From the NCBI GenBank assembly GCA_029553375.1, contig JAKPCH010000096.1, forward strand, positions 111,382 through 175,381: a stretch of 64,000 nucleotides of DNA, read 5' to 3'. Origin of the DNA: Deltaproteobacteria bacterium. GTDB taxonomy: Bacteria > Desulfobacterota > Syntrophia > Syntrophales > UBA8958. Shown here piece by piece: positions 1 through 64,000 of this stretch (positions are counted from its first letter, which is position 1; each line of letters starts with the position of its first letter). The translations under genes were made by a program, and so were the position numbers. A model generated the notes under the pieces. That model was given only the letters and a program-made list of their open reading frames with translations, made no database searches and was not told the origin of the DNA.

Positions 1-284
1 GGGGCAAGGACGTGATCATGATGCTCCGTATCCAGAAGGAACGGCAACATTCCCACCTCTTTCCCAGTCTGAGGGAATACTCCGCCCGGTTCTGTCTCAC
101 CGGGGAGAGCTTGGCCCTGGCCGCCAAGGATGTCCTGGTCATGCACCCCGGACCGATCAACCGGGGGGTCGAGATCGCCCCCGACATCGCCGACGGTCCC
201 CAGTCCGTCATCCTGGAACAGGTCACCAACGGCGTGGCGGTGAGGATGGCGATCCTGTATCTCCTGGGGGGAGGTATGCCATGA
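1..284 (+). CDS. pyrB: Aspartate carbamoyltransferase, C-terminal part (5' end outside window)
   Basis: This is the C-terminal end of the catalytic chain of aspartate carbamoyltransferase, which joins carbamoyl phosphate and aspartate in the second committed step of pyrimidine synthesis in the cytosol. The frame is open from the window edge, so the start is missing. Recognisable family signatures are MMLRIQKER, the FPSLREYS segment, the substrate-binding [11 protein letters not shown] loop and the terminal [12 protein letters not shown] helix. The stop overlaps the pyrC start in an ATGA, so the two are translationally coupled in a pyrimidine operon. Confidence 0.93.
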
Positions 285-1591
285 GAAAGAACGCCGCCCA
301 GAGACTGATCCTGCGGGGGGGACGGGTGGTGGACCCCTCCCAAAACCTCGACGAGGCGGCCGATATCGTCATCGACGACGGCCATATCGCCGCCGTCGGC
401 CCCGAGGCGGCCGCAAAGACGTCAAAGGGGATCGTTATCGACCTCCACGGCCTTATCGTCACGCCGGGCCTCATCGACATGCACGTCCACCTCCGGGAAC
501 CGGGCTTCGAATACAAGGAAACGATCCGCACGGGGAGCGAGGCGGCCTGCGCGGGGGGATTCACGGCCGTGGCGTCCATGGCCAACACCGACCCGGTCAA
601 CGACAACCGCTCCGTAACGGAGTTCATCCTCCGCAAGGCCGCCGAGGCCGGTCTAGTACGCGTGCACCCCGTGGCGGCCGTGACGGCGGGTATGAAGGGG
701 GAATCCCTCACGGAGTTCTGGGACCTCAAGAGGGGCGGCGCCGTGGCCCTCTCCGACGACGGCCGACCGGTGAAGAACAGCGCCGTCATGCGCCGGGCCC
801 TCGAATATGCCGCCTCCCTCAAGATGACCGTCATCTCCCACTGCGAAGATCCGGACCTGTCGGGGGACGGTGTCATGAACGAATCCTTCGTCTCCACCGA
901 CCTGGGTCTCCCCGGCATCCCCGCCGCGGCGGAAGAGATCATGGTGGCCCGGGACATACTCCTGGCCCGATACACCGACACCCCCGTCCACATCGCCCAC
1001 GTCAGCACCGCCGGCTCCGTGGAGCTCATCCGGGAGGCCAAGAAAAAGGGCGTCAAGGTTACGGCGGAGACGGCACCCCACTATTTCACCCTTACCCAAG
1101 AGGTCCTGAAGGATTACGACACGAACGCCAAGGTCAACCCGCCCCTGCGGGGCCCAAAAGATGTCGAGGCGGTGAAGGAAGGTCTCCGGGACGGAACCAT
1201 CGACGTCATCGCCTCCGACCACGCCCCCCACGCCGTGACAGACAAGGAGGTGGAGTTCGAATACGCCGCCAACGGCATCGTCGGCCTGGAGACCTCCCTG
1301 GGACTCAGTCTGAGACTCGTCGCAGAGGGGGTCCTCACCTTGAGCCAGCTCGTGGCGAAGATGAGCGTCGTCCCGGCCGTCATCCTGGGGATCCCCGGGG
1401 GGACCCTCCGCCCCGGGTCGCCGGCGGACCTGACCGTCATCGATACGAACCTGACCTGGCGGGTCGACCCGACGGTTTTTCGCTCCCGGGGCCGCAATAC
1501 CCCCTTTGCGGGATGGGAGCTCACGGGTAAGACCGTCCTCACCGTCATGGGGGGGAGGATCACCTACCGCGACCCTTCGAGATGGGAGTAA
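281..1591 (+). CDS. pyrC: Dihydroorotase
   Basis: Dihydroorotase cyclises N-carbamoyl-aspartate to dihydroorotate, the third step of pyrimidine synthesis. The 436-residue product has the usual length of the type I bacterial enzyme. The metal-binding [10 protein letters not shown] motif is near residue 66, followed by an SHCEDPDL segment, the IAHVSTAGS histidine region and the IASDHAPH aspartate motif near residue 310. It starts inside the ATGA overlap with pyrB, and its last ten bases overlap recO. Intact metal ligands suggest an active enzyme, not the inactive PyrC-like scaffold that accompanies some PyrB proteins. Confidence 0.95.
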
Positions 1592-2376
1592 GAACCCATC
1601 TCCGGACGGAGGCCATCGTCCTGAGGAGGACGGACCACGGCGAGTCGGACTGGATCGTCACCCTCTTCACCCGGGATTTCGGCAAGATCAAGGGGATAGC
1701 CAAGGGGGCCAGGCGGAGCCGGCGGCGCTTCGCCAACACCCTTGACGACTTCTGCTGCCTCAACCTCATCTTCTCCCAGCGGGGGCGAGGCTCTCTGGTC
1801 TTTCTGGAAAGCTCCGATATCGTGGAGCACTTCGGCGAAATCCGTCTGTGCGTCGAGAAGACCGCCCTCGCCTCGTACCTGGTGGAACTCCTCGACGCCT
1901 TCACCCCCGAGGGCAAGCCCAACCGTGAACTCTACGAGACCCTGAGGGGTTTCTTGATCCTCCTCAACGCGGGGGCGCCGATGGGCAACCTGGCACGTTT
2001 CTACGAGATCCGCCTTCTCGCCGCGTGCGGTTACGACCCCGCCCTGGACCGTTGCGCCCGTTGCGGCACGACCATGGCCTCGGCCCCTTCCCTGGTCTTC
2101 CATGCCGCGGAGGGCGGCGTCCTGTGCCCCGCCTGCCTCCCTGCCGGTCCCCCGGGCCTCCCCCTCTCCCAGGGGGCCGCCAAGACCCTTCTCCTCGCCA
2201 AGAGACTGCCCATCCCCCGGCTGGTATCCCTCTCCCTAACGCCCCAGACGGCCAGAGAAACGGAGGAGATCCTGGGGGTCTTCGTCAACCACCTCCTGGG
2301 GAGGGAGCTCCTGTCCCTGCAGGTCCTACGTCAGATCCGCCAATTCTCTATTGACACGTCCCGTAAAAACAAATAG
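1582..2376 (+). CDS. recO: DNA repair protein RecO
   Basis: RecO helps RecR and RecF load RecA on single-stranded DNA during recombinational repair. The 264-residue product has the N-terminal OB-fold signature ([14 protein letters not shown] and the following beta strands, residues 7-80). The C-terminal part has a four-cysteine zinc motif (CARCG, then CPAC, about residues 157-185) seen in many RecO proteins. The ATG lies inside the end of pyrC, giving a 10-bp overlap and implying cotranscription. The gene ends about 75 bp before glyQ. Confidence 0.92.
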
Positions 2377-2379
2377 GTA
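2351..2379 (+). promoter_or_regulatory. Candidate sigma-70 promoter for glyQS
   Basis: TTGACA at 2351-2356 is followed by a 17-bp spacer and TAGGTA at 2374-2379. The -35 box is perfect but the -10 box is poor. It overlaps the recO stop codon. The leader of about 65 nt contains a possible stem (ATCAT near 2391 with ATGAT near 2422, and inner CCTCT/AGAGG). It is too short for a glycyl T-box. Confidence 0.35.
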
Positions 2380-2450
2380 AAAAACTTACATCATTGCCCG
2401 CCTCTTGCCGAGAGGGACCCGATGATCTACGAAAAAAACAGGAGGAAAAA

Positions 2451-3317
2451 GTGACCTTTCAGGACCTGATCTTCGCCCTCGAACGGTACTGGGCCGACCA
2501 GGGGTGTGTCATCCAGCAGCCCTACGACCTTGAGGTGGGGGCCGGGACCTTCAATCCCGCCACCTTCCTGAGGTCCCTCGGTCCGGAACCTTGGAAGGTA
2601 GCCTATGTGGAGCCTTCCCGTCGCCCCACCGACGGCCGGTACGGGGAAAACCCCAACCGTCTCCAGCACTACTACCAGTACCAGGTGATCATGAAGCCTT
2701 CCCCCCTGGACATCCAGGAACTCTACCTGAATTCCCTCAAGAGCTTCGGCATCGACCCCCTCGATCACGACATCCGATTTGTCGAGGACGACTGGGAGTC
2801 CCCCACCGTCGGCGCCTGGGGCCTCGGCTGGGAGGTGTGGCTCGACGGGATGGAGATCACCCAGTTTACCTATTTCCAACAGGTGGGAGGGATCGACCTC
2901 CATCCCGTATGCGCCGAGATCACTTACGGGATCGAGCGCATCGCCATGTACATCCAGGGTATCGACAACGTCTACGACCTCAAGTGGAACGACGAGATCA
3001 CCTACGGCGACGTCCACCACCAAGGGGAGGTGGAGTGGTCGATCTATAACTTCGAACTGGCGGACGTGCCCATGCTCAGGTCCCTCTTCGACATGCACGA
3101 GGCGGAGGGCATCCGCCTGGCAGAGCACGACCTTGTCCTGCCGACCTACGACTGCTGCCTCAAGTGTTCCCACCTCTTCAACCTTTTGAACGCCCGCGGT
3201 GCCATCAGCACGGCGGAACGGACGAGTTACATCGGCCGCGTCCGCAACCTGGCCCGCCTCAGCGCCGAGCTGTATCTGAAACAGAGGGAGAAGATGGCAT
3301 ATCCCCTCATCCGATAG
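2451..3317 (+). CDS. glyQ: Glycyl-tRNA synthetase alpha subunit
   Basis: This is the catalytic alpha chain of the bacterial alpha2-beta2 glycyl-tRNA synthetase, which charges tRNA-Gly. The product is 288 residues, normal for GlyQ. The family N-terminus [18 protein letters not shown] follows a GTG at 2451, placed 6 nt after AGGAGG at 2440-2445. That start is preferred over an ATG 19 codons upstream, which has no homologous protein sequence. Class II motifs are visible: the [19 protein letters not shown] region (about residues 57-75) and [13 protein letters not shown] near the middle. glyS follows after 20 bp. Confidence 0.96.
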
Positions 3318-3337
3318 AAAACCCAGGAGCTCAACAG

Positions 3338-5410
3338 ATGGCAAAGGAATTGCTGCTTGAAATAGGTACGGAAGAGATACCCGCCGCGTTTTTGCCCAAG
3401 GCGATGGGGGACATGGAAGAGCTGATAGGCAGGGCCTTCAGGGAAAATCGGATCGCCCACGGTACGGTCAAGGCCCTGGCGACGCCCAGACGCCTCGTCC
3501 TGCGGGTGGAAGAGGTCGCGGAGACCCAGGAGGACCAGGTCGTGGAAAAGCTGGGGCCGGCGACGAAGGTCGCCTTCGACGAAAAGGGTAACCCCACGAA
3601 GGCCGCCGTCGGTTTCGCCAAGGGACAGGGCCTGGAGGTATCCCAGCTGGAGACGGTCAAGACGGAGAAGGGGGATTATCTGTGCGCGCGGAAGACCATC
3701 AAGGGAGGGGCCACCAGGGACATCCTTCCCGGTATCCTCAAGGATCTCATCCTGGCCATCCCCTTCAAAAAGTCCATGCGCTGGTCTTCTTTCGAGATCA
3801 GGTTCGCCCGACCGATCCACTGGATCCTCGCCCTCTTCGGTTCCGAGGTCATCCCCTTCAAGCTCGAGTACCTCCAGAGCGGCAATCTCAGTTACGGCCA
3901 CCGCTTCATGAGTCCCGGCCCCTTCGCGGTCCGTGATTTCGGGGACTACCTGGAAAAAGCCCGGGCGGCCTTCGTGATCCCCGATCCGCAAGAAAGACGG
4001 GAGATCATCATCGCCCAGGCCAGGGAGGCCGCCGACGAGGTCGGAGGCGTCCCCCTCGTGAACGAGGAGCTCCTCGAGACCGTCACCTTCCTCGTGGAAT
4101 ACCCGACGGCGGTCCGGGGTGCCTATGACCCCTCCTATCTGAAACTGCCCCGTGAGGTCCTCGTCACCTCCATGATGTCCCACCAGAAATACTTCCCCGT
4201 CGCGGACCGGGAAGGGAGACTCATGCCGTTCTTCATCACCGTCAACAACACCCTGGCGAGGGACCCCCAAGTGGTGGCCAGGGGTAACGAAAAGGTCATC
4301 CGGGCCCGCCTCGCCGACGCCAAGTTCTTCTTCGAGGAGGATCAGAAGATCCCCCTGGACAAACGGGTGGAGGACCTCAAAAAGGTCGTCTATCACAGCA
4401 TGCTGGGCACCTCTTACGAGAAGGTGCAGAGGTTCCGCGCCCTGGCTGCTTACATGGCCGACCGGATCGACCCCCGCCTTAGGGAGACGGTGGACCGGGC
4501 GGCCTATCTGGCCAAGGCGGACCTCGACACCCAGATGGTGGGAGAGTTCTCGGAGCTCCAGGGCGTCATGGGCCGTGAATACGCCCTCCTCGCCGGAGAA
4601 GACCCCAAGGTGGCCACGGCGATCTACGAGCATTACCTCCCCACGGCGGCGGGGGGTGAATTGCCCGAGACGGACGAGGGGGCCATCGTGAGCATCGCCG
4701 ACAAAATGGATACCATCGTCGGCTTCTTCGGCGTCAACCTCGTCCCCTCCGGCACGGCGGATCCTTACGCCCTGAGACGCCAGGCCCTGGGCATCATCAA
4801 CATCATCCTGGCCAAGGCCTATCCCATCCGCCTGGATGACCTCGTCGCCAAAAGCGCCGAGATCCTGGGAGACAAGCTGAAAAGACCAGCCGAGACGGTG
4901 TGCCGAGAGGTCCTGGACTTCATCAAGGCCCGCCTGGAAAATCTCCTCGTCTCCCAGGGACATCCCTACGATGTGGTGGACGCCGTCCTCGCCACCGGTT
5001 TCGCCGACCTCGGGCAGGTCCTCAAGAAGATCCACGCCGTGGAGTCCTTCCGCACCGGTCCCGAGTTCGCGCCCCTGGCCGTGACCTTCAAAAGGGTCGG
5101 CAACATCATCAAGGACTTTCCGGGGGGTACGGCTGACGAGGGCCTGTTCGCGACGGAGCTCGAGAAGGGGCTTTACGGGGCCTTCCTGTCTTGCCGGAGA
5201 AAGGCGCAAGGGTTCCTCGAAAAAGGAGACCTGGAGGGGGCCCTGCGGGAGATGGCCGCCCTCCGCGGCCCCGTGGACGCCTTTTTCGACGGCGTCATGG
5301 TCATGGACAAGGACGAAAGGATAAAGAACAACCGCCAGTCCCTCCTTTGGGAGATCGCCGGTCTCTTCAAGGAAGTGGCGGACTTCTCCAAGATCGTCAC
5401 AGAAGGATAG
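3338..5410 (+). CDS. glyS: Glycyl-tRNA synthetase beta subunit
   Basis: This is the beta chain of the heterotetrameric glycyl-tRNA synthetase, which carries the tRNA-binding and anticodon-binding domains. The 690-residue length is typical. It begins with the conserved KELLLEIGTEEIPAAFLP sequence after an AGGAGC Shine-Dalgarno; an open frame continues upstream inside glyQ but is not homologous. Visible family blocks include SMRWSSFEIRFARPIHWI (about residues 144-162), the YFPVADREG segment and the HD-like AKADLDTQMVGEFSELQG region near residue 395. It forms a unit with glyQ. Confidence 0.96.
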   Translation: MAKELLLEIGTEEIPAAFLPKAMGDMEELIGRAFRENRIAHGTVKALATPRRLVLRVEEVAETQEDQVVEKLGPATKVAFDEKGNPTKAAVGFAKGQGLEVSQLETVKTEKGDYLCARKTIKGGATRDILPGILKDLILAIPFKKSMRWSSFEIRFARPIHWILALFGSEVIPFKLEYLQSGNLSYGHRFMSPGPFAVRDFGDYLEKARAAFVIPDPQERREIIIAQAREAADEVGGVPLVNEELLETVTFLVEYPTAVRGAYDPSYLKLPREVLVTSMMSHQKYFPVADREGRLMPFFITVNNTLARDPQVVARGNEKVIRARLADAKFFFEEDQKIPLDKRVEDLKKVVYHSMLGTSYEKVQRFRALAAYMADRIDPRLRETVDRAAYLAKADLDTQMVGEFSELQGVMGREYALLAGEDPKVATAIYEHYLPTAAGGELPETDEGAIVSIADKMDTIVGFFGVNLVPSGTADPYALRRQALGIINIILAKAYPIRLDDLVAKSAEILGDKLKRPAETVCREVLDFIKARLENLLVSQGHPYDVVDAVLATGFADLGQVLKKIHAVESFRTGPEFAPLAVTFKRVGNIIKDFPGGTADEGLFATELEKGLYGAFLSCRRKAQGFLEKGDLEGALREMAALRGPVDAFFDGVMVMDKDERIKNNRQSLLWEIAGLFKEVADFSKIVTEG

Positions 5411-5417
5411 GGCATCG

Positions 5418-7712
5418 ATGGATCAGTCGAACCTTCAGATCACCAAACTGGAGGAGAAGCTCCTTCTCCAGAAAAAGGTGCAGGATATCACCAACCGGAT
5501 CCATTCCGCCCAGAATATCAAGCAGATCCTGGTGGACCTGAAGGAAGGAATCCTCAACCTCTTCGACGCCCATTCCCTCACCATCTACGTCGTGGACAAA
5601 CCCCGCAACGAGATCTATTCCATGGTCATGAGCGGCACCAAGCTCAACGAGATCCGGGTCCCCATCAGCAACAAGAGCATCGCCGGCTACGTGGCCAACA
5701 CGGGAAAAACGGTGAATATCGCCGACGCCTACGACGAGAAGGAACTGAAGCTGATCGACAAGGAATTGACCTTCGACTCGAGCTGGGACAAAAAATCGGG
5801 TTTCCGGACCAGGCAGATCCTCTGCACCCCCATCTTCCACGAGGGCAAGCTCATGGGGGTCATCCAGATCCTGAACAAGAAATCGGGCCTGGGAAAATTC
5901 TCCGAGGACGAGAAGGATTTCGTCAAGGAAATCGCCGACGTCTTGGGCGTGGCCTTCTACAACCAGCAACGCTACGCCCGGAGGCGCAAGACCCGCTTCG
6001 ATTACCTCATCAACCGCGACCTTCTCAAGGAAGAGCAGCTCGAGAGCGCCTGGGAGGAGTCCCGGGAACAGAAACAGACCATGGAGACCTTCCTCATGAC
6101 CCGGTACGGGATACCCAAGGACGAGATCGGGCGCTCCTTGGAAGAGTTCTACCGCTGCCGGTTCATCCAGTTCAACGACAAGATCCCCATCCCCGGCGAT
6201 CTCCTCAAGAACCTGAAGAAGGAGTATCTGCGACGGGAGCTGTGGGTCCCCATCGAGAAGGTGAACGGAACGATCCATGTCCTCGTTGACGATCCCAACA
6301 ACATCTTGAAACGGGACATGATCGAGAGTCTCCTAAAGACCAAAAACATCAAGTACGACGTGGCCTTCTCCGAAGACATAGTCAAGTTCATCAACTACTT
6401 CTACCAATCGCCGGAGGACGAGACCTCCATCTCGGACATCCTGGGGAAACTGGACGCCGATTCCGAGAATGGGGAGGAGGAGGAAGAGAGCGGCGAGGTG
6501 GTGACGGAATCGGACAGCGTCATCATGCAGCTCGTCAACAAAATCATCAACGACGCCTACAACCGTCGGACCTCGGATATCCACATCGAACCCAACGTGG
6601 GCAAAAAGAATGTCGAGATCCGTTTCCGCATCGACGGAGACTGCACCCTCTACCAGACCGTCCCTTACAGTTACCGGGCGGCCCTGGTCTCGAGGATCAA
6701 GATCATGTCCAATCTCGACATCACCGTCAAGCGCCTGCCCCAAGACGGGAAGATCAAGTTCAAACGCCCCGGGGGTGACGAAATCGAGCTCCGCGTGGCC
6801 ACCATCCCCACCCAAGGAGGCGTGGAGGACGTGGTCATGCGCATCCTCGCCAAGGGCGAGACCCTACCCCTCGAGGCCATGGGGATGCTGCCCCGCAACT
6901 ACAAGGCCCTGAAGGATCTGGCCGAGAAGCCCTACGGGATGATCCTGGTCGTGGGGCCTACGGGTTCGGGAAAGACGACGACCCTCCATGCCGTCCTCCG
7001 ACACATCAACACCCCCGATCGTAAGATCTGGACGGCCGAAGACCCTGTGGAGATCACCCAGTACGGTCTGCGGCAGGTCCAGGTCCAGCCGAAGATCGGT
7101 TTCGACTTCGCCGCCGCCATGAGGGCCTTCCTCCGCGCGGACCCGGACGTGATCATGGTGGGCGAGATGCGCGACTTCGAAACGGCCAAGACGGGTGTCG
7201 AGGCGTCCCTGACGGGTCATTTGGTCTTCAGCACCCTCCATACCAACAGCGCCCCCGAGACCATCACCCGTCTCCTCGACATGGGCATCGATCCCCTCAA
7301 CTTCGCCGACGCCCTCCTGGGGATCCTCGCCCAGCGCCTCGTCAGGACCCTCTGCAAGAACTGCAAGGAGGCCTATCACCCCAGCCGCGAGGAGTTCGAC
7401 GATATCGTCCAAAGCTACGGCCCCGAGCACTTTAAAAAACTCAATATCAATTACACCGACGATCTGACCCTTTATCGACCCAAGGGCTGCGACATGTGCG
7501 ACCATTCAGGGTACAAGGGAAGGATGGGGATCCACGAGCTCCTCGTCGCCTCGGACAACATCAAGAGGGCCATCCAGCAGAAGAAGCCCGTCGAGGTCCT
7601 CAGAGAGATCGCCATCGAGGAGGGGATGACCACCCTCCTTCAAGACGGTATCATCAAAGGATTCCAGGGCCTGACGGATATAACCCAGGTCAGGAGGGTC
7701 TGTATCAAGTAG
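5418..7712 (+). CDS. GAF-domain GspE/PilB-type secretion or pilus ATPase
   Basis: This 764-residue protein fuses an N-terminal GAF sensor domain (about residues 20-180) to an MshEN-like N-terminal module (about 195-330) and a type II secretion/type IV pilus assembly ATPase (about 370-760). The ATPase has a Walker A motif GPTGSGKTTT at residue 513, an Asp box (TAEDPVE), a Walker B-like DPDVIMVGE, a His box (STLHTNSAP) and a CxxC pair of the GspE type (CKNC and CDMC near the C-terminus). Such ATPases power pseudopilus or pilus assembly at the inner membrane. The GAF domain suggests ligand control of motor activity, which is an inference. The gene starts 7 bp after glyS and converges on the Mla operon with 2 bp between stops. 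Confidence 0.88.
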   Translation: MDQSNLQITKLEEKLLLQKKVQDITNRIHSAQNIKQILVDLKEGILNLFDAHSLTIYVVDKPRNEIYSMVMSGTKLNEIRVPISNKSIAGYVANTGKTVNIADAYDEKELKLIDKELTFDSSWDKKSGFRTRQILCTPIFHEGKLMGVIQILNKKSGLGKFSEDEKDFVKEIADVLGVAFYNQQRYARRRKTRFDYLINRDLLKEEQLESAWEESREQKQTMETFLMTRYGIPKDEIGRSLEEFYRCRFIQFNDKIPIPGDLLKNLKKEYLRRELWVPIEKVNGTIHVLVDDPNNILKRDMIESLLKTKNIKYDVAFSEDIVKFINYFYQSPEDETSISDILGKLDADSENGEEEEESGEVVTESDSVIMQLVNKIINDAYNRRTSDIHIEPNVGKKNVEIRFRIDGDCTLYQTVPYSYRAALVSRIKIMSNLDITVKRLPQDGKIKFKRPGGDEIELRVATIPTQGGVEDVVMRILAKGETLPLEAMGMLPRNYKALKDLAEKPYGMILVVGPTGSGKTTTLHAVLRHINTPDRKIWTAEDPVEITQYGLRQVQVQPKIGFDFAAAMRAFLRADPDVIMVGEMRDFETAKTGVEASLTGHLVFSTLHTNSAPETITRLLDMGIDPLNFADALLGILAQRLVRTLCKNCKEAYHPSREEFDDIVQSYGPEHFKKLNINYTDDLTLYRPKGCDMCDHSGYKGRMGIHELLVASDNIKRAIQQKKPVEVLREIAIEEGMTTLLQDGIIKGFQGLTDITQVRRVCIK

Positions 7713-7714
7713 TC

Positions 7715-8359
7715 TCAGGGGGTCCGTTTCATGGCCGCCAGGTCCCGCAACAAATCCCGGGAAAAGGCCTCCACGGCTTTGCTCATCGCCCGGGCGAATT
7801 CCGCGGGGTCGTCGGCGGCCAGGGTTTCCCGGAGCCGGTAGGTCTTCTGGAGTGCGACCCGTCTTTCCCCCTCCGCGCCTTGATCCCAAATAATGACGGC
7901 GACGACCAGTGACGCCGTGGGTTTCTCCGCGCCGACGCCGTCCCGGATAAACTCCTCGACACGGCCTTCGATGTCAAAACGGGCCTCTCCTCCCTCCTCC
8001 GGCCCGAGGACGGCTTGGTAAATCCCCGCCTCCCTCAGATCCCGAACGATCAAGGCCGTGATCATATCCGCCGGGGCGGCCCGCCAACGGGCCCTTGGAT
8101 ACACATCCCTGACGTAGGGCCTTACCCTCCGGGACATCTCCGTCAAAGCGACCTCGGCGTTGGCGGAAAAACGCTCGACCCTTATGGCTGACGACGCGGG
8201 CGCCGTCCCCGCCGCCGGGGGCGGTGGGTACTCGAGGGCATAATGGACGATGTTCACGACGGACCGGCCGATGCCAAAACAGGCCGTGAAAAGGAAAACC
8301 GCCAGGAGGGTGGTCGCAAATCCGACGGTCTTTTCGACCAAGGCCAAATGATTCTTCAT
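7715..8359 (-). CDS. ABC transporter auxiliary lipoprotein-like protein (PqiC/ABC-trans_aux type)
   Basis: This 214-residue exported protein is last in an Mla/MCE-type lipid transport operon. A hydrophobic N-terminal segment (about residues 10-30) ends in LFTACFGIG, which may act as a lipobox or as a membrane anchor. The remainder shows the pattern of the auxiliary family: IRVERFSANAEVAL, an R-D-L-REAGIY segment near residue 105, an EEF-RDG stretch and a C-terminal EAFSRDLLRDL helix. Family members are thought to work in the periplasm with the MCE protein. The start overlaps the mlaD stop by 4 bp. Assignment rests on pattern and context. Confidence 0.7.
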   Translation of the reverse strand: MKNHLALVEKTVGFATTLLAVFLFTACFGIGRSVVNIVHYALEYPPPPAAGTAPASSAIRVERFSANAEVALTEMSRRVRPYVRDVYPRARWRAAPADMITALIVRDLREAGIYQAVLGPEEGGEARFDIEGRVEEFIRDGVGAEKPTASLVVAVIIWDQGAEGERRVALQKTYRLRETLAADDPAEFARAMSKAVEAFSRDLLRDLAAMKRTP

Positions 8360-9288
8360 CTCTCGCCCTCCTCCCCACCCCCGCCGCCGAAGATCAGCGC
8401 GGAAGGGTTGTCGTTGACCCGTTCGAGGAGTCTGTTGAGTTGTTCGGAATTCCTGCGTACCCCTTGAAGCAAGGCCTCCAGACCCGAGGCGATGCGCCGG
8501 CTGCGCTGTTCCAGATTGTCAGAAAGACGCCCGAGGCGGTCGCTCCTCTCGGCCAGTTTCATCTCCCTGATCTCCGCCCGGAGCTCCTCCACCATCTTTC
8601 TCGTCTCCGTCAGACCCCGGTGGGCCTCCACCAGGACGGCATCGACCTTGCCCTCCTCCACGATGCGGTTCAGCTTCTTCAAGGTCCCGTTGAGGGAGGC
8701 GCTGGTCTCCTCAAGGGAGGCGATGGTCCTGGCCACGGCCGGCCCGCCGAAGAGGCGGTCGATGGAAGAAGCCGCCGCCTTGAACCTTTCCGCCGCCCCC
8801 GCGAGATCCACGGCCATGACCTTTTCATAGATTTCGACAAGACCGGCGTATATCTGTTTGATCGTGGAGGGGCGGGAGGGGATGACGGGGTATTCGGGGG
8901 TGAAGGTCAGTTGTGGTCCCGCGACTCCCTCTTTTTGATCCCTCCGGTCCAGTTCGATGAAGACGATGCCCGTGATCCCCGCCGCCTTCAACTCCGCCAC
9001 GGTATCCTTGTCCACGACACCACTGTCCTTGATCTTCAGGATCACCTCCACCAAACGAAAGTCGGGGGCGACGCGGATCTTCATCACCCTTCCCACGTCC
9101 ACCCCTCGGTATTTGACGGTGGAATCGACCTGGAGCCCCTGGACGGACTCGTCGAAATAGGTCGCGTACACCTTGCCCTTCTCGAAATAGCGGGAGGCCC
9201 CCACCCAGATCACGAAGACCACGGCGATGACGATCCCCAGGGTCACAAAAAGGCCGATCATGAATTTCGAAGTCTTTCTTCCCGTCAT
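8356..9288 (-). CDS. MlaD-family MCE-domain lipid-binding protein
   Basis: This is the periplasmic substrate-binding component of an Mla-type phospholipid/ABC transporter. The 310 residues contain one transmembrane anchor (residues 9-30), a single MCE domain (about 38-115, with KYRGVDVGRV and the ITGIVFIEL strand) and a long coiled-coil region (about 180-290) ending in an NPSALIFGGGG tail, as in many longer MlaD proteins. It overlaps mlaF by 4 bp and the auxiliary gene by 4 bp. The extended helical C-terminus is longer than E. coli MlaD and may span more of the periplasm. Confidence 0.88.
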   Translation of the reverse strand: MTGRKTSKFMIGLFVTLGIVIAVVFVIWVGASRYFEKGKVYATYFDESVQGLQVDSTVKYRGVDVGRVMKIRVAPDFRLVEVILKIKDSGVVDKDTVAELKAAGITGIVFIELDRRDQKEGVAGPQLTFTPEYPVIPSRPSTIKQIYAGLVEIYEKVMAVDLAGAAERFKAAASSIDRLFGGPAVARTIASLEETSASLNGTLKKLNRIVEEGKVDAVLVEAHRGLTETRKMVEELRAEIREMKLAERSDRLGRLSDNLEQRSRRIASGLEALLQGVRRNSEQLNRLLERVNDNPSALIFGGGGGEEGER

Positions 9289-10040
9289 AGGAGACCACCT
9301 CCATGGGTGAAGAAATGGCGGACCCGCGGATCAGAAGCGTTTCGTCTGAGGGTCTCCGGCTCGCCCTCGGCGACGATCCCCTTTTCCCTGCCGTCGAGCA
9401 TGACCAGGCGGTGCACGATACGGAAGATCAATTCCAGGTCGTGGGTGACGATGATCATCGTCGTCCCCATGTCACCGTTGATCTTTGCCAGCATTCGGTA
9501 CAACTCCGCCGACGTGACCGGGTCCAGACCGGCCGAGGGTTCGTCGCAAAACAGGATCTTGGGGTCCATGACCATGGCCCTCGCCAATCCGGCCCTCTTT
9601 TTCATCCCCCCGGAAAGCTCCGCCGGCAGGTGGTTCTCATATCCCGACAGGTTCACCATCCCCAGCTTCATCTTGACGATGCGGTCGATGAGCGAAGGGG
9701 GGAGGGAGGTATGCTCGCGCAGGGGGAGGGCCACGTTCTCCCCCAGGGTCATGGAACCGATGAGGGCCCCCGATTGGAACAAGACACCGAGGCGGAGACG
9801 CTCACGGTTGATTTCGTCCTCATCGGCCGAAGAGAAGTCCGTCTCGTTCACAAGGACCCTCCCCCTCTCAGGGCGGTAAAGACCGATCATGTACTTGAGA
9901 AGGGTCGACTTACCGCATCCGCTCCCCCCGACGATGGCAAAGATCTCACCCTCCCTGACGGAAAAGGTGACGTCCTTCAGGATCACATTGTCGCCGTAAG
10001 CGGCGGTGAGATTCTCGACCGCTATAATGGTCCCTGCCAT
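9285..10040 (-). CDS. MlaF-family ABC transporter ATP-binding protein
   Basis: This cytoplasmic ATPase energises the Mla-type lipid transporter. The 251-residue product has Walker A GGSGCGKSTLLK (about residues 37-48), a Q-loop (LFQSGALIGSMT), the ABC signature LSGGMKKRAGLARAM, Walker B ILFCDEPSAGLDP and an H-loop (IIVTHD). The Met-Lys-Lys form of the signature is typical of MlaF. It is encoded 3 bp after mlaE and overlaps mlaD, so transporter subunits are produced together. Confidence 0.93.
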   Translation of the reverse strand: MAGTIIAVENLTAAYGDNVILKDVTFSVREGEIFAIVGGSGCGKSTLLKYMIGLYRPERGRVLVNETDFSSADEDEINRERLRLGVLFQSGALIGSMTLGENVALPLREHTSLPPSLIDRIVKMKLGMVNLSGYENHLPAELSGGMKKRAGLARAMVMDPKILFCDEPSAGLDPVTSAELYRMLAKINGDMGTTMIIVTHDLELIFRIVHRLVMLDGREKGIVAEGEPETLRRNASDPRVRHFFTHGGGLL

Positions 10041-10043
10041 TCG

Positions 10044-11189
10044 TCAATCTATGTAGTGCAACAGGACGGCAAAGGCCGAGTCGGCCAGGATGATGAGAAA
10101 GATGGCCGACACTACGGCAGAGGTAGTGGACTCACCTACGGCCTCGGCGCCGCCCGCCACCTTGAACCCCCTCTGACATCCTATCCCGGCGATGAGGAGG
10201 GCGAAAACGGCGGATTTCACCAGACTGGAGAAGATATCGAAGAGCCTTATGCTGTCCATCGTTTGCTTGATGTAGGTGTAAAAGGTCAAATCGAGGCCGA
10301 CGACCCCCACGATCAGACCGCCGAGAATCCCGAAGAACATGGAATAGATGGTCAAAAGGGGGACAACGAAGACGGCGGCCAGGACCTTGGGTACGGCGAG
10401 GAACCTGACAGGCTCGAACCCCATGGTGATCAGGGCGTCCACCTCCTCGTTCACCTGCATGGTACCGATCTCGGCGGCGAAGGCCGAGCCGGAACGGCCG
10501 GCCACGATAATGGCCGTCATCATCGGACCCAGCTCCTTGACGACGGCGATACCCACCAGGGAGGCGACAAAGATGTTGGCCCCGAACTGCTTGAGCTGCA
10601 GGGACGACATGAAGGCCATGATCAGGCCGATGAGGCCGCTGATGAGACCCACGATGGGGAGGGCCTCCTCCCCCGCCCTCTTCATGTAGAAGAGGACGTC
10701 CCCCCAGCGGGCGCCCTTAGGGTGCCTCACGACGTAGACGAGGGCGGTCAACAATTCCCCCAAAAAGGTCATGACCTCTACGAAGTCCCGCCAGAGGGAG
10801 ACAAAACCCTCACCGGCCCGGACGAAGAAAGGCGTCCGGCCCTCTTCCGAACGGAGGGGCGGCGTTGTCAGGGCCCCCACATCGATCATCTCGAGGACAC
10901 CCCGGACCCGGTCAGCCCCCCCGTAAACATCCACCTCCACACCCCGGTGGCCCGCCGCCTCCCGGTACGAGTAAACAGCCAAGGCGCCGGCACTGTCCAG
11001 GTAGGCGAGGGGGGACAAGTCGAGAATGACCTTCCCCTGAGGGGCGCCGCCCACCAAACGGTCCATCTCCCCCGAAAAGAGGTGGGCATTTTCCAGACAC
11101 AACTCTCCACCCACGGAAAGCTCGATCTCCTGAGACCGCCTCTCCTTCACGGCCAGGGAAAAAGAACGTGCTGTACGCGCCTCTTTCAA
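10044..11189 (-). CDS. MlaE-family permease with N-terminal STAS domain
   Basis: This 381-residue protein combines an MlaB-like STAS domain (about residues 20-105, with LDLSPLAYLDSAGALAV) with an MlaE permease (about 125-381). The permease half has about six hydrophobic segments and the family blocks KQFGANIFVASLVGIAVVKE, LGPMMTAIIVAGRSGSAFAA, EIGTMQVNEEVDAL and CQRGFKVAGGAE. In E. coli the STAS function is a separate MlaB protein, so here permease and regulator are fused. The start is TTG at 11189, forming a TTGA overlap with the upstream transglycosylase stop. Confidence 0.9.
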   Translation of the reverse strand: MKEARTARSFSLAVKERRSQEIELSVGGELCLENAHLFSGEMDRLVGGAPQGKVILDLSPLAYLDSAGALAVYSYREAAGHRGVEVDVYGGADRVRGVLEMIDVGALTTPPLRSEEGRTPFFVRAGEGFVSLWRDFVEVMTFLGELLTALVYVVRHPKGARWGDVLFYMKRAGEEALPIVGLISGLIGLIMAFMSSLQLKQFGANIFVASLVGIAVVKELGPMMTAIIVAGRSGSAFAAEIGTMQVNEEVDALITMGFEPVRFLAVPKVLAAVFVVPLLTIYSMFFGILGGLIVGVVGLDLTFYTYIKQTMDSIRLFDIFSSLVKSAVFALLIAGIGCQRGFKVAGGAEAVGESTTSAVVSAIFLIILADSAFAVLLHYID

Positions 11190-12130
11190 GAGGAAGCCCC
11201 CCTCTCCCTTTTCCGTACCTGGACCACCTTCCCCGATCCCTTCCCACGGTCCCGCAATCGTTCCGCCACGGCCAAGACGGTGGCCACGTAGCTGTGACTG
11301 TGGTTATATTCCCAGACGGCCCTGTACCGCTGACCATGATCGGCCCGGCACGTCCAGCCCCGGCGGCTCAAATAGTTGGCGATACTGTGAAGGGCGTCGG
11401 CGGTCTCGAAGGGGTCGGGGTAGCCCTTCCCTTGAGTATCGACCCCGTATTTCCCCACATTCGATGGCATGAACTGACAGAGTCCGATGGCTCCGTAGGG
11501 AGAACCGGGGATGTTCAGGGGGTCGCGGCCGCTTTCCTCGGCGTAGCGCAACAGGTGGACGAGCTCGTTGTAGGCCCACTCACCCTTCGCCCGGCAATGG
11601 GCCCGGGCGTAGGCCTCATCATCGGGTGCCCTGAGAGACGCCGACAAATGAGGCCTCACCAGGTCGAAGTCGGAGGCCAAGGCCATGCTGGAAAGGGTCA
11701 CGAAGGCCCTCTCCCGGCCAACGTTCTCACCGAGACGGGTCTCGACGAGAAGGACGGAAACGACGACCTCCGGGGGCACACAGTACCGTTTCTTGATCTT
11801 TTCGAGAACTTCTCTGTTATTCCTCTTGAAGTCCCTGGCCGCGGCGATGGCGCCGGCCTTGAGACAGCGGCGGTAGGGGGCCGCCCGCCGGGGCCTCACG
11901 GGGTCCTCGGGGGACCGGACGTCACGCTTTTTCAAGAAGGCCTTCACCTTGGCCGTCATGGGGCGGGGATCGAAGCGGACGGCGGGATGGGAGTAAAGCT
12001 CCTTCAGACGGGCCTCGTCGAAGGCCTCCCCTCTCAAACGCTCGATGAGGGGCGTCCATTCCGTCGCAGAAGACGTCCCGGGAAGAATGGAAAGGGCGAT
12101 GACGATAAGCGCAAGTAGTTTTGCCCTCAC
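11186..12130 (-). CDS. MltB-like lytic murein transglycosylase
   Basis: This is a predicted exported peptidoglycan lytic transglycosylase of the MltB/GH103 type (SLT_2 fold), which cleaves glycan strands with formation of 1,6-anhydromuramic acid. The 314-residue product has a signal peptide (residues 1-22) with no lipobox. The catalytic glutamate is probably in [14 protein letters not shown] (about residue 131). Further family blocks are [20 protein letters not shown] and [12 protein letters not shown]. It overlaps both mutS and mlaE by about 4 bp, an unusual coupling of cell-wall, lipid-transport and repair genes. Confidence 0.86.
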
Positions 12131-14751
12131 GTGAGTCTCTCCTTCCAGGCGGATAGGCGGGTGAGGGCCTCGAGGGGCGTCAGGGAAAGGACGTCCGTAT
12201 CCCGTATCTCCCGCAGCACCCCCTCCTCCTCCGTCATGAAGAGGCTCAACTGCTCCGGAAACCTGGATCTGCCCCGCGCCCTCGTCGCTGCGAACCGGGG
12301 TTTACCCTCCAGGTCGAGCTCCGCCCTCTCCAGGTTCTTCAGGATCTCTCCCGCCCTCTGAACCACCTTCTCGGGGACACCGGCCAGACTGGCCACTTGG
12401 ATGCCGTAACTTCGGCTCGTACCCCCCTCCATGATCTTCCTGAGGAAGACGATCTTGTCCCCCCACTCCCGGACGGCGATGTTGTAATTCTTCACCCCCT
12501 CCCTCGTCGCCGCCAGTTCCGTCAGTTGATGGTAATGGGTGGCGAAGAGGGTGCGGCTCCCCAACCTCTCCTCGTCATGGATGAACTCCGCCACGGCCCA
12601 GGCGATGCTGAGGCCGTCGAAGGTGCTCGTGCCCCTGCCGACCTCGTCGAGGACGATGAGGCTGCGCTTGGTGGCGTTTCTCAGGATGTGGGCTACCTCC
12701 CTCATCTCCACCATGAAGGTGCTCTGCCCCCGATAGAGGCGGTCCGAGGCCCCGATGCGGGTGAAGATGCGGTCCACGACCCCGATGCGGGCCCGGGACG
12801 CGGGGACAAAGCCGCCCACCTGGGCCATGAGGCAGATCAGGGCGACCTGGCGTATGTAAGTGGACTTCCCCGCCATATTCGGCCCCGTGATGATGAGGAA
12901 ACGATTCTTCTCGTCGTCCATATAGACGTCGTTGGGGACGAAACGTTCCTCCAGGTCCATGCGCTCGACCACGGGATGGCGGCCGTCGCGAATATCGATC
13001 ACGTAGCCGTCGTCCACCTCGGGTCGGCAGTAATCGTACCGCTGGGCCACCTCCGCCAGTGAGCAGAGGACGTCCAAGTCGGCCAGACAAGAGGCCGTCT
13101 TCTGTATGAGGCCGATCCGGGAGGAAACGGTGGAACGCACGTCGCAAAAGAGGTCGTACTCCCTCTGGATCCTCCTCTCGTCGGCACTGAGGACCTCTTG
13201 TTCGTATTCTTTCAGGGACTCGTTGATGTACCGCTCGGCATTGACGAGGGTCTGTTTCCGTACATAATCGCTTGGCACGAGATGGGTGTTGGCCTTGGTC
13301 ACCTCGATGTAATAGCCGAAGACGCTGTTGTACCCGACCTTGAGGGAGGCGATGCCCGTCCTTTGTCTCTCCGCCGCCTCCAGGGCGGCGATGTTCTTCT
13401 TGCCGTCCCTCGAGAGGGCGATAAGCCTGTCCACCTCTTGATCGTACCCCTCGCGGATGATTCCCCCCTCCCGCAGGGAAAGGGGCGGGTCGGCGGCCAC
13501 GGCCCGCCGGATGAGGGACAGGGTCTCGGGCATCTCGTCGATGCCGTCACGGATCGAATCCAACAAGGGGTTTCCTAGGCCCTCAAGGAGGGCCTTGATG
13601 CCGGGCAGGGCCTCCAGGGACGCGGCCAGGGCATTCAGATCCCTGGCGTTGGCCGTCTCCATGGCGATGCGGGCCGCCAGCCTCTCCAGGTCATAGACTC
13701 CCGACAAGGCGCGGCGGAGATCGTCCCGTCTCAGATGTTCGTTTTTCAGGACCTCCACCGCCTTAAGGCGCGACTCGATCCTCTCCGGATCCGCCAGGGG
13801 ATAGTTGAGCCACCACCGGAGACGTCGTCCCCCCATGGCCGTCACGGTCTCGTCGAGGACCTCGAGGAGGGAACCCCGCCGCCCCCTCTCGCCGGCCGAG
13901 GAAAGGATCTCCAGGTTTTCCCTGGCCGTCTCGTCCACGATCATGTACCTCCCCCGGCGGTAGTCTTCCGGGGCCTTCAGATGAACGAGGCCTTCCCCCT
14001 GGGTCTCTTCGGCGTAACGGAGAACCGCCCCCGCGGCGGCCAGCACCGCCGGCCTTGAACGCAGAGCCCCGTCTTCACCGGCGGCTCGGGGGAACCTCCG
14101 TTCCAGCCTTTCCTCGGCCGTCTTCCAGTCGAAGTACTCACGGGGCAGGCGGTCGATCCTCACGGGACCGCCTTCACCACCCGCGAGGTCCTCGAGGACG
14201 GCGACACAACCCCCCTTTTCGGGGATGATCATCTCCCGAAAGCCCCACCGGACCGCCTCGGAGAGGAGGTCTTGATAGTCTTCGCACGCACCGACCCTAA
14301 AGTCGCCCGTCGAAACGTCCAAAAATGCCAGGCCCACGACTCCGTCCACCTCGCAGGCCGCGGCGACGAAATTGTTCTCCTTCGCTTGGAGGTTTTCCTG
14401 GTCGAGGACCATCCCGGGCGTCACCACCCGGACCACCTCCCTCTTCACGATCCCCCTGGCCTTTCGGGGGTCCTCCATCTGCTCGCAGATCGCCACCTTG
14501 AAGCCCTTCTCGACGAGGCGGGCGATGTAGCCGGAGGCCGAGTGCCACGGAACGCCGCAGAGGGGGACGGCATTTTCCTTGTTCCGGTCCCGGCTGGTGA
14601 GGGTGATGTCGAGGATCCGTGAGGCCGTCACGGCGTCGTCGAAAAACATCTCGTAGAAATCACCCATGCGGAAGAAGAGGATGCAATCGGGGTAGCGGGA
14701 CTTCAGCGCCAGGAACTGTTTCATCGCCGGGGTCAGGTCGGCTACTCCCAT
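12127..14751 (-). CDS. mutS: DNA mismatch repair protein MutS
   Basis: MutS recognises base mismatches and small loops and starts methyl-independent or MutL-dependent repair. The chosen ATG at 14751 gives 874 residues starting [13 protein letters not shown]; an open frame extends 24 codons upstream without homology. Mismatch-binding motif [10 protein letters not shown] lies near residue 34. The ATPase has Walker [15 protein letters not shown] (about residue 630), an ST-rich [14 protein letters not shown] block and FATHYHQL. The start overlaps the preceding holin-family gene by 10 bp and the stop overlaps the transglycosylase start. Confidence 0.96.
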
Positions 14752-15134
14752 CGACCCCGCCTCTTTTTCAAATCGATGTAATCGACCCGACCTCGGTCGC
14801 CGACGAAGGCGCTCAGGAGCCAACTGACGAAACTGATGACCAGGGCCCCCAGAACGGACGGCCAGAAACCCGTCACCTCAAAACCGGGAATGACGGCGGA
14901 GGTCATCTTCAGGAGAAGGGCGTTGATAAGGAAGGTGAAGAGACCCAGGGTGAGGATGTTGATAGGGAGGGTGATGATGAGGAGGATGGGTCGAAAGAGG
15001 GCGTTCATCAAGCCCAAGAGGGCGGCCGCCAGGAAGGCCGCGGAGAAACCGCTTACCCTGACCCCGTCGATGACGTATGCCGCCGCCGTGATGGCGGCCG
15101 TCAGGATGAGCCAGCGTAAAAGGATTCCCCTCAT
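14742..15134 (-). CDS. Phage-holin-family (superfamily IV, PF04020-like) membrane protein
   Basis: This 130-residue integral membrane protein has about four hydrophobic segments (residues 5-25, 31-55, 57-80 and 93-115) and the family pattern of the so-called 4-TMS phage holin superfamily [21 protein letters not shown] followed by [15 protein letters not shown]. Despite the family name, chromosomal copies are widespread and their function is unknown; there is no sign of prophage here. It lies 9 bp after rubrerythrin and overlaps mutS by 10 bp. Confidence 0.85.
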
Positions 15135-15143
15135 GATCCCTTT

Positions 15144-15647
15144 CTACATGCTTATGAACTGTTCCTTCTTGGCATTGCAGATGGGACACTCGTCGGGCAG
15201 GAGACCGTCGGATACGTAACCACAGACCTTGCAGATGTAATAGGTCGTCTCCCGTTCCTCCATGAAGTGATTCATGGCCTCCTTGTAGAGCTTGGCATGG
15301 ATCTCTTCGACATCGCGGCTCTGGCTGAAATGGAGGACCGCCGCCCGGTTCCCCTCCGACTCGGCCAATTTCACGAATGAGTCATAGGCCACCTCGGCCA
15401 CCTGCTGCTCCGATTCGAAACTGGCCTTCAGATTCTCCTCAGTGGTACCGATCTCCTTCAACAACCGGAGGGCCCGGGCGCCGTGGATCTCCTCCGAGAC
15501 GGAGACGGCCCGAAAGAGTTTGGCCATCTGGGGGTAACCTTCCTGTTCGGCCTTGTCCGCGTAAAGTTTCAGACGCAGGGCCGCCTTCGCCTCACCGGTG
15601 TAAGCCTGATGCAGGGCCTCTCTGATCTTATCCACCAAGACCTCCAT
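15144..15647 (-). CDS. Rubrerythrin
   Basis: Rubrerythrin reduces hydrogen peroxide in the cytosol of anaerobes using a diiron centre and a rubredoxin domain. The 167-residue product has a ferritin-like four-helix bundle with metal-binding glutamates in the AYTGEAKAALR, SVSEEIHGARAL and DVEEIHAKLY motifs, and a C-terminal rubredoxin-like domain with YICKVCGYV and DECPICNA (residues 136-160). The ATG at 15647 is preferred over an in-frame TTG one codon earlier. Adjacent rubredoxin and flavodiiron genes support an oxidative-defence role. Confidence 0.94.
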   Translation of the reverse strand: MEVLVDKIREALHQAYTGEAKAALRLKLYADKAEQEGYPQMAKLFRAVSVSEEIHGARALRLLKEIGTTEENLKASFESEQQVAEVAYDSFVKLAESEGNRAAVLHFSQSRDVEEIHAKLYKEAMNHFMEERETTYYICKVCGYVSDGLLPDECPICNAKKEQFISM

Positions 15648-15687
15648 CAAAAAATACGGCCGAAAACCAAAGGTCCGACCTTATGCG

Positions 15688-15846
15688 TCACGCCGGGCTA
15701 AATTCTTCCTTTCCCGACCCACATATGGGACACGTCCAGTCTTCGGGAAGATCCTCGAAAGGGACACCCGGGGGTATACCCCCGTCGGGGTCGCCCTTCT
15801 CGGGATCATACTCATAACCACAGATGTTGCATACATACTTACCCAT
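15688..15846 (-). CDS. Rubredoxin
   Basis: This small 52-residue redox protein has the two iron-binding pairs of rubredoxin: [12 protein letters not shown] (Cys6 and Cys9) and [14 protein letters not shown] (Cys39 and Cys42), with the conserved [10 protein letters not shown] stretch between them. It is likely the electron carrier between NAD(P)H oxidoreductases and the flavodiiron protein or rubrerythrin encoded beside it. The 48 bp on its upstream side separate it from the hemopexin-repeat gene; rubrerythrin follows 40 bp later. Confidence 0.95.
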
Positions 15847-15894
15847 TGTTAACCCCTTTTACCATCGTTGAACCTGTCAAAAGATATCATGGCC

Positions 15895-16626
15895 TTACCA
15901 GACCAGCCCCGGCCAGGTCTGGCTGTTAATTTTCTTCGGATAGCCCCCGTCGGCCCTGTCGTCGGCGATATCGTAGCGGATGTACTGATCTCCACGGAAG
16001 AAATAAAGCTTACCGTTGCCCCAGTTGATCACGTCGTCGATGCCGTCCGTCCAGATCATTCCGGGCCAGGTCGCGTCGTTGATGGGTTTGGGGTAACCCA
16101 TATCGACCTTGTTCTCCTCGATATCGTAGCGTAGGTACTCACCCCCCTTGAAGAAATAGACCTTCCCCTTCCCCAGGTTGACGGCGGCGTCGATACCGTC
16201 CGTCCAGGGGAGCCCCGGCCAGGTGTATTCATTGATCGGCATGGGGGTGTCGGGCTCGGCCTTGTCAAGTTTCATATTGTACCTGATGAATTCCCCCCCT
16301 TTGAAGAAGCAGGCGATACCACCGCCCCAATTGACGACGGCATCCACATCCTTCCAGGGGAGCCCCGGCCAGGTCTCTTGATTGATCGGCTTCGGGTACC
16401 CCGGATCGGGTCTGTCTCCCAGGACCTCGTCGTCCAGATCTGGTCTGACGGTGTAGCGGAGGTATTGCCCCCCCTTGAAGAAGTAGGCCTTTCCGTTACC
16501 CCAGTTAACGGCGGCCCCCACCTGCTTCTCGTGATCGTACCGCTCCGCTTGCACGGCCCCGACCCCCAAGGTCAGGCCCAAAACAACGGCGGCGAAAATC
16601 GCCATGCCTATCCTTGCCTTCATCAT
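15895..16626 (-). CDS. Secreted four-blade hemopexin-repeat protein
   Basis: This 243-residue exported protein has a signal peptide (about residues 1-28, ending VGAVQA) and then four hemopexin-like repeats, each about 50 residues. Each repeat has a D-A-V-NWG-GK core, YFFKGGQYLRY-type strand and a P-INxxTWPGLPW closing motif, which should form one four-bladed propeller. The ATG pair at 16626/16623 directly follows the flavodiiron stop and a G-rich Shine-Dalgarno. Hemopexin repeats in other proteins bind metal, heme or matrix ligands; the ligand here is unknown. Placement between flavodiiron protein and rubredoxin suggests a periplasmic or surface role in redox defence, which is inference. Confidence 0.85.
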   Translation of the reverse strand: MMKARIGMAIFAAVVLGLTLGVGAVQAERYDHEKQVGAAVNWGNGKAYFFKGGQYLRYTVRPDLDDEVLGDRPDPGYPKPINQETWPGLPWKDVDAVVNWGGGIACFFKGGEFIRYNMKLDKAEPDTPMPINEYTWPGLPWTDGIDAAVNLGKGKVYFFKGGEYLRYDIEENKVDMGYPKPINDATWPGMIWTDGIDDVINWGNGKLYFFRGDQYIRYDIADDRADGGYPKKINSQTWPGLVW

Positions 16627-16628
16627 GA

Positions 16629-17858
16629 TCACCCCCCCTGTTCCCCCTCTGATCCCTCCATGGTCTTCAGACATTCCTCCCCTATCCTGGCCCCCAGGGC
16701 GACACACTCGGCCAGGGCCCGTTCATCGGGGACCTGCCTCACCCGGAGGGGATCGGCCAGGACCCTCACGTTCATCTCCTTCATGATCTCCGTCAGATGA
16801 ACCGCCGCTTCCCCGCTCCAGCCATAGGACCCAAAGGCCGCGCCCACGAGATTGCGGGGCCTGAGGCCTTTCAGATAGGTCATGACGTCGGCCACGGCCG
16901 GCAGCATCTGGTTGTTCAGGGTGGAGGAGCCCACGACGAGGGCGCCGGCGTCGAGAATCTCGTAGGCCACGTCGCTGCGGTGATTCGTGTCGAGGGACAT
17001 CACCTTGACCTCAAGGCCCTTATCGGCCATTCCCTCACCGATGTGCCTGGCCATGGTTTCCGTGCTGTGCCACATCGTCCCGTAAACGACAACCCCCTTG
17101 GGCCCCGGTTCCTGGGCCGCCCAGCGGGCGTAGTTTGCCAGGGGCCTTTCCAGGTCGCGCCGCCAGACGGGCCCGTGATCGGGGGCGATCATGTTGATGG
17201 TGAAACCGGAAGCCTTGACGCGGTCGAGGAGCTTGGCGACAAGGGGGGCGTAGGGAAGGAGGATGTTGGCGAAATACGTGCCCCCCTCGTAATCGAGGAC
17301 GGCGGGATCGATCTCGTCGGCGAACCGGGCCGAAGACGCCAGGTGCATCCCAAAGGCGTCCTGGGAAAATAGGACGCCCCCCTCTTCAAGGTAGGAGATC
17401 ATACTGTCGGGCCAGTGGAGCATCCTCGTCTCCAGAAAGGTGAGGGACATGTCGCCCAGGGACATCTTCTCCCCATCCCTGACGGCCTTGACGGCCACGG
17501 CGTCGTGGAAGATCTCCTTCAAGGCCTTGGCGCCCATGACGGAGGCGTAAACCTCCTTCGGGCGGACGGCCTGGAGGGCCCGCGGCAAGGACCCCGAATG
17601 ATCCATCTCGGCGTGATGGGAGACGACGACCTCGATGCGGGCGGGATCCACCACCGAGGCGATCCTCGCCATCATCTCCTCGTAGAACGGCTCCCGAACC
17701 GTGTCCAGGAGGGTGATCTTATCCGCCACGATCAGGTAGGCGTTGTAAGTGCTCCCCCTTTTCGTGCGATAGCCGTGAAAATCCCTGATGTTCCAATCCA
17801 CGGCCCCCACCCAGTAGACCCGCTCGGCGATCTTGACGGCCTTGTAGATTCCCTTCAT
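16629..17858 (-). CDS. Flavodiiron protein (FprA/A-type flavoprotein; oxygen or NO reductase)
   Basis: This cytosolic 409-residue enzyme reduces O2 to water or NO to N2O. The N-terminal metallo-beta-lactamase domain (about 1-250) has the diiron ligand motif HHAEMDHSGS (about residue 83) and HWPDS; the C-terminal flavodoxin domain (about 260-400) has VVYGTMWHSTETMARHI and the SYGWSGEA FMN loop. The ATG at 17858 begins MKGIYKAVKIAERVYWVG, matching family N-termini; an open frame extends 20 codons further upstream. It lacks a fused rubredoxin domain, so the nearby rubredoxin is the likely donor. A good promoter lies about 32 bp upstream. Confidence 0.93.
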   Translation of the reverse strand: MKGIYKAVKIAERVYWVGAVDWNIRDFHGYRTKRGSTYNAYLIVADKITLLDTVREPFYEEMMARIASVVDPARIEVVVSHHAEMDHSGSLPRALQAVRPKEVYASVMGAKALKEIFHDAVAVKAVRDGEKMSLGDMSLTFLETRMLHWPDSMISYLEEGGVLFSQDAFGMHLASSARFADEIDPAVLDYEGGTYFANILLPYAPLVAKLLDRVKASGFTINMIAPDHGPVWRRDLERPLANYARWAAQEPGPKGVVVYGTMWHSTETMARHIGEGMADKGLEVKVMSLDTNHRSDVAYEILDAGALVVGSSTLNNQMLPAVADVMTYLKGLRPRNLVGAAFGSYGWSGEAAVHLTEIMKEMNVRVLADPLRVRQVPDERALAECVALGARIGEECLKTMEGSEGEQGG

Positions 17859-17889
17859 GACAAACCCCGTCCCGATAAATATTGGTCTT

Positions 17890-17918
17890 TCTCTAACATC
17901 CCCCATCCCCGGTGTCAA
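17890..17918 (-). promoter_or_regulatory. Candidate sigma-70 promoter of the flavodiiron-mutS-Mla run
   Basis: Read on the minus strand, TTGACA (17918-17913) is followed by 17 bp and TAGAGA (17895-17890). The predicted transcript would start about 25 nt before the flavodiiron ATG. It could drive the whole close-packed gene run down to 7715. Confidence 0.55.
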
Positions 17919-17929
17919 TCCGTTATGGC

Positions 17930-18790
17930 CTACTCGGCCTCACCCTTGGCCTTGGGGATTATATCGGGGGAAGGGGTCCCGGCCTCCTTTTTCCATTTTT
18001 CGACCTCCCGTTCCAGCTCTTTCATCGCCTGCGGGTCGTGGTTCACCAATCCCCCCTCGCCGCCGGGAGGCTCGTTTATAATCTCCTCGTACTCGGGGAT
18101 GACGATCCCGCGGCGAACCATGATACCGTAGATCCTCTCGGCCCTTCTCTCCACGTAACTCCCCCCTGTGAGGGGGTTGTATTTTAATGGATTGGGCAAT
18201 ACGGCGGCCAGTCGAGCGCTCTCCATGGCCGAGAGCTCCGACGCCGGTTTACCGAAATAGTGGCGGGCCGCCGTCTCGATGCCGAAGATCCCGTCACCCC
18301 ACTCGACATAATTCAGATAGAGCTCGATGATGCGCCTCTTGGAGAGGTTCCTCTCCAGGCGATAGGTCAACACGGCCTCTTTGAGTTTCCTGACAGGGTT
18401 CTTGTGGGGCGTGAGGTAAAGGTTCTTGGCGAGTTGCTGACTGATGGTGCTCCCCCCCGCCTTGAAAGACCCCTTCTTGAGGTCCTTCTCCAGGGCCTTC
18501 TGGATGGCGTCGAAATCGAATCCCTCATGGGCCCAGAACTTGTCGTCCTCGGCGATGATGACGGCCTTGACGGCGTAAGGGGATATCCTGGAGAGGGGAA
18601 CGTAACGCTGGCGGATCTTCATCTTCCGACCCTGTTGTTCCCACTGGCGCTCCCGATACTCCATAAAGGATGTTTTCTGGGGATTCTTACGCTTCAGGGC
18701 CGCCACGTCGGGGTAGAAGGCGTAAGACCCGACATAAACCGTCCCGGCGACCAGGATCAGGACCATGATCAAGAGGACCTTCTTCAACAA
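17930..18790 (-). CDS. mtgA: Monofunctional peptidoglycan glycosyltransferase
   Basis: This membrane-anchored GT51 enzyme polymerises lipid II into glycan strands. The 286-residue product has one N-terminal transmembrane helix (about residues 4-25), catalytic motif AEDDKFWAHEGFD (about 80-92) and the family blocks GGSTISQQLAKNLYLT, RRIIELYLNYVEWGDGIFG and ARLAAVLPNPLKYNP. It has no transpeptidase domain. The C-terminal 40 residues are charged and proline-rich. It lies upstream of the flavodiiron gene on the same strand, with a 71-bp gap carrying that gene's own promoter. A weak promoter of its own (TTCCAA, 17 bp, TATAGG at 18829-18824) is possible. Confidence 0.92.
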   Translation of the reverse strand: MLKKVLLIMVLILVAGTVYVGSYAFYPDVAALKRKNPQKTSFMEYRERQWEQQGRKMKIRQRYVPLSRISPYAVKAVIIAEDDKFWAHEGFDFDAIQKALEKDLKKGSFKAGGSTISQQLAKNLYLTPHKNPVRKLKEAVLTYRLERNLSKRRIIELYLNYVEWGDGIFGIETAARHYFGKPASELSAMESARLAAVLPNPLKYNPLTGGSYVERRAERIYGIMVRRGIVIPEYEEIINEPPGGEGGLVNHDPQAMKELEREVEKWKKEAGTPSPDIIPKAKGEAE

Positions 18791-18889
18791 GACCGTTCAC
18801 CTCCGGGGCTTCTTCCGATGTCACCTATAGCCCAATTAGGAAAATTTTGGAAGCATTTCGCATATCTCGGCGGGAAACGGAAAAAAACT

Positions 18890-18918
18890 TTGACTTGTCC
18901 CTCTTTTTTCGGTAGGAG
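18890..18918 (+). promoter_or_regulatory. Candidate promoter for the LysM-NlpC/P60 gene
   Basis: In the 224-bp divergent gap between mtgA and the LysM gene, TTGACT at 18890 is followed by 17 bp and TAGGAG at 18913. The leader would be about 90 nt. Two TTGTCA copies occur at about 18942-18957, but neither has a convincing -10 box. Confidence 0.35.
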
Positions 18919-19014
18919 GGGTGGGTCAGCTTGTGTGCAGTTTGTCATCCATTGTCAAAATCTGTGCACCGTTAATAAGTGGGGAACCCCCCGGCAAACG
19001 AGAAGGAGGTACTC

Positions 19015-20010
19015 ATGAGAGAACGGCGGATTTTCCTATGGATGGGACTGATCGTCCTGTTCTTACCCTTGGCACTGGGCGGCAGGGCCCTCGCCGAGGA
19101 ACGATACCGGGTCAAACCGGGCGATAACCTGATCAAGATCGCCAAGAAACACCACGTAAGCGTCGAATCCATCCGCAAGGTCAACAATCTCGCCGACAAC
19201 TCCCTGAAACCGAGACAGATCCTCATCATCCCCACCATAGACCGGAAGGGCCAACCCAAGGTCACGGCCCGCCAATCCTCCCGCCCCGACAAGATCTACA
19301 CGGTGAGAAAGGGAGACACCCTCTCTTCCATCGCCAAGAAAACCGGCCTTTCCCAGGGAGAGTTGAAAAAGATCAATCACCTGACATCCAGCCGCCTCAA
19401 GCCAGGTCAGCGCCTTCACCTCGCGGCCCTCCCCATCCGCTCGGACCGGAAGGAATCCCTCTACCCCAGGGGCAAGCAGGGAGAAGAGGCGCTCCCCGAT
19501 GGGGAGGAGGAACTCCTCGACGAGGAGGACGTCGGTGATGTGGACTTGGAGGAATCGGTAGGAGGCGAGGAGGATCATAATGCCTCCTTCTTGGGCAAAT
19601 GGCGCAGCCCGGAGGAGAGGTCCCTCTTCGTGAAGGTGGCCAAGGGTTTTCTCGGCGCCCCCTACCGCCTGGGTGGAAACTCCGTCCGGGGTCTGGACTG
19701 TTCGGCCTTCGTGAAGAAGATTTACGAGTTCTTCGATGTCTCCCTGCCCCGCACGGCTAGGGAGCAGGCGCGTGTAGGCGTGAAGGTCCCCAAGGAAGAG
19801 CTGCAGGAGGGGGACCTGGTCTTTTTCAACACCCGCCGGGCTTATGGACATGTGGGGATCTACATCGGTAACAACCAATTCGTCCATGCCTCTTCGGGAC
19901 GTAAGGCCAGGGAAGTCAAGATCGACAGTCTCGACAAACCATACTACAATAAAAGGTTCGTGAAAGCGGTGCGCCTCAAGGAGATACCGAAGGCGGAAAA
20001 CGACCTGTGA
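19015..20010 (+). CDS. LysM-NlpC/P60 peptidoglycan hydrolase
   Basis: This secreted 331-residue protein has a signal peptide (residues 1-27), two LysM peptidoglycan-binding modules (about 29-75 and 92-137, each with a YRVKPGDNL or YTVRKGDTL start), an acidic linker rich in Glu/Asp (about 150-185), and a C-terminal NlpC/P60 cysteine peptidase domain. The catalytic triad is visible as GLDCSAFV, YGHVGIYIG and FVHASSG. Such enzymes cut stem peptides during growth or division. The ATG at 19015 has a strong AGAAGGAGGT Shine-Dalgarno and is preferred to an upstream in-frame start. An OmpA-like lipoprotein gene follows. Confidence 0.92.
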   Translation: MRERRIFLWMGLIVLFLPLALGGRALAEERYRVKPGDNLIKIAKKHHVSVESIRKVNNLADNSLKPRQILIIPTIDRKGQPKVTARQSSRPDKIYTVRKGDTLSSIAKKTGLSQGELKKINHLTSSRLKPGQRLHLAALPIRSDRKESLYPRGKQGEEALPDGEEELLDEEDVGDVDLEESVGGEEDHNASFLGKWRSPEERSLFVKVAKGFLGAPYRLGGNSVRGLDCSAFVKKIYEFFDVSLPRTAREQARVGVKVPKEELQEGDLVFFNTRRAYGHVGIYIGNNQFVHASSGRKAREVKIDSLDKPYYNKRFVKAVRLKEIPKAENDL

Positions 20011-20033
20011 CCACAACATGGGAGGGAAAAGAA

Positions 20034-20825
20034 ATGAAGGGCAGGCTGCTGATCGCATTGACTATTTCCATGGTCCTTGTCCTGGGGGGCTGCTACACAA
20101 AGGAAGAGTACATGAAAAAGGCCTCGGAGGCCGAGACACTCCAGCAGCGTTATCAGGAGCTCACCTTGGAAAATGCGAAACTCCGCACGGAGATCGCCAC
20201 CCTGACGGGTGAACGAAACGAGCTCGATCGCCTCCTGAAGGCCAGATCGGATGAACTACTCAAAGACTTAACGGAAGCCAGGCAGAAAACGGCTAACCTC
20301 GAGGCCGAGAACGCCAAGCTCCGCCAGCAGGTAGGAGAGTTGAGGAAGAAGGAGGCCCTCATCGAGGAAGAGAGCAAGACTTACAAGGATCTCGTCAAGG
20401 AGATGAAGGGGGAGATCGCCAAGGGTCAGATCACCATCACGGAACTCAAGGGAAAGCTGACCATGGACGTGGTGGACAAGATCCTCTTTTCCTCCGGCGA
20501 GGCGACGGTCAAGAAAGAGGGCCTCTCGGTCCTGGATCGGGTCGTCGACGTCCTCAAGAACGTCAAAGACAAGAACATCCGTATCGAAGGGCACACGGAC
20601 AACGTGAAGATCACCGGCCGTCTGGCGAAGGTCTATCCAACCAACTGGGAGCTCTCGGCGGCCAGGGCCATCAACGTGACCCGCTACCTCCAGGCTAAGG
20701 GCATCGCCCCGGAGGTCCTCTCCGCCGTGGCCTACGGTGAATACAAACCTCTGGCGGACAACAAGACCGCCGAGGGGCGGGCGAAGAACCGCCGGATCGC
20801 CATCGTCCTCGTTCCCAAGGATTGA
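20034..20825 (+). CDS. OmpA-family lipoprotein with coiled coil
   Basis: This 263-residue envelope protein starts with a lipoprotein signal (LVLGGC lipobox, Cys about residue 20), followed by a long coiled coil (about 30-140) and a C-terminal OmpA peptidoglycan-binding domain (about 150-263) with RIEGHTDNV, NWELSAARAINVTRYL and AEGRAKNRRIAIVL. It probably anchors the outer membrane to peptidoglycan. The ATG at 20034 follows GGAGGG; an in-frame start 9 codons earlier overlaps the upstream gene. It lies 23 bp after the peptidoglycan hydrolase. Confidence 0.9.
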   Translation: MKGRLLIALTISMVLVLGGCYTKEEYMKKASEAETLQQRYQELTLENAKLRTEIATLTGERNELDRLLKARSDELLKDLTEARQKTANLEAENAKLRQQVGELRKKEALIEEESKTYKDLVKEMKGEIAKGQITITELKGKLTMDVVDKILFSSGEATVKKEGLSVLDRVVDVLKNVKDKNIRIEGHTDNVKITGRLAKVYPTNWELSAARAINVTRYLQAKGIAPEVLSAVAYGEYKPLADNKTAEGRAKNRRIAIVLVPKD

Positions 20826-20880
20826 GATGAGGTCCGTCACTTCCTGATTACGTAACGAATTAAGATAATTGCGGAGGATA

Positions 20881-20902
20881 GAGGCGCGGCTCGCCGCGCC
20901 TC
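20881..20902 (+). terminator. GC-rich hairpin before aconitase, possible terminator
   Basis: GAGGCGCGGC (20881-20890) and GCCGCGCCTC (20893-20902) are perfect inverted repeats, giving a 9-bp stem with a 4-nt loop followed by TTCGTTAT. The T run is short, so it may be a weak terminator of the OmpA-lipoprotein transcript or a structure in the aconitase leader. Confidence 0.45.
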
Positions 20903-20916
20903 TTCGTTATCAAATC

Positions 20917-22875
20917 ATGGGGCACAACATCACGGAAAAGCTCTTGAAGAGCCACCTTGTGGCCGGCGAACTCATCCCCGGCAAGGAGATCGCCATCCGT
21001 ATCGACCAGACCCTGACCCAGGACGCCACGGGGACCATGGCCTACCTGCAGTTCGAGGCCATGGGCATCCCCCGGGTGAGAACGGATCTCTCGGTGAGCT
21101 ACATCGATCACAACACGATCCAGATCGGTTTTGAAAACGCCGACGACCATCGCTACCTCAAGAGTGTCGCGCAACGGTTCGGTATCTACCTTTCCCGGGC
21201 GGGAAACGGTATCTGTCATCAGGTCCACCTGGAACGCTTCGGCAGACCCGGCCGGACCCTGATCGGTTCCGACAGCCACACCCCCACCTGCGGTGCCCTG
21301 GGGATGCTGGCCATCGGCGCGGGCGGCCTCGACGTGGCCCTGGCCATGGGTGGAGAGGCCTTTCACCTCTCCTGCCCCAAGGTGATTCGTATTGATCTCA
21401 GGGGCGCCCTCAAACCCTGGGTCTCCGCCAAGGACATTATTCTTCACGTCTTGTCCATCTTCACCTCCAAGGGAAACGTGGGATACGTCTTTGAATACGC
21501 CGGTGAGGCCCTGGACGGTCTCACCGTTCCGGAAAGGGCCACGATCGCCAACATGGGGGCGGAATGCGGCGTCACGACCTCGGTCTTCCCCAGCGACGAG
21601 ATGACGAGACGTTTCTTGAGATCCCAAGGCCGGGAAGGGGATTGGATGCCCCTCGCCTCCGACGAAGATGCCTCCTACGACCGGACGGTCACTATAGATC
21701 TCGCCGGTTTGGAACCCCTGGCCGCCCTTCCCCACAGCCCGGATCACGTCAGGCCGGTTCGCGAGATCGGTCCCGTGAGGGTGCACCAGGTCTGCATCGG
21801 CAGTTGCACGAACTCCTCCTACCGGGACCTGGCGACGGTGGCGGAGATCCTCAAGGGGCGGAAGGTCCATGAAGACGTAAGCTTCATCATCGCCCCCGGT
21901 TCCCGCCAGGTCGTGGAGAACCTGGCCGCCCATGGTTATTTGTCCAAGCTCCTCGCCACGGGCGCCCGTCTGATGGAAAACGCCTGCGGTTTCTGTATCG
22001 GAAACAGCCAGAGCCCTCCCTCCGGGGGGGTCTCCCTGAGGACCTCCAACAGGAACTTTTACGGCCGTTCCGGGACCAAGGACGCGGAGGTGTACCTTGT
22101 CAGCCCTGAAACGGCCGCGGCGGCCGTGATCACGGGTCGCATCACGGACCCCAGGACCCTGGGCATGGATTACCCCCGGATAGAGATCCCGGAGGTCTTC
22201 CATGTCGACGACGGCATGATCATCCCCCCCTTGCCGCCGTCCGAGGCGGCCCGCGTGGAGATCGTCAGGGGACCCAATATCGGCGCCCCCCCCGTCAACA
22301 CCCCCCTGCCTCGGGATATCGACGGCGTGGTGACCATCAAGGTGGGCGACAAGATCACGACGGACCACATCATCCCCGCGGGGGAGCGCATGAAATACCG
22401 CTCCAACATCCCCCTCTATTCCAGATTCGTCTTCGAGCTCGTCGACCCGGGATTCTACGAGCGGGCCGTGGCGGTTCGAAACCTGGGGCGTCTGAATATC
22501 ATCGTCGCCGGCCATTCCTACGGGCAGGGTTCTTCGAGGGAACATGCCGCCATCTGTCCCATGCACCTCGGTGTCCGGGCCGTCATCGCCAAGTCCTTCG
22601 AGCGCATCCACGCGGCCAACTTGATCAATTTCGGGATCCTACCCCTCACCTTCCTCGACGAGGGGGATTATGAGATAATAGGAGCGGGCGATCATTTGAG
22701 GATCATGGACATCCCCAAGCGCCTTGCGGCGGGGGGAAATCTCGTCGTCGAGGACACGACCCGCGGCAAGGTATTCGAGGTCGCCTATGACCTCACGGAG
22801 CGCCAGAAGGCCATGATCCTATCCGGCGGCGCCCTGGGCATGTTGAAGAGAAGACACCGGCGAGGCAAGGCATGA
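20917..22875 (+). CDS. Aconitate hydratase
   Basis: Aconitase interconverts citrate and isocitrate with a [4Fe-4S] cluster. The 652-residue product resembles the shorter, mitochondrial-like aconitases of anaerobes rather than the 890-residue AcnA. Cluster cysteines appear in [11 protein letters not shown] and [10 protein letters not shown] (about residues 303, 368 and 371). Substrate-binding motifs include [28 protein letters not shown] and [11 protein letters not shown]. The ATG at 20917 gives the conserved [14 protein letters not shown] start but has no clear Shine-Dalgarno; a TTG at 20869 is less likely. It overlaps icd by ATGA, a citrate-to-2-oxoglutarate pair. Confidence 0.93.
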
Positions 22876-24110
22876 GAGATAAAATAAAGGTAATGACACC
22901 CATCGTGGAAATGGATGGGGACGAGATGACGAGGGTCATGTGGGCCATGATCAAAAAACGGCTCCTTTTGCCCTATTTGGATTGGAAGATCGATTACTAC
23001 GACCTCCACGTGAAGCATCGGGATGAGACGAACGACGCCGTCACCGTCGCCGCCGCCGAGGCCGTCAAGAGACACGGCGTGGGCGTCAAGTGCGCCACCA
23101 TCACCCCTACCCCGGAAAGGGTGAGGGAATACGGCCTCAAGAAACCCTGGAAAAGCCCCAACGCCACCATCAGGGCCATCCTTGACGGGACGGTATTCCG
23201 CGCCCCGATCCTGGCGAACAACATCAAGCCCTTCATCCGGACGTGGCGGCGACCCATCATCATCGGCCGCCATGCCTACGGCGACGTTTACGACAACACG
23301 GAGATCCGCGTCCCCGGCGGGGGGAGGGCGGAGTTGGTCTTCACCCCCGCCGACGGATCACCCCCGACGAGGAGAGAAATCCATGACTTCCAGGGTCCCG
23401 GCATCCTCCAGGCCATCCACAACACCGACGCCTCCATAAGGAGCTTCGCCAGGGCCTGCTTCGCCTACGCCCTGGACCGGAAGGTCGATTTGTGGTTCAG
23501 CACCAAGGACACCATTTCCAAGACCTACGACGGCCGTTTCCGGGCCGTCTTCGACGAGGAGTACGAATCGACCTGGCGGGAGAGGTTCGCCGCGGCCGGG
23601 ATCTCCTATTTCTTCACCCTCATCGACGACGCCGTGGCCCGTATCGTCCGTTCCGAGGGGGGGATCCTGTGGGCCCTGAAAAACTATGACGGGGACGTCA
23701 TGTCCGACATGGTGGCCTCCGCCTGCGGCAGCCTGGCCATGATGACGTCCGTCCTCGTCTCCCCCGACGGCCGCTTCGAGTATGAGGCCGCCCACGGGAC
23801 GGTGCAGAAACACTATTACAAGCACCTCAAGGGTGAGGAGACCTCGACGAACTCCATGGCCCTCATCTTCGCCTGGTCGGGGGGGCTGAGAAAGAGGGGC
23901 GAGCTGGACGGGACGCCGGAAGTTTCGGCCTTCGCCGATCTCCTGGAGGAGGCGGCCATAGAGACGGTCGAGTCGGGGGTCATGACGGGCGACCTCCTCG
24001 CCGTCGCCGACCCCCACCCGCACAACCGGCGGGTGACTACGGAGGGCTTTATCGAGGCCGTGGGGGAGGCCCTGGCGGCCAAGGTAGCGTCATGGCGAGG
24101 GACGTCCTGA
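22872..24110 (+). CDS. icd: Isocitrate dehydrogenase (NADP-type, eukaryote-like subfamily)
   Basis: This enzyme oxidises isocitrate to 2-oxoglutarate. The 412-residue product has the signature of the homodimeric, eukaryote-like NADP-IDH subfamily: [17 protein letters not shown] at the start, [25 protein letters not shown] (substrate region, about 75-100), [28 protein letters not shown] and [10 protein letters not shown]. Its start is inside the aconitase stop. Paired with the 2-oxoacid:ferredoxin oxidoreductase further on, it could serve an oxidative or reductive half-TCA route; direction cannot be read from sequence. Confidence 0.92.
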
Positions 24111-25177
24111 AGGTAATTTCGTCCTTACCTACCGTGAGACCACAGCCTACGACACCTGACAGGATCCACCTGAAGGACCTGAGTCTGGAAGAGATCGAGG
24201 CCTTCATCACCGGCCTGGGGAAGGAGCGTTACCGGGCCCGTCAGATCATGAAATGGATCTACCAGCACGGGGCAACCTCCTTTGCGGCCATGACCACCTT
24301 GGCCAAGGATTTCCGCGGCCGCCTCGAGGAGGTGGCCGTCATCGAAGACCCCCGGATGGAGAGGGTCCAGACGGCAAAAGACGGCACGAAGAAGGTTCTC
24401 TTCCGCCTCGCCGACGGGGCCGCCGTGGAGAGCGTCCTCATCCCAGGCAAAAATCATTGGACCGCCTGCCTGTCCACCCAGGTCGGCTGCGCCATGGGGT
24501 GTCGCTTCTGTCTTACCGGGGCCATGGGTTTTACGAGAAACCTCACCCCCGGCGAGATCACGGGGCAGATGACCAGGCTGCGTTTCGCCACCCCCGAAGG
24601 GGAGAGGGTGCGCAACATCGTCCTCATGGGGATGGGTGAGCCCCTGGCCAATTACGACCATACCGTCAAGGCCGTCGGCAATCTCCTGTCGGATTACGGC
24701 ATGGGCTTCTCGAACCGTAAGATAACCATCTCCACCTGCGGCCTCGCCCCGATGATCCTGCGCCTGGGCCGGGATGTCTCGGTCAACCTGGCCGTCTCCC
24801 TCAACGCCCCCGACGACGAGCGGCGCAGTTACCTTATGCCCGTCAATCGACGTTACCCCCTCGAAACCCTCCTCAAGGCGTGCCGGGAGTATCCCATGCC
24901 GGGCCGGAGGATGTTGACCTTCGAGTACATCCTCATCCGTGGGTTTAACGACGCCCCCGGAGATGCCGTCCTGCTGGCCGACCTCCTCAAGGGGATCCGT
25001 TGCAAATTGAACCTCATCGCCTTCAACGAGTTCCCTGGTTCTCCCTTCCGCAGCCCCGAGGAGACAACGGTGAGATCATTCCAGCAGATCCTTCTTGACC
25101 GGGGTTACACGGCCATCCTGAGGGCCAGTCACGGCCGCGATATCCTTGCCGCCTGCGGCCAGCTTGCAGGGCGATGA
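24092..25177 (+). CDS. rlmN: Dual-specificity 23S rRNA/tRNA adenine-C2 methyltransferase
   Basis: RlmN is a radical SAM enzyme that methylates A2503 of 23S rRNA and A37 of some tRNAs. The 361-residue product has the radical SAM triad CAMGCRFC (about residues 131-138), the [14 protein letters not shown] and [11 protein letters not shown] motifs, and the C-terminal catalytic cysteine in the [11 protein letters not shown] segment. The N-terminal accessory domain has [15 protein letters not shown]. It overlaps the end of icd by 19 bp and the next gene by ATGA. Confidence 0.94.
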
Positions 25178-26088
25178 AGGCACCGTCCTACCTGGAGCTC
25201 CACGAACAAGGGGCCCTCAGGGAACGGGCGGACCTGGCTTTCTCCCTCCTTTCCCCCTGCACCCTCTGCCCCCGCCTCTGCCGAGTCGACCGCCTGGGTG
25301 GCGAACGGGGGGTCTGCGAGACGGGAAAGAGGGCCATCCTATCCAGCTTCGGGCCCCATTTCGGCGAGGAATCGCCCCTCGTCGGCACCGGGGGCTCGGG
25401 CACCATATTTTTCGCCTCGTGCAACCTCCTGTGCACCTTCTGCCAGAACTACGAGATCAGCCATCTCCGGGAGGGCGAGGAGGTCGGGCCGGAGACCCTG
25501 GCCGAGGTCATGGTCCGCCTCCAACGGCGGGGTTGCCACAACATCAACTTCGTCACCCCAACCCACGTCACGGCCCAGATCCTCGAGGCCCTGCCCCTGG
25601 CCGTGGAAAGGGGCCTGTCCATTCCCCTCGTATACAACTGCGGAGGTTACGAGCGTGTCGAGACCCTGCGTCTCCTCGAGGGGGTTTTTGATATCTACAT
25701 GCCCGACATGAAGTTCTGGGACAACGGTTTTGCCTGGCGCTTCTGTCGTGTCCGCGACTACCGTCAACGGGCCGTGGAGGCCCTCAAGGAGATGCACCGC
25801 CAGGTCGGCGATTTGATCTTGGACGAAAACGGTATCGCCAAGCGGGGCCTCATCGTCCGGCACCTCGTCATGCCGTCCGGGGTCGCCGGGACGGCGGAGG
25901 TGATGAGGTTTATCGCCGAAGAGATCTCACCCCACACCTATGTAAACGTCATGTCCCAGTACCGGCCCTGCGGGCGGGCCTTCGAGGACCCACTCCTGGC
26001 TAGGCGCATCACCGCCCGCGAGTATGCCGAGGCCGTCTCCGAGGCCCGCCGTGCCGGCCTTGACCGCCTCGACGGCCCGTGGGGTTAA
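25174..26088 (+). CDS. Radical SAM protein of the PflX/pyruvate-formate-lyase-activase-like family
   Basis: This 304-residue protein has the activase-like radical SAM motif CNLLCTFCQNYEIS (about residues 86-99) preceded by a Cys pair cluster (CTLCPRLCRVDR, about 29-40). The conserved blocks VTPTHVTAQI, IPLVYNCGGYE, DIYMPDMKFW and MSQYRPCGRAF match the uncharacterised PflX-type family (COG1313). Such proteins may install glycyl radicals or modify other partners; no glycyl radical enzyme lies nearby. It is translationally coupled to rlmN, with a small ferredoxin gene 6 bp after its stop. Confidence 0.85.
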   Translation: MKAPSYLELHEQGALRERADLAFSLLSPCTLCPRLCRVDRLGGERGVCETGKRAILSSFGPHFGEESPLVGTGGSGTIFFASCNLLCTFCQNYEISHLREGEEVGPETLAEVMVRLQRRGCHNINFVTPTHVTAQILEALPLAVERGLSIPLVYNCGGYERVETLRLLEGVFDIYMPDMKFWDNGFAWRFCRVRDYRQRAVEALKEMHRQVGDLILDENGIAKRGLIVRHLVMPSGVAGTAEVMRFIAEEISPHTYVNVMSQYRPCGRAFEDPLLARRITAREYAEAVSEARRAGLDRLDGPWG

Positions 26089-26094
26089 GTATTC

Positions 26095-26283
26095 ATGATC
26101 GTCGTCATCGACCCCAGACGCTGCAACGGCTGTGAGCGTTGCGTCAACACCTGTTTCGAGGTTTTCCGCCAATGGGGGGAATTCCTGAGACCAAGCTTCG
26201 AGGTAAAGGACGAGGTTTTTCGGGAAAAGGTGGAAAAGGCCGCCCGGGACTGCCCACGCAAAGCCATCGTCATCGTGGATTGA
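26095..26283 (+). CDS. Small single-cluster ferredoxin-like protein
   Basis: This 62-residue protein has a CxxCxxCxxxC motif (RRCNGCERCVNTC, residues 10-20) and a distal CP (Cys52). This resembles a single [4Fe-4S] ferredoxin with five cysteines, one of which may be spare or form a disulfide. It directly follows the PflX-like radical SAM gene and could donate electrons for SAM cleavage; that link is contextual only. Confidence 0.8.
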   Translation: MIVVIDPRRCNGCERCVNTCFEVFRQWGEFLRPSFEVKDEVFREKVEKAARDCPRKAIVIVD

Positions 26284-26313
26284 AAAATTGCGGGGTTTAA
26301 CGCCCTTCCCTCC

Positions 26314-26342
26314 TTGACACTCCACGCAGCCGCCGCTATAGC
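26314..26342 (+). promoter_or_regulatory. Candidate sigma-70 promoter for the metallo-beta-lactamase-fold gene
   Basis: TTGACA (26314-26319), a 17-bp spacer and TATAGC (26337-26342) give a strong sigma-70-like promoter. Transcription would start about 24 nt before the ATG at 26373, separating this gene from the rlmN cluster. Confidence 0.6.
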
Positions 26343-26372
26343 GATCTCGACCACCCTTCAACGAGGGACAAG

Positions 26373-27245
26373 ATGGACTACCCGGACAAGATCACAGAGA
26401 CCGTTTACATCCTTGGGTACCACCACCTCAAGATCCACCTGATCGTGGGGAATAAAGCCTGTGCCCTTATCGACACGGGGGTCTCGGCGTCCACGGACCT
26501 CCTCGTCCGGCAACTGGACAAGCTGGGGCACCGTCCTGATTATATCGTCGTCACCCACCCCCACGGCGATCACATCAACGGACTGCCGGGTCTCAGGGAG
26601 GCGTTTCCAGAGGCGAAGGTCATCGCCGGTGCCGGCGCACCCGATTTTGTTTCCCACCCCAAGATCGCCCCGACCTATGTCCACGATGACCGCTTCATGA
26701 CGACCTACCTGAACGAACGGGGTATAAAAAGCATCCTTTCCCCCTTGGCCGCGCCCCCCACCCTGGAGGACTGCACGGCGGTCAGAGGCGGCTATACCCT
26801 CGATCTGGGAGGTACTTCCCTGGAGTTCATCGAGGTGGGTGGTCATGCCCCGGGCGGCCTCGCCGTCTATCTGCGGAAGGAAAAAATCCTGCTGCCCTCG
26901 GACAGCCTGGGTTTCTACCTGCCTTCCGGGGAGTTCTTCCCCATCTATTTCACCGGTTACGGCGACTACATGTCCACCATAGACCGCCTGGCGGGACTGG
27001 GGGCACAGATCGTTTCACCGGCCCACCTGGGCCTCTTCAAGGGCGAAGAGGCCCGCCGGTGCTTCTCCCTGGCCGCCAGCAATGCCGCGGCCATGCGGGA
27101 CCGCCTCGCCGCGGATCCCCGGGACGACGAGACCGTCGTGGATGAGATCTTCCGGGAATTCTACAGGGACGAGCTCCTCTTCTACCCGAGGGAGAACATC
27201 ATCGGTTGTTGCCGTCTCCTCCTCAGGCGGAGTCGGGAGGCTTGA
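26373..27245 (+). CDS. Metallo-beta-lactamase-fold hydrolase
   Basis: This 290-residue cytosolic protein is an MBL-fold metallohydrolase with the zinc motif THPHGDHING (about residues 61-70), an upstream LIDTGVSAS strand, a GGHAPGGLAVYL histidine (about 153) and a SPAHLGLF histidine (about 216). No flavodoxin domain is present, so it is not a flavodiiron protein. The substrate cannot be told from sequence; glyoxalase II-like or hydrolase roles are possible. It is followed by a flavoprotein gene on the same strand. Confidence 0.82.
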   Translation: MDYPDKITETVYILGYHHLKIHLIVGNKACALIDTGVSASTDLLVRQLDKLGHRPDYIVVTHPHGDHINGLPGLREAFPEAKVIAGAGAPDFVSHPKIAPTYVHDDRFMTTYLNERGIKSILSPLAAPPTLEDCTAVRGGYTLDLGGTSLEFIEVGGHAPGGLAVYLRKEKILLPSDSLGFYLPSGEFFPIYFTGYGDYMSTIDRLAGLGAQIVSPAHLGLFKGEEARRCFSLAASNAAAMRDRLAADPRDDETVVDEIFREFYRDELLFYPRENIIGCCRLLLRRSREA

Positions 27246-27318
27246 TCAACCCGGTTCTCATCACGAGGGAAGAAGGGGAAGGATTAATTCGCACCACGAG
27301 CACGGAAGGAGGAAGATG

Positions 27319-27894
27319 ATGAAGGTTATCGCCATCAACGGCAGCGCCAGGAAGGACGGCAACACGGCCATTCTGCTCAAGACGGTCCTTGGGGAACTCG
27401 AGGCGGAAGGGATCGAGACCTCCCTCATCCAGCTGGCGGGGAACCAAATCGCCGGTTGCCGGGCCTGTTATCGCTGTTTCAAAAACAAGGACCGCCACTG
27501 CTCCGTGAAATCGGACATGCTCAACGATATCCTGGACGCCATGCTCGCAGCCGATGGTATCCTCCTCGGTTCCCCCACCTATTTCTCCGACGTCTCGGCC
27601 AACATGAGGGCCCTGATCGAGCGCTGCGGTTTCGTGGCCAGGGCCAACGACTACATGCTCAAGAGAAAGGTCGGGGCGCCCGTGGTTGCCGTGCGCCGCG
27701 CCGGGGCCATTCCCGCCTTCACAGGCATGTACCTCTTCCTCCACTACATGCAGATGATCATCCCGGGATCCAGCTACTGGAACGTCGGGATCGGCCGCGA
27801 CATCGGAGACGTCCTGAAGGACGAGGAGGGCCTCAACACCATGAGGGACCTGGGGCGGAACATGGCCTGGCTCCTCAAGAAGCTGGCGGCCTGA
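27319..27894 (+). CDS. NADPH-dependent FMN reductase / iron-sulfur flavoprotein-like protein
   Basis: This 191-residue flavodoxin-fold protein has the FMN-binding start VIAINGSARKDGNTA and SPTYFSDVSANMRAL. Between them a compact cysteine motif, CRACYRCFKNKDRHC (CxxCxxC and a further Cys, about residues 47-61), resembles the [4Fe-4S] site of archaeal/bacterial iron-sulfur flavoproteins. Such proteins pass electrons from ferredoxin or reduce oxygen species. Two ATGs are adjacent; the one at 27319 has better spacing from AAGGAGG. It converges on the DUF1385 gene. Confidence 0.83.
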   Translation: MKVIAINGSARKDGNTAILLKTVLGELEAEGIETSLIQLAGNQIAGCRACYRCFKNKDRHCSVKSDMLNDILDAMLAADGILLGSPTYFSDVSANMRALIERCGFVARANDYMLKRKVGAPVVAVRRAGAIPAFTGMYLFLHYMQMIIPGSSYWNVGIGRDIGDVLKDEEGLNTMRDLGRNMAWLLKKLAA

Positions 27895-27902
27895 TCACCG
27901 TC

Positions 27903-28796
27903 TCAGACTACCCTTTTCATGGCCTCGATGGCCACCTCGATCTGATCGTCCGTGGGTTCCCTCGTCGTGACGCGCTGTAGAAGGAGGCCCGGCCAGCTCA
28001 GGGCCCTCACCCACCCGCGACCCCGGTGCCGACCCGTGAAACGGATGGCCTCATAGGAAATGCCGGCCACAACGGGGAGGAGGGCGAGCTTATAGACGAC
28101 GCGGTGGAGAAAGTCGGGCCGTCCCAGGAGGGAGAAGACGAGGATGGAGACGATCATCACAACGAGGATGAAACTGGTCCCGCAACGGGGGTGCCTTGTC
28201 GAGTAGGGGCGGACATTGGCCACCGTCAGGTCCCGGCCGTCCTCCCAGGCGAATACCGTCTTGTGCTCGGCGCCGTGATACATGAAGACCCTTTTCATGT
28301 CCTCCATCAGCAGGGTCGACGACAGGAACAGGAGAAAAAGGGAAAGGCGGATCAAACCTTCCAGGATGTTCAACACGAAAGTGGAGGCGATCACACCCTT
28401 CAGGAGGGTGAAACAGTAGGCGGGGACGACGACGAAACCCAGCAAAACCAAAGCGACGCTCGTCATGACGGTGAGGGTCAACTGCCAGGGTTTGGGTTTC
28501 TCTTCCTCCTCGGAGAGGGCCACCTCCGCGGAGAACATCAGACTCCTCATGCCCAGGATCATCATCTCCAGGAGGGTTACGAAGCCGCGGACGAAGGGCC
28601 AACCCAAGGGGGGATAGCGTTTGGCGAGGGGCCGGTAGTCTTCCTCCCGGATCTCGATACCCCCGTCGGGCCTCCGCACGGCCGAGGCGACACGGTCCCC
28701 ATGCCTCATCATGACCCCCTCGATGATCGCCTGACCACCGGCGATATCGTCTCCTTTTCTCTCCCGCCTCAAGGCCGCTTCACGATCCATGGACAC
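27903..28796 (-). CDS. DUF1385 membrane protein
   Basis: This about 297-residue protein has the DUF1385 (YqhQ-like) pattern: GGQAIIEGVMMRHGDRVASAVR at the N-terminus (shown here only in part as GGQAIIEGVMMR), several hydrophobic segments (about residues 70-90, 112-135, 145-170 and 205-230) and a YHGAEHKTVFAWE motif followed by HPRCGTSF. The molecular function is unknown. A GTG at 28796 lies 5 nt after AAGGAGG; an ATG two codons later and a GTG six codons earlier are alternatives. It stands alone, convergent with the flavoprotein. Confidence 0.87.
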   Translation of the reverse strand: MSMDREAALRRERKGDDIAGGQAIIEGVMMRHGDRVASAVRRPDGGIEIREEDYRPLAKRYPPLGWPFVRGFVTLLEMMILGMRSLMFSAEVALSEEEEKPKPWQLTLTVMTSVALVLLGFVVVPAYCFTLLKGVIASTFVLNILEGLIRLSLFLLFLSSTLLMEDMKRVFMYHGAEHKTVFAWEDGRDLTVANVRPYSTRHPRCGTSFILVVMIVSILVFSLLGRPDFLHRVVYKLALLPVVAGISYEAIRFTGRHRGRGWVRALSWPGLLLQRVTTREPTDDQIEVAIEAMKRVV

Positions 28797-28888
28797 CAGA
28801 TCCTCCTTGTGCACCCGGGGGCTCCTTTATCCGAGCCGGGGGGCAAAAACAAGTCCTTTGGTGGCAGTAAACATCACCTCCGTCGCGA

Positions 28889-28917
28889 TTGACATCAAAG
28901 TCGTTATCCATTATGGA
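28889..28917 (+). promoter_or_regulatory. Candidate sigma-70 promoter for the GAF-PAS gene
   Basis: TTGACA (28889-28894), a 17-bp spacer and TATGGA (28912-28917) precede the GAF-PAS start by about 30 bp. The rest of the 130-bp divergent gap (28815-28946) shows only a weak opposite-strand candidate for the DUF1385 gene. Confidence 0.6.
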
Positions 28918-28946
28918 GATCACCGTTTTTCAAAGGACCGTGATCG

Positions 28947-29921
28947 ATGCAGTACAGAGAGATCATCTATACGGAGCTGATGGAGGCGGTGAAAATCCTG
29001 CGTCAGCAGATCGAGAACCTCCGGGAGGACCTGAAGGGTTATCGCCTGGCGGCCAGGCTCCTGTCCATGCAGCGGGACCTGGCCGTGTCCCTGGGCCAGG
29101 TCCGTACCCTCGACGAGGGGGTGGAAAGGATCATGGCCGTCCTGTGCGGCGTCGAAGGGATAGATTGCCTGGGGTTTCACGACACCGACCCCGTCAGGGG
29201 CGACATCATCCTCAAGGCCCACCGCGGTATCTCCAGGGCGGTGGTGAAAACGGTGAGACATTTCTCCGCGGCAGACCCCCGGGCGGTGTGCCTCTTCACG
29301 GGCCGTCCCGCCCATTTTCACCCCGACGAGTTCCCCCCGGGCCTGGAAACAGTCGCCGCCGACGGCGTGAGGGCCCTGGCCGTCTTCCCCGTTTACCACG
29401 GTCCGGAACCGAGACAGTACCTCGTTGTCGCCTCCCGTAAGAGCGACTCCTTCCCCCCGCAGGTGATCCACGCCCTCGAGACGACGGCCGCCATGTTGGG
29501 ACGTATCCTGGGTGAAATCCGGCAACGACAGGCCCGGGAGGAGAGTGAGGCCCGTTACCGCCTCCTCGTGGAATCAGCCCCTTACGGGATGAACATCCTC
29601 GATCTTGACGGGTCGATCGTCCTGATCAATGCCCGGGCCGCCTCACTGCATGGTTTCCGTAATGCCGAGGAGTTGTTGGCCCATTCCCGGGACGCCTTCG
29701 CATATGTACATCCCCAAGAGTGTCAGAGACTAAGGGGCATCATGCACCGTATCATAGCAACGGACGATTCGATCTCGACACGGAGCATTTTTTTACATCG
29801 AGACGGGGGCGTCTTTCCTGTCGAGGTCGGGGCCTCCCTCCTCAAGGGAACGGAAGGCCGACCCGAAGGCATCATCGTCATCAGCAGGAAAATCGAGGAG
29901 CGTAAAGAAGGGGCTCAGTAA
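28947..29921 (+). CDS. GAF-PAS sensor protein without output domain
   Basis: This 324-residue soluble protein starts with a short coiled coil (about residues 5-50), then a GAF-like domain (about 50-190) and a PAS domain (about 203-318; RYRLLVESAPYGMNILDLDG, and the C-terminal PEGIIVISRKIEERK). No histidine kinase, diguanylate cyclase, ATPase or DNA-binding domain follows the PAS domain. It may signal by heterodimerising with another regulator, or be the remnant of a longer kinase. It has its own good promoter and its end overlaps the convergent YkgJ-like gene by 7 bp. Confidence 0.8.
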   Translation: MQYREIIYTELMEAVKILRQQIENLREDLKGYRLAARLLSMQRDLAVSLGQVRTLDEGVERIMAVLCGVEGIDCLGFHDTDPVRGDIILKAHRGISRAVVKTVRHFSAADPRAVCLFTGRPAHFHPDEFPPGLETVAADGVRALAVFPVYHGPEPRQYLVVASRKSDSFPPQVIHALETTAAMLGRILGEIRQRQAREESEARYRLLVESAPYGMNILDLDGSIVLINARAASLHGFRNAEELLAHSRDAFAYVHPQECQRLRGIMHRIIATDDSISTRSIFLHRDGGVFPVEVGASLLKGTEGRPEGIIVISRKIEERKEGAQ

Positions 29922-30241
29922 TCCTCGGGGGCCTTTTCGCCTTCCCGCGGTCGGACATCGCGCCGCCAGGGATTGCCGTGGGAACGACAGCCCTGGCCGG
30001 CCTGGAGGAGATCGCGGTAGAAATCACCGCGAGGGTCCCCATCCATGAGGAGGCGGCAGCGATAACGGCCTCCGTCCCAAAACAACTCCGGACAGGTCCG
30101 GTCCCAGGATTCGGGATGGAGCTGGACACCGAAGGTACAGGTCTGTCGGATACAGCAGTAGCCGCAGCCTACACAGGGATAATATTGATTTTCCTCACGA
30201 AGCAAGGGCCGCTTCCACCCCGGGGAAGGAACGGATATCAC
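29915..30241 (-). CDS. YkgJ-like cysteine-cluster protein
   Basis: This 108-residue protein has a CVGCGYCC motif (about residues 23-30) followed by further cysteines (CTFG, CPELF, CRLL, GCRSHGNPW), matching the zinc- or iron-chelating CxxCxxCC family. The function is unknown. The start is GTG at 30241 in a GTGA overlap with yraN, making it the last gene of the rpsP-rnhB block. Confidence 0.72.
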   Translation of the reverse strand: MISVPSPGWKRPLLREENQYYPCVGCGYCCIRQTCTFGVQLHPESWDRTCPELFWDGGRYRCRLLMDGDPRGDFYRDLLQAGQGCRSHGNPWRRDVRPREGEKAPEDY

Positions 30242-30606
30242 AAGGGGCTGTCGAAGGCGTCCTTTACCAGCTCGATGTCGAAGCCTTCGGGGGATACCTT
30301 GACAGCCGCCACATCGAAACGGGCTGGCCTATCCAAGAGGTCATGGCAAGTGAGGTAGTGGAGGGCCGCCTTCGCCACCCGCCGCTGTTTCCTCTTTGTC
30401 ACCGTGGAGAGGGGATCCCCGTAATCACCCCCGAGAAGACTTCTCACCTCGACAAAGACCACCGTATCGCCGTCTTTGGCCACGACGTCCACCTCTCCCA
30501 CGGGGCAGCGGTAATTCCGGGCCAGGATCTCGTACCCCGACGCCACGAGGCGAAACACCGTCTCCTCTTCGGCCTTTCTGCCCTGATCGAGCCTTCTTTT
30601 CGTCAT
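30238..30606 (-). CDS. yraN: YraN/UPF0102 endonuclease-like protein
   Basis: This 122-residue protein has the YraN signature: GRKAEEETVFRLVASGYEIL, NYRCPVGEVDVVAKDG and VVFVEVRSLLGGDYGDP, with the D-ExK-like nuclease residues Glu/Asp in GEVDVV and VFVEVR. Family members look like Holliday-junction resolvase-fold nucleases, but their role is not firmly known. It follows rnhB by 5 bp, a common neighbourhood for this family. Confidence 0.92.
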   Translation of the reverse strand: MTKRRLDQGRKAEEETVFRLVASGYEILARNYRCPVGEVDVVAKDGDTVVFVEVRSLLGGDYGDPLSTVTKRKQRRVAKAALHYLTCHDLLDRPARFDVAAVKVSPEGFDIELVKDAFDSPL

Positions 30607-30611
30607 GGATC

Positions 30612-31229
30612 TTAGGAAAACAGATCGCCCAATCCGAAGCCCCCGTCCTTCATCCGAAAAGAACGGCGGTGAATCTTGCAGGGACCGTAACGACGGATGG
30701 CCTCCCGATGCTCCAGGGTGCCGTAGCCCTTGTTTTTCTTGAAATTATACTGGGGAAACTGGCGGTGGTAGATGTCCATGATCCGGTCCCGTGAGACCTT
30801 GGCGATGATGGAGGCCGCCGCGATGGACAGGCACCGTTTGTCCCCCCCGACGACGGTCTCTTGTTCCGTGAGCAAGGGTATGGGTCGGTTGCCGTCCACG
30901 AGGAGGAAGTCGGGCTCCCTGTCGAGGTCGGCTACGGCCTCTTTCATGGCCAGGAGGGTCGCCTGGAGGATGTTGACGGTATCGATGACAGGCACCTCCA
31001 CCACCCCCAGGCCCACGGAAACCGCCTCGGCGACGATCACCTCGTAGAGTTGTTCCCTCTTCCGGGACGTCAACTCCTTCGAATCTTTAATGTTGGGATT
31101 GCGGTAATCCTCGGGAAGGATGACGGCGGCGGCGACGACGGGCCCTGCCAGGGGTCCCCTGCCCGCCTCGTCGACACCGGCGATGCAGGTATAGCCCTTC
31201 AGGCGGGCCTGACGCTCGTATTCCCGCAT
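30612..31229 (-). CDS. rnhB: Ribonuclease HII
   Basis: RNase HII removes ribonucleotides from DNA and RNA-DNA hybrids. The 205-residue product has the catalytic Asp-Glu in CIAGVDEAGRGPLAGPVV (about residues 16-33), a second Asp in LVDGNRPIP (about 111) and SIAAASIIAKVSRDRIM. The position between rplS and yraN is the usual one. The gap to rplS is 7 bp. Confidence 0.95.
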   Translation of the reverse strand: MREYERQARLKGYTCIAGVDEAGRGPLAGPVVAAAVILPEDYRNPNIKDSKELTSRKREQLYEVIVAEAVSVGLGVVEVPVIDTVNILQATLLAMKEAVADLDREPDFLLVDGNRPIPLLTEQETVVGGDKRCLSIAAASIIAKVSRDRIMDIYHRQFPQYNFKKNKGYGTLEHREAIRRYGPCKIHRRSFRMKDGGFGLGDLFS

Positions 31230-31236
31230 AGACGTC

Positions 31237-31584
31237 TCAGGACTTGCCCTCTTCCTTGATCCTCGCCTTTTTGCCCCTCAATCCCCTGAGGTAATAGAGC
31301 CGCGCCCGACGGACCCGCCCCCTGTTGACCACCTCGATCCGATCGATGACCGGGGAGTGGAGGGGAAAGGTCCTTTCCACACCGACACCGTAAGATATCT
31401 TTCTCACCGTGAAACTGGCCCTGCTGTTTCCGCGGGTCCTGCGGATGACGACCCCCTCGAAGGCCTGGATACGCTGTTTCTGTCCCTCGATGATCTTCAC
31501 GTAGACCCGGACGCTGTCCCCCGGCTTGAAATCGGGCACGTCGGCCCGCATGTTTTCCTTTTCGATCTTTTCCACGATACCCAT
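31237..31584 (-). CDS. rplS: 50S ribosomal protein L19
   Basis: L19 sits at the 30S-50S interface. The 115-residue product has the family blocks [35 protein letters not shown] and [15 protein letters not shown]. The ATG at 31584 is 8 nt from AAGGAG and gives the usual L19 length; a GTG three codons upstream abuts the Shine-Dalgarno and is unlikely. It is part of the rpsP-rimM-trmD-rplS operon. Confidence 0.96.
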
Positions 31585-31607
31585 TTCCGACACTCCTTAA
31601 CGAATGC

Positions 31608-32321
31608 TTAACTATCGACCTCGCCCTTTTCGGCCAACCGCGCCCACAGATCCGGCCTCCTTTCCCGCGTCCGGCGGATGGACTCGGATCGCCGCCAGGC
31701 GATTATCTCGCGATGATTCCCCGACAGGAGGACCTCGGGGACCCGCCAACCTCGATACTCGGCGGGACGGGTGTACTGAGGGTACTCAAGGAGGCCTTCC
31801 ATGAAAGAATCGTCCCGCGACGAATCCTCGTTTCCCAGGAAGCCCGGCACCAGGCGGGAAACGGCATCCATGACCACCAGGGCCGCCGGTTCCCCCCCCG
31901 TGAGGATATAGTCCCCGATGGATATCTCGCGGTTCACGAGGTAAAGCCGCACCCGCTCGTCCACCCCCTCGTAGTGACCGCAGATCATGACGATCCGCCT
32001 GTGGGAAGCTAGTTCCCTGGCGAGGGGCTGATTGAAGGTCTCCCCCTGGGGCGTGAGGAGGATGACCGGAGTCCCCTCCTCGATATCCAAGGAGGCCAGG
32101 GCCCTATCGATGGGCTCGACCTTCATGACCATGCCCCCTCCGCCTCCGTATGGTGCGTCGTCCGTCACCCGGTGGCGGTCGACGGCGAACTGGCGGATAT
32201 CGTGTACCCGGACGTCTATGATCCCCCTCTCCCTCGCCCGCCGCAGCAGGCTGCTGTCCAGGGGGGAGTCGAACATCCCCGGGAAGAGGGTCAGGATGTC
32301 GAACCTCAGCGCCGCCGTCAT
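31608..32321 (-). CDS. trmD: tRNA (guanine-N1-)-methyltransferase
   Basis: TrmD methylates G37 of tRNAs. The 237-residue product shows [28 protein letters not shown] (about residues 47-63) and the trefoil-knot SAM site [30 protein letters not shown]. It overlaps rimM by ATGA and precedes rplS by 23 bp, as in the canonical operon. Confidence 0.96.
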
Positions 32322-32824
32322 AAGCCCTCCAAAAGACGGACCGTAAGTCTGTTCTCCCTCTTGTCCACCTTCAGGACGACCTGGGAAACGGCGGGGATAA
32401 GGACCTCCCGGCCTTTACCGGAGCACACGTAGACGTCCTGCCCTTTCGTGGGAATGATGGCCTCGATCCACCCCACGATCTCCCCCTCTTCCGTGGCCAC
32501 GGTCATCCCGATGAGTTCCTGCCAGTAGTACTCCCCCTCCGGGAGGGGTTCAAGGCTGTCCATCGGGAGCAGGACGATCCCCCCCACCATCTCCCGGGCC
32601 GTTTCGACGTCCTGGACGCCCTCAAGATCCAGGTAGAGGCTTCGGCCCCTGATTTCCCGGGCGGTGATCTTCAGGGGCCCCCGTTCCGTCTCTCCCTGCC
32701 TCACGTAGACCTCGACGGCCCCTTTCATCACCTTCCGCGTCTCCGCCAGGAAAGAGGCGACCCTCACCCGCCCCCGGTCCCCGTAAGGCCCGATTATCCT
32801 GCCGATTTCAAAGAACCTTGTCAA
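32318..32824 (-). CDS. rimM: 16S rRNA processing protein RimM
   Basis: RimM assists maturation of the 30S head region and binds S19. The 168-residue product has the N-terminal RimM fold ([19 protein letters not shown]) and a PRC-barrel C-terminus ([44 protein letters not shown]). The start is TTG at 32824. It overlaps trmD and follows khpA by 6 bp. Confidence 0.94.
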
Positions 32825-32830
32825 AAGCTT

Positions 32831-33061
32831 CTATTCTATGATCTCCAGAACGGTCCTTTTGCGCACCTTGGTCGAGGCCGCGCTCAGGATTGTCCTCATG
32901 GCCTTCGCCGTTCGACCCTGTTTGCCGATCACCTTGCCCAGATCGTCCTTCGCTACCCGCAATTCAATAACGGAAGTCTGTTCACCGACGATTTCCGACA
33001 CCTCCACCTGGTCCGGATGGTCCACCAATGCCTGTGCCATGTATTTGATCAACTCTTTCAT
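32831..33061 (-). CDS. khpA: KH-domain RNA-binding protein KhpA
   Basis: This 76-residue protein is a single KH domain with the [18 protein letters not shown] motif (G-x-x-G loop), typical of KhpA, a small RNA chaperone often encoded between rpsP and rimM. The ATG at 33061 follows GGAGGT; a longer frame runs upstream to 33121 without homology. Its position in the operon is canonical. Confidence 0.93.
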
Positions 33062-33124
33062 CTGTACCACCTCCGCTGGCTTGTCATCCGCAAACTTCCC
33101 GTCAATGCTTGGTCGATCCACCTC

Positions 33125-33376
33125 TTAGGCCGGGGCTTTCAAACCCTTCTTGGCCAACAGCTGAGAGACCGTGAGGGTGGGCTTGGCACCCCTCGTCATC
33201 CACTCCCGGAGACGCTCCTCCTTCAGGACCACCGTCTCACCCTCCTTCTTGGGATCGTAGTGTCCCAAGACCTCCAGGAAACGACCGTCCCGCGGTGCCC
33301 GAGAATCCGCCACCACGATCCGGTAAAAGGGCTGTTTGTGGCCTCCCATGCGCGTCAATCTAATCTTCGTAGCCAT
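33125..33376 (-). CDS. rpsP: 30S ribosomal protein S16
   Basis: S16 binds 16S rRNA early in 30S assembly. The 83-residue product has the standard start ATKIRLTRMGGHKQPFYRIV and the DPKKEGETVVLKEERLREW block. It follows ffh by 104 bp. That gap holds a GGGAGGTG Shine-Dalgarno-like site, unusually about 14 nt before the ATG, and no convincing promoter. Confidence 0.96.
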   Translation of the reverse strand: MATKIRLTRMGGHKQPFYRIVVADSRAPRDGRFLEVLGHYDPKKEGETVVLKEERLREWMTRGAKPTLTVSQLLAKKGLKAPA

Positions 33377-33480
33377 GCCGCTTATCCATCACCTCCCGAT
33401 TTTTCACCCGTGTCCTTGTCGAAATCAAACGGATCGATCTTGATAGCACGTTTTTTTCTCTTTGCAAAGCCTTTATTCTT

Positions 33481-34815
33481 TCAAAACCTGATATGCCCCC
33501 TCTTCAAGGCCTTAATGCCCTCCTTGGTGGTCATCTTCTTCATCAGTTTCCGCATCTCCCCATAACTCTTGAGGAGACGGTTGACATCCTGAACGGTGGT
33601 GCCGCTGCCCCGGGCGATCCTCTTTCTCCTCTCCCCGTCGATGATGAGGTAGTCCCGCCGCTCCTGCTTCGTCATGGAGTCGATGATGGCCTTGACCTTG
33701 ATCAGTTCCCCCTCATCGGGCATCATATCCTTCAATCCCCTCATCTTTCCAAGGCCGGGGATCATGGAGAGGATGTCCTGGAGGGACCCCATCTTTCGGA
33801 TCTGCATCAACTGGTCGCGGAAATCTTCCAGGGTGAACTCGTTCTTCCTGATCTTCCGTTCCAGGTCCCGCGCCGCCTTCTCGTCCACCGCCGCCTGGGC
33901 CTTTTCCACTAGGCTCAGGATATCCCCCATGCCCAGGATGCGGGAGGCCATCCGCTCGGGGTGGAAGACCTCCAGGGCGTCGACCTTTTCCCCGACACCC
34001 ACGAACTTGATGGGCTTGCCCATGACCGCCTTGAGGGACAGGGCCGCCCCACCCCGGGCGTCGCCGTCCATCTTGGTCATGATGACACCGTCTATGCCCA
34101 AGACCTCGTTGAAACGGACCGCCACGTTCACGGCCTCCTGGCCCGTCATGGCATCGGCGACGAAGAGGATCTCCGCGGGCCTGACCTTTTCCTTGATCCT
34201 CCTCAACTCCTCCATCATGGCCTCGTCGATATGGAGACGCCCGGCCGTGTCCATAATCAGGACCTCGTAGCCGCGGCTCCTGGCCTCTTCGACGGCCTGG
34301 AGGCAGATGGTTACGGGATCAGTGCCCGGCGCCGCCTTGATGACACCGGCGCCGATACCGCTCCCCAGGACCTCGAGTTGCTCCATGGCGGCAGGCCGGT
34401 AGACGTCCGCCGACACGAGGGAGACCCTTTTCCCCTGGCGGATCAGGAAACGGGCCAGTTTCACCGCCGTGGTCGTTTTCCCGCACCCCTGGAGACCGAC
34501 CAGCATGATCGGTGCCGGTATGCGGCTGCCGAACCGAAGCTGCGCGCTCTCCCCTCCCATGAGCTCCACGAGGCGGTCGTGAACGATCTTGACAACCTGC
34601 TGCCCCGGCGTGAGACTGTCCATGACCTCCTGTCCCACGGCCCGGACACGGATCTCCTCGACAAAATCCTTCACGACCCGGAAGTTGACGTCGGCCTCCA
34701 GAAGGGCCATGCGGATCTCCCGGAGGGCGTTTTGGATGTTCTCCTCATCCAGTCTCCCCCGGCCCTTGAGTTTCTTGAAGATGCCCTCGAGTTTCTCCGT
34801 CAGGTTCTCGAACAT
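33481..34815 (-). CDS. ffh: Signal recognition particle protein Ffh
   Basis: Ffh binds signal sequences of nascent membrane proteins and, with 4.5S RNA, delivers ribosomes to FtsY. The 444-residue product has the NG GTPase domain (GLQGCGKTTTAVKLARF about residue 105, DVYRPAAMEQL, DTAGRLHID, TKMDGDARGGAAL) and a methionine-rich M domain (QLMQIRKMGSLQDILSMIPG, then GSGTTVQDVNRLLKSY). It follows the SPOR gene by 10 bp. Confidence 0.96.
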   Translation of the reverse strand: MFENLTEKLEGIFKKLKGRGRLDEENIQNALREIRMALLEADVNFRVVKDFVEEIRVRAVGQEVMDSLTPGQQVVKIVHDRLVELMGGESAQLRFGSRIPAPIMLVGLQGCGKTTTAVKLARFLIRQGKRVSLVSADVYRPAAMEQLEVLGSGIGAGVIKAAPGTDPVTICLQAVEEARSRGYEVLIMDTAGRLHIDEAMMEELRRIKEKVRPAEILFVADAMTGQEAVNVAVRFNEVLGIDGVIMTKMDGDARGGAALSLKAVMGKPIKFVGVGEKVDALEVFHPERMASRILGMGDILSLVEKAQAAVDEKAARDLERKIRKNEFTLEDFRDQLMQIRKMGSLQDILSMIPGLGKMRGLKDMMPDEGELIKVKAIIDSMTKQERRDYLIIDGERRKRIARGSGTTVQDVNRLLKSYGEMRKLMKKMTTKEGIKALKRGHIRF

Positions 34816-34825
34816 ATTTACTTCC

Positions 34826-35584
34826 TCAGTGCCCCCTCACGGCGCAGTCTACGCCTTTGATTGCCTTCGCCAGACGGGCCGCCGCCTTTTCGGCCTCCCC
34901 CTTGCCGGCGAAGCCGGGGACGGTAATCCTATACCACCTACCCTTACCCTCTATATCCTGCTCCGTCACCTCCGGCCGGTATCCGAGGGCCTTGACTTTT
35001 TTCGCCACCTCCAAGGCCTTTTCCCTCCTCTGGAAGGAGGCGACCTGTACCCAGTAACGGCCAGAAGAGGCGGGCGCCTCCGCCTTGGTCCTCTCCTGGG
35101 CCTTGGCATGATATTCGTCGTTTCGTTGACTCCCCCTCACCCCACCGTCTTCCGGCCGGGGGGGCGCCGCCTGCCCGGCGGGTCCCGACGGTGCCGACTC
35201 GGCCATGCCCTGAGGAGAAGGGGCGGGGGTAACCCTCTTGTCCGGCGGCGCCGCCGGCGAGACCGCCGCGGGTGTCCCGGTACCCGTCTCCGGGGGCGTT
35301 ACCCGCTCCTTGACGGGCTCGTCTACCCCCGTGCCTCCAGAAACGGCCGGTTCCTCCTGACCCAAGACCGGCTCAGGCCGGTGCGCGGGTCCCTTGAGGC
35401 CCATGCCGTCGAGGATCCGCTTGGGGATCCCCCAGGCTATCTCTTCCGGCAGGGTATCGATGTGACGCCCCACATGGACGCCAAAGAGGAAGGCCGCGAA
35501 AACGAACAGGGACATCCCGATGACAAACACCACGATCCCCAGTTTTCCCATCCTTACCTCGAAGGGCCTGACGTTCCTCGCCAT
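34826..35584 (-). CDS. SPOR-domain inner-membrane protein
   Basis: This 252-residue protein has one N-terminal transmembrane helix (about residues 14-35), a long proline-, glycine- and alanine-rich periplasmic linker (about 65-165) and a C-terminal SPOR domain (about 172-250; GRYWVQVASFQRREKALEVA). SPOR domains bind denuded glycan strands at the division septum. It sits between argS and ffh, a common location for such genes in deltaproteobacteria. The exact division role is unknown. Confidence 0.88.
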   Translation of the reverse strand: MARNVRPFEVRMGKLGIVVFVIGMSLFVFAAFLFGVHVGRHIDTLPEEIAWGIPKRILDGMGLKGPAHRPEPVLGQEEPAVSGGTGVDEPVKERVTPPETGTGTPAAVSPAAPPDKRVTPAPSPQGMAESAPSGPAGQAAPPRPEDGGVRGSQRNDEYHAKAQERTKAEAPASSGRYWVQVASFQRREKALEVAKKVKALGYRPEVTEQDIEGKGRWYRITVPGFAGKGEAEKAAARLAKAIKGVDCAVRGH

Positions 35585-35596
35585 GGCTTAAAAGCT

Positions 35597-37261
35597 TCAC
35601 ATTTGGTCCGGTGTGGAAACGCCCAGGATCCCCAGGGCGTTCCTCAGGACCTGCCGCACCGCCGCCACGAGGAAAAGGCGGGCCTTAGTCAGCTCCGCGT
35701 CCTCCGAGACCACCTTGTGCTTGTTGTAGTAGCTGTGGAAAACGGCCGCCAGGTCGTTGAGGAAGAAGGTCAGGCGGTGGGGTTCCAGGGCCCTTGCGGC
35801 CCCCTCGACGATCTCGGGGTAGTGTAGGATCGCCTTGATGAGGGCGATCTCCTCGGGGAGGGTGAGGAGGTGGCGGGGCGTCTCCCTGAAGGCCGGGACC
35901 GTAAAGCCCTTCTGGGCCGCCGTGCGGAGGATACTGGCGATGCGGGCGTGGGCGTACTGGACGTAGTAGACGGGGTTGTCGTTGGACTGCCTCTTGGCCA
36001 CCTCGAGATCGAAATCCAGGTGGCTGTCCGAGCGGCGCATGAGGAAATTGTACCGGGCCGCGTCCCGACCGACCTCGTCCACCACTTCCCGCAGGGTCAC
36101 GAACTCCCCCGCCCGGGTCGACATGGCCACGGGCCTGCCGTCCCTCAGGAGATTGACGAGCTGGACGAGGACCACCCTCAGGGCCTCCTTCGGATAACCA
36201 AGGGCCTGGATACCCGCCTGCATACGGGCTATGTAACCGTGGTGGTCGGCGCCCCAGATGTCGATGACCTCATCGAAACCCCGCTGAAACTTGTTCCGGT
36301 GATAGGCGATGTCGGCGGCGAAATAGGTCGGTTCGCCGTTCTGGCGCACGACGACCCGATCCTTCTCATCACCGAAGGCCGTCGTTCTGAACCAGCGGGT
36401 CCCGTCCTCGCGATAGATGAAACCCCTCTCCTCGAGTTCCGCCAGCAACTTACCTACCGTGTCGTCCCTGTAAAGCTCCTTCTCGCTGAAGTAACGGTCG
36501 AAGACCACCCCGAAGGCCCGAAGGTCTTCCTTGATGCCCGCAAGGATCTCCCCCCCTGCATAGTCGCTGAAAAGGGGTATGACCTCCTCCTCCGGCCGGT
36601 CCAGGTGAACCGTCCCGTCCCTTTTCAGGAGGGCCGCGGCCAGGTCCTTGATATAGTCGCCCTGGTAACAGTTCTCCGGGAGGGAGACGTCCCTTCCCGC
36701 CGCCTGGAGATATCGGTAGTAGACGGACCGACCGAGGTTGGCCATCTGATTCCCGGCATCGTTTATGTAGTACTCCCTCTGGACCTCGTAACCCGCCGCG
36801 GCGAGGCAGCGGGCGATCACGTCACCCACCACGGCCCCTCGGGCGTGGCCGATATGGAGGGGACCCGTGGGATTGGCGCTGACGAACTCCACCTGGATCT
36901 TCTTCCCCCTCCCTAAGTCGCAGGAACCGTAATCATCCCCCTCTTCCTCCACGACACCGAGGCGCTCCGACCAGTAGGACTCGCGGATGAAGAAGTTCAA
37001 GAATCCCGGTCCGGCGATCTCCACCCGGTCGAGGATCCTGCCGGGATCGTCGAGGCAGTCCCTGACGATCTCCGCGATCCGGCGGGGCCGCTCCTTCAGT
37101 CTCGAGGCCAAGACCAAGGCGATGTTGGAGGCATAGTCACCGTGCTTCTCCTCCCTGGGCACCTCCACCTCGACGGCCGTCCCGGTTTCCCAGGCCAACA
37201 ATCCCCTGCGACGGGCCCCCTCAAGGGCCCCCAGAAGCAGTCTCTCTATTTCCCTCTTCAT
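35597..37261 (-). CDS. argS: Arginyl-tRNA synthetase
   Basis: This class I synthetase charges tRNA-Arg. The 554-residue product has the HIGH-type motif [18 protein letters not shown] (about residues 118-135), an [16 protein letters not shown] loop in place of KMSKS and a C-terminal DALR anticodon domain. The start at 37261 gives [13 protein letters not shown], matching the family N-terminus; a frame extends 29 codons further upstream through a terminator-like hairpin and is not used here. It leads the SPOR-ffh block. Confidence 0.95.
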
Positions 37262-37286
37262 ACCGCCGACCGTGTTCAAATCCCCA

Positions 37287-37313
37287 AATAAAAACAAAGA
37301 CGGCACCGCCGTC
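37287..37313 (-). terminator. Rho-independent-terminator-like hairpin in the argS leader
   Basis: On the minus strand, GACGGC (37313-37308), loop GGT and GCCGTC (37304-37299) form a 6-bp stem followed by TTTGTTTTTATTT. It ends about 25 nt before the argS start. A second palindrome, CCGGCC-4-GGCCGG (37324-37339), lies just upstream. It could end the prepilin-peptidase transcript or act as an attenuator for argS. Confidence 0.55.
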
Positions 37314-37400
37314 AGATATTCGACCGGCCCGCCGGCCGGACACCACACAGGACAAAGGGATCAAAGGCCCTTGAGCCAACCCTCCGTTCCGGGGGGCTAA

Positions 37401-37427
37401 CCTATATGACGATGGTGATTAAGTCAA
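37401..37427 (-). promoter_or_regulatory. Candidate promoter for argS
   Basis: On the minus strand TTGACT (37427-37422) is followed by TATAGG after 15 bp (37406-37401), or by TAGGTT after 17 bp. It would give a leader of about 130-140 nt that includes the terminator-like hairpin. Confidence 0.38.
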
Positions 37428-37449
37428 GGGATATGGACAACTTTGTCCC

Positions 37450-38205
37450 TCAGGGACCCCCGAAGAGGAGGGGTAGGAGGCGATGGCCCAGAAGGATATG
37501 GACCGCCGCCCCCAGGGAGAGGAAGGGGCCGAAGGGGACGGCGTATTTCAGATCCTTGCCCTTCACGAGCATGAGGACGACGCCGACGGCGGCGCCCGTC
37601 AGGGCCGCGACGGGTAGGATGACCAGCAAGGCCTTCCACCCAAGAAAGCCGCCCATCATCCCCAAGAGGTTGACGTCACCGCCGCCCATGCCCTCGTTGC
37701 CCGTGATCGATTCATAGTAGAGGGCGATGAGGTACAAGACGGCGATGCCGCTGAAGAGCCCGGTAAGGGCCTCCAGGGGGGACAAGCCCATGACGAGGAC
37801 CGCCGCGGCCGTAAAAAGGGGGATGCCGGGCAGGGTGACGGCATGGGGGATGATCTGATGATCGAGATCTATAAAGGTGACGACGATGAGGGCACAGACG
37901 AAGACGAAGGCGACGAGGGCCGGCAGAGGCGACCCGTAACGGCGTAGAAGGACGAGGGCCGCCAGGGCCGCCAGGGCCTCCACCAGGGGATAGCGGGGCG
38001 AGATCCGCTCCTTGCAATCCCGACAGCGGCCCCGGAGAATGAGATAACTCAAGATGGGGATGTTGTCGTAGAACCTGATGGGACGACCGCAGTGGCGGCA
38101 ACGCGAGGAGGGGGAAACGAGGGACCGTTCCTCGGGGAGGCGGTAGATACAGACGTTCAGGAAGCTCCCCACCACGGCCCCGAAGATAAAGAAGGCTACC
38201 TCCAC
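37450..38205 (-). CDS. Prepilin peptidase/N-methyltransferase
   Basis: This inner-membrane aspartic protease cleaves and N-methylates type IV pilin-like leaders. The 251-residue product has VGSFLNVCIYRLP, two CxxC pairs (CRHCGRPI and CRDCKERI, about residues 36-66), and the catalytic aspartates in FIDLDHQIIP and GGGDVNLLG (about residues 113 and 176). Several transmembrane helices follow. It could process the pseudopilins served by the GAF-GspE ATPase at 5.4 kb, though the two genes are far apart. Confidence 0.93.
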   Translation of the reverse strand: MEVAFFIFGAVVGSFLNVCIYRLPEERSLVSPSSRCRHCGRPIRFYDNIPILSYLILRGRCRDCKERISPRYPLVEALAALAALVLLRRYGSPLPALVAFVFVCALIVVTFIDLDHQIIPHAVTLPGIPLFTAAAVLVMGLSPLEALTGLFSGIAVLYLIALYYESITGNEGMGGGDVNLLGMMGGFLGWKALLVILPVAALTGAAVGVVLMLVKGKDLKYAVPFGPFLSLGAAVHILLGHRLLPLLFGGP

Positions 38206-38233
38206 CTCTCACACCGCCTCGGACGTATACCCC

Positions 38234-38965
38234 TCAGACGAGCTTGTTGGCCCCCGTCTGTTTCACCATGTTACAGGCGTACAGGAGGGAATCGAAGGTC
38301 CCGGCGTCCGTCCACCACCCGTCCAGGACGTCCCACTCGATCTTTCCCTCGCGGATGTAGTAATTGTTCACGTCGGTTATCTCCAGCTCCCCCCGCTCGG
38401 AAGGCTTGAGGGTCTTGATGAAATCGAAGACCTTGCCGTCGTACATGTAGATGCCGATGACGGCGTAATTGGAGGCGGGGTGGGAAGGTTTCTCGTCGAT
38501 CCTCACGATCCGGTCCCCTTCGAAGGCGGGGACGCCGAAGCGGTGCGGGTCCGGGACCTCTTTGAGCATGATCCGCGCCCCCTCCTTCTGGTCGCGGAAG
38601 GCCTCTACGGCCCTGCATATGTTTTTCTCGATGATGTTGTCCCCGAGGATGACGACGATCCTGTCACCGTCGGCGAAGTATTCCGCCAGGCTCAGGGCGG
38701 CGGCGATGCCCCCCTCCCCCTCCTGGTAGGTGTAATTGAGATGCCGCAGGCCGAACTCCTTGCCGTTGCCCAGGAGCCTGAGGAAATCCCCGGCGTTGTT
38801 ACCCCCCGTGACGATGAGGATCTCGTCGATCCCGGCGTTCACGAGGGTCCTGATAGGGTAGAAGATCATGGGCTTGTTATAGATAGGCAAAAGGTGCTTG
38901 TTCGTGACCTTCGTCAGGGGATACATCCTCGTTCCCAATCCCCCCGCCAAAACGACTCCCTTCAT
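38234..38965 (-). CDS. Sugar nucleotidyltransferase (RmlA-like, short)
   Basis: This 243-residue enzyme couples a sugar 1-phosphate to a nucleoside triphosphate. It has the N-terminal pyrophosphorylase motif KGVVLAGGLGTRMYPLTK, EGEGGIAAALSLAEYF, VVILGDNIIEKN and a DEKPSHPASNYAVIGIYMYD segment. It is closest to RmlA/glucose-1-phosphate thymidylyltransferase, but is shorter than RmlA (about 290 residues) and lacks most of its C-terminal region, so the sugar is uncertain. The ATG at 38965 follows GAGGAGG. It probably belongs to surface polysaccharide synthesis. Confidence 0.87.
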   Translation of the reverse strand: MKGVVLAGGLGTRMYPLTKVTNKHLLPIYNKPMIFYPIRTLVNAGIDEILIVTGGNNAGDFLRLLGNGKEFGLRHLNYTYQEGEGGIAAALSLAEYFADGDRIVVILGDNIIEKNICRAVEAFRDQKEGARIMLKEVPDPHRFGVPAFEGDRIVRIDEKPSHPASNYAVIGIYMYDGKVFDFIKTLKPSERGELEITDVNNYYIREGKIEWDVLDGWWTDAGTFDSLLYACNMVKQTGANKLV

Positions 38966-39005
38966 TACTTTCCTCCTCGGCCTCGCCCGTTTCTGAGCTG
39001 GGCCC

Positions 39006-39034
39006 CTTCTACCCCAAGGGGCCTTGGGGGTCAA
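39006..39034 (-). promoter_or_regulatory. Candidate promoter with dyad in the spacer (nucleotidyltransferase)
   Basis: On the minus strand TTGACC (39034-39029), 17 bp and TAGAAG (39011-39006) form a promoter. The spacer is almost exactly the inverted repeat CCCCAAGG-GG-CCTTGGGG (39012-39029), an operator-like dyad that could block or twist RNA polymerase binding. Confidence 0.5.
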
Positions 39035-39084
39035 CGGAAAAACTTATCAAGGGCCGAAGATCGTGTTATGGGATCAGCCAGCCG

Positions 39085-40212
39085 ATGGAGGGGAGGATCG
39101 GGTTGACCCAGAACGAACGATACATGAAGCGGGCCCTCACCTTGGCGAGGCGCGGTGAGGGTTTCGTCAGCCCCAACCCCATGGTGGGCGCCGTCATCGT
39201 CAAGGAGGGGCGGGTCATCGGGGAGGGCTGGCATGAGCGCTGCGGGGGGAAACACGCGGAGATCAACGCCCTCGAGAGGGCCAGGGGTGACGTGGCGGGA
39301 TCTACCATTTACGTGACCCTCGAGCCCTGTTGTCACCACGGCCGGACACCGCCGTGCGTCGACAGGATCATCGCCGCCCGGCCCGCGAGGGTCGTCGTCG
39401 GTGTCACGGACCCCAACCCCCTCGTCTCGGGGCGCGGCATCGCCACTTTAAGGGACCACGGCATCGAGACCGTCGTCGGTGTCCTCGAGGAGGCCTGCCG
39501 TGACCTGAACGCCTTCTTCTTCAAGTACATAACCACGAGCATCCCCTTCGTCACCGTCAAGTTCGCCCAGACCCTGGACGGCCGCATCGCCACGGCCACG
39601 GGCTCCTCCCGCTGGGTGAGTTCACCCCCCTCCCTCCGCTTCGCCCACCGCCTGCGGCGCAATCACGACGCCATCCTCGTGGGGGCGGGGACGGTCACAA
39701 ACGACGATCCCGAGCTCACGGTCCGCCTCGTGAGGGGCCGGAACCCCCTGCGCCTCGTCCTCGACACCCTCCTCACCACCCCCCCGGAGGCCAAGGTCTT
39801 CAAGGATCAGGAGAAGGCGCGTACCGTCCTCATCGCCTCTGAGACGGCACCCCTCTCCAGGCGGCGACTGATGGAAAAGAAGGGCATCGAGATCCTGACG
39901 CCGGGGACGACCACCGACGGCCGCCTGGACCTCCGCGGGCTCCTCGTCATCCTCGGCGAGAGGCAGATCACCTCCCTCCTCGTCGAGGGGGGCTCCCGGG
40001 TGATAACCTCCTTCATCAAAGAGAGGCTGGCGGACGAACTGATCGTGGTGGTGGCGCCCAAGATCGTCGGTCGCGGCATCGACGCCGTGGGCGACCTGGG
40101 CATCACCTCCATGACGGAGGCCCTCTTCTTCCCCCGGCGCCGGCTCTTCCGCCTGGGGGAAGACGTGGTCTGGCGCCTCCGCACCGGTTGGAACAGCCGG
40201 GTGGGATCCTAA
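39085..40212 (+). CDS. ribD: Bifunctional riboflavin biosynthesis deaminase/reductase
   Basis: RibD deaminates and reduces the early riboflavin pyrimidine intermediate. The 375-residue product has a zinc deaminase domain (HAEINALERA near residue 52 and PCCHHGRTPPC near 80) and a C-terminal reductase domain (KFAQTLDGRIAT, SSRWVSS, LLVEGGSRVITSFI). The ATG at 39085 gives MEGRIGLTQNERYMKRAL; a TTG at 39103 just after a GGAGGGGAGG stretch is an alternative. No other rib genes adjoin it. Its stop shares bases with the convergent FAD oxidoreductase stop. Confidence 0.93.
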   Translation: MEGRIGLTQNERYMKRALTLARRGEGFVSPNPMVGAVIVKEGRVIGEGWHERCGGKHAEINALERARGDVAGSTIYVTLEPCCHHGRTPPCVDRIIAARPARVVVGVTDPNPLVSGRGIATLRDHGIETVVGVLEEACRDLNAFFFKYITTSIPFVTVKFAQTLDGRIATATGSSRWVSSPPSLRFAHRLRRNHDAILVGAGTVTNDDPELTVRLVRGRNPLRLVLDTLLTTPPEAKVFKDQEKARTVLIASETAPLSRRRLMEKKGIEILTPGTTTDGRLDLRGLLVILGERQITSLLVEGGSRVITSFIKERLADELIVVVAPKIVGRGIDAVGDLGITSMTEALFFPRRRLFRLGEDVVWRLRTGWNSRVGS

Positions 40213-41822
40213 CGGCCCCCCATGACCCTCAGGGCCGCCCGGATCCCGTCGAGGGCAGAACTCATGATACCCCCGGCGTATCCCGCCCCTTCCCCGCAGG
40301 GGTACAAACCCCTTATGGTCACACTCTGGCCGTCTTCACCGCGAAGGATCCTCACGGGGGCCGAGGTCCTCGTCTCCACGCCGACCAAAACCGCCTCTTC
40401 CCCCACGAAACCGGGCATCCGCCCCGCGAAGACCTTCAGACCCTCCCGGAGGGCCTCCGTCACGAAGGGGGGGAGGACCTCAGCCAAGGGTATCCCCCGG
40501 ACGCCGGGGCGATAGGTGGTGTAACCAACCTCCGCCCTTTCCCGGCCCGCGAGGAAGTCCTTCAGGGTCTGGGCGGGGGCCAGGTAGCCGCCCCCGGCGG
40601 CCTCATAGGCCCGCTCCTCGAGACGGCGGCGGAAAAAAAGTCCCCCAAGGGGCGGATCCCTCTCCCCGGCCACGTCCTGCCTGTCCACGGAGACCACCAG
40701 GGCGCTGTTCGCCCATGGACCGTCGCGGCCGCTGTCGCTCATGCCGTTCGTCACCACCTCCCCCGCCCCGCTGGCCGAGGCGACGATGAAACCGCCGGGA
40801 CACATGCAGAAGGAATAGACGGCCCGTCCGCCGGGCCCCAGCCGGGCGGCGAGGGCTTAGTCCGCCGGGGGGAGACCGGGTGTCGCGGCCCACCTCCCGT
40901 ACTGGATGCGGTCGATCAACGCCTGGGGGTGTTCCACCCTCACACCTACGGCGAAGGGTTTCGTCTCCATGGCAACGCCGCGGCGGTGGAGGAGGAGATA
41001 GGTGTCGTACGCCCCCTGGCCGACGGCGAGGATGACGTGATCCCCTTCCAGCTCTTCGCGATCGCCGACGACGATACCCCTCATGACCCCGCCCGGGGCG
41101 ATGATGTCGGTCATGGGGGATCGGAAGCGGAACTCCCAGCCCCGCTCGAGGAGGCGGCGGCGGAGGTTGGGGAGGAGCAAGCGGAGGCGGTCCGTGCCGA
41201 TATGGGGCTTCGCGTCGATGAGGATGGAGTGGGGGGCACCCGCCTCCACGAGGACGATCTTGACCCAGGCGCTGTAGGGATTCCTGAGGCGTGTCGTCAG
41301 CTTCCCGTCGGAGAAGGTCCCCGCGCCCCCCTCGCCGAAATAGACGTTGCTGTCCCCCTTCAGGACCCCCCGGGACCAGAAGTCCTCCACGTCCCGCACC
41401 CTCTCATCCACGGGGCGCCCCCGTTCCAAAAGGACGCCGGGGATGCCGTTCAACGCCAGGGTGAGGGCGGCGAAGAGCCCCGCCGGTCCCGCCCCGACCA
41501 CCACCACCTTGCCCGGACGCCGGGGCGCGGTTAGGAGGGGAGGGACGACGGCGTCACCGCCGCCCCTCTTCACCCTGACCCCTTCCCTCGCCTCCGTCGC
41601 CGGTGCCTGGGGCACCCCCTCCGTCTCGACCTCGAGGTTGAAGACAAACAGGGGAGGACGGCGGCCCCGGGCGTCGAGAACCCTCCTCAGGACCCGGCAG
41701 GAGACCACGGCCCCCTCCGGCAGGCCGAGGGCCTGAGCGGCGGCCTTTTTCAACTCCCCGGCCGACGGTTCCGACCGCCTCAGGCGTATCCCCTCGATCT
41801 TATACAAAGGCCCCTTTTTCAT
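40209..41822 (-). pseudogene. NAD(P)/FAD-dependent oxidoreductase (COG2509-like) interrupted by in-frame TAA
   Basis: Two open frames in the same phase, 41822-40857 and 40854-40209, make one protein of the COG2509 FAD-dependent dehydrogenase type, with TAA at 40859-40857 as the only break. The first part has an FAD dinucleotide fold (VVVVGAGPAGLFAALTL, about residue 108) and GEGGAGTFSDGKL; the second part resumes with ALAARLGPGGRAVYSFCM, CPGGFIVASAS and GLYPCGEGAGYAGGI, the usual FAD-binding C-terminus. In relatives the interrupted site lies in a PADY-like stretch, so a Tyr codon probably changed to TAA. It is either a fresh pseudogene or a sequencing or assembly error. Read through, the product would be 537 codons, a normal length. 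Confidence 0.85.
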
Positions 41823-41852
41823 CGTGAACCCGTTGCTTTTTCCTGATAGGCG

Positions 41853-41881
41853 TTGTAAGGAAGCTCCCTTTGAAATAACAT
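41853..41881 (+). promoter_or_regulatory. Candidate promoter for the NusG paralogue
   Basis: TTGTAA (41853-41858), a 17-bp spacer and TAACAT (41876-41881) precede the NusG-like ATG by about 45 bp. A GCGGAGG Shine-Dalgarno follows. Confidence 0.38.
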
Positions 41882-41926
41882 AATCATCCTTTCGCGAGAA
41901 AGCCCTGCGGAGGTTGAGGAATCGCG

Positions 41927-42433
41927 ATGCCCTGGTACGCCGTCCACACCAAGAGCCGCCACGAAGAGCGGGTCCTCCAGCAACTCGTCCAGAAGGAGGT
42001 CCACACCTTTCTCCCCAAGATCGAGGTCTGGAGCAAGCGGAAGGACCGCCGCAAGAAGATCATGGTCCCCATGTTCCCCGGTTACCTCTTCGTCGAGCTC
42101 CTGGAGATGACCAACGAAACCAAGCTCACCGTCTTGAAGACCTTCGGCGTCGTCAGGATCCTCGGCAAACCCCGGGGTCATGAACCCATCCCCGTACCGG
42201 ACGAAAAGATCGACGCCATCCAGCGTATCGTCGCCTCCAAGGTCGAGGTCCAGCAGATCCGTTACCCCAAGGTGGGGGAGCGGGCGCGGATCATCGACGG
42301 TCCCTTCGCGGGGGTTGAGGGCCTCGTCGTCGAGACGGATTATGAGCAGGAGCTCTTCGTCGTCACCTTCGAGATCCTCCACAAGGCCGTGGCCATCCGC
42401 CTGGAGGGGTTCCAGATCGCCAAGATCTCCTGA
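41927..42433 (+). CDS. NusG-family (UpxY/RfaH-like) antitermination protein
   Basis: This 168-residue protein has an NGN domain (PWYAVHTKSRHEERVLQQL at the start, then MFPGYLFVEL near residue 50) and a C-terminal KOW domain (GERARIIDGPFAGVEGLVVE, about 120-140). The composition matches specialised NusG paralogues such as UpxY, which load on RNA polymerase to read through one or a few operons, usually polysaccharide loci. It lies only 30 bp before the korDABC genes, so it may instead control those, or act elsewhere. It lacks the surrounding secE/rplK genes of housekeeping nusG. Confidence 0.85.
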   Translation: MPWYAVHTKSRHEERVLQQLVQKEVHTFLPKIEVWSKRKDRRKKIMVPMFPGYLFVELLEMTNETKLTVLKTFGVVRILGKPRGHEPIPVPDEKIDAIQRIVASKVEVQQIRYPKVGERARIIDGPFAGVEGLVVETDYEQELFVVTFEILHKAVAIRLEGFQIAKIS

Positions 42434-42463
42434 GGTCAATTTTCTCTTGACAATTGGCACCCG

Positions 42464-42730
42464 ATGGGCAAAGAGGCCCTATTCTTTTTTTCCTTTCCGC
42501 GCCGGGAGCGACCACGGGTCTTGAAGGGTTTCATAGAGATCAACCGGGAACTTTGCAAGGAATGTCTCCTCTGCGTGGAGGCCTGCAAGAGGGACAACAT
42601 CGTCCCCTCCACCGATCTCAACGCCAAGGGATACCATCCCGTCCGTTTCACTGCCGACGGGCGCTGCAACGGCTGCGCCCTCTGCGCCACCGTCTGCCCC
42701 GAGGCGGCCATCGAGGTGTGGCGTGAATAG
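42464..42730 (+). CDS. korD: 2-oxoacid:ferredoxin oxidoreductase delta (ferredoxin) subunit
   Basis: This ferredoxin subunit carries two [4Fe-4S] motifs, CKECLLCVEACKRDNI and CNGCALCATVCPEAAI, and passes electrons out of the oxidoreductase. The ATG at 42464 gives 88 residues, but the first 19 look unrelated to the family; a TTG at 42521 would give the usual 69-residue form starting near KGFIEINRELC. A TTGACA at 42447 with a poor -10 box (AAAGAG, 42470) could start a transcript after the ATG, favouring the shorter form. It overlaps korA by 8 bp. Confidence 0.88.
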   Translation: MGKEALFFFSFPRRERPRVLKGFIEINRELCKECLLCVEACKRDNIVPSTDLNAKGYHPVRFTADGRCNGCALCATVCPEAAIEVWRE

Positions 42731-43775
42731 AGTCCTCATGCAGGGCAACCGGGTCATCGGCGAGGCGGCCATCCGGGCCGGCTGCCGGTTCTACGCCGGC
42801 TATCCCATCACCCCCCAGAACGAGCTCACGGAGTACATGGCCGAGCACATGCGCAGGGTGAAGGGGGGTGTGTTCATCCAGGCGGAGAGCGAGCTGGCGG
42901 CCATCAACATGGTCCTGGGGGCCTCGGCCGCCGGGGCCCGGGCCATGACCTCGTCGTCCAGCCCCGGGATCTCCCTCAAGCAGGAGGGCATCTCCTCCCT
43001 CGCCGCCGACGAGCTCCCCGCCGTCATCGTCAACATCATGAGGGGCGGTCCCGGCCTCGGCAACATCCTCCCCTCCCAGGGTGACTACTTCCAGGCCACC
43101 CGCGGCGGAGGTCACGGGGATTACCGGACCATCGTCCTCGCGCCCGCCTCGGTCCAGGAGCTCGCCGATCTGACCATGGACGCCTTCGACCTCGCCGACC
43201 GGTACCGCAATCCCGTCCTCCTCCTCGCCGACGGGATGATGGGACAGATGATGGAGCCCGTCGAATTCCGCACCCCTTCGCCCCGGCAATACCGGGAAGA
43301 GTACATCCTCCGGGGCAAAGGCACCGGCAAGAGCCGTTTCATCCGGGCCCTGATCTTGGACGCCATCCGCATGGAGGAGCACAACTGGAAGCTTTACCGG
43401 AAGTACCAGGTCATCGCCGAGGAGGAGGTCCGTTTCGAGACCTTCTGGACGGACGACGCCGAGATCCTCATCGTCGCCTACGGTACGGCGGCCCGCATCG
43501 CCAAGGGTGCCATCAAGAGATCGCGGGAGATGGGGATCGCCGTGGGTCTCATCCGCCCCATCACCCTGTGGCCCTTCCCCGGGGAGGTCATCAGGAGGTT
43601 CGCCGAGGAGGTGGGAAGTTTCCTCGTCTTCGAGATGAACACGGGCCAGATGCTCGAGGACGTCAAACTGGCCCTGGAGGGCCGGGCCAGGGTCGACTTC
43701 TACGGCCGTCCCGGCGGCGTCATCCCCACGCCGGCGGAGTTGGCGAAGGTGATCGCCTACCAGGTCAAGAGGTGA
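42723..43775 (+). CDS. korA: 2-oxoacid:ferredoxin oxidoreductase alpha subunit
   Basis: This is the alpha chain of a CoA-dependent 2-oxoacid:ferredoxin oxidoreductase (2-oxoglutarate or branched-chain keto acid type). The 350-residue product has GCRFYAGYPITPQNELTE (about 20-37), FIQAESELAAINMVLGAS, SSSPGISLKQEG and the C-terminal ILIVAYGTAARIAKGAI transketolase-like domain. The substrate is uncertain; annotation as VorB is equally possible. The start is GTG at 42723 inside korD; a downstream ATG at 42738 is an alternative. Confidence 0.9.
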   Translation: MNRVLMQGNRVIGEAAIRAGCRFYAGYPITPQNELTEYMAEHMRRVKGGVFIQAESELAAINMVLGASAAGARAMTSSSSPGISLKQEGISSLAADELPAVIVNIMRGGPGLGNILPSQGDYFQATRGGGHGDYRTIVLAPASVQELADLTMDAFDLADRYRNPVLLLADGMMGQMMEPVEFRTPSPRQYREEYILRGKGTGKSRFIRALILDAIRMEEHNWKLYRKYQVIAEEEVRFETFWTDDAEILIVAYGTAARIAKGAIKRSREMGIAVGLIRPITLWPFPGEVIRRFAEEVGSFLVFEMNTGQMLEDVKLALEGRARVDFYGRPGGVIPTPAELAKVIAYQVKR

Positions 43776-43776
43776 G

Positions 43777-44523
43777 ATGAAGAAGGTATTCTCGCGGCCC
43801 CGTACCCTGAAGGACGTGCCCTTCCATTACTGCAGCGGCTGCGGCCACAGCATAACCCACCGCCTCATCGCCGAGGCAATCGACGAGCTCGGCATCGCCG
43901 ACCGCACGATCGGGATACCGCCCGCGGGCTGCGCCGTCATCGCCTACAATTATTTCGACATCGACATGCTCGAGGCGCCCCATGGCCGGGGTTGCGCCGT
44001 CGCCACGGGCATGAAGAGGGTCCTCCCCGACCGGATCATCTTCTCCTACCAGGGTGACGGCGACCTGGCGGCCATCGGCACGGCCGAGACCTTCCATGCC
44101 GCCAACCGGGGAGAGAACATCACCGTCCTGTTCATAAACAACGCCGTATACGGCATGACGGGGGGTCAGATGGCCCCCACCACCCTCCTGGGACAGACCT
44201 CCACCACCACGCCCCCGGGACGGACGGCCGTCCTCGACGGCCATCCCGTCCATTTCAGCGAGGTCCTGGCCACCCTGGCCGGCGCGGTTTACGTCGAGCG
44301 TTGCGCCGTCAATTCCCCCGCCAACATCGCCAGGGCGAAGAGGGCCATCAGGAAGGCCTTCCAGTACCAGATGCAGGACCGGGGGTTCTCCCTCGTCGAG
44401 ATCCTCTCCCAGTGCCCCACGAACTGGAAGATGCGTCCCACCGACGCCTGCCGGTGGGTGGACGAGGTCATGACGAAGGAATTCCCCCTGGGGGTCATCA
44501 AGGACCTCCAGGCGAAGGGGTGA
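43777..44523 (+). CDS. korB: 2-oxoacid:ferredoxin oxidoreductase beta (TPP-binding) subunit
   Basis: The beta chain binds thiamine pyrophosphate. The 248-residue product has YCSGCGHSITHRLIAEAI (about residues 18-35), GIPPAGCAV, the TPP motif YQGDGDLAAIGTAE with the following INNAVYGMTGGQ, and LGQTSTTTPPGR. The conserved CxxCGH at the start supports an iron-sulfur or TPP role. It follows korA by 1 bp. Confidence 0.92.
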   Translation: MKKVFSRPRTLKDVPFHYCSGCGHSITHRLIAEAIDELGIADRTIGIPPAGCAVIAYNYFDIDMLEAPHGRGCAVATGMKRVLPDRIIFSYQGDGDLAAIGTAETFHAANRGENITVLFINNAVYGMTGGQMAPTTLLGQTSTTTPPGRTAVLDGHPVHFSEVLATLAGAVYVERCAVNSPANIARAKRAIRKAFQYQMQDRGFSLVEILSQCPTNWKMRPTDACRWVDEVMTKEFPLGVIKDLQAKG

Positions 44524-44527
44524 GGAC

Positions 44528-45061
44528 ATGCTGGTGAAATCCATATTCGCCGGTTTCGGCGGCCAGGGGGTCCTGATGATGGGTTACGTCTTCGCCCACG
44601 CCGCCATGAACGAGGGCTGCTACGTCACCTACCTCCCCTCCTACGGGGTGGAGGTCCGGGGGGGCACGGCCAACTGCACCGTCTGCATCTCCGACGAGGA
44701 GATCGCCTCCCCCATCGCCTCGGAACCGGACTACCTCGTGGTGATGAACAAGCCCTCCCTCTTCACCTACCAGAATCGCGTCTCCGCCGGGGGGGCCATC
44801 TTTCTCAACTCCTCCATCATCGACAACCTCCCCTCCCGCCCGGACGTCCGGGTGCACGAGATCCCGGCGGGTGCCGTGGCGGAGTCCCTGGGGGATCTGC
44901 GCGTCCAGAACCTCGTCATGCTGGGGGCCTTCGTGAGGCGCACCGACGTCCTCTCCCCCGAGGCCGTCCTGAAGGGCCTGAGGCAGATCATGGGGGAGAG
45001 GAAGAAGAACGTGATCGAGATCAACCGCCGGGCCTTCGCCGCGGGTTATGAACTGAAGTAG
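44528..45061 (+). CDS. korC: 2-oxoacid:ferredoxin oxidoreductase gamma subunit
   Basis: The gamma chain completes the enzyme. The 177-residue product has the family start SIFAGFGGQGVLMMGYVFAH, YGVEVRGGTANCTVCIS, and a C-terminal LGAFVRRTDVLSPEAVLKGL block. It follows korB by 4 bp and precedes an ACT-domain gene. All four KorDABC chains are present and intact. Confidence 0.93.
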   Translation: MLVKSIFAGFGGQGVLMMGYVFAHAAMNEGCYVTYLPSYGVEVRGGTANCTVCISDEEIASPIASEPDYLVVMNKPSLFTYQNRVSAGGAIFLNSSIIDNLPSRPDVRVHEIPAGAVAESLGDLRVQNLVMLGAFVRRTDVLSPEAVLKGLRQIMGERKKNVIEINRRAFAAGYELK

Positions 45062-45073
45062 GGGACGGGCGCC

Positions 45074-45502
45074 ATGGCCATCACCCAGATCTCCGTGAGA
45101 CTCGACAACGTCCCGGGCGCCCTCACCAAGCTCGTGGACATCCTCGACAAGGAAGACATCAAGGTCAAGGCCATCTCCGCGGCCAGCACGGAGGAGTCGA
45201 GCACCGTCCGTCTGGTGGTCAACGATCCTCAGAAGGCCGTCACGACCCTGAGGAGTTTCTCCTTCAACGTCGAGGTGGCGCCGGTGATCGCCGTGGAGGT
45301 CCCCTGCCACCCCGGGGGCATGAACGCCATCGTGAAACCCCTGGCGGAGGGGGACGTGAACATCCACTACATCTACACGACCATCGAGCGCATCGGCAAG
45401 GAGACGATCCTCATCATCGGTTGCGACAATCTCGAGAGGGCCGTGGACATCCTCTCCCAGCACTGGGTGGATTTCGTGGGGGACGAGATCTACTCCCTCT
45501 GA
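45074..45502 (+). CDS. Tandem ACT-domain protein
   Basis: This 142-residue protein consists of two ACT ligand-binding domains (about residues 4-65 and 70-140), beginning with TQISVRLDNVPGALTKLVDIL. ACT domains bind amino acids and regulate enzymes. Small double-ACT proteins are commonly encoded beside 2-oxoacid:ferredoxin oxidoreductase genes and acyl-CoA ligases, suggesting control by an amino acid, perhaps a branched-chain or aromatic one; the ligand is not known. It lies 12 bp after korC. Confidence 0.85.
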   Translation: MAITQISVRLDNVPGALTKLVDILDKEDIKVKAISAASTEESSTVRLVVNDPQKAVTTLRSFSFNVEVAPVIAVEVPCHPGGMNAIVKPLAEGDVNIHYIYTTIERIGKETILIIGCDNLERAVDILSQHWVDFVGDEIYSL

Positions 45503-45508
45503 CAACCC

Positions 45509-45928
45509 ATGTCCCTCTTCGGCGTCTCCCCGGAAAAGGAAAGGGAACTCAGGGAGCGCATGGCCTCCCTGGGAGTCACGGAGGACGACCTGAGAGAGAC
45601 CTTCACCCGTTCCTCCGGACCGGGGGGGCAAAAGGTGAACAAGACCTCCTCCTGCGTCCACCTCGTCCACACCCCCACGGGACTGGCCGTCAAGTGCTCC
45701 CGGGAGCGTTCCCAGGCCCTTAACCGTTTCCTCGCCCGGCGCATCCTCCTCGAGAGGCTTCAGAGGCTGAGGGACGGCATCACCCGGGCGCGGCGGATGG
45801 AGGCGGAGAAGATCCGGCGGCGGAAACGGCGCCGCTCCCGCCGGGCCAAGGAGAAGGTCCTGGCCATGAAGCACGCCCAGGCCGAGAAGAAGGCCCTGAG
45901 GGGGAGGGTGAAAGGGGACGACGAGTGA
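45509..45928 (+). CDS. Release-factor-like GGQ protein (ArfB/peptide chain release factor family)
   Basis: This 139-residue protein has the catalytic GGQ motif in SSGPGGQKVNKTSS (about residues 35-48) and a highly basic Arg/Lys-rich tail (about 90-135). It lacks codon-recognition domains. ArfB/YaeJ relatives hydrolyse peptidyl-tRNA on stalled ribosomes, with the basic tail in the mRNA channel; the short form here is similar in size. It is 6 bp after the ACT gene and ends the kor operon. Confidence 0.85.
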   Translation: MSLFGVSPEKERELRERMASLGVTEDDLRETFTRSSGPGGQKVNKTSSCVHLVHTPTGLAVKCSRERSQALNRFLARRILLERLQRLRDGITRARRMEAEKIRRRKRRRSRRAKEKVLAMKHAQAEKKALRGRVKGDDE

Positions 45929-45937
45929 CGAAAAAGA

Positions 45938-45982
45938 GAAAAGGGGAAAGAGGGTCTTTTTTTTGGCCTCTTTCCCCTTTTC
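45938..45982. repeat. Perfect 16-bp inverted repeat with T8 loop between convergent genes
   Basis: GAAAAGGGGAAAGAGG (45938-45953) pairs exactly with CCTCTTTCCCCTTTTC (45967-45982). The 13-nt loop holds eight Ts. It lies between the release-factor-like gene (+) and atpE (-). It probably ends transcription, but the T run sits in the loop and not after the stem. Confidence 0.6.
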
Positions 45983-46016
45983 GATTATTCCTCAAAAGGG
46001 TTTGTTGTCAAAAACC

Positions 46017-46385
46017 TCAGCCCCCGATACCGGCGAACTTGAGCAGGGGGTTGGCGTAGAGGATGATCAGGGACACGACGAGGGCGTAAATCGCCACGGA
46101 TTCCGTCATGGCCATACCGACCATCATGGTGAGCAAGATCTTACCCTGGGCTTCGGGATTCCGGCCCACGGCCCCGTTGGCACCGCTGGTGGCCTGACCG
46201 AGACCAAGACCCGCACCGACGGCACCGACACCCATGGCGATACCCGCCGCGATGACGCTGCAGCCGAGGACGATGGCCTTGGTGTAATCAACCGTCCCCG
46301 CCGCCTGTTCCGCCGCGAGGGCTACGGGCGCCATGATCATTACGAGGGCCAGAACCAGGAAACCTCTTACCAAAGACTTTCTCAT
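46017..46385 (-). CDS. atpE: ATP synthase c subunit with signal peptide
   Basis: This is the proteolipid of the rotary Fo ring. The 122-residue product has an N-terminal signal-like segment (residues 1-25, ending VALAAEQ), then two transmembrane helices with the polar loop GRNPEAQ. The ion-binding carboxylate is the Glu in [10 protein letters not shown] (about residue 97). By alignment with Na+-type c subunits, the Glu and the next Ser are conserved but the Na+-ligand Gln of helix 1 is Leu, so protons seem more likely; this is inference. The ATG at 46385 follows AAGGAGG. It is alone on this strand, 3.8 kb from atpB. Confidence 0.93.
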
Positions 46386-46520
46386 TTCATTCCTCCTTGC
46401 TTTTTTGTCATGTCGTAATCGTTCATCACACAAAACCCTTTTCCGCTTTCTTGCCTTTCCCCGGCGGCCCCACCCCCTTTCGTCTTCGGCGCGAAACCAC
46501 AGCGCCATTTTACGCCGTCC

Positions 46521-46549
46521 TCCATACAGAAGTAGTGCGCAATTGTCAA
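46521..46549 (-). promoter_or_regulatory. Candidate sigma-70 promoter for atpE
   Basis: On the minus strand TTGACA (46549-46544), a 17-bp spacer and TATGGA (46526-46521) form a good promoter. The leader to the atpE ATG is about 130 nt, with no clear structure seen. Confidence 0.6.
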
Positions 46550-46567
46550 GGGAAAAAGACGTCCCGA

Positions 46568-46596
46568 TTGACAAGTCTGGTGAAATATCATAGAAG
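46568..46596 (+). promoter_or_regulatory. Candidate sigma-70 promoter for ahbB-hemL, possibly leaderless
   Basis: TTGACA (46568-46573), a 17-bp spacer and TAGAAG (46591-46596) lie back to back with the atpE promoter, 18 bp apart. The expected start point coincides with the ahbB ATG at 46603, and no Shine-Dalgarno is visible. Confidence 0.55.
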
Positions 46597-46602
46597 CCGC
46601 CC

Positions 46603-47079
46603 ATGTCGCCGATGCTGACGGAGGAGGAAAAAGGGGTGATACGGGCCCTCCAGGGGGATGTGCCCCTCGTCGAGGGGCCCTTTCGGGAGATCGGCCTTCG
46701 CCTCGGCATGGCACAGGAGCGGGTCATGACCGTGATCGCCGGGCTGATTGAACGGGGCGTGATCCGGCGCGTGGGTGCCGTCGTCCGTCACGGGCGGGTC
46801 GGTTACGGGACGAACGCCATGGTCCTGTGGGCGGTCCCCCCCGAGCGGTGCCGCGCCGTCGGGGAGAGGCTCGCCGCCTTTTCCGCCGTTTCCCACTGCT
46901 ACCTCAGGGAACCTTACCTGGAGGGACGCTACAACATCTACACCATGATCCACCACCGGGGCACGGAGGAGGACTGCGCGGCCCTCATCGACGAGATGGC
47001 CAAAGAGGTGGGGATCGAGGACCGTCTCGTCCTTTACAGCGAGAGGGAATACAAAAAGACGAGCATGGAATACCTATGA
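46603..47079 (+). CDS. ahbB: Siroheme decarboxylase subunit AhbB (AsnC/Lrp-like fold)
   Basis: AhbA and AhbB together decarboxylate siroheme to 12,18-didecarboxysiroheme in the siroheme-dependent heme pathway of sulfate reducers and archaea. The 158-residue product has a winged-helix start ([19 protein letters not shown]), [38 protein letters not shown] and the C-terminal [11 protein letters not shown], closest to AhbB. AhbA is not in this window. The gene overlaps hemL by ATGA. It is a metabolic enzyme and not a transcription factor despite the fold. Confidence 0.86.
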
Positions 47080-48371
47080 CGGAGACCTTATCGGAGCGTT
47101 TGTTCTCGGAGGCCAAGAATCTCATCCCCGGCGGGGTGAACAGCCCCGTCCGGGCCTTCGGCGCCGTGGGCGGCAACCCCGTCTTCATCGCGGGCGGCCG
47201 GGGTTCGAGGATCTACGATGTCGACGGCCGGGAATACGTCGACTACATCCTCTCCTGGGGACCCCTGATCCTGGGCCACGGCCACCCCGCCGTCCAGGGG
47301 GCCCTGACGGAACAGGTCTCCCGGGGCGTGACCTTCGGCGCCCCCACGGCCCTCGAAGTGGACCTGGCCCGTCTCGTCCTCGACGCCTTCCCCGCCATGG
47401 ATAAGGTCCGGTTCGTCAATTCCGGGACGGAGGCCGTCATGACGGCCCTCCGCCTGGCGAGGGCCTACACGAAGAGGGACGTCATCGTCAAATTCGAGGG
47501 CTGTTATCACGGCCACGGGGACTCCCTCCTGGCCAAGGCCGGCTCCGGCATCGCCACCTACGGGATCCCCGGCAGCCCCGGCGTTCCCGCCCCCCTCGCC
47601 GCCCTGACCATCACGGTCCCCTACAACGACCTCGGGGCCTGCGAGGCGTTCCTGAAGGCCCGGGGGGAAGAGGTCGCCGCCGTAATCGTGGAACCCGTGG
47701 CGGGCAACATGGGCGTCGTGCCCCCGGCGAAGGGTTTCCTCCAGGGACTGAGGGAACTCTGCACCCGCCACGGCATCGTCCTCATCTTCGACGAGGTGAT
47801 CACGGGCTTCCGCCTCACCTACGGGGGCTATCAGGGTCTCGTGGGGGTCGAGCCCGACCTGACCTGCCTCGGGAAGATCATCGGGGGGGGTCTGCCCGTC
47901 GGTGCCTTCGGCGGGAAGGAGAAGATCATGGACCTCTTGGCCCCCACCGGACCCGTCTACCAGGCGGGGACCCTCTCGGGCAACCCCCTGGCCATGGCGG
48001 CGGGGATCGCCACCCTGAGCGTCCTCAAGGACAACGCACCCTTTTACGAGGTCCTGGACCGGGCGGCCTTCAGCCTGTGCACGGACATAGAGGCCGTCTT
48101 CGCCGAGACGGGCGTCCCCGTCGTCATCAACCGCGTGGGCTCCATGTTCACGCCCTTTTTCACCTCGGGGAGGGTGAATGACTACGGCGACGCCGCCCGC
48201 AGCGACACGGCCGCCTTCGCCCGCCTCTTCAAGAGACTCCTGGAGAGGGGGGTGATGGCCCCACCCTCCCAGTTCGAGGCCTGGTTCCTCTCCTTCGCCC
48301 ACACCGCCGAGGATCGTGACCGGACCATCGAGGCCCTAAGGGGTTTCGACCCCTATGGGGATAGGTCCTGA
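47076..48371 (+). CDS. hemL: Glutamate-1-semialdehyde 2,1-aminomutase
   Basis: HemL makes 5-aminolevulinate from glutamate-1-semialdehyde, the C5 route to tetrapyrroles. The 431-residue PLP enzyme has [52 protein letters not shown] and [11 protein letters not shown]. The PLP-lysine is in [17 protein letters not shown] (about residue 267). The start at 47076 overlaps ahbB, and a longer open frame upstream is in a shadow of ahbB. The pair supplies 5-aminolevulinate and a step of the siroheme-dependent heme pathway. Confidence 0.95.
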
Positions 48372-48372
48372 G

Positions 48373-49401
48373 ATGGAGGGGCCCTTCCTAGTCACTGGCG
48401 CCGCCGGTTTCATAGGCTTTCACCTCTGCCGGCGCCTCCTGGATAATGGTCGCGCCGTCACGGGCGTGGACAACCTCAACGACTACTACGACGTCCGCCT
48501 CAAGGAGGACCGTCTGGCCATCCTGGCGAAGCACGAGGGATTCATCTTTCATCGCCTCGACATCGCCGACCGCCGGGCCATGGACGACCTCTTCGCCCGG
48601 GAGAGACCGGCGTGGGTCATCCACCTCGCCGCCCAGGCGGGGGTCCGCTACTCCCTCGTCAACCCCTACGCCTACCTGGAGAGCAACCTCGCCGGTTTCC
48701 TCAACATCCTGGAGGGGTGCCACCGCCAGAAGGTGAGGCACCTCGTCTTCGCCTCCTCCAGCTCCGTTTACGGCGCCAACACCCGCATGCCCTTCTCGTG
48801 CCGGGACAACGTGGATCACCCCGTGAGCCTCTACGCCGCCACGAAGAAGGCCAATGAGCTCATGGCCCACACCTACGCGGCCCTCTACGGCATCCCCTCC
48901 ACGGGCCTGAGATTCTTTACCGTCTACGGACCCTGGGGCCGGCCGGACATGGCCCTGTTCCTCTTCACGAAGGCCATCCTGGAGGGACGCCCCATCGATA
49001 TCTACAACTACGGCAACATGAGGCGCGACTTCACCTATATCGACGACATCGTCGAGGGGGTCTTGAGGGTGACCGCCCGTCCCCCCGCCGGCGATCCTTC
49101 CTGGTCGGGGGACGAGCCCGACCCGGCTAGGAGTTTCGCCCCCTACCGCCTCTTCAACATCGGCAACTCCTCCCCCGTGGGCCTCATGGACTTCATCGCC
49201 GCCCTGGAGAGGAGCCTGGGCCGGGAGGCGAAGAAGAACTTCCTGCCCCTCCAGGCGGGAGATGTACCGGCCACCTACGCCGACGTGTCCGATCTCTGGG
49301 AAGAGGTGGGCTTCCGCCCGGCCACCCCCGTGGAGGAGGGCATCCGCCGTTTCGTCGCCTGGTACCTCGATTACTACAAAATCGGGGGACACAATACTTA
49401 A
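48373..49401 (+). CDS. NAD-dependent epimerase (UDP-glucuronate 4-epimerase-like)
   Basis: This 342-residue extended short-chain dehydrogenase has the NAD motif FLVTGAAGFIGFHLCRRLL (residues 5-23), VTGVDNLNDYYDVRLK, the SSSSVYGAN motif, the YAATKKANE catalytic Tyr-x3-Lys, and GLRFFTVYGPWGRPDMA. It is closest to UDP-glucuronate 4-epimerases. The ATG at 48373 is close behind the hemL stop; an in-frame ATG at 48355 overlaps hemL. Its last codons IGGHNT and stop are supplied by repeat element A. It belongs to sugar-nucleotide metabolism. Confidence 0.87.
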   Translation: MEGPFLVTGAAGFIGFHLCRRLLDNGRAVTGVDNLNDYYDVRLKEDRLAILAKHEGFIFHRLDIADRRAMDDLFARERPAWVIHLAAQAGVRYSLVNPYAYLESNLAGFLNILEGCHRQKVRHLVFASSSSVYGANTRMPFSCRDNVDHPVSLYAATKKANELMAHTYAALYGIPSTGLRFFTVYGPWGRPDMALFLFTKAILEGRPIDIYNYGNMRRDFTYIDDIVEGVLRVTARPPAGDPSWSGDEPDPARSFAPYRLFNIGNSSPVGLMDFIAALERSLGREAKKNFLPLQAGDVPATYADVSDLWEEVGFRPATPVEEGIRRFVAWYLDYYKIGGHNT

Positions 49402-49468
49402 TTCATAAATAACTGAAACTATTGCGAATAATTTTGACGATCCGGGGTTATCGTGTCCCCCTATTTCG
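49379..49468. repeat. Inverted-repeat element A of a dispersed family
   Basis: This roughly 90-bp element starts with AAATCGGGGGACACAATACT (49379-49398; the arm runs to 49404) and ends, as the reverse complement, with the related arm 49448-49468 (GGGGGACACGATA). The first arm includes the epimerase stop codon. The arms bracket an AT-rich centre. It has no coding capacity. Confidence 0.8.
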
Positions 49469-49500
49469 CTAGGCACCAGCCCATGGGTGCCAAATTATAG

Positions 49501-49529
49501 TTGACTTCACCCCGGGTACGTGTTAAGAG
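49501..49529 (+). promoter_or_regulatory. Candidate promoter for atpZ-atpI-atpB
   Basis: TTGACT (49501-49506), a 17-bp spacer and TAAGAG (49524-49529) lie just upstream of atpZ. Transcription would start near 49536, so the message would be almost leaderless for the ATG at 49540 and the AAGAGG would be in the -10 box. Confidence 0.35.
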
Positions 49530-49539
49530 GCCCCGCGCC

Positions 49540-49824
49540 ATGGACAAGGAATCCAAGAAGGCCATGACCCAGATGGCGTACGCGAGCAGCATCGGCATCG
49601 CCATGGTGCTCGCCATCTTCGGGGGCCTCTACCTTGGCTACTGGGTGGACAAACATTACGGTACGACGCCCTTCTTCACCTTTCTCTTTCTCCTCATGGG
49701 CGTCGTCGCCGGCTTTCGCAACCTCTATGTGTTGATCAAGAAATACTTCAAGGATGAAAAGACCGTCATCAGATCCCTCAAAACCGAACCCCATCGCAAA
49801 AGACCCGCTCCAGCAAAGGCTTGA
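49540..49824 (+). CDS. atpZ: AtpZ/AtpI-like F1Fo-associated membrane protein
   Basis: This 94-residue protein has two transmembrane helices (about residues 15-38 and 43-65) with GLYLGYWVDKHYGTTPF and VAGFRNLYVLIKKY, matching the F0F1-ATPase-associated AtpZ family. Such proteins are thought to aid assembly or Mg2+ or Ca2+ handling of the ATP synthase. The ATG at 49540 is favoured. Its end overlaps the next gene by about 71 bp. Confidence 0.84.
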   Translation: MDKESKKAMTQMAYASSIGIAMVLAIFGGLYLGYWVDKHYGTTPFFTFLFLLMGVVAGFRNLYVLIKKYFKDEKTVIRSLKTEPHRKRPAPAKA

Positions 49825-50179
49825 GGTGATCCTCTGGGTCTCTTTCGCCGTTTTGACCCTCGTCAGCGCCCTTCTCGCCTCGGCGCGCTTCACCCTCGGC
49901 GTGGCCCTGGGAGGGGCGATCAGCATCGTGAACTACTACTGGTTGAACCACGACCTGAGAAAGGTCTTCCGTTCCCTCAACGACCGGGCCCGGGGCCGGA
50001 TCATGTTGAAGTACTACATCCGTTTCGCCGTCACGGCGGTCGTGCTGTACTTCATCATATCCCGGGAGATCGCCGACATCTTCGGTCTCCTGATCGGTCT
50101 TTCCCTCGTGATCGTGAACATGGTCCTGACCGCCGTCATGACCCTGACAAAAAAAAACAGCATCGAGGAGGTTAACTGA
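49754..50179 (+). CDS. atpI: ATP synthase subunit I-like protein
   Basis: This about 141-residue protein has four hydrophobic segments and the AtpI pattern (LGVALGGAISIVNYYWLNHDL, then LLIGLSLVIVNMVLTAVMTL). The first 24 residues overlap atpZ in another frame; a GTG at 49826, just after the atpZ stop, would avoid the overlap and begin at the first helix. AtpI assists assembly of the c ring. It lies 3 bp before atpB. Confidence 0.78.
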   Translation: MKRPSSDPSKPNPIAKDPLQQRLEVILWVSFAVLTLVSALLASARFTLGVALGGAISIVNYYWLNHDLRKVFRSLNDRARGRIMLKYYIRFAVTAVVLYFIISREIADIFGLLIGLSLVIVNMVLTAVMTLTKKNSIEEVN

Positions 50180-50182
50180 AGC

Positions 50183-50836
50183 ATGCACTCCCTGTCCTTT
50201 TTAGGCCATGTAGGCGTCCCGTCGCAGGTGGCCTACATGTGGCTCGTCATGGCCATCCTGGCCGTCTGTTCCTTCCTCGCCACCAGGAGACTCCAGATGG
50301 CCCCCAGCGGTTTCCAGAACTTCATGGAGGTCATCGTGGAGGCCTTCCACAACCTCCTCATCGACACCATGGGTCCCGAGGGGAAACGCTTCTTCCCCCT
50401 CATCGCCACCCTGGGCCTCTTCATCCTCACGTCCAACCTCCTGGGCCTCATCCCCGGGTTCGAATCGCCGACGGCTAACCTCAACACCAACGCCGCCATG
50501 GCCCTGGTGGTCTTCGTCCTCACCCACATCGTCGGCGTCCAGGTCCACGGCGTCAAGTACATCAAGCAGTTCCTGGGTCCCATCTGGTGGCTCACCCCCC
50601 TCATGCTCCCCATCGAGATCGTCAGCCACCTGTCCCGGCCCATCTCCCTCTCCGTCCGGTTGTTCGGCAACATCGAGGGCGGTCACATCGTCCTGGCCGT
50701 TCTCTTCCTCCTCGTCCCCCTCCTGGTGCCCCTGCCCATCCTGGTCCTCAAGCTCCTCATCAGCTTTATCCAGACCCTCGTCTTCATGCTCCTGTCCATG
50801 ATGTACATCGCCGGGGCGATGGAGGAGCACCACTGA
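50183..50836 (+). CDS. atpB: ATP synthase a subunit
   Basis: This stator channel subunit forms the half-channels for ion flow against the c ring. The 217-residue product has several transmembrane helices and the conserved arginine in [17 protein letters not shown] (about residues 150-166), with [18 protein letters not shown] and [15 protein letters not shown]. The length is short but complete. The catalytic F1 genes, the b subunit and atpE are not adjacent; atpE is 3.8 kb away on the opposite strand. Confidence 0.93.
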
Positions 50837-50868
50837 TTTGATCTTTTAGGGATTGGGAAGAGAGAAGG

Positions 50869-50903
50869 ATCCCCGGTCACGGCCCGTGATCGGGGATTTT
50901 TTT
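50869..50903 (+). terminator. Rho-independent terminator of atpB
   Basis: ATCCCCGGTCAC (50869-50880), loop GGCCC and GTGATCGGGGAT (50886-50897) form a 12-bp stem with one G-T pair, followed by a run of six to seven Ts. It works on the plus strand and overlaps the end of the convergent nfnB. Confidence 0.85.
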
Positions 50904-52314
50904 ACGAGCCGAGTTTCTTGTGGATGGCCGCGGCGGCCTTGCGGCCCGCCCCCATGGCGAGGATGACCGTCGCGGAACCGGTGACGATGTCGCCGCCGGC
51001 GTAGACGTTTTCGCGGGTCGTCCGGCCCCATTCGTCGAGGGTGACGATGTAGCCGCGGCGGTTCGTCTCCAGGCCGGGGGTCGTGGCGGGCACGATGGGG
51101 TTCGCCATGGTCCCCACGGCGACGACGACGGTGTCGACATCGATGACGAACTCCGACCCGGGGACGGGTATGGGGCTGCGGCGTCCCGAGGCGTCGGGCT
51201 CGCCCAGCTCCATGCGGATGCACCTTACTCCCCGCACCCAGCCCCCGTCGTCTCCCAGGTACTCCACGGGATTGGTGAGGAGGAGGAACTTGACCCCCTC
51301 CTCCCGGGCGTGGTGGACTTCCTCGATCCGGGCGGGCATCTCCTTTTCACTGCGGCGGTAGATGATGTAGGCGTTCTGAGCCCCGAGGCGCAGGGCCGTG
51401 CGGACGGCGTCCATGGCCACGTTGCCCCCGCCGACGACGGCGACGTTACGCCCCCGGATGATGGGGGTGTCGTACTCGGGGAACCGGTAGGCCTTCATGA
51501 GATTCGACCGGGTCAGGTACTCGTTGGCGGAGTAGATGCCGCTGAGGTTCTCTCCGGGGATGTTCATGAAGACCGGCGCCCCGGCCCCGACGGCGACGTA
51601 GACGGCATGGAAACCCTCGGCGAAGAGGTCGTCCACCGTCTTGAGGCGCCCGATGACGGTGTTGAGGACGATCTTGACGCCGAGCTTCTCCAGGTAGGCC
51701 ACCTCCGCCTCGACGATGGCCTTGGGGAGGCGGAACTCGGGGATCCCGTAGATGAGGACCCCCCCGGCCTTGTGGAGGGCCTCGAAGACCGTGACCTCGT
51801 AGCCGAGCTTGGCCAGGTCGCCGGCGATGGTGAGGCCCGAGGGACCCGCCCCGATGACGGCCACCCGTTTACCGTTCGGGGGGGCGACGGGAGGGACGGA
51901 GACCTCACCCCGGGCGCGTTCGTAGTCGGCGGCGAAACGCTCCAGCCTCCCGATGGCCACGGGCTCGCCCTTCTTGCCCAGGACGCACTCCTTCTCGCAC
52001 TGGTCCTCCTGGGGACAGACGCGCCCGCATACGGCGGGGAGGCTGTTGGTCTCCTTCAGGGTGCGGGCGGCGGCGAGGAAGTCGCCGGCGGCGATCTCCC
52101 GGATGAACTTCGGGATCTGGACCTCGACGGGGCACCCGGCGATGCACCCCGGCTTCTTGCACTGGATGCACCGCCTCGCCTCCTTGACGGCCGTCTCGGG
52201 ACTGTAGCCCAGGGGCACCTCGTCGAAGTTCTTGATCCGCCGGGCCGGGTCCTGCTCCGGCATGGCCTGGCGGGGGATCTTCTCCTTCTTCTCCTGCTTA
52301 CGCTCAGTTTCCAT
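50902..52314 (-). CDS. nfnB: NADPH-binding flavoprotein NfnB (GltD-like)
   Basis: This 470-residue iron-sulfur flavoprotein is the large subunit of an NfnAB-type NADH-dependent ferredoxin:NADP+ oxidoreductase, also called sulfide dehydrogenase alpha. It starts with a double [4Fe-4S] domain (CIQCKKPGCIAGCPV and CGRVCPQEDQCEKEC, about residues 48-110), then FAD (AVIGAGPSGLTIAGDLA, about 150) and NADPH (VAVVGGGNVAMDAVRTAL, about 290) folds. It overlaps nfnA by 11 bp. Its NAD(P)H module is very like the one inside the giant HdrA nearby. Confidence 0.88.
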   Translation of the reverse strand: METERKQEKKEKIPRQAMPEQDPARRIKNFDEVPLGYSPETAVKEARRCIQCKKPGCIAGCPVEVQIPKFIREIAAGDFLAAARTLKETNSLPAVCGRVCPQEDQCEKECVLGKKGEPVAIGRLERFAADYERARGEVSVPPVAPPNGKRVAVIGAGPSGLTIAGDLAKLGYEVTVFEALHKAGGVLIYGIPEFRLPKAIVEAEVAYLEKLGVKIVLNTVIGRLKTVDDLFAEGFHAVYVAVGAGAPVFMNIPGENLSGIYSANEYLTRSNLMKAYRFPEYDTPIIRGRNVAVVGGGNVAMDAVRTALRLGAQNAYIIYRRSEKEMPARIEEVHHAREEGVKFLLLTNPVEYLGDDGGWVRGVRCIRMELGEPDASGRRSPIPVPGSEFVIDVDTVVVAVGTMANPIVPATTPGLETNRRGYIVTLDEWGRTTRENVYAGGDIVTGSATVILAMGAGRKAAAAIHKKLGS

Positions 52315-53152
52315 GCCAGCCGCACCGGTGCCTTTCGTAGGCCTCGGCCTCCTGTTCGCAGTACATCCGCAGGCGCTTGGTCAACAGGTCGAAATCCACT
52401 TCGTGGCCGTCGAATTCCGGGCCGTCCACGCAGGCGAAGCGTGTCCGCCCCCCCACGGACACCCGGCAGGCCCCGCACATCCCCGTGGCGTCCACCATGA
52501 TGGGATTGAGGCTGACGATGGTGGGGATCCCCGCGGGTCTCGTCACCTCGGCGACGACCTTCATCATGGGTACGGGACCGATGGCGAAGACCCGGTCGAT
52601 CCTCTCCCCGGAGGCGATGAGGTCCTCCAGGACGACGCTCACGAAGCCGTGGAACCCGTAGGAGCCGTCGTCGGTGCAGACGATGAGGCGGTCGCTCACG
52701 GCGGCCATTTCATCCTCGAGGATGACCAGGTCCTTCGTCCGGGCGCCGATGATGGAGACGACCTCGTTTCCCGCCTCCTTGAGGGCCTTCGTGATGGGGT
52801 AGATGACCCCCACCCCCACGCCGCCGCCTACGCAGACGACACGGCCGAAGTTCTCGATCTCCGTGGGTCTCCCCAGGGGCCCCTGGACCACCTCGAAGGC
52901 GTCCCCCACGCCCATCTCCTCGGCCATCCGGGCCGTCGTCTTCCCCACCACCTGAAAGATGATGGTGATCGTGCCGGCCTCGGCGTCGCTGTCCACAATG
53001 GTGAGGGGGATGCGCTCCCCCTTCTCGTCGATCTTCAAGACGACGAACTGGCCCGCCCGACGCCTCTTGGCGATCTCCGGCGCCCGGATCTCCATCCGGA
53101 CGACCGTCTCGGAGAGGTTCTGCTTTTGGGTGATGACGTAATTCGGGGACAC
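52304..53152 (-). CDS. nfnA: Ferredoxin-NADP+ reductase subunit alpha NfnA
   Basis: This 282-residue protein has an FAD-binding domain (RRRAGQFVVLKIDEKGERIPLTI about residues 29-52; shown only in part as GQFVVLKIDEKGERIPLTI), an NAD(H)-binding CVGGGVGVGVIYPI strand and a C-terminal [2Fe-2S] cysteine set MCGACRVSVGGRTRFACVDG. These are features of NfnA, which pairs with NfnB for flavin-based bifurcation between NADH, NADPH and ferredoxin. The GTG start lies inside repeat element B, whose sequence supplies MSPN; a downstream start is possible. Confidence 0.86.
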   Translation of the reverse strand: MSPNYVITQKQNLSETVVRMEIRAPEIAKRRRAGQFVVLKIDEKGERIPLTIVDSDAEAGTITIIFQVVGKTTARMAEEMGVGDAFEVVQGPLGRPTEIENFGRVVCVGGGVGVGVIYPITKALKEAGNEVVSIIGARTKDLVILEDEMAAVSDRLIVCTDDGSYGFHGFVSVVLEDLIASGERIDRVFAIGPVPMMKVVAEVTRPAGIPTIVSLNPIMVDATGMCGACRVSVGGRTRFACVDGPEFDGHEVDFDLLTKRLRMYCEQEAEAYERHRCGWHGN

Positions 53153-53226
53153 GATACCTATTTTTGGCCGAAATTTTCCCTAATGATTACACGCCCTACC
53201 GAATTAAGTATTGTGTCCCCCGATTT
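53140..53226. repeat. Inverted-repeat element B
   Basis: An 87-bp element: arm AATTCGGGGACACGATACCT (53140-53159, continuing to 53165) faces arm GAATTAAGTATTGTGTCCCC (53201-53220, continuing to 53226). It fills the gap between the FlxA-like gene stop and the nfnA start, which lies inside it. The second arm is identical to that of element D. Confidence 0.85.
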
Positions 53227-54064
53227 AGAAGTCGCGGGTGAGCTTGTCGAGCTCGGCGAAGGTGAAGACGGGCCCGTCCTTGCAGACGTACTTGCTGCCG
53301 ACGTTGCAGCGCCCGCACTTGCCGATGCCGCACTTCATCCGCATCTCCAGGGAGGTGATGATGTTCTCCTTCGAGAATCCCAGATCGAAGAAGACAGGCA
53401 GGGTGAAACGGATCATGATGGGGGGGCCGCAGATGACCGTCACGGCGTTCTCCGGGCTCGGGGCCACCTCCTTGCAGACCGTGGGGACGAATCCCTCCCG
53501 GCCCGTCCAGGTCGCGTCGCCCTTGTCGACGGTGACGTTCATCTCGATGTCGCCCCGCTCGGCCCAGGCCTTGAGCTCGTCCTTGTAGATGAGGAGCCCC
53601 GGGTTCCTCGCCCCGTAGACAACCGTGATCTTGCCGAAGCGCTTACGGTTGTCCTCGTAGATCATGTAATTTATCAGTGACCTCAGGGTCGTGAAGGCAA
53701 ACCCCCCGCCGACGACGACGACGTTCTTACCCTCCAGGTACTCGATGGGCCACGAGTTCCCCAGGGGGCCCCGGATCCCCATCCTCGTCCCCTCCTCCAT
53801 CTCGTGGAGGGCCGTCGTGACCACCCCGGCCTTCTGGACCGTGAACTCCACATAACCCTTCTGGGTGGGCGACGAGGCGATGCCGATGGGGGACTCCCCC
53901 TTGCCGTAAACGCAGAGCTCGGCGAACTGGCCCGGGGTGTATTTGAACTTCTCCTCGTCCTCCTTGTTGACGAAGGCCAGGCGGAAGGTCTTGATGTCCT
54001 TCGTGTCCACCTCCGTCACGATCTTTATGACTTCCACGGGGTAGGGTATGTAGGGGTTTTGCAT
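53225..54064 (-). CDS. FlxA/HydG-like FAD/NAD(P)-binding reductase subunit
   Basis: This about 279-residue protein has an FAD-binding ferredoxin-reductase-type domain (YTPGQFAELCVYGKGESPIGI, here cited as YTPGQFAEL, about residue 45) and an NAD-binding fold (VVVVGGGFAFTTLRSLINY). The C-terminal CGIGKCGRCNVGSKYVCKDGP carries the [2Fe-2S] motif of the AsrB/HydG family. It matches FlxA of the FlxABCD-HdrABC complex, the NADH-oxidising subunit. An ATG at 54064 fits the GAGGAG spacing better than the first ATG at 54070. Its stop abuts repeat B. Confidence 0.82.
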   Translation of the reverse strand: MQNPYIPYPVEVIKIVTEVDTKDIKTFRLAFVNKEDEEKFKYTPGQFAELCVYGKGESPIGIASSPTQKGYVEFTVQKAGVVTTALHEMEEGTRMGIRGPLGNSWPIEYLEGKNVVVVGGGFAFTTLRSLINYMIYEDNRKRFGKITVVYGARNPGLLIYKDELKAWAERGDIEMNVTVDKGDATWTGREGFVPTVCKEVAPSPENAVTVICGPPIMIRFTLPVFFDLGFSKENIITSLEMRMKCGIGKCGRCNVGSKYVCKDGPVFTFAELDKLTRDF

Positions 54065-54079
54065 CTTCATCTCCTCGTT

Positions 54080-54103
54080 AGGGGGACATATTACCTATTT
54101 CTT
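54080..54103. repeat. Half inverted-repeat element C
   Basis: GGGGGACATATTACCTATTTCT lies between the FlxB-like stop and the FlxA-like start. It matches one arm of elements B and D (GGGGACACGATACCTATTTTT) with changes. The matching partner arm is missing. Confidence 0.6.
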
Positions 54104-54127
54104 CCCACGTCCATGCCTGACGGGGGT

Positions 54128-55153
54128 TCACGCCAGCTCCATGGCCTCCGCCACGATCTTGCGGATGTCGATGTTGACGGGGCACGACTGGACGCAGCGG
54201 CCGCAGCCCACGCAGGCGATGGCCCCGAAATTCTCGGGGTAGTAGCTGAACTTGTGCATGACCCGCTGGCGCCACCGCTCCTTCTGGGTGGGGCGGGGGT
54301 TGTGGCCCGAGGTCTCCTTCGTGAAGAGGGGGAACATGCAGGAGTCCCAGTTCCTCAGGCGCCGACCGTCGTCGTACTTCATCTCGTCGCTGATGTCGAA
54401 GCAGTGGCACGTCGGGCAGAGGAAGGTGCAGGTCCCGCAGGCCAGGCACTTCTTGTGGATCCCGTCCCAGAAGGGGCTGTTGAAGTTTCGATCCAGCTTC
54501 TCCTTCACCTCGTGGGTGGCGATCTTCCAGGTGAGGGCCGCCTCGGCGGCGGCGGCGACGGCGGCCTTCTTCTCTTCGGAGGCGGCGTCGGCCTTCTGGT
54601 CCCCGAAGTACTTCAGGAGCTTCTCACCCTTGGGGGTAACGAACTCGACGAGAAACACATCGCCGATGTCGGTGATCAGGACGTCCGCCCCCTTGTCGTC
54701 CACGGGGTGACCCCCCACGGAGGTGCAGAAGCACTCCCTGTAGGGCGGCTTGGCGCAGGCCAAGGAGACGACGGTGGTCCTGTTCCTTTTCTCTATGTAG
54801 TAGGGGTCCTTGTACTTCTCCTGGTCGAAGAGCATGTCGAGAAGGACGAAGCTGCGGGCGTCGCAGGGCCGCGCCCCCATGAGGACGCCGTCCCTGGCGA
54901 ACAGCTCCTCCGCCGTGAACTCGACGCCCTTGGGGGTCCTCGTGTAGCGGAGCATCACCTCCGAACGGGGGAAGAAGAAGTTTTTCGGGGCGTTCTTGCT
55001 GTTCTGGTAGGTGAAGAGGGGTTCCTCGCCCTTCTCCAGGACCTTGAACAGGACGTTCTCCTCCACCCTCACGGGGGCGTAGACGGTGACGTCCTCGGCG
55101 ATCCGCTTTGCGATCCCCGCCAGAGCCTCTTTCTTGATCAACCGTTTTTCCAT
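54128..55153 (-). CDS. FlxB/HydB-like iron-sulfur subunit (AsrA family)
   Basis: This 341-residue protein carries an N-terminal AsrA/HydB-like region (FFFPRSEVMLRYTRTPKGVEF, KPPYRECFCTSVGGHPVDDKGADVLITD, here only partly cited) and two C-terminal [4Fe-4S] motifs (CLACGTCTFLCPTCHC and CVGCGRCVQSCPV). The pattern matches FlxB, which passes electrons within Flx-Hdr complexes. The ATG at 55153 sits 4-5 nt after GAAGGA; a GTG four codons upstream is an alternative. It lies between HdrB and FlxA-like genes. Confidence 0.8.
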   Translation of the reverse strand: MEKRLIKKEALAGIAKRIAEDVTVYAPVRVEENVLFKVLEKGEEPLFTYQNSKNAPKNFFFPRSEVMLRYTRTPKGVEFTAEELFARDGVLMGARPCDARSFVLLDMLFDQEKYKDPYYIEKRNRTTVVSLACAKPPYRECFCTSVGGHPVDDKGADVLITDIGDVFLVEFVTPKGEKLLKYFGDQKADAASEEKKAAVAAAAEAALTWKIATHEVKEKLDRNFNSPFWDGIHKKCLACGTCTFLCPTCHCFDISDEMKYDDGRRLRNWDSCMFPLFTKETSGHNPRPTQKERWRQRVMHKFSYYPENFGAIACVGCGRCVQSCPVNIDIRKIVAEAMELA

Positions 55154-55180
55154 AGCGTCCTTCACCGCTTCTGAGATGGG

Positions 55181-56032
55181 TTATACCAACCCCAAGCCGC
55201 CCATGAGGGGCGTGGGGTCCGTGTTGTGGAGTTTGAACCAGTCGGCGGGGCCGGCGAGACCGAAGGCCAGGGCCATGAGCTCGGTGAAGTAGAACACGGG
55301 GAGGCGCACGTTCTCCCCGGCCCTCGTGTCGAGGTTGGCCATGCACACCGGGCAGGCCGTGACGACGCAGTTGGCCCCCGCCTCCCTGGCCATGGTCATG
55401 AGCTTGTCCACGAGCCTGCCCACGATGTCCGTCCGGCTGATGGTGAGGCTGCCGCCGCAGCAGTCCGTCTTGTAGGACCACATCTTCACTTCGGCCCCCA
55501 GGGCGGTGAGGATGCCGTCGAGCATGTAGGGGTTCTCGTAGTCCTCGAACCGGCAGGCCTCGGGGGGGCGCAGGAGGAGACATCCGTAGTAGGAGACGGG
55601 CTTGAGGCCCGTGAGCTTCTTGACCACCCGGGAGGCGAGACCCTCGAGGCCCACCCGGTCATGGAAGATCCCCAGGGGGTGGAGGACCTCGGCGTCACCC
55701 CGGTAGGGGCGGCCGATGACCCCCTCGATCTCCCGCTTCAGGGCCTCGTTGTGCCCCAGGTAGTACTGGGTGCTCTTGAAGCGGTTGAAGCAGGCCGCGC
55801 AGGGGACCATGACCTCCTTCTGGGGCCCCGCCTCGACGGCAGCCAGGTTGCGGGCCGGCAGGGCCACGGAGAGCTTGAAGTTCGTCGAGTGGGCCGACGT
55901 GGCCCCGCAGCAGGACCAGTCCTCCACCTCGGAAAGTTCGATGCCCAGGGCCTTGCTGACGGCCTTGACGGACTGGTCGTACTCCTTCGCCGTCCCATGG
56001 AGTGAACATCCCGGATAGTATGAAACTTTCAA
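55181..56032 (-). CDS. hdrB: HdrB-like heterodisulfide reductase subunit
   Basis: HdrB carries noncubane [4Fe-4S] clusters at the disulfide-reduction site. The 283-residue product starts VSYYPGCSLHGTAKEYD and has both CCG domains: EDWSCCGATSAH with VPCAACFNRFKSTQ, and KTDCCGGSLTISRTD with TACPVCMANLDT. The start is TTG at 56032, 6 nt after AAGGAGG; the choice is well supported. The acceptor in this bacterium is unknown since CoM-S-S-CoB is not expected. Confidence 0.92.
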   Translation of the reverse strand: MKVSYYPGCSLHGTAKEYDQSVKAVSKALGIELSEVEDWSCCGATSAHSTNFKLSVALPARNLAAVEAGPQKEVMVPCAACFNRFKSTQYYLGHNEALKREIEGVIGRPYRGDAEVLHPLGIFHDRVGLEGLASRVVKKLTGLKPVSYYGCLLLRPPEACRFEDYENPYMLDGILTALGAEVKMWSYKTDCCGGSLTISRTDIVGRLVDKLMTMAREAGANCVVTACPVCMANLDTRAGENVRLPVFYFTELMALAFGLAGPADWFKLHNTDPTPLMGGLGLV

Positions 56033-56065
56033 CGCATGCCTCCTTAAGATTCCCTTTTTCGCCCC

Positions 56066-56593
56066 TCAGAGGTTCCTCGTCTTCTCGAAGATGGTCTTGA
56101 CGGCCCCCAAATCCCTGGTCTTGGGGGAAATCAGGGCGAGCTTGCCCTTCATGAACATGTTGATCCCCAGACCCATGTCGGAGAAGAGGTCGCCGCTCTT
56201 GAGCTTGTAGTCCACCATCATGAAGGGCTCGTTGATGCGGCCCCGGGAGCGGATGCTGTTGAGGAAGGCCTGGTGGAAGGCCAGGATGTTCTTCTCCTTC
56301 ACCGTCCGCCCTTCCCTGATGGCCATCTCCCTCAGGACATCCATCATGCGGGCGATGTCCACCTCGTTGGGACAGCGGGTGATGCAGGTCTCGCAGGAGG
56401 CGCAGAGCCAGATGGTGGAGCTGTTGAGGACCTCGTCCTTCATGCCCATCTGGATCATCTTGATCACCCGGTTGGGGTTGTACTCCATGGCGAAGGCCAA
56501 GGGACACCCGGCGGTGCATTTCCTGCAGTGATAGCACCTCTGGATGGGCACCCCGCCGATCCGCTCGTTCACTTCTTCGAGAAAGGTTTTCAT
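56066..56593 (-). CDS. hdrC: HdrC-like iron-sulfur subunit
   Basis: HdrC links HdrA to HdrB with two [4Fe-4S] clusters. The 175-residue product has CYHCRKCTAGCPLAF (about residues 20-34) and CASCETCITRCPNEVDI (about 65-81). The ATG at 56593 follows a TAGGAGCG Shine-Dalgarno; an ATG eight codons upstream lies inside repeat D and would add an unrelated N-terminus. It sits between HdrB and the FrhB-like gene. Confidence 0.92.
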   Translation of the reverse strand: MKTFLEEVNERIGGVPIQRCYHCRKCTAGCPLAFAMEYNPNRVIKMIQMGMKDEVLNSSTIWLCASCETCITRCPNEVDIARMMDVLREMAIREGRTVKEKNILAFHQAFLNSIRSRGRINEPFMMVDYKLKSGDLFSDMGLGINMFMKGKLALISPKTRDLGAVKTIFEKTRNL

Positions 56594-56604
56594 GGTCGCT
56601 CCTA

Positions 56605-56691
56605 AATTCGGGGACATGATACCTATTTTTTTCGAAAATTATGTCCCGTTATTCCGCATGGTTACGAATTAAGTATTGTGTCCCCCGATTT
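56605..56691. repeat. Inverted-repeat element D
   Basis: An 87-bp element with left arm AATTCGGGGACATGATACCT (56605-56624, continuing) and right arm GAATTAAGTATTGTGTCCCC (56666-56685, continuing to 56691). The right arm includes the stop codon of the FrhB-like gene. The centre differs from element B. Confidence 0.85.
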
Positions 56692-57697
56692 CGGGGTGGT
56701 AGATGAAGTCCTCGTTGTCGTTCTCCCGGTGGCGGGACAGGGGCGGGAGGTCCTCCAGGGACGAGCCGGCCCGGTTCTGGAAGAGCTCGAAGGCGTCCTT
56801 GTCCAGTTTCTTGAGGAACTTCCTCAAATCCACGCCCATGGGGCAGACGGAGACGCAGGAACCGCAATCCACGCAACGGCCCACCATGTGGTAGAGGCGC
56901 ATGATCTGGAAGACCTGGGTGTCCGACGGGTCGTCGCTGATGCCCACCCAGGCCGGGCGGCTCTGCTCCACGAAGCAGACGGGGCAGTAGCACGACGGGC
57001 AGGCCTGCCGGCAGGCGTAACAGCGGATGCACTTGCCCATTTCCTTGACGAAGTAGGCCCAGCGCTCCTCGATGGGGAGGTTCTCGAAGGCCGTCACCTC
57101 GTCGTATTCCGCCTCGGGGTTCATGGGCGGCGCCGCCTCCCCCGCCATGACGTCGCTGATGATGGGGTTGTTGAAGCGGCAGGTCCGGCAGTTGTCCGCC
57201 AGGACGTCGGCCACGGCGATCTTCTTCTCTCCGCCTTCGGTCACGGCCCGGATGACGTCGCCCTCCAGGGCCCCCTCCAGGACCGCCTCGCCGCCGAGGG
57301 CCTGGGAGACCTTTCGCCGGTCCGCGTAGCCCGTGCAGGGGACGCCGATGATGACCACCTCGTCCCGGCCGTACTGCCGTTCCTGGAGGTGGATGACGAT
57401 GGACCGGGTGGTGCAGCCCCGGGCCACGACGCCTACCACCTTCTTCTTCCGGTCCTCGGGCTTCACCCGCTTCTGGCTGTTGCGGTGCTGGGATATGACG
57501 TCATGGACGTATTTGGCCAGGTTGTGGTTGCAGAACCTGTTCCACACCAGCCGCTCGGCCTCCTCCGGGGCCGTGATGAAGCAGGGCGTCGCCGTGAGGG
57601 GCAGGGTCCCGGCCTCGTAGCCGATGAGGACGTCCACCCTCTTCTCCTCCAGGAGCCTTCGGGCCTCTTCCCGCATCTTCTTCTCGATGTTTTCCAC
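56669..57697 (-). CDS. FrhB-like iron-sulfur protein of the Hdr cluster
   Basis: This 342-residue protein resembles the beta subunit of F420-reducing hydrogenase or formate dehydrogenase (FrhB/FdhB; VVGVVARGCTTRSIVIHLQE, VVIIGVPCTGYADRRKVS), with C-terminal cysteine clusters CIRCYACRQACPSCYCPVC and CVDCGSCVSVCPMGVD. It may be the FlxC-type electron-transfer subunit. The start is GTG at 57697. The C-terminus IGGHNT and its stop are supplied by repeat D and may be acquired. Exact partner is uncertain. Confidence 0.72.
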   Translation of the reverse strand: MENIEKKMREEARRLLEEKRVDVLIGYEAGTLPLTATPCFITAPEEAERLVWNRFCNHNLAKYVHDVISQHRNSQKRVKPEDRKKKVVGVVARGCTTRSIVIHLQERQYGRDEVVIIGVPCTGYADRRKVSQALGGEAVLEGALEGDVIRAVTEGGEKKIAVADVLADNCRTCRFNNPIISDVMAGEAAPPMNPEAEYDEVTAFENLPIEERWAYFVKEMGKCIRCYACRQACPSCYCPVCFVEQSRPAWVGISDDPSDTQVFQIMRLYHMVGRCVDCGSCVSVCPMGVDLRKFLKKLDKDAFELFQNRAGSSLEDLPPLSRHRENDNEDFIYHPEIGGHNT

Positions 57698-57740
57698 GGT
57701 CGATGATTCCTCGTCTCTATACGATTTTCTTGTGATCAGC

Positions 57741-58169
57741 TCACAGGCTCTTCACGAGCTTCGTCGCCGGGCCCAGTTTGCGGACCTTCTCCGTCACCCC
57801 CCGGATGACGTTGGCGAACCGCTCCCCCTCCGAGGCCGACACCCACGTGAAGATCGTCCGGTCCGCCTCGAGGCCGAGGTAGTTGAGGAAACGCTTCAGC
57901 ATGGCGAACTTGCGCCGGGCGGAGAGGTTCCCCGTGAGGTAGTGACACTCGCCGGGGTGGCACCCCGAGACGAGGACGCCGTCCGCCCCCTGCTGGAGGG
58001 CCTTGACGATGTAGAAGGGGTTGATCCGCCCCGTGCAGGGTGTCCGGATGATCCTGACGTTCGGGGGGTACTGGATGCGGCTGATACCCGCCAGGTCAGC
58101 CCCGGCGTAGGTGCACCAGTTACAGACGATGGCCACGATCTTGGGTTCCCACGCTTCGTTTTCCGACAT
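57741..58169 (-). CDS. MvhD/FlxD-like iron-sulfur protein
   Basis: This 142-residue protein has the MvhD cysteine pattern: IVCNWCTYAGADLAG (about residues 16-30), IRTPCTGRINPFYI and VSGCHPGECHYLTGN. In methanogens MvhD connects HdrA to a hydrogenase; in bacterial Flx clusters its homologue FlxD connects HdrA to FlxA-C. The ATG at 58169 has a GGAG Shine-Dalgarno; an in-frame GTG two codons earlier is an alternative. It follows hdrA by about 60 bp. Confidence 0.92.
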   Translation of the reverse strand: MSENEAWEPKIVAIVCNWCTYAGADLAGISRIQYPPNVRIIRTPCTGRINPFYIVKALQQGADGVLVSGCHPGECHYLTGNLSARRKFAMLKRFLNYLGLEADRTIFTWVSASEGERFANVIRGVTEKVRKLGPATKLVKSL

Positions 58170-58229
58170 AGTCACTCCGTCCTAATTGTTCTGGCCGGGG
58201 CCCTCGGGCCGCCGGTGATCGGGGGATCG

Positions 58230-61200
58230 CTACAGGGCCGCGATCTGGGCCAGGATCTCCTCGTTGGTGAAGCCGTTGAGGTCCACGGCGTTCATGCGGC
58301 ACGACGAGGTGCAGACGCCGCAGCCCTTGCAGAGGACGGCGTTGACCTCCGCGACACCCTCGACGACGTTCACGGCGATGGCCCCGAAGGGGCAGTTCTG
58401 TTCGCAGAGGCCGCAGCCGGAGCAGCGCTCCTTGTCCACATAGGCCGTCTTGCCCTCCGCCTCGATGTAGTCCTTCGTCAGGATCGTCGTGGCCCGCGAC
58501 ACGGCGGCATTGGCCTGGACGATGGAGTCGTCGCTTAGTTTCGGCGAGTGGGCCATGCCGCAGAGGAAGACGCCGTCCGTGGCGAAGTCCACGGGGCGGA
58601 GCTTCACGTGGGCCTCGAGGAAGAAGCCGTCCTGGTTCGTCGGGACCTTGAGCATCTTCCCGATCTCCTCGTTCTGGGGGTTCGGGACGACGCCCACGGA
58701 GAGGGCCAAGAGGTCCGCCTCGAGGTCCACGGGGCCGTTGAGGATGGGGTCGAACACCCGGACGCTCACCCGCTCGCCCTTCTGGGCCACCTCGGGGAGG
58801 CGGTCCTCGTCGTAGCGGACGAAGCGAACGTCGAGTTCACGGGCCTTCTTGTAGTAATCCTCCTTGAGGCCGAAGGTCCGGATATCCCTGTAGATGATGG
58901 TGACCTCGCACGCCGGGTCGGCCTCCTTGAGCCTCAGGGCGTTCTTGATGGCCTCGGAGCAGCAGTAGCGGCTGCAGTAGGGCCGCTCGGCGTTGCGGGA
59001 GCCGACGCACTGGATCATGACGACCTTCTTGGCCTTCTTCACCGTCTCGTCGCCCTTCGCGATGAGTTCCTCGAGGCGCCGCTGGGTGACGACATTGGGG
59101 GAGACGCCGTGGAGGTATTCCTTCGTCTCGTTCTCGTAGGCCCCCGTGGCGATAATGACGACGCCGTGCTCGAAGGTCTCCTCGCCGTCCTTCGTCTTCA
59201 CCGTCGTCTTGTAGTTGCCGATGAAACCCTCGATCTTCTCGATGACGGCCCCGGTGAAGACGTGGATGAGCCTGTTCTTCTCCACCCTGCCGAGGAGATC
59301 CTTCAGGTGGGCCTGGACGTCCAGGCCCTCGAGGGTGTAGTGGAGCTTGCGGTAATTCCCGCCGAGGACGGCCTCCTTCTCCACGATGTAGGACTCGAAG
59401 CCCTGGTCGGCCAGGGACAGGGCCGCCGTGATGCCCGCCAGGCCCCCGCCGATGATCATGGCCGCCCGGTTGACGGACAGCTGGCCCGGCTTGAGGGGCT
59501 TGAGGAACTGGGCCTTGGCGACGGCCATGCGGACCAGGTCCTTGGCCTTCTCCGTGGCCTCTTTCGGCTCGTGCATGTGGACCCACGAATCCTGGTCACG
59601 GATGTTGGCCATCTCGAAGAGGTAGGGGTTGAGGCCCGCCTTCTCGCAGTTCTCCTGGAAGAGGCCCTCGTGGGTCCGCGGGGAGCAGGAGGCGACGACG
59701 ACGCGGGTGAGGTTCTTCTCCCTGATCACCTCCCCCATCTTCACCGCCGTGTCCTGGGAGCAGGTGAAGAGGTTGTCCGTGGCGAAGACGACGTTGGGGA
59801 GGGTCTTGCAGTACTCCACCACCTCGGGGACGTTGACGACGCCGCCGATGTTGATGCCGCAGTGACAGACGAAGACCCCCGTCCGGGGACCGATGCCCCG
59901 GATGTCCTTCTCCTCGGGGACCTCCTCCTCCTTGATGAGGGTCCCCCGCTGCTGGGCGAGGATGCCCGAGGCGCACGCCGCGGCCCCGCTGGCCTCCATG
60001 ACCGTCTCGGGGATGTCCTTGGGCCCGGCGAAGGCGCCGCAGACGAAGACGCCCTCCCGGCTCGTCTGGACGGGGTTCTCCAGGGAGGTGGCGCAGAAGC
60101 CGTGTTCCTCCAGCTCGATCCCCAGGGCCTTGGCCAGCTCCCGGGCCTCGGCCGGCGGCGTGAGACCCACGGAGAGGACCACCATGTCGAACTCCTCCTC
60201 CACCAGGGTCCCGTCCTCCTGGACGTACTTCACGAGGAGGTTCTTCGTCTGCTGGAGCTCCTTGATCGTCGAGGGGATGGAGCGGATGTAGCGGATCCCG
60301 TACTCGCTCTTCGCCCGGTTGACGAAGCGGTCGAAATCCTTGCCGTGGGCCCGGATGTCCATGAAGAAGATGGTGGGCTCGAGGTCCTTGGCGTGTTCCT
60401 TGCCGATGATGGCCTCCTTCGTGGCGTACATGCAGCAGACGGAGGAACACCAGGTGTTGCCGCAGGACGTGTCCCGGGAACCCACACACTGGATGAAGGC
60501 GATCTTCCGGGGCTCCTTGCCGTCGGAGATGCGCTGGACGTGGCCGAAGTAAGGACCCGAGGCGGAGAGGATCCGCTCGAACTGGATGGACGTGACGACG
60601 TTGGCGTAGACGCCGTAGCCGTACTCGCCCCTCAGCTTCGCGTCGAAGGTCTCGAAGCCCGGGGCGGCGATGACGGCCCCCACCTCGATCTCCTCCTCGG
60701 CGAAATCGTCGTCGTGGTTGATCGCCCCGGCGATGCAGGCCTCCACACACTGGTAGCACTCCGAGCAGATGCCGCAGGAGAGGCAGCGCTTCGCCTCCGC
60801 CACGGCCTCCTCCTCGGAGAAGCCCAGACCCACCTCGCGGAAGTTCGTCCGGCGCTCCTCGGGTTTCAGGTGGGGGTACTTGACCCGGGGGGTCTTGGGG
60901 AACTTCGAGACGTCGGCCTTGTCGGCGAGGTTCTTCGTCCAGTCCTTCGCCCGGCCCGCCGCCACGTCCTCGCCCCGGAGATAGCGGTCGATGGACTTGG
61001 CGGCCTCCTTGCCGGCGTAAACGGCCTTGACGACCGTGGCGGGTCCCGTGACGACGTCGCCGCCGGCGAAGACGCCGGGGACGTTCGTCATGAACGTCAC
61101 GGGGTCCACGTCGAAGTTCTTCCACTTGTTGATGGCGATGCCGCTGTCGGCGGGTACGAAGTCGAGGTCCGCCTCCTGGCCGATGGCGGGGATGAGGGCG

Positions 61201-62654
61201 TCACAGGGGACGACGAACTCCGAGCCCTTGATCTCGATGGGGCGCCGGCGGCCGCTGGCGTCGGGCTCGCCCAGTTCCATCCGGGTGCACTCCACACCCG
61301 TGACCCGGCCGTTCTCCCCGATGACCCGCTTGGGGGCCACGAGGAACTCCATCTTGATGCCCTCCTCCAGGGCCTCCTCGATCTCCTCGGGAGAGGCGGG
61401 CATCTCGGCCCGGGAACGGCGGTAGAGGATGAAGACGTCCTTGGACCCCGTCCTGACGGCGGTGCGCACGGCGTCCATGGCCACGTTGCCGCCGCCGATG
61501 ACGGCCACCCTGTCGCCCAGGAAGACCTTTTCCCCCAGGTTGACCCGCTTGAGGTAGTCGACGCCGTGGATGACCCCCTCGAGGTCCTCGCCGGGGATGT
61601 TGAGCTTCGTGCTCTTGGCGGTCCCGCAGCCGATGAAGACGGCGTCGTAATCGCTCTTCAGCTTGTCGAAGGGGATGTCCCTGCCCACGGCGGTGTTGAG
61701 GTGGATCTTCACGCCGAGGTCCTCGATGACCTTGATCTCCGCCCTCAGGACGTCCTTGGGGAGGCGGTACTCGGGGATGCCCACGGCAAGCCAGCCGCCC
61801 GCCACGGGGAGGGCCTCGAAGACGTCCACGTCGTAACCCTCGGCGGCGAGGTAGTAGGCGCAGGTGAGGCCCGCGGGCCCCGCCCCGACGACGGCCACCT
61901 TCTTGCCCTTGCTCTCCTTCTTCTCGGGGAGGTAGCGCGTCTCGTCCTTCAGGTCCAGGTCGGCGACGAAGCGCTTGAGGTGCATGATGTCTATGGGCTC
62001 GTCCACCTTGCCCCGCATGCAGGCGTCCTCGCAGGGGTGGTTGCAGACGCGGCCGCAGACGACGGGGAAGGGGTTGTCCTTCTTGATGAGCTTCAGGGCC
62101 TCCTTGAACTTACCCGCGGCGATGAGGGCCACGTAGCCCTGGACGCTGATGTGGGTCGGGCAGGCAGCCTTACAGGGGGATGTCCCGAGCTTGTCGATGG
62201 CGTAGCCGCTGGGGATGGCCTGGGGGAAGTGACGGTATGTGGCCTTGCGTTCGTCGAGGCCCTCGTTGAAGTCCGACGGCACGGAGACGGGGCAGACCTT
62301 GGCGCAGTCGCCGCAGCCCGTGCACTTGTCGAGGTCGATGAACCGGGGTGCCTTGGTGAGCTTCACCTTGAAGCGGCCCGCCTCGCCCTCCACGGCCTCG
62401 ACGGTGCGCCGGGTGAGGATCTCCACGTTGGGGTGGCGGCCCACCTCGACGAGCTTCGGCGAGAGGATGCAGGCGGAACAGTCGTTCGTGGGGAAGGTCT
62501 TGTCGAGCTGGGCCATGACGCCGCCGATGCTGATCCCCTTTTCCACGAGATAAACCTTCAGTCCCGAATTGGCCAAATCGAGGGAGGCCTGGATCCCCGC
62601 GATCCCCGACCCGACCACCATGACGGCGCCTATCTTTTCGCTGTTTGGTACCAC
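58230..62654 (-). CDS. hdrA: Giant HdrA with embedded GltD-like NAD(P)H module and second HdrA domain
   Basis: This 1474-residue protein is a fused HdrA. Residues about 1-160 hold a first FAD fold (VMVVGSGIAGIQASLDL) and an iron-sulfur CTGCGDCAKVCPV motif; about 160-600 is a GltD/NfnB-like NAD(P)H module (AVVGAGPAGLTCAYYLA near 250, VAVIGGGNVAMDAVRTA near 385); about 630-920 resumes HdrA; about 925 onward is a second HdrA (GVFVCHCGINIGG, ASCSPRTHEG, MIIGGGLAGITAAL). Two terminal [4Fe-4S] motifs (CSGCGLCEQNCP, CKGCGVCTSSC) close it. It resembles the long HdrL-type proteins of sulfate reducers. The GTG at 62654 follows GAGGTGG; ATG at 62699 is an alternative. It heads the operon, likely the site of flavin-based bifurcation. 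Confidence 0.85.
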   Translation of the reverse strand: MVPNSEKIGAVMVVGSGIAGIQASLDLANSGLKVYLVEKGISIGGVMAQLDKTFPTNDCSACILSPKLVEVGRHPNVEILTRRTVEAVEGEAGRFKVKLTKAPRFIDLDKCTGCGDCAKVCPVSVPSDFNEGLDERKATYRHFPQAIPSGYAIDKLGTSPCKAACPTHISVQGYVALIAAGKFKEALKLIKKDNPFPVVCGRVCNHPCEDACMRGKVDEPIDIMHLKRFVADLDLKDETRYLPEKKESKGKKVAVVGAGPAGLTCAYYLAAEGYDVDVFEALPVAGGWLAVGIPEYRLPKDVLRAEIKVIEDLGVKIHLNTAVGRDIPFDKLKSDYDAVFIGCGTAKSTKLNIPGEDLEGVIHGVDYLKRVNLGEKVFLGDRVAVIGGGNVAMDAVRTAVRTGSKDVFILYRRSRAEMPASPEEIEEALEEGIKMEFLVAPKRVIGENGRVTGVECTRMELGEPDASGRRRPIEIKGSEFVVPCDALIPAIGQEADLDFVPADSGIAINKWKNFDVDPVTFMTNVPGVFAGGDVVTGPATVVKAVYAGKEAAKSIDRYLRGEDVAAGRAKDWTKNLADKADVSKFPKTPRVKYPHLKPEERRTNFREVGLGFSEEEAVAEAKRCLSCGICSECYQCVEACIAGAINHDDDFAEEEIEVGAVIAAPGFETFDAKLRGEYGYGVYANVVTSIQFERILSASGPYFGHVQRISDGKEPRKIAFIQCVGSRDTSCGNTWCSSVCCMYATKEAIIGKEHAKDLEPTIFFMDIRAHGKDFDRFVNRAKSEYGIRYIRSIPSTIKELQQTKNLLVKYVQEDGTLVEEEFDMVVLSVGLTPPAEARELAKALGIELEEHGFCATSLENPVQTSREGVFVCGAFAGPKDIPETVMEASGAAACASGILAQQRGTLIKEEEVPEEKDIRGIGPRTGVFVCHCGINIGGVVNVPEVVEYCKTLPNVVFATDNLFTCSQDTAVKMGEVIREKNLTRVVVASCSPRTHEGLFQENCEKAGLNPYLFEMANIRDQDSWVHMHEPKEATEKAKDLVRMAVAKAQFLKPLKPGQLSVNRAAMIIGGGLAGITAALSLADQGFESYIVEKEAVLGGNYRKLHYTLEGLDVQAHLKDLLGRVEKNRLIHVFTGAVIEKIEGFIGNYKTTVKTKDGEETFEHGVVIIATGAYENETKEYLHGVSPNVVTQRRLEELIAKGDETVKKAKKVVMIQCVGSRNAERPYCSRYCCSEAIKNALRLKEADPACEVTIIYRDIRTFGLKEDYYKKARELDVRFVRYDEDRLPEVAQKGERVSVRVFDPILNGPVDLEADLLALSVGVVPNPQNEEIGKMLKVPTNQDGFFLEAHVKLRPVDFATDGVFLCGMAHSPKLSDDSIVQANAAVSRATTILTKDYIEAEGKTAYVDKERCSGCGLCEQNCPFGAIAVNVVEGVAEVNAVLCKGCGVCTSSCRMNAVDLNGFTNEEILAQIAAL

Positions 62655-62711
62655 CTTGCGACCACCTCGCTGGAATTCTTTCTTTTCAAAGGGCATTGAC
62701 AAACCGTCGCA

Positions 62712-62740
62712 GGGGCTACCACGATTGCCCTTCCCTGTCA
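62712..62740 (-). promoter_or_regulatory. Candidate promoter of the Hdr operon
   Basis: On the minus strand TTGACA (62740-62735), a 17-bp spacer and TAGCCC (62717-62712) precede hdrA. The -35 box is perfect but the -10 box is poor. It is the best candidate in the 300-bp divergent gap. Confidence 0.38.
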
Positions 62741-62785
62741 AGAACTAATAGCCTTTCTCAATCCTTGGCCTTTTAAGGTTTCACG

Positions 62786-62814
62786 TTGACAACCCTCTGT
62801 GATTGGACTATCAA
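62786..62814 (+). promoter_or_regulatory. Candidate sigma-70 promoter for the nucleotide-sugar dehydrogenase
   Basis: TTGACA (62786-62791), a 17-bp spacer and TATCAA (62809-62814) form a good promoter. It leaves a leader of about 140 nt before the ATG at 62955; no clear hairpin was found there. Confidence 0.58.
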
Positions 62815-62954
62815 AGATGGCGCCCGACGGGGCCGGGGGCCCGCGGGAGTCCCAAGACACCGCCATTTCGCCTTCTGGAAATGTAATCCAGGGGGCGGAG
62901 CCGCGCTCGTGAAAAGGTAAGATTAAGAATGGTATGGGAGGTTAATCTGACTCT

Positions 62955-64000
62955 ATGGAAAGGGAAAACAACGTGAGTGTCGCCCCCTCCGGCGAGGCCT
63001 TCAAGCTGCCCCGACCGGAGGATTACGATAAGGAGTTCAAGCGCCTCCAGAGGCTGGCGGACAGGCACCGCCGCGAGGGGCGGGAGATAGTCGTCGTCGT
63101 GGGCGTGGGTTTCGTCGGGGCCGTCATGGCGGGCGTCATCGCCGACGCGGTGGACAGGGAGACCTCGCGGCCGTCGAAGTTTGTCATCGGCATGCAACGG
63201 CCCTCCCCCCGATCCTTCTGGAAGATCCCCCTCCTGAACCGGGGCGAGGCCCCCGTGGAGGCCGAGGACCCGGAGGTGGCCCCCCTGATCGCCCGGTGCG
63301 TGAAGGAGAAGAAGACCCTGACGGCGACCTTCACCTATGATGCCCTCACCCTGGCGGACGTCATCGTCGTGGACGTCCAGTGCGACTTCATGAAGGAGGC
63401 CCTGGGTGACTGCCGCCGGGGGCGGGCGGAGATCGGGGCCCTCGAGGAGAGCCTCAAGGTCATCGGCGAGAAGGCCCGTCCCGACTGCCTCGTCCTCATC
63501 GAGACCACCGTGCCCCCGGGGACGACGGAGTACGTCGCCTACCCCATCATGAAAAAGGCCTTCGAGAAGCGGGGTATCACCGCCGAGCCCCTCCTGGCCC
63601 ATTCGTACGAGCGGGTCATGCCGGGTAGACAGTACGTGGCCTCCATCCGTGATTTCTGGCGGGTCTGCAGCGGCGTCAACGCCGAGGCCCGGCGCCGGGT
63701 GGAGAAGTTCCTCAGGGAGGTCCTGAACACCGAGGACTATCCCCTGACGGTCCTGGACCGCCCCATCGAGAGCGAAACCTGCAAGATCGTCGAGAATTCC
63801 TACCGCGCCACCATCCTGGCCTTCCTCAACGAGTGGAGTCTCTTCGCCGAGCGCAACGGCGTGGACCTCATCAAGGTCATCCAGGCCATCAAGGTCCGCC
63901 CCACCCACTCCAACATCATCTTCCCCGGCCCCGGCATCGGCGGCTACTGCCTCCCCAAGGACGGCGGCCTGGGCGTCTGGGCCTACCACACCCTCATGGG
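62955..64000 (+). CDS. Nucleotide-sugar dehydrogenase, N-terminal part (3' end outside window)
   Basis: This UDP-glucose/GDP-mannose dehydrogenase-family enzyme oxidises a sugar nucleotide to an acid in polysaccharide synthesis. The open frame runs from ATG at 62955 to the window edge, giving 348 residues. The NAD fold VVVVGVGFVGAVMAGVIA (about residues 47-64), ETTVPPGTTEYVAYPIM and the catalytic-cysteine motif GPGIGGYCLPKDGG (about residue 327) are present. An N-terminal extension of about 40 residues precedes the NAD fold. A GGGAGG lies 13 nt before the ATG, so the start is uncertain. With the epimerase and nucleotidyltransferase it suggests nearby capsule or LPS genes. Confidence 0.88.
   Translation, partial: MERENNVSVAPSGEAFKLPRPEDYDKEFKRLQRLADRHRREGREIVVVVGVGFVGAVMAGVIADAVDRETSRPSKFVIGMQRPSPRSFWKIPLLNRGEAPVEAEDPEVAPLIARCVKEKKTLTATFTYDALTLADVIVVDVQCDFMKEALGDCRRGRAEIGALEESLKVIGEKARPDCLVLIETTVPPGTTEYVAYPIMKKAFEKRGITAEPLLAHSYERVMPGRQYVASIRDFWRVCSGVNAEARRRVEKFLREVLNTEDYPLTVLDRPIESETCKIVENSYRATILAFLNEWSLFAERNGVDLIKVIQAIKVRPTHSNIIFPGPGIGGYCLPKDGGLGVWAYHTLM

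Follow-up and report, generated by a model that had tools for sequence, protein, structure and literature searches.

Serum hemopexin is built of two propellers, with its histidine heme ligands between them. The propellers of the matrix metalloproteinases (MMPs) and of vitronectin are domains of larger animal proteins, and the plant hemopexin-fold albumins (CP4, 3oyo; the Dolichos albumin, 6ix1; LS-24, 3lp9; and the Cicer albumin, 3v6n) are stand-alone single four-blade propellers. DC25 of Dolichos is presumably the protein of PDB entry 6ix1. DC25 is reported to bind a heme analogue and to have a peroxidase activity that is blocked by iodoacetamide, which its authors assign most probably to Cys21 (PMC6934871). 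Among bacterial proteins, the photopexins of Photorhabdus combine two hemopexin domains with a PA-IIL lectin domain and are presumed iron scavengers (PMC2422844). The literature searched, some of it available only in part, said little about what bacterial hemopexin propellers do, photopexins being the one described case. The search, in which subscription journals were thinly covered, gave nothing in titles or abstracts on the protein described here and no paper joining flavodiiron and hemopexin; for hemopexin together with deltaproteobacteria, only antibiotic-cluster work matched.

The protein described here, HPX (243 amino acids), is encoded at 15895..16626 on the minus strand of the window, the whole 64,000-nucleotide stretch of a Syntrophales genome that was analysed. 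Its intact open reading frame (ORF) contains four PF00045 stretches, each above the curated cut-off (Pfam; E 2.6e-42, 143 bits). There is no Pfam match other than PF00045, the propeller being the whole mature protein, and an NCBIfam search gave no family above its cut-off. HPX is the sole hemopexin protein of the host genome, with four repeats above the PF00045 cut-off; one further PF00045 match in the genome is sub-threshold. A Sec-type signal peptide was read from the sequence ahead of residue 28 (residues 1-27; 16546..16626, minus strand), using a simple cleavage pattern and not a signal-peptide program, and the same pattern fits ten of ten orthologues. The sequence contains no lipobox and no C-terminal anchor, and HPX is probably exported to the periplasm or the cell surface. 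The signal peptide and four hemopexin repeats recognized in an earlier note on this DNA are confirmed by the cleavage pattern and by the four PF00045 matches.

The gene order on the minus strand is a monofunctional peptidoglycan transglycosylase (17930..18790; PF00912), a flavodiiron protein (FDP, 16629..17918; PF19583 and PF00258), HPX, rubredoxin (Rd, 15688..15846; PF00301, with NCBIfam RubredRD above its cut-off), a rubrerythrin-type protein (15144..15650; PF02915 and PF21349) and, after it, a small PF04020 membrane protein and MutS (12127-15134). HPX therefore lies directly between the flavodiiron and rubredoxin genes, as the earlier note had it, and all are on the minus strand. The HPX start is 2 bp past the FDP stop codon, with the ribosome-binding site within the end of FDP, and the gap between HPX and Rd is 48 bp. 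This spacing makes it probable that HPX shares a transcript with the genes for oxygen and peroxide defence. Against this stands a terminator-like site at the end of HPX (15905-15890), though such sites are in general excess (12 versus 4.1 expected). A promoter scan gave two sites where chance predicts 1.7, and the one on the minus strand falls inside HPX. Both in the family and in five outgroups, MutS and the PF04020 gene remain linked to FDP-Rd-rubrerythrin.

An AlphaFold2 model of HPX, built from an alignment of 12 sequences, is a four-blade propeller (mean pLDDT 87.3, pTM 0.81), with low confidence up to residue 30 and near residues 61-70. Its best fold matches are the plant albumins 3oyo and 6ix1 (both Z 24.5). 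All four plant albumins listed above match with Z 23.8-24.5 at 22-25% identity; they stand alone as HPX does but, unlike HPX, are seed proteins. MMP14 (3c7x) matches with Z 23.9, other MMPs with Z 19.2-23.2 and vitronectin with Z 21.9-22.3. Identity to HPX is 28-30% for MMP14, MMP2 (1gen) and vitronectin (Z about 22-24), although their propellers belong to larger proteins and that of HPX does not. Serum hemopexin, which has the repeat family in common with HPX but differs by its two propellers, reaches Z 18.0-18.9 (18.6-18.9 for single propellers). The next unrelated fold appears only at Z 9.2, compared with Z 18-24.5 for solved hemopexin folds. A sequence search agrees with the fold, matching MMP14 with E 2.9e-23 (profile E 6.9e-25). 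The structure prediction proposed earlier as a check for a four-blade propeller was thus borne out (pLDDT 87.3, Z to 24.5), and as modelled HPX is a canonical single four-blade hemopexin-fold propeller.

HPX shares bacterial hemopexin repeats with the photopexins but, unlike them, has no PA-IIL lectin domain (Pfam). Stand-alone bacterial proteins from outside the host's family (L010-L014 and L022) share with it an N-terminal signal stretch and four repeats (47-62% identity), but they lack FDP or Rd neighbours, the blade-2 cysteine and the blade-1 insertion described below. Mean blade-to-blade identity is 74-85% in seven non-family proteins versus 55-65% in the HPX family. In L010-L012 the blades are nearly identical (mean 84-85% identity), a sign that one blade may have been re-amplified recently. 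Ten long hemopexin ORFs were also hand-picked from 40 loci. Five have a second domain of known type above cut-off (FecR, VWA7_N, CsgG/LpoB-like, phosphodiesterase and SLT); of the others, one has DUF433 above the cut-off and peptidase M43 narrowly below it, and the remaining four contain hemopexin repeats only. The CsgG/LpoB-like domain is fused to hemopexin repeats in L020 (5398-6480), which comes from the same order as the host. Hemopexin propellers are thus often modules of larger secreted bacterial proteins, which argues for a general binding module.

Matches to the HPX protein were found in 14 of 100 genomes searched (host included), ten of them among the 11 genomes of the host's family and four elsewhere in the order, and in five of 395 genomes spread across the phylum (host included). 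With the Pfam model, PF00045 repeats exceed the cut-off in ten of the 11 family genomes, G001 having none. A contig scan gave 40 loci encoding HPX relatives: 34 are non-family loci from many phyla and six belong to the family (L006, L007, L008, L009, L016 and L025), carrying the labels Syntrophus, Syntrophobacterales or delta-proteobacterial MAGs. Host HPX (P0001) and its family orthologues share 53-69% identity. In dN/dS analysis of nine sequences, from which the three-blade orthologue of G006 was left out, the seven of 36 pairs with dS < 0.7 gave 0.10-0.17, indicating purifying selection. Since there are orthologues in nine other family genomes and dN/dS is low, HPX is no chance ORF; gene and cluster are both genuine, the gene is conserved and its fold is ordinary.

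FDP is widespread in the order, with a match at E 1e-40 in 83 of 100 genomes. HPX is beside FDP in eight of the 30 best-scoring FDP loci, all eight in the family, and is missing from 22, of which 21 have Rd in the stretch examined (the exception is L088). Longer stretches from five outgroups show FDP-Rd-rubrerythrin-holin-MutS without HPX. The absence of HPX from most FDP loci and from the outgroup blocks indicates that the FDP-Rd-rubrerythrin block is the older part and that HPX joined it later. FDP, Rd and rubrerythrin were found beside HPX relatives at none of the 34 non-family loci (tblastn, E 1e-6; several stretches are only 3.5-7 kb), and mechanical ORF listings revealed no shared neighbourhood around 11 of these loci. 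The earlier suggestion that this neighbourhood be sought in other anaerobes therefore has a divided answer, as it is conserved in related anaerobes of the family but not beyond them.

In a six-gene tree, G001 is sister to G000 and G003 (support 97.8/93), which group together with support 98.4/98. When MutS and the transglycosylase are omitted, these supports drop to 93.9/65 and 94.1/71, respectively, and the outgroups no longer firmly form one group (45/61); in a MutS-only tree G001 is on a long, open branch. The HPX tree repeats the split of G000 and G003 from genus g3. As G001 groups with G000 and G003, one gain of HPX and one loss in G001 is the simplest account. Two independent gains in the family are less likely, given the placement of G001 inside it. 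On this account, HPX arrived no later than the base of the host's family and has since passed down by vertical inheritance.

FDP adjoins HPX in eight of the ten family genomes that have HPX, the exceptions being G002 and G003, which retain HPX without FDP there. In G002, only a decayed FDP remnant lies just ahead of intact HPX, with a C-terminal fragment (E 2e-7) and perhaps also a bit of the N-terminus (E 0.041). A gene that by eye is methyl-accepting chemotaxis-like lies between the transglycosylase and HPX (L093 5078-7430), and the sole FDP-sized match in this genome is 37% identical and located elsewhere. G003 has no FDP match at E 1e-40, only shorter lactamase-fold proteins, and HPX sits between the transglycosylase and Rd. 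Rubrerythrin is absent from the G003 locus; a 30% match lies at another place in the genome, as is also the case in the four other genomes searched. Conversely, FDP, Rd and rubrerythrin are present in G001, from which HPX is absent. HPX with FDP lost in two family genomes, and FDP without HPX in a third, rule out HPX as an obligate partner of FDP and weaken the partnership suggested in the earlier note; being encoded next to FDP does not turn a protein into its partner. Rd adjoins HPX in all ten family genomes with HPX, and this place could reflect a real tie to redox genes, but the adjacency is weak evidence for one because no family genome lacks Rd there anyway.

Nine four-blade family proteins agree at 102 of 216 mature positions. 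Comparison of these nine with six non-family stand-alone relatives showed that only D63, G70, C106 and Q236 are both constant within the family and missing from every one of the six. A family-specific eight-residue insertion in blade 1 holds D63, with G70 just after it. C106 (codon at 16309..16311, minus strand) is cysteine in ten of ten orthologues and replaces the tyrosine of the blade 2 YFF motif, which is tyrosine in all six non-family relatives compared. It is the only mature cysteine in nine of the ten orthologues, G002 having a second. The invariance of C106 exceeds what a plain scaffold needs.

The balance tips slightly towards HPX being an exported binding scaffold that is made together with the oxygen defence. 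HPX would have entered the older FDP-Rd-rubrerythrin block and from then on shared a transcript with oxygen and peroxide defence; its entry into the block and its vertical inheritance make co-transcription with the defence genes probable. Like its solved relatives, it may hold a structural ion in its channel, while its loop surfaces, including the blade-1 insertion, may bind an envelope protein or glycan that is relevant when oxygen appears. Such a protein would act neither through FDP or the oxygen-reducing chain nor as a bis-histidine heme carrier. The family is a stand-alone, vertically inherited bacterial hemopexin propeller with a fixed genomic place. This place, the losses in both directions (FDP without HPX and HPX without FDP) and two mutable features make a role for HPX during oxygen exposure in anaerobes directly testable.

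The earlier note held binding of heme or metal possible; heme binding of the hemopexin type is not supported by the orthologues. Histidine is absent from six of the ten mature proteins and occurs once, at differing places, in each of the other four, so that none is common to all. In addition, with four repeats in all within 243 amino acids, HPX has one propeller instead of the two of serum hemopexin. As there is no conserved histidine, bis-histidine ligation is not a property of the HPX family, and a histidine-ligand heme carrier is ruled out. HPX might instead be an extracytoplasmic scavenger of heme or metal tied to oxidative stress, using tyrosine, Cys106 or stacking on an aromatic face. 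The family name and fold are in keeping with this, as are the 9-12 tryptophans and 10-16 tyrosines in each of the ten mature orthologues and the reports of heme analogue binding by DC25 (PMC6934871) and presumed iron scavenging by photopexins (PMC2422844). However, scavenging is unlikely given the single propeller without a conserved histidine, and given that serum hemopexin ranks as a fold match below the plant albumins, MMPs 1, 2, 12, 13 and 14, and vitronectin.

It is distinctly unlikely that HPX is an extracytoplasmic thiol protein in which Cys106 reacts with peroxide, as a peroxidase or redox sensor, forming the envelope arm of the defence. Cys106 is among only four family-specific invariant positions and is the sole mature cysteine in nine of ten orthologues, and a plant hemopexin-fold protein, DC25, is reported to have the iodoacetamide-blocked peroxidase activity described above (PMC6934871). 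However, Cys21 of DC25 follows YFFE in blade 1 and Cys106 of HPX is in blade 2 (compared by eye; PMC6934871), and therefore Cys106 is not at the place of Cys21. The parallel between the two is a lead, not a test. Moreover, Cys106 has a strand position between blades, where it is probably buried, and a resolving cysteine is missing. A form of this proposal, in which HPX was recruited into the oxygen-defence operon and gained C106 and an acidic loop, becoming a peroxide-reactive extracytoplasmic peroxidase or redox sensor and so the envelope arm of FDP-Rd-rubrerythrin defence, in an evolution independent of the cysteine chemistry of DC25, is quite improbable.

A role in the cell wall, as partner of the peptidoglycan transglycosylase encoded two genes upstream, is likewise very doubtful. 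In all ten HPX-bearing family genomes the transglycosylase is upstream, in G003 immediately upstream, and hemopexin repeats are fused to a CsgG/LpoB-like domain in the same-order relative and to SLT in another. In contrast, G001 keeps the transglycosylase in the same place without HPX, FDP usually intervenes, and CsgG/LpoB is a broad fold. Least probable of all is that HPX is a passenger, brought to the locus as a mobile propeller gene and having nothing but a transcript in common with its neighbours. The addition of HPX to an older block and the unrelated contexts of non-family relatives speak for this; against it, HPX has kept its place while the family diverged to 53-69% identity, is under purifying selection and begins 2 bp past the FDP stop.

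The orthologue of G006 (G006:C248; L016 6001-6576) has 192 amino acids and only three hemopexin repeats, and gave pLDDT 43 when folded without an alignment. This form may have arisen by blade loss, recombination or misassembly. The non-family loci L018 and L019 likewise show three hemopexin repeats.
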